Part shown: in pieces, positions 1-12,266 of the stretch
Position numbering within the stretch: position 1 is the first letter of the stretch
How the letters are laid out: each line of letters opens with the position of its first letter
DNA from: Fidelibacterota bacterium
GTDB lineage: Bacteria > Fidelibacterota > UBA8477
Direction: 5' to 3'
Assembly: GCA_021734045.1 (NCBI GenBank)
Contig: JAIPJR010000071.1
Coordinates: 1 to 12,266, forward strand
DNA length: 12,266 nt
The notes under the pieces: model-generated
Seen by the model: the letters and a program-made list of their open reading frames with translations, nothing else
Databases searched by the model: none
What the model was told of the DNA's origin: nothing
Position numbers and translations under genes: made by a program

Positions 1-2
1 TT

Positions 3-71
3 AGAAACATCACAAAAGGAGAAATGAATATCGAAGAAAAGAAGTTGGAGAAGAAGAAATCAGACAGCTAA
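3..71 (+). CDS. C-terminal tail of an upstream ORF, possibly the IS21 helper ATPase IstB (5' end outside window)
   Basis: This frame is open from the window edge to TAA at 69-71. It encodes a very charged, Lys/Glu-rich tail (residues RNITKGEMNIEEKKLEKKK, then SDS). An internal ATG at 24 has AAGGAG only two bases upstream, too close for efficient initiation, so a 15-residue independent peptide is unlikely. The position just inside the repeated IS-like end suggests the last residues of an IS21 transposition helper (IstB, a DnaC-like AAA+ ATPase). The tail itself carries no diagnostic motif, so the identity rests on context alone. Confidence 0.3.
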   Translation, partial: RNITKGEMNIEEKKLEKKKSDS

Positions 72-84
72 ACTACGCTCAAAG

Positions 85-133
85 GGTGGCCCACTTTGAA
101 GTGCCCACAAGTGGCCCAGTTTCAAGTGCCCGC
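85..133 (+). repeat. Two tandem 24-bp terminal repeats of the IS21-like end
   Basis: Copy 1 is 85-108 and copy 2 is 110-133, separated by one base, giving a 25-bp period. The four mismatches are at positions 1, 10, 14 and 23 of the unit. In IS21-type elements such arrays at the ends are thought to be transposase (IstA) binding sites. Here they lie directly before the start codon of the DUF2200 gene. Confidence 0.75.
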
Positions 134-142
134 TGACACCCA

Positions 143-496
143 ATGACCAAACATCGGATTTATACAACCCCGTTTGCCAGCGTCTATCCCCATTATGTAG
201 CCAAGGCGGAGCGCAAAAGCCGTACGAAAGCAGAGGTAGATGAGATTATTCGCTGGCTCACCGGATATGACCAGGACAGTCTGGAAGCTCAGTTGGAAAA
301 CGGAACCGATTTCGAATCGTTTTTCGCGGAAGCGCCCGGGATGAATCCTGACCGTACCCTCATCAAGGGCGTCGTGTGTGGCGTCCGGGTGGAAGAGATC
401 GAAGAACCCATCATGCGTGAGATTCGGTATCTGGATAAACTCATTGATGAACTGGCCCGAGGTAAGGCCATGGAAAAGATTTTGCGCAAGCCCTGA
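143..496 (+). CDS. DUF2200 family protein
   Basis: A 117-residue cytoplasmic protein matching my recollection of the DUF2200 family over its whole length. It has the N-terminal [22 protein letters not shown] segment (about residues 4-25), the [13 protein letters not shown] helix (31-43), the [15 protein letters not shown] segment, the [14 protein letters not shown] core and the C-terminal [19 protein letters not shown] helix. The family has no established biochemical role, and I infer none. The length and start match typical members, so the coding part looks intact. The start is odd: ATG lies four bases after the apparent IS21-type terminus, and the preceding bases hold no Shine-Dalgarno sequence. 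The native promoter and ribosome site were probably displaced, and any expression may depend on reading out of the element. The next gene begins 190 bp downstream. Confidence 0.88.
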
Positions 497-685
497 ATGT
501 CTTACCCATGCGGGCATTGAATACGAAATCGTCTGTACCGTTGATGGCGAAGACGAGAATGATGTGGGCGCAGAATCGGAACCGTGGCAGTTAATGCTTT
601 TTCGTACAGGCGCAAAATCTTACTTTCCATCGTTCAGATTTATCAAGACTAAAAAGTATCACCGGGGGAGGGCAGGAGAACGAGC
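497..685. other. Gap between the DUF2200 gene and the lipoprotein gene; no gene recognised
   Basis: The plus frame read from 378 through the end of the DUF2200 gene to 689 stays open and would encode about 63 residues here, but it has no start of its own and no recognisable family. A 28-codon ORF from ATG 508 also looks like chance. The only supported element is the AGGAG at 674-678, seven bases before the next start codon. No terminator-like hairpin is obvious. Confidence 0.5.
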
Positions 686-1273
686 ATGAAACGATATTGG
701 GCGCATTTTGGTCTTTTTCTCATGAGTCTGGTCTTATCCGGGTGTGTATCATTTTCCACATTTCAATCGGCGCAGACACTTGACGAGGGAAAACTCGCCC
801 TAACCGCTGGTTTTGTTGAAGAGAGTGATTCAGGGTATTTCGTGGAGGCTGGTGTACGGTATGGCATTTCACCGCGGGCAGATTTTGGCCTGAAAATTGG
901 TACACCCTACGGCGTTTGGATTGATTATAAACATGAATTAATCCAGACACCTCGTACGGTATCATTCGACATGGGGATGTCTGTGTATTCGAGTCCAGAT
1001 CACAGGTTGATTGCTTTCTATCCCATGTTGATCACCGGCACGGAGCGCTGGCACGTGGGTGTGAAAGCAGTCTACTACGCAACGAATGGGTCAGTTAGGC
1101 TTTTTAATGAAGACTTTGAATATGATGAGCGCGGGTTTTTCCCGCCTATGATTGTCATTGGCGGTGTGTTGGGGAATGCCGTAAAATTCCTGCCGGAGCT
1201 GAATATCTTTATCCCCACCGACGGTGGAAAAATAGGTTTTATGCCCGGTATTGGCGTCCGCCTGGATTTGTGA
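686..1273 (+). CDS. Predicted outer-membrane-associated lipoprotein, beta-strand rich
   Basis: A 195-residue protein with a lipoprotein signal peptide: MKRYW, a hydrophobic stretch, then the lipobox L17-S18-G19-C20. Signal peptidase II would cleave before C20, which would be lipidated. The mature part alternates short amphipathic strands with glycine-rich turns (for example about residues 38-60, 62-80 and 92-120), ending in a GVRLDL strand. This resembles small lipid-anchored proteins with a partial beta-barrel or beta-sandwich fold; I cannot assign a family. The start is supported by AGGAG at 674-678 with a seven-base gap. The next gene starts 30 bp after the stop and also encodes an exported beta-rich protein, suggesting an operon and a shared envelope location. 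Function unknown. Confidence 0.75.
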   Translation: MKRYWAHFGLFLMSLVLSGCVSFSTFQSAQTLDEGKLALTAGFVEESDSGYFVEAGVRYGISPRADFGLKIGTPYGVWIDYKHELIQTPRTVSFDMGMSVYSSPDHRLIAFYPMLITGTERWHVGVKAVYYATNGSVRLFNEDFEYDERGFFPPMIVIGGVLGNAVKFLPELNIFIPTDGGKIGFMPGIGVRLDL

Positions 1274-1303
1274 TGAACCTGGTTCTGTGGAAAGGACCGC
1301 AGG

Positions 1304-1906
1304 ATGATGAATTCAATTAACAATTTGTCGGGTACCATGCGTCGCCGGGTGGCGAAGTCATTCCAGTACTTCCTGCTCTGTGTAATCCTGGTCCCTGGTC
1401 TCCAGGGTCGGGAGATCTTGACATTCTTTGCGGGATATTCTTCCTATCCGGCCAGCACCAGCTATGCGGATGGATATTATGAAGTCCATAATGGAGTCAC
1501 TTTCGGCTTTATGATTCCCATTCACTTCCCGGTGGTTGATGTTCATTATAAAATCGGTGCAGGCTACCATCCGGCCGAGGTGATTGGGCAAGGCTCCAAT
1601 GCAGAAAGACAGTATATCGCCGCGTCCAATGTTTTCCTGGTGGGCAAGTGGGCTGGGGTATGGGATAATCGTCTCCGATTTCTCCCGCAGATTGGTCTGG
1701 GACTCCTTTATGAAAATATTTATGACGAGTGGGGGAGAGGTTATCTCTTTGATCAGCTATACATTGACTACACTATGCGTTTAAGTGTACCCCAATTCAA
1801 TGATCGCATCCAGTTCATGTTGAATTACGAGGATGGTTTTGCTAGTTCCGGAGGATTTGCGGCACCGGACAAACGGTTGAAGGTCTCGTTCTTAATCAGA
1901 ATTTAA
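1304..1906 (+). CDS. Exported beta-rich protein, probable small outer-membrane barrel
   Basis: A 200-residue protein. Its basic N-region (MRRRVAK at 12-18) precedes a hydrophobic stretch (about 20-31) and a likely signal peptidase I site after LQG (residue 35). The mature part shows alternating strands rich in Tyr/Phe/Gly (FAGYSSYP, GVTFGFMIPI, KIGAGYHP, FLPQIGLGLLYENI, IQFMLNYEDGF, KVSFLIRI), typical of small outer-membrane barrels. The final strand ends in Ile rather than the classic aromatic residue. The start at 1304 is chosen because AAAGGA (1291-1296) sits seven bases upstream; the alternative Met12 at 1337 has a weaker site. It follows the lipoprotein gene by 30 bp, so co-transcription is likely. 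No family is recognised and the role is unknown. Confidence 0.7.
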   Translation: MMNSINNLSGTMRRRVAKSFQYFLLCVILVPGLQGREILTFFAGYSSYPASTSYADGYYEVHNGVTFGFMIPIHFPVVDVHYKIGAGYHPAEVIGQGSNAERQYIAASNVFLVGKWAGVWDNRLRFLPQIGLGLLYENIYDEWGRGYLFDQLYIDYTMRLSVPQFNDRIQFMLNYEDGFASSGGFAAPDKRLKVSFLIRI

Positions 1907-1963
1907 TGGGCAGCGAAGACGGACCCTTGTGCCATTGGTTCCCAAACGAGATCCCTCTACTTC

Positions 1964-1981
1964 ATCCGGCTCACGCCGGAT
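1964..1981 (+). repeat. GC-rich perfect hairpin
   Basis: ATCCGGC (1964-1970) pairs perfectly with GCCGGAT (1975-1981) around the loop TCAC. No T-tract follows, so this is not a standard intrinsic terminator. It lies 57 bases after the stop of the exported beta-rich protein gene and 34 bases before a second, larger hairpin. Together they look like part of an interspersed palindromic element. Confidence 0.55.
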
Positions 1982-2015
1982 TCCGAACCCCAAGACCTTC
2001 GGCGGGGCAAGCTCC

Positions 2016-2047
2016 GTGAAATTCATCCAAAGGGATGAGTATTTCAC
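2016..2047 (+). repeat. 13-bp stem-loop with a two-base bulge
   Basis: GTGAAAT (2016-2022) pairs with ATTTCAC (2041-2047) and TCATCC (2023-2028) pairs with GGATGA (2033-2038). The loop is AAAG, and GT (2039-2040) bulges on the 3' side. All 13 pairs are Watson-Crick, which is unlikely by chance. No T-run follows, so it is probably a repeat-element hairpin, an RNA-stability element or part of a transcribed leader, not a classical terminator. Confidence 0.6.
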
Positions 2048-2266
2048 TGGGCAGGCGGGATGACAGACATAATCTCAGTGTTCTCTGTACCAACTCTGTG
2101 CCCCCTGTGGTTAGTCGATCCGCGCTCTTGGCAGGATCCGTGGCTGGTTATTGAGTTTCTTTTGCCTGTCTGTGTATTCCGTGGTTATCTGTGGCGAAAC
2201 AAACAATATCCATTGATTTTTCAACACTTGGCGGCTTAACATTCGCACCACGGGAGGGATGTTCTT

Positions 2267-3529
2267 ATGGCATTATACGGTACGATCATTTTACCCGGGG
2301 ATAAATCCATCTCACACCGCGCCGTTATGCTGGCCTGTCTTTCCGAAGGACCCAGCGTTCTCCACAATGTGAATCGTGGCGCTGATGTGAAACAAACCGT
2401 TGCCATCTTGAAACGCTGTGGGATGGATGTTCAATGGCAGGAGGATACCGTCACGGTCCAGGGCGCCGGTAAAGCACCTTTTTTACAGCCCCAACTTCCG
2501 CTGGATTGCGGGAATTCCGGTACCACCGCCCGTTTGGGAATGGGATTGCTGGCCGGCTACCCGTTGCAGGTGACCTTCACCGGTGATGAATCCTTAAGTC
2601 AGCGCCCCATGAAACGGGTCATCGTTCCCCTGCGTCAAATGGGCGCCCGTATCTCAACACGCAATCAGGGCTATTTGCCGGTGATGCTCACCGGCGGCGA
2701 ATTATGGGGCATTCAGTATGACCTGCCTGTTCCCAGCGCCCAGGTAAAATCAGCCATTCTCCTGGCGGGATTGAATGCCCAGAGTGAAACCAGCATCACT
2801 TCGCCACTCCCCAGCCGTGACCACACCGAGCGCATGTTGAAACATCTTGGTGCTCCCATCACCAATGAGGGCAAGACCATCACCATAAAGCCATTGAAAA
2901 AACCACTGAAATACCTGGATTATACCATTCCCGGTGATATCTCAGGCGGTGCCTTTCTCATCACGGCCGCGCTCCTGGAGCCGGACTCGGAGGTGTTGCT
3001 TCAGGGTGTGTCGTTGAATCCCACCCGCACGGCATTTCTGGATGTCATCAAAGCCATGGGCGCACAGGTAAAGGTCACAAAAACCGGCGAGGTGGTGGGC
3101 GAACCGGTGGGCGATATTTTGTCGCGAACCAGCTCATTACATGGCATCACCGTTCCCCCGGAACAGATCCCCAATCTGCAGGACGAATTACCCTTAATTG
3201 CCCTGCTGGCGACCCAGGCCGAAGGGGAGACGGCAGTTACCGGCGCGGCAGAATTAAAAGTCAAGGAATCCGATCGCATTGAAGCGATTGTGACCAATCT
3301 CCGGAACTGGGGTGCGGACATTGAGGCAAAACCGGATGGATTCGTGGTGCGGGGACCCACGCCATTAACCGGTGGGCGAGTTCAGACCTACCATGACCAC
3401 CGGATCGCCATGATGATGAGCGTGGCGGGACGCATAGCAAAAGAGCCGACGAGGCTGGATGACAAAGATTGTATTGGCGTGAGTTTTCCGGGATTTCTCA
3501 CCATTCTGGATAAACTGGAGCATGACTGA
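2267..3529 (+). CDS. aroA: 3-phosphoshikimate 1-carboxyvinyltransferase (EPSP synthase)
   Basis: Transfers the enolpyruvyl group of phosphoenolpyruvate to shikimate-3-phosphate, giving EPSP and phosphate, the penultimate step to chorismate, in the cytoplasm. The 420-residue length is normal. Diagnostic segments are PGDKSISHRA (10-19, K13 and R18 contacting substrates), DCGNSGTTARL (80-90), QRPMKR (112-117), VPSAQVKSAILLAG (155-168), SRDHTERM (183-190), PGDISGGAF (222-230), NLQDELP (303-309, catalytic Asp306), KESDR (333-337, Glu334) and YHDHR (375-379). Glycine occupies the active-site position that is alanine in the CP4 enzyme, so the glyphosate-tolerant variant is not seen there. ATG 2267 is the only start: an in-frame TAA lies about 30 bases upstream, and GGAGG (2253-2257) sits nine bases before it. 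The N-terminus is therefore short, but complete through the substrate loop. aroE follows 98 bp downstream. Confidence 0.97.
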   Translation: MALYGTIILPGDKSISHRAVMLACLSEGPSVLHNVNRGADVKQTVAILKRCGMDVQWQEDTVTVQGAGKAPFLQPQLPLDCGNSGTTARLGMGLLAGYPLQVTFTGDESLSQRPMKRVIVPLRQMGARISTRNQGYLPVMLTGGELWGIQYDLPVPSAQVKSAILLAGLNAQSETSITSPLPSRDHTERMLKHLGAPITNEGKTITIKPLKKPLKYLDYTIPGDISGGAFLITAALLEPDSEVLLQGVSLNPTRTAFLDVIKAMGAQVKVTKTGEVVGEPVGDILSRTSSLHGITVPPEQIPNLQDELPLIALLATQAEGETAVTGAAELKVKESDRIEAIVTNLRNWGADIEAKPDGFVVRGPTPLTGGRVQTYHDHRIAMMMSVAGRIAKEPTRLDDKDCIGVSFPGFLTILDKLEHD

Positions 3530-3615
3530 GAAAGCGATTGAAATCAGCTGTTTCATCAACATTTCCAGCAGTTATTTTACCCGCCGCGATGGTTGAAATG
3601 ACCGCTTAAAGACGA

Positions 3616-3622
3616 AAAGGAG
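3616..3622 (+). promoter_or_regulatory. Strong ribosome binding site that fixes the GTG start of aroE
   Basis: AAAGGAG ends five bases before GTG 3628. This supports the unusual GTG start, after which the protein reads MRFGIIGNPLKQSVSP, the expected N-terminus of shikimate dehydrogenase. Confidence 0.8.
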
Positions 3623-3627
3623 TCGTT

Positions 3628-4497
3628 GTGAGATTTGGAATTATTGGTAACCCGTTGAAACAGAGCGTAAGTCCGTTTTTGATTCAATTGTTATTCGAAA
3701 AACTGGGGTACGAAGTAGCCTATAAAAAATATGAAGTACCGGGGCCGGACCTGCGCGAATGGATCCGTGGTCGCGCTGCCAAGGGACTGGATGGATTCAA
3801 TGTGACGATTCCACTCAAAACTGATATTATTCCGCTTTTAGACGATGTGAATGCCCGTAGTGCGCCTATGAAAGCAGTGAATGTAGTGCGCAAAACGGAT
3901 GGAAAATGGGTTGGATATAATACCGACTGGTATGGATTTGTGAAGGCAGTGGAAATCAATTCCGTGGACCTGAAGGACGCCAATGTGGTGATTCTGGGGG
4001 CCGGTGGTGCTGCACGGGCGATTGCCTACGGAGCTGCAAAACTGGGCGCTAAACGCATTACCATTGTCGCCCGCAGTTTACCGCACGGGGTTTTGCTTGT
4101 GAAGGATTTGAAACAGACGGTGGAACCGGCGATTATTGAAACCACGCCCTGGGACGCCAACGCCATTGAGCCCATTGAACAGGCGTACATGCTGGTAAAT
4201 GCCACACCCATCGGCATGAAGCCCAATATTCGCGAGACGCCATTGGATGCGGAGTTGCTGGAAAATGCCAGTGTGGTAATGGACGCCGTGTATAATCCCA
4301 TTAATACCCATCTTTTGGCGGATGCCTTAATGGCTGACTGCCAGACCATCCCGGGTTTGGATATGTTTCTCTATCAGGCCATGGCGGCAGTGGATGTGTG
4401 GCTGGGCGAGGAGCAGGACTGGAAAGCTGTTAACCTGGATGAAGTCCGGGAATTGACCCACAACAAGATCACCGGTTTTAAGCGAAAAGATCAGTAG
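3628..4497 (+). CDS. aroE: Shikimate dehydrogenase, NADP-dependent type
   Basis: Reduces 3-dehydroshikimate to shikimate with NADPH in the cytoplasm. The 289-residue length is normal. Substrate-domain motifs are SVSP (13-16, the shikimate-binding serines), NVTIPLK (58-64, K64 as catalytic lysine), AVNVV with N85, and YNTDWYG (97-103, D100 as catalytic partner). The Rossmann domain has GAGGAAR (124-130) and R149 after the second strand, suited to the NADP 2'-phosphate. Further motifs are NATPIGM (191-197), DAVYNP (219-224) and GLDMFLYQA (243-251, the conserved Gln250). SVSP replaces the commoner SLSP, a conservative change. Translation starts at GTG behind a strong ribosome site. It lies 98 bp downstream of aroA in the same direction and converges on the minus-strand beta-helix gene. 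Confidence 0.96.
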   Translation: MRFGIIGNPLKQSVSPFLIQLLFEKLGYEVAYKKYEVPGPDLREWIRGRAAKGLDGFNVTIPLKTDIIPLLDDVNARSAPMKAVNVVRKTDGKWVGYNTDWYGFVKAVEINSVDLKDANVVILGAGGAARAIAYGAAKLGAKRITIVARSLPHGVLLVKDLKQTVEPAIIETTPWDANAIEPIEQAYMLVNATPIGMKPNIRETPLDAELLENASVVMDAVYNPINTHLLADALMADCQTIPGLDMFLYQAMAAVDVWLGEEQDWKAVNLDEVRELTHNKITGFKRKDQ

Positions 4498-4529
4498 CAG
4501 GTATCGCTATACTCAGGCAATACTAAATA

Positions 4530-4549
4530 GGGAAGTTTGAGTCCTTCCC
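4530..4549. terminator. Possible terminator between convergent aroE and the beta-helix gene
   Basis: GGGAAG (4530-4535) pairs with CTTCCC (4544-4549) around an 8-base loop, in the 59-bp gap between two convergent genes. On the minus strand the stem is followed by TATTTAG, a weak T-rich stretch; on the plus strand no T-run follows. AAATAG (4525-4530) and CTATTT (4557-4562) could pair further out. The position suits a shared terminator, but the stem is short. Confidence 0.35.
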
Positions 4550-4556
4550 CGGATTG

Positions 4557-6857
4557 CTATTTCAACACCACAACCTTCTGCGTCCGTTCTAATCCCTCCG
4601 GTGTCTTAAGCCGAACAAAATAAACCCCGCTACCGTAACCCGACGCATTCCATGTCCGCTGATGCGGACCTTTTTCCAGAGTATCATCGTCTATCAGGTG
4701 CGCCACGACCCGCCCGGTCACATCGTAGATCACCAGACTCACCTGACTTTTACGTGCCAACTGGAAATCGATGTGAGTTATTGGATTAAACGGATTAGGG
4801 TAAGGCGCTGACAGGGTAAAGTCTTCCGGCACCTTTCCTTCCGGCACAGTACTCACCGGTCCGGTGTACTCATAAGCGCCCATATCCGGGGCAACGCCGG
4901 AATACTCATCCGGGGAGAGATTTACCAGTGTATCGCCTTCGTAGACAAAAAAGTCGGTGCCCCCATCAATGGCGGGGGAATTGGCGGACAGGGTGTAGGG
5001 ATTGACCGTATCTCCGGTAAAGAGTGGGTCCTGGTCCAGATTCCCATCCAGCCAGTGCAGGTCCAGTGAGCCATAGCCCCCCAATCCTTCCCACTGTCCT
5101 CCCTGGAAGATGGAATTCTTGACCGTCAGGATGGTGGGGGCCTCCGGATTTCCATAATCGGTGAACCAAAGTTGCCTGGGCACATTACCCCAGATAATGC
5201 TGTTCACAATAGTTAGATATGACTCACCCATGCTAATCGCACAGCCATCGATTGAGGTGTTATCGGCTATAGTGCAGTTGATTATGCGGACTTCAGGTGC
5301 ATATCCCCCACGCCAGATTGACATTGCCGACACGGGTTTGTCCACATGTGTAATGGGATTATTGATACCGGTGATCTGGACATTCTTAAAAGTTCTGGTC
5401 CCCGGCGATACCATGACGGAAGTGGAAAATCCGATGGCTTGATATTCATTGTCGGGCTGATAGAGTTGCGGGAGGACAGACTTTACCTGTACATTCTCAA
5501 CCAGAATATCGCGGGTATCTAATAAATCACCTACTCGGTTTTTGTTATTCAGAATTTCCATATTCGTGAGCTTCAGGCTGGTCTGGTTAGCCCAGGTCGA
5601 ATCATGTAATCCCCAACTGTAACTCAAAGTACTGAAGATAGCGGCATCGTTATCTTCAAAAATCATGTCGTCGTAGTGAGCCGCGATATTTCCCGTGGGT
5701 TCTACAACATAAAAGGCTGGTGATCTCACATATTCTCCGGCATGGGTTACTTTCATACAAGAAACCTTATAGTGTTGATCGTAACGTGCCATGAGCATGG
5801 ACGGGTGGGTATATTCATTGTCCAGAATGGTGGTGTCCCGGCCACTACCAGCCAGGTTTACATAGTCCCGGATATTCAATGGAAATATCTGACCACCGGA
5901 AGGGGTATAGCGTCCGGGTAACAGGTGCACCGTGCGGGGATTGGCCGAGTCGGCCTGGATCAGGGCTAATGCGTACTGAATGGTTTTTAACGGAGCGTCT
6001 GGTGATAAGCCAGTATTACTATCATTACCGGCCGGGCTGACATACAAATCATGGGGAACCGGATTCAACATGCCATGGTTGACAGTCACCTGAAAAAATT
6101 GGGGCACGTCGATAAAGTGGCGATCCCGGTATGCCACACTCCCCGTATCCAGGGGGATATTCAAGGTATTATAAGGTGGATCGATGCTATGAGAAACGAC
6201 CGCATAGATATCATTCCCAACACCACTATAATTATTATAGATGCTACAGCGATTGATGGGATCGAATTCGATATTAAAATCGGTTCTGAAATTTAATCCT
6301 CCGCTATAATAATGGCTCACATTGTCGTGAATAGAAAGCCCGGATAAATTTGGGCTTCCCAGGCTGGCAATTCCGGCACCGGCACCGGGACCTCCCAGGG
6401 TATTGTTTTTGATCGTACAGGCTGAAAGGGTTGGCGCCGTAGAAAATCCTACAAGGATGCCACCACCCGCCCATTGAATCCCGCCGTCCGGAATCACCGT
6501 ACCCGTCCCGTGTTGGATGGTCAATCCCACTAGTTGGGCCGCCCGACTTTCATTATTTTCAAAAGTCACAACGCGGCCATTCTGGTTCCCGTCCAGGATC
6601 GTGCTGCCAATGTAGGTATTGTCCTGAGTGAGCAGATAGCGGGAGCCCACCACCAGGTTCTTGCCTGAGAAGTTAATGTTCTCATAGTAGGTCCCCGGCT
6701 CAATCAGGATCGTATCACCACTCACCGCCTGATTAATAGCGGTCTGTACCGATGTAAAATCACCGGTGCTGTCGGTGGACACCGTGTAGGTGGTGGCCTG
6801 GAGGTTTATCGCCAGGATGAAGAGCAGAAGGAGAAAAAACCGGGTGATAATTGACAT
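4557..6857 (-). CDS. Secreted right-handed beta-helix (DUF1565-like) protein with T9SS type A sorting domain
   Basis: A 766-residue exported protein. The signal peptide is residues 1-21 (hydrophobic 7-17, cleavage after LQA). A first pectate-lyase-like beta-helix begins at about 24-60 (DFTSVQTAINQAVSGDTI, EPGTYYENI) and runs through repeated short strands to about 230. A second helix opens with a DUF1565-type cap at about 271-345 (LYVSPAGNDSNTGLSPDAPL, TIQYAL, LLPGRYTP) and continues to about 610. SPAIDGGTDFF...APDMGAYEY (627-664) is the usual closing segment of such helices. Residues about 680-766 form the T9SS type A sorting domain (YPNPFNP 686-692, VYFVRL 745-750, final Lys). No catalytic polysaccharide-lyase residues could be pinned down, so substrate binding, adhesion or glycan cleavage are all possible. 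ATG follows GAGGA (6868-6872) by ten bases. It lies 99 bp downstream of the other T9SS cargo gene on the same strand. Confidence 0.88.
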   Translation of the reverse strand: MSIITRFFLLLLFILAINLQATTYTVSTDSTGDFTSVQTAINQAVSGDTILIEPGTYYENINFSGKNLVVGSRYLLTQDNTYIGSTILDGNQNGRVVTFENNESRAAQLVGLTIQHGTGTVIPDGGIQWAGGGILVGFSTAPTLSACTIKNNTLGGPGAGAGIASLGSPNLSGLSIHDNVSHYYSGGLNFRTDFNIEFDPINRCSIYNNYSGVGNDIYAVVSHSIDPPYNTLNIPLDTGSVAYRDRHFIDVPQFFQVTVNHGMLNPVPHDLYVSPAGNDSNTGLSPDAPLKTIQYALALIQADSANPRTVHLLPGRYTPSGGQIFPLNIRDYVNLAGSGRDTTILDNEYTHPSMLMARYDQHYKVSCMKVTHAGEYVRSPAFYVVEPTGNIAAHYDDMIFEDNDAAIFSTLSYSWGLHDSTWANQTSLKLTNMEILNNKNRVGDLLDTRDILVENVQVKSVLPQLYQPDNEYQAIGFSTSVMVSPGTRTFKNVQITGINNPITHVDKPVSAMSIWRGGYAPEVRIINCTIADNTSIDGCAISMGESYLTIVNSIIWGNVPRQLWFTDYGNPEAPTILTVKNSIFQGGQWEGLGGYGSLDLHWLDGNLDQDPLFTGDTVNPYTLSANSPAIDGGTDFFVYEGDTLVNLSPDEYSGVAPDMGAYEYTGPVSTVPEGKVPEDFTLSAPYPNPFNPITHIDFQLARKSQVSLVIYDVTGRVVAHLIDDDTLEKGPHQRTWNASGYGSGVYFVRLKTPEGLERTQKVVVLK

Positions 6858-6900
6858 CTTTTAATTTTCCTCGTTGTGTGGATATCGTTTTGTCTCAAGA

Positions 6901-6938
6901 CCCAACCGCCCATTGGGATTATGAGCGGTTGAGTTTTT
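6901..6938 (+). terminator. Strong intrinsic terminator in plus orientation, between two minus-strand genes
   Basis: Positions 6901-6913 and 6921-6933 form a 13-pair stem (eleven Watson-Crick and two A-C mismatches when read as plus RNA; two G-U wobbles in minus RNA) around a 7-base loop, with a perfect core CAACCGC/GCGGTTG. TTTTT (6934-6938) follows on the plus strand. On the minus strand the hairpin is followed by TCTTGAGACA, without a T-run. It could therefore stop antisense transcripts arriving from the aroE side. As a minus-strand structure it may still stabilise the 3' end of the amidotransferase mRNA. Confidence 0.6.
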
Positions 6939-6956
6939 ATTGATAGATAAAAGAAT

Positions 6957-9155
6957 CTATTTCATGAGGATGATCTTACGCGTTTCGTGTTTCTGTGCCG
7001 TTGACAGCCTGACGAAATAGAGTCCCGAGGGTCGGGTTGACGCATCCCAGTTAATGCGGTGGTTCCCCGATTCCAGACGACCGGTATTGAGTATTTGTAT
7101 TTCCCGTCCCATGAGATCATACACCGTCAGCGTCACCTGGCCGGCCGAGACCAGATTAAACTGGATGGTGGTACTGGGATTAAAGGGATTGGGATATGAG
7201 CTAAGATGTAACTTAAAATCCGTGGGGACATTTTCTGCACCATCAAAATCGAGTGTATAATATTCCGTACCCCCAGGTACTGTATTTCGAGATATTCTTG
7301 ACGGCTTGAACGCTTCTTTTAGCGCCTGTGGAGATCCGGGTGATCTTTTTGCCAACACATCTGATCTAATTATTTGGAGTGTGGCATCTTCAATATTTGC
7401 GTTACCGTTATATGCTTGCATTTTTACTTCAGCACCCGTTACCGGTTCAGCAGCAATACAGGTCTCACCGATAAAAAGCCCAACTTCCTGTGCCGTTTGA
7501 GGGTTATCAATGTTTTCGATAATTACTGGAGTATAGTCTGGTAATTCCTGCACATTAAAGGATGTCTGAGCCGGTTTAAAATCGGGAAGTTTGCCCAAAA
7601 GTAAGGTCTCTTCCCACTGAAGCATAACATCTTCGCTCGCAGTTAATTCATACATCGATCCGTAATCAAATCTAACACAAGGTGGATTAATACAGCCGGT
7701 ACTCCACTTAACGACCCAATTGCCATTCTGGTTAATCATGAACCAATGTTGACTTTTAATTGCTGTTAATACATCCAATACCTCTTGTGGTAGGGCATCC
7801 TCCGGGGCTTGGCTTCCCGGTAAGGTATAGGGTACCCAGTTAACACCGGAGTGAAGTTGAATAGGGGTCGTTGGATCAACCAAGTATCCAGATAGAGCTA
7901 AATTGTATTCCGGACTTTCAGTACTCATCGCAACTTTATAACCCTTGATACTGTTCATATTAAACGAAGGCCAGTTTCCATTAGCAAGATCATAATCAAT
8001 CACGGGAAATTGACCATTATCTTCGTATTGAACGCTCAAAGCATCCGGCGCCAGATCGCCCAGCACATCGGTGATGTCCGTTCCATTGTTGTTCGGCAGG
8101 ATCGGGAAGCCGACCCAATTGTATTGGCTTGAAAAGTGTTTTATATCAACATCTGGTAGGTTATGAAAATCGGTAAGACTAACAACGTTCCCCCCGCGAG
8201 GGAGATAGACTAGCTCATCATCAATCATTTCGATCCAGTCTTCAGCTGTATCATCGGGTGGTTCTGACATAACTGCTTTCATTCCTACCGGCGCTTCGGT
8301 GCCTCCAGGATAAGAATAAATACCACTTGTACTACTCCAGTATAGGGTATAATTGTCTCCATCTGTATCATTACGATAATTTCTATAAGCCCAGATCGCG
8401 TCGCCGTCGGAAAATGTAAAATTTAAATTACTTTGATTTGTGCTATTCTTAAACGTAGAGTTGCTCAAGGCTGCATGGATACCTTTTAGCACATCATAGC
8501 CATTTTCTTGAATGTTTTTCATGATCCACTTGAAGTAGATTTCTGAATCCACAACATTGTCAAGTGCATGAGGATCAAATTCATCCCACCAAATGCCTCC
8601 ACATCCATCAACACCGTTAAAAGTTTCAAGACCGCCGTTATCAAATAACCATTCATATCCAATGAGGTTAACGAGCCACTGTTTACTCGGCAGACCTCCA
8701 TTGTGTGCAAATGTGTAGGTTTTGGGGGCACCATTTGTCCCTTTTTCCCATACATATGGATGCGGATCTGGTACCGTAGTACATCCTGAAGACGCATTCC
8801 TAATATGCCCCATAATCAGAGTCACTTGTGCATCATCTATTTCAAGAATGTCTTCGCAGTATCGCCACAATTTCTTCGGTGCTGAAATATTTGCAGCACG
8901 GTTACCCCTATAAACATCTATTCCAAAAGGAGTATAAGTTACAATACCCCACCCTGAGGGATTTGATGCACCAAGCTGCTCTAATGCTGTTCCTTGCTTA
9001 TAAATAAAGTAATAGTTATTACACTCTGGCCGGGTATCATTGAGAGTAAATTTTTTATCCGATAAAACGCTCCATAACCGGCACGCATCAAGTTGTTTCG
9101 GTAGATAGAACATTGTTAGAATAGCGCTAAATGCTATAAATGATTTCAATTTCAC
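6957..9155 (-). CDS. Secreted class II glutamine amidotransferase-like protein with T9SS type A sorting domain
   Basis: A 732-residue exported protein. Residues 1-24 are a signal peptide and C25 directly follows A24. From C25 to about 320 it matches the YafJ/EgtC-type class II glutamine amidotransferase fold (N-terminal-nucleophile hydrolase). Motifs are CRLW (25-28, Cys nucleophile), SGWGI (67-71), GHIRNASSG (116-124, Arg119 for the glutamine carboxylate), TFAHNGG (148-154, Asn152/Gly153 oxyanion hole), VDSEIYF (202-208), DGDAIWAYR (250-258) and MSEPPDD (296-302). Residues about 340-520 hold two related modules starting NWVGFPILP (346) and NWVPYTLP (439). Residues about 645-732 are the T9SS sorting domain (YPNPFNP 654-660, GLYFVRL 711-717). 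The family releases ammonia from glutamine or cleaves gamma-glutamyl amides; the extracellular substrate here is unknown. The GTG start has AAGGAG (9163-9168) seven bases upstream. The 8341-8520 part is notably AT-rich. Confidence 0.88.
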   Translation of the reverse strand: MKLKSFIAFSAILTMFYLPKQLDACRLWSVLSDKKFTLNDTRPECNNYYFIYKQGTALEQLGASNPSGWGIVTYTPFGIDVYRGNRAANISAPKKLWRYCEDILEIDDAQVTLIMGHIRNASSGCTTVPDPHPYVWEKGTNGAPKTYTFAHNGGLPSKQWLVNLIGYEWLFDNGGLETFNGVDGCGGIWWDEFDPHALDNVVDSEIYFKWIMKNIQENGYDVLKGIHAALSNSTFKNSTNQSNLNFTFSDGDAIWAYRNYRNDTDGDNYTLYWSSTSGIYSYPGGTEAPVGMKAVMSEPPDDTAEDWIEMIDDELVYLPRGGNVVSLTDFHNLPDVDIKHFSSQYNWVGFPILPNNNGTDITDVLGDLAPDALSVQYEDNGQFPVIDYDLANGNWPSFNMNSIKGYKVAMSTESPEYNLALSGYLVDPTTPIQLHSGVNWVPYTLPGSQAPEDALPQEVLDVLTAIKSQHWFMINQNGNWVVKWSTGCINPPCVRFDYGSMYELTASEDVMLQWEETLLLGKLPDFKPAQTSFNVQELPDYTPVIIENIDNPQTAQEVGLFIGETCIAAEPVTGAEVKMQAYNGNANIEDATLQIIRSDVLAKRSPGSPQALKEAFKPSRISRNTVPGGTEYYTLDFDGAENVPTDFKLHLSSYPNPFNPSTTIQFNLVSAGQVTLTVYDLMGREIQILNTGRLESGNHRINWDASTRPSGLYFVRLSTAQKHETRKIILMK

Positions 9156-9523
9156 GGGATTTCTCCTTCTGGTTTTTAAATTATGATTGTGAACCGAATA
9201 ATACAGGAAAAATCAGATAAAGCCTGACATGGGCTGGCACCTCCGGTTCGGGCAGAAAAAGCCGTTAATAATTATTGTGTTTACAAACAATATCCGCTGC
9301 TATAAGCAACATCAATTAAGATCATACAAACTATTTTGTATTATTCGTTAGGTAGTAATCTCAACAACGGGGGGGTAAATACAAGCTATTTTTACGATAA
9401 AATCAATCGGATTAGTACGGTTCTTGCGTCATAAAACACCGAAATCAGGTTTAGCGGAATTCTCGGCAGGTAATCAACCAATTCACGAGGATTATTCTAC
9501 TTGATTGATTTAATTATCCGGTT
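9156..9523. promoter_or_regulatory. Divergent control region between the amidotransferase and LtaS-like genes
   Basis: This 368-bp region must carry the promoters of two divergent genes. It is AT-rich, contains no convincing ORF and includes two palindromes (9278-9289 and 9321-9344). The heptamer TACAAAC occurs at 9282-9288 and again at 9325-9331, 43 bases apart. A TTTACA (9280-9285) followed by TATAAG (9301-9306) resembles a sigma-70 promoter, but its 15-base spacer is short. No match to the Bacteroidota TAnnTTTG box with good spacing was found. A G7 run lies near 9370. Confidence 0.5.
9321..9344. promoter_or_regulatory. Palindromic operator-like site
   Basis: ATACAAA (9324-9330) and TTTGTAT (9335-9341) are perfect inverted repeats around CTAT. 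After one mismatch the symmetry continues two bases on each side, giving 9 of 10 matching positions per arm. A 24-bp AT-rich palindrome between divergent genes suits a dimeric regulator. No T-tract and no GC-rich stem argue against a terminator. The regulator is unknown. Confidence 0.4.
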
Positions 9524-11515
9524 ATGTCAATCATCGTCAGGGACACCTTGAAAAAAATCCAATTGCCCGGAGTGGTGGTCATCGCGCTGTACTTCACCGC
9601 AATCATGTTTCTGTTTTTGGTCTGGCGCGGTCTCTGGATCTGGCAGTTGCGGGAATATACAGCCACTCTGGAAACAGGACTCGTGTTCCGTGCTTTCGGT
9701 GTTGCTTTGCGATTGGACATGGTGGTGGCAGCCATTTTAACAGCTCCGGTATTGGTGATCGGTTTCATTCCGGGGAGCTTAAAACGCGAATGGGGACGGC
9801 AGGCAGTTTTGATCTGGACCGCGATGACAGGATTGTTGATCGGTACCGCCATGATTGTGGATATCGAATATTTTAGGGAATTCGATACCCATATCAATTT
9901 GATGGTAACGCAATACGGCGGCGGAACACAGGAAATCTGGGGCTTCTTTTGGGCATCATATCCTCTGGTTCGATATTTTCTGTTACTGATGGGGCTGACC
10001 GGGTTGTGGTGGTTAGGAATTACCCGACTCCTTCAGCGTATTCACGTTCAAGCTGCCAAACCACGATGGCTACCCATTCCAGCATTTTTACTGACACTGG
10101 CTCTATTGGTTATTGCCGGGAGAGGAGGGTTGCAGGAGCGGCCGGTGAATTGGGGCAATGCCATTTTCAGCAAAAACCACTTCGCCAATCAGATTGCCTT
10201 AAACCCGCTTTATTTCTTTGGGCGGAGTGTGGCTCAGTTGGCCGACGCGCGCAAGCTGAATGAAACCCTAAACTTTATGTCGCCGGATTCTGCTTGGCAA
10301 ATAACAGGTGAATTAGTTCGGGGAACGGATGAATACAGTGTTGACGCGAAAATTCCCCTGCGGCGTGTTCGTGCCGCTACCGGATCGCTTCGTCGACCCC
10401 ATGTGGTGCTGGTCATTCTGGAGACCTTTGCCGGTGAATATTGTGGTTACCTGAATCCTCAATATGCGGATATCACCCCACATCTGGATGAAATTGCCGC
10501 GCAGGGGTTGACCTTTCAGCGCTGCTTCGCCAATGGCCATCGTACTGCGCATGGCCTGGGGGCGATACTCTGTTCCTGGCCCAATCTGCCCGGGGCACCT
10601 GTCATCTATCGCGTGGAGGCTCAGCGCGAGATGCCCACGGCCGCCAGTATCCTGTCCCGACTTGGATTCGAGACCACGTTTCTCTATGGTGGTGATGTGG
10701 GTTTTGACAACATGGGTGGATTTTTTTATGCCAACGGTTACGACCGAATACTGGATAAATCAGCTTTTCCCAGGGAGACACCGGCAACCATGTGGGGTGT
10801 TTATGATGAATATTTGTTCGATCGTACCCTGGCGATCCTGGATACTGCCTCAACCCCACAATTTCTGACCGTGCTGACGGTTTCAAATCACCAGCCCTGG
10901 ACGCTGCCAAAACATCGGGAAGTCCAGGTTGCGCCCTATGAAAATCCGGATCATCCCAATGCTGACATGCTACGAACCATGCGCTATGTGGATCTTTCTA
11001 TTGGTGAGTTCCTGAAGAGTGCCCAATCCCGTTCCTGGTTTGATTCAACACTGTTTGTCTTTGTAAGCGATCACGGGCGGACATTACACCAGGGGCCATT
11101 TCACGATCCCAGAAATCACCGGATTGTAGGGCTGTTTTACGGGCCAAAATTACTGGGTGCACCAACCCAGGTGACCACCGTGACCAGTCAGGTGGATATT
11201 TTACCGACTATTCTGGGCGTGCTCAACGATTCCAGTGTCCATACCCTGTGGGGGCGCAATCGCCGCTTGCCCGGACCCGATTACGCCGGTATGTTGCGCA
11301 ATGAACGCTTCGATTGGTACACGGATGGCTATTTCTATGAAGAGATTTTAGGCGAAAATGGCCGTCTTTATCAATATGGCGACGACTGGAATTCGACCAG
11401 TGAAGACGTCACGGAATCGAACCCTGAAATTTATCAGCAATTACGACATCAGGCACATGGGTACCTCCAGGCAGCCTATTTCGGTTTTGAGCAGCGCGTT
11501 TTTACTGGTTATTAA
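9524..11515 (+). CDS. LtaS/OpgB-like membrane phosphoglycerol (or phosphoethanolamine) transferase
   Basis: A 663-residue member of the alkaline-phosphatase superfamily, LtaS type. Five predicted transmembrane helices (about 15-36, 56-83, 94-113, 147-168, 183-200) are followed by a linker containing the family-like RPVNWGN...NQIALNPLYFF (206-232) and an extracytoplasmic sulfatase-fold domain (about 291-580). By comparison with LtaS, E300 (VILETF), T341 (NGHRTAHG, the nucleophile), D516 and H517 (VSDHG) are metal/catalytic residues and H456 (SNHQPW) a substrate contact; FLYGGDVGFDNMGGFF (386-401) is also typical. Family members move glycerol-phosphate or phosphoethanolamine from a lipid onto envelope polymers or periplasmic glucans. 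A didermic host makes lipoteichoic acid unlikely. ATG 9524 is the first start after an in-frame TGA about 18 bases upstream, and no Shine-Dalgarno is close. aroC follows after 56 bp. Confidence 0.9.
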   Translation: MSIIVRDTLKKIQLPGVVVIALYFTAIMFLFLVWRGLWIWQLREYTATLETGLVFRAFGVALRLDMVVAAILTAPVLVIGFIPGSLKREWGRQAVLIWTAMTGLLIGTAMIVDIEYFREFDTHINLMVTQYGGGTQEIWGFFWASYPLVRYFLLLMGLTGLWWLGITRLLQRIHVQAAKPRWLPIPAFLLTLALLVIAGRGGLQERPVNWGNAIFSKNHFANQIALNPLYFFGRSVAQLADARKLNETLNFMSPDSAWQITGELVRGTDEYSVDAKIPLRRVRAATGSLRRPHVVLVILETFAGEYCGYLNPQYADITPHLDEIAAQGLTFQRCFANGHRTAHGLGAILCSWPNLPGAPVIYRVEAQREMPTAASILSRLGFETTFLYGGDVGFDNMGGFFYANGYDRILDKSAFPRETPATMWGVYDEYLFDRTLAILDTASTPQFLTVLTVSNHQPWTLPKHREVQVAPYENPDHPNADMLRTMRYVDLSIGEFLKSAQSRSWFDSTLFVFVSDHGRTLHQGPFHDPRNHRIVGLFYGPKLLGAPTQVTTVTSQVDILPTILGVLNDSSVHTLWGRNRRLPGPDYAGMLRNERFDWYTDGYFYEEILGENGRLYQYGDDWNSTSEDVTESNPEIYQQLRHQAHGYLQAAYFGFEQRVFTGY

Positions 11516-11571
11516 CCTTTTCAAGCTCCAATTTTTACCCAAAAGTTGATACCCATATTTCAAGATCGAGT

Positions 11572-12266
11572 ATGAACATGTTAACACGACTCAAATTTTT
11601 AACAGCAGGTGAATCACACGGACCCGGGTTGACGGGGATTATTGAGGGCTTACCGGCGGGTATTCCACTCAGGGTTGCTGATCTTCGGGCCGAACTCAAA
11701 CGCCGCCAGCAGGGTGTGGGTCGCGGCAAGCGGATGCAGATTGAAGACGAACAGGTGGAAATTCACAGTGGTGTGCGCTACGGAAAAACCCTGGGGTCGC
11801 CAGTGTCGCTCTGGTTGCCGAATCGCGACTGGAAAAACTGGCAGAAGCAGATGAAGATTGAAGCCAGTGATGATCCCGCCACACCGGTGACGTTACCTCG
11901 ACCGGGACACGCTGATCTGGCTGGCGCTTTGAAATACGATACCGATGATATTCGCAACATCCTGGAGCGGGCATCGGCCCGGGAAACGGCGATGCGGGTA
12001 GCGTTGGGCGCGACTGCCAAGCGCTTTCTGGAAGAATTGGGAATCCGCATCACCAGTCAGGTCGTTCAAATCGGGAAGGTTGCGGCACGGCTGAATCCGG
12101 TTACACCCGAGACAGATTTAGCGGAACTGGAACGGCAGGTTGATGTTTCGCTGGTGCGCTGTCCGGATGAAAAAACCACCCGGCTCATGGTGGCGGAGAT
12201 CGAGGGCGCCGGCGCGGAAGGGGATTCCGTAGGTGGGCGATTCGAAGTCATTGCCAGTGGATTACC
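11572..12266 (+). CDS. aroC: Chorismate synthase, N-terminal 231 residues (3' end outside window)
   Basis: Converts EPSP to chorismate by anti-1,4-elimination of phosphate, needing reduced FMN; last step of the shikimate pathway. The visible part matches the family throughout: FLTAGESHGPGLTGIIEGLP (9-28, His16 of the first signature), RRQQGVGRGKRM (residues about 44-55), HSGVRYGKTLGSPVSLWL and NRDWKNW, RPGHADLAGALKYD, then DIRNILERASARETA-type FMN-site residues. The frame is open to the window edge, about 60% of a normal-length protein. The start is ambiguous: ATG 11572 and ATG 11578 are two codons apart. GAG (11568-11570) sits one base before the first but seven before the second, so 11578 may be the true start. 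It lies 56 bp after the LtaS-like gene on the same strand; no terminator is seen between them, so readthrough is possible. Confidence 0.95.
   Translation, partial: MNMLTRLKFLTAGESHGPGLTGIIEGLPAGIPLRVADLRAELKRRQQGVGRGKRMQIEDEQVEIHSGVRYGKTLGSPVSLWLPNRDWKNWQKQMKIEASDDPATPVTLPRPGHADLAGALKYDTDDIRNILERASARETAMRVALGATAKRFLEELGIRITSQVVQIGKVAARLNPVTPETDLAELERQVDVSLVRCPDEKTTRLMVAEIEGAGAEGDSVGGRFEVIASGL

Follow-up and report, generated by a model that had tools for sequence, protein, structure and literature searches.

An exported glutamine-amidotransferase-like protein with a T9SS tail whose catalytic cysteine may be unmasked by removal of the signal peptide

The window analysed here, a stretch of 12,266 nucleotides from a Fidelibacterota bacterium (contig JAIPJR010000071.1), carries on its minus strand a gene (6957..9155) encoding a 732-residue exported class II glutamine-amidotransferase-like protein that ends in a T9SS tail. 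The gene starts with a GTG codon, just ahead of which lies a Shine-Dalgarno sequence, AGAAGGAG, making a good ribosome site. Residues 1-24, MKLKSFIAFSAILTMFYLPKQLDA (9084..9155), form a Sec/SPI-type signal peptide with a polar c-region, PKQLDA, and are followed by the codon for Cys25 (9081..9083), the presumed N-terminal nucleophile and first residue (C1) of the mature chain, as judged from the sequence, the comparison of homologues and a structural model. From there the chain runs through C25 RLWSV, SGWG, GHIR (R119), HPY, FAHNGG (N152/G153), DSE (D203-E205), FSDG and MSEP. Translation of the minus-strand reading frame thus agrees with the original prediction, which had described a cysteine directly after the signal peptide and intact SGWG, GHIR, AHNGG, DSE and SEP motifs. 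That prediction had covered positions 8250-9155. The amidotransferase part extends as a modelled Ntn hydrolase domain holding R119, N152, G153 and D203 from 9083 to about 8124, and the reading frame continues past that interval to 6957. Beyond the domain lie a middle region of about 310 residues with no Pfam match (7197..8123), which is found in the long form of the protein of about 730 residues, and the C-terminal sorting domain (6957..7196). The amidotransferase domain was recognised by the Pfam profile GATase_4 well above its curated cut-off (43.3 bits against 23), which places it among class II glutamine amidotransferases.

The tail, likewise foreseen, was recognised by both Por_Secre_tail (44.4 bits, cut-off 27) and TIGR04183 (49.4 bits), and the same genome, assigned through its relatives to Candidatus Neomarinimicrobiota, encodes PorU (694.9 bits), SprA (774 bits, summed) and 62 sorting tails. 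With a C-terminal sorting domain and genomic machinery both present, the 732-residue protein has the features of T9SS type A cargo. Directly downstream, on the same strand, is a gene that the original prediction had missed (4557..6857), encoding a 766-residue exported right-handed beta-helix protein (Beta_helix, DUF1565) with a signal peptide (NLQA/TTY) and a T9SS tail of its own. Between the two T9SS genes (6858-6956) there is a hairpin-like inverted repeat, CAACCGC...GCGGTTG, with no T-run after it, which could affect their coupled expression. On either side of the pair, at 2267-4497 and 11572-12264, lie genes of the shikimate pathway (aroA-, aroE- and aroC-like, identified by eye), and a gene for a sulfatase-family membrane protein (9524-11515) also falls between them.

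An AlphaFold2 model of the mature domain (pLDDT 90.9, pTM 0.91) matched EgtC best, in both its glutamine-bound and its apo structures (4zfj/4zfk; Z 21.9, rmsd 2.2 across 213 residues), with GlmS (Z 21.8) and PurF (Z 21.4-21.6) close behind, and all of these alignments start at model residue 1, set against the catalytic-cysteine end. In this comparison, which had been proposed as a check, the fold and the set of active-site residues are preserved. In mature numbering, used from here on, H93, R95, G100, H108, H127, G129 and D179 are kept in the Cys, Ser, acidic, Pro and cytosolic groups of relatives, gaps and X aside, and N128 is conserved alongside R95, G129 and D179. The glutamate-binding and oxyanion positions of the family are R95, S98/S99, N128/G129 and D179; the mature domain has the Ntn fold together with these residues.

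The position of the nucleophile was then compared across relatives drawn from 245 Neomarinimicrobiota genomes, 56 of which gave a match, from further named genome contigs and from 124 genomes of Cloacimonadota, 51 of which did. For the genome contigs, a scan with the single protein returned zero relatives and a first alignment was too diverse as a query, while a narrower alignment succeeded; no phage relatives of the amidotransferase were found. In the first set, comprising 70 distinct exported N-termini, the nucleophile (63 Cys, 7 Ser) stood at the signal-peptide end in all, preceded at -1 by A in 44, P in 14, G in 6, D in 3, E in 2 and S in 1. The 31 Cloacimonadota N-termini that were read, after near-duplicates had been dropped by eye, all had Cys, with A (13), D (8), E (8), G (1) or C (1) before it. 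As three of these overlap with the first set, the two combine to 98 N-termini, in which the nucleophile, Cys in 91 and Ser in 7, lies 0-2 residues from the signal-peptide end. Because every readable exported relative has Cys or Ser within two residues of this point, the position of Cys25 is not a matter of chance. Cytosolic relatives from Actinomycetota and Alphaproteobacteria, on the other hand, start with Met-Cys in 25 of 25 cases, so that each branch appears to expose the same residue by its own route, through removal of methionine in the cytosolic relatives and through export in the others.

At the window site, L at -3, A at -1 and the polar c-region are compatible with signal peptidase I cleavage at A24/C25; Leu at -3 of such sites is allowed, if not the commonest residue. 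The comparative pattern is strong, and Cys25 would then probably be the first residue of the mature chain. The question whether a cleavage site always adjoins the Cys had a less uniform answer. While the nucleophile lies 0-2 residues from the signal-peptide end in 98 of 98 cases, residue -1 is A, G, S or C in 65, P in 14, and D or E in 19. Pro at -1 (LFPC, LYPC) belongs mainly to one clade of short forms; Asp or Glu (FADC, FAEC, YADC) is common in Cloacimonadota (16/31) and recurs in three other loci (L009, L131 and L163). With P, D or E at -1 in 33 of 98 N-termini, signal peptidase I is no full explanation for the family: it would not plausibly leave a free Cys by itself in these relatives, which need another cutter or self-processing. 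In those with an acidic residue it would be expected to cut before that residue, leaving one or two residues for which self-removal would be the likeliest route. The idea of unmasking by export is thus backed by the contrast between exported and Met-Cys cytosolic proteins, by the fold and by the active-site residues, but not as a universal rule.

The natural Ser variants go beyond what had been predicted. A tree computed with the nucleophile column left out requires five changes between Cys and Ser, as many as its starred branches force, and rejects a single clade of Ser members; the count alone does not fix the direction of each change. All seven Ser members retain H93, R95, S/T98, G100, H108, H127, N128, G129, D179, S180 and E181 (7/7 at each). 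In these relatives the amidase activity could be changed or lost through the Ser. Both kinds can occur in one genome: one locus (L159; G242:C171:1-9853) has two tandem enzyme/partner pairs, one with Cys (ALA/CRMW) and one with Ser (VFA/SRLF), and another genome (G239) has the two kinds on separate contigs.

Turning to the beta-helix protein, we found a relative of it immediately downstream of the long-form enzyme in 33 of the 35 cases that could be read, from three phyla (Neomarinimicrobiota, Cloacimonadota and Delongbacteria). This count is made up of 17/17 cases first examined, one in which the enzyme is cut by a contig end, 14 of another 16 Cloacimonadota loci whose flanks could be read and one additional locus (L228); it leaves out two Cloacimonadota loci, one unreadable (L216) and one repeating another (L225, a repeat of L083). 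The two exceptions (L213 and L218) are long-form enzymes without a partner. Alignments among the partner relatives span the whole protein or most of it, with 29-45% identity for the majority of pairs and 75% for two from one genome. Strong partner matches occurred in 12 of the 245 Neomarinimicrobiota genomes, and the only clear orphan among those with a readable upstream side is a full-length partner with no adjoining enzyme (G225, L168:3774-6077), a weaker and larger beta-helix relative (in L170) being left out of this count. Outside the paired loci, two forms of about 1,030 residues (L226, L227) had no partner within the 1.3-1.7 kb fetched, and in two others (L119, L128) the enzyme stands alone. 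In one locus (L089:4917-8171) a fusion joins an enzyme domain of the Ser type to beta-helix segments recognised by the partner model (E 1.9e-103 over several segments), and no stand-alone partner gene lies alongside; since beta-helices cross-match easily, the fusion supports the pairing and does not prove it. The conserved neighbours of the short forms (an RpoD-type sigma factor downstream and a PorV-like gene upstream, by eye) suggest synteny of the chromosome and not a pathway.

At pLDDT 70.5, the structural model of the partner is of intermediate quality. Among the many beta-helices that the second domain resembles, carbohydrate-active ones included, is pectate lyase 9 (1ru4, Z 26.6); the domain has no Lys, Arg, Asp or Glu among the columns invariant in nine sequences. 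As the likeness of fold is generic and no charged residue is invariant in this domain, an active lyase was set aside, and the partner does not look like an enzyme itself. Most likely it would serve as a non-catalytic binding or scaffold protein.

Taken together, these data favour, at a probability of roughly 0.62, an exported Ntn amidohydrolase of the YafJ/EgtC branch that is of gamma-glutamyl or glutamine type, is unmasked by removal of its signal peptide and acts with a beta-helix partner. The precursor would be made with Cys25 inside the chain. Sec export and a cut after Ala24 would make it the first residue, providing the free thiol and the free amino group on which the mechanism depends, and T9SS would then take the enzyme to the surface or outside. 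There it would probably hydrolyse the amide of glutamine or of gamma-glutamyl compounds, the long form working jointly with the beta-helix T9SS protein encoded just downstream. Amide hydrolysis is proposed because R95, S98/S99, N128/G129 and D179 fall on the positions by which the family binds glutamate and stabilises the oxyanion, and because the protein has no attached synthetase domain. The removal of a gamma-glutamyl group by EgtC involves no synthetase partner; the window protein likewise lacks a synthetase, which makes a gamma-glutamyl/glutamine hydrolase the best guess, with specificity argued from conserved residues. We infer the cleavage site, the activity, the substrate and the role of the partner in this protein.

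Other routes to, or fates of, the same cysteine deserve comparison. Signal peptidase I might cut near the Cys and the remainder be trimmed by self-removal (an N-to-S acyl shift) or by an aminopeptidase. Class II amidotransferases and other Ntn hydrolases can shed propeptides autocatalytically, the precursors of glycosylasparaginase and taspase have an Asp just before the nucleophile, and the A-D-C and A-E-C N-termini of Cloacimonadota, like the D or E at -1 in the three other loci, would fit such a scheme. In the window protein, however, zero residues separate LDA from Cys25, so a second step is not needed and two-step unmasking is unlikely here. It had also been suggested that LDAC could read as a poor lipobox, in which case signal peptidase II would cut A24/C25 and Cys25 would be lipidated, leaving the domain as a surface-anchored pseudoenzyme. 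The Cys does follow a hydrophobic stretch immediately, and LSAC and LIAC in some relatives resemble loose lipoboxes. When a PROSITE-type lipobox pattern (PS51257) was applied, it fitted 7 of the 63 Cys members and failed in the other 56, the window protein among them: FYLPKQLDAC lies outside the pattern, with D at -2 and K at -5 in PKQLDAC. In addition, some relatives have Ser here, a residue that is not lipidated in this way, and the tree counts about five Cys/Ser changes without loss of the active site; the protein has a T9SS tail in any case; and strand 1 of the model begins at residue 2, leaving no room for a lipid linker. Lipidation is consequently disfavoured, and we give it very little chance of being correct.

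A different chemistry would be an exported amidotransferase or gamma-glutamyl transferase, in which an acceptor bound by the beta-helix partner, and not water, receives the thioester. What class II enzymes usually hand on is ammonia, and the tight pairing in three phyla and the one natural fusion would suit such a role. Against it, no acceptor site and no synthetase domain were recognised, and the partner's second domain, while like that of many carbohydrate-active beta-helices, lacks invariant Lys, Arg, Asp or Glu, so that we hold a transferase to be improbable. Beyond the preferred reading of an exported hydrolase unmasked by removal of its signal peptide, we tentatively suggest a possible wider picture: a two-gene surface system of Neomarinimicrobiota, Cloacimonadota and Delongbacteria that would combine activation by export only, T9SS delivery with a beta-helix partner, repeated switching between Cys and Ser and, in some lineages, a self-removed one-residue acidic propeptide.

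An exported enzyme of this kind would put a core nitrogen-metabolism fold on the outside of uncultured bacteria from marine and anaerobic settings. Gamma-glutamyl compounds or other amides may there be its source of freed glutamate or ammonia. The family offers a testable case of export as an activation step, with Met-Cys cytosolic, Ser and A-D-C relatives as natural controls, and the conserved beta-helix neighbour is a first lead on the surface use of such an enzyme.

Unmasking by export is probably not new among Cys-Ntn hydrolases in general. Gram-negative penicillin V acylases seem to have their nucleophile unmasked by signal-peptide removal, and a choloylglycine-hydrolase relative in the phylum that the window comes from (L172, G011:C71) has its Cys right after the signal peptide (LPLFA/CTSF). 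The exported penicillin V acylase/choloylglycine hydrolase family (PF02275) shares with the window protein a catalytic Cys directly after the signal peptide but is a separate Cys-Ntn family; PF02275 was absent among the Pfam matches of the window protein, and its own genome gave no match at 1e-10. The literature searched held no explicit statement of a precedent for signal-peptide unmasking, nothing direct on an exported class II amidotransferase or on signal-peptide cleavage in Ntn hydrolases, and no description of an amidotransferase as T9SS cargo; nor was the combination of export unmasking in the amidotransferase branch, T9SS delivery and a beta-helix partner found described there. With T9SS cargo of Bacteroidota the protein shares a signal peptide and a type A C-terminal sorting domain, PorU and SprA being present. 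Class II enzymes that shed a propeptide by themselves, B. subtilis PurF among them (1ao0, 1gph; Z 18.0-18.1), have the same fold and the same need for a free N-terminal Cys, but carry an attached synthetase domain and lose the propeptide in the cytoplasm. Closest are EgtC and YafJ/GATase_4 (PF13230; 4zfj-4zfl, 1te5, 3mdn), which share the fold, the order of motifs, the N-terminal Cys and a stand-alone domain without a synthetase, although the protein is no EgtC of the ergothioneine pathway, scoring 24.5 bits with the equivalog TIGR03442, far short of the cut-off of 218.65. Whereas the cytosolic relatives that were found begin with Met-Cys, the window protein begins with a signal peptide; it also has additional modules towards its C-terminus, the T9SS tail and the beta-helix partner.
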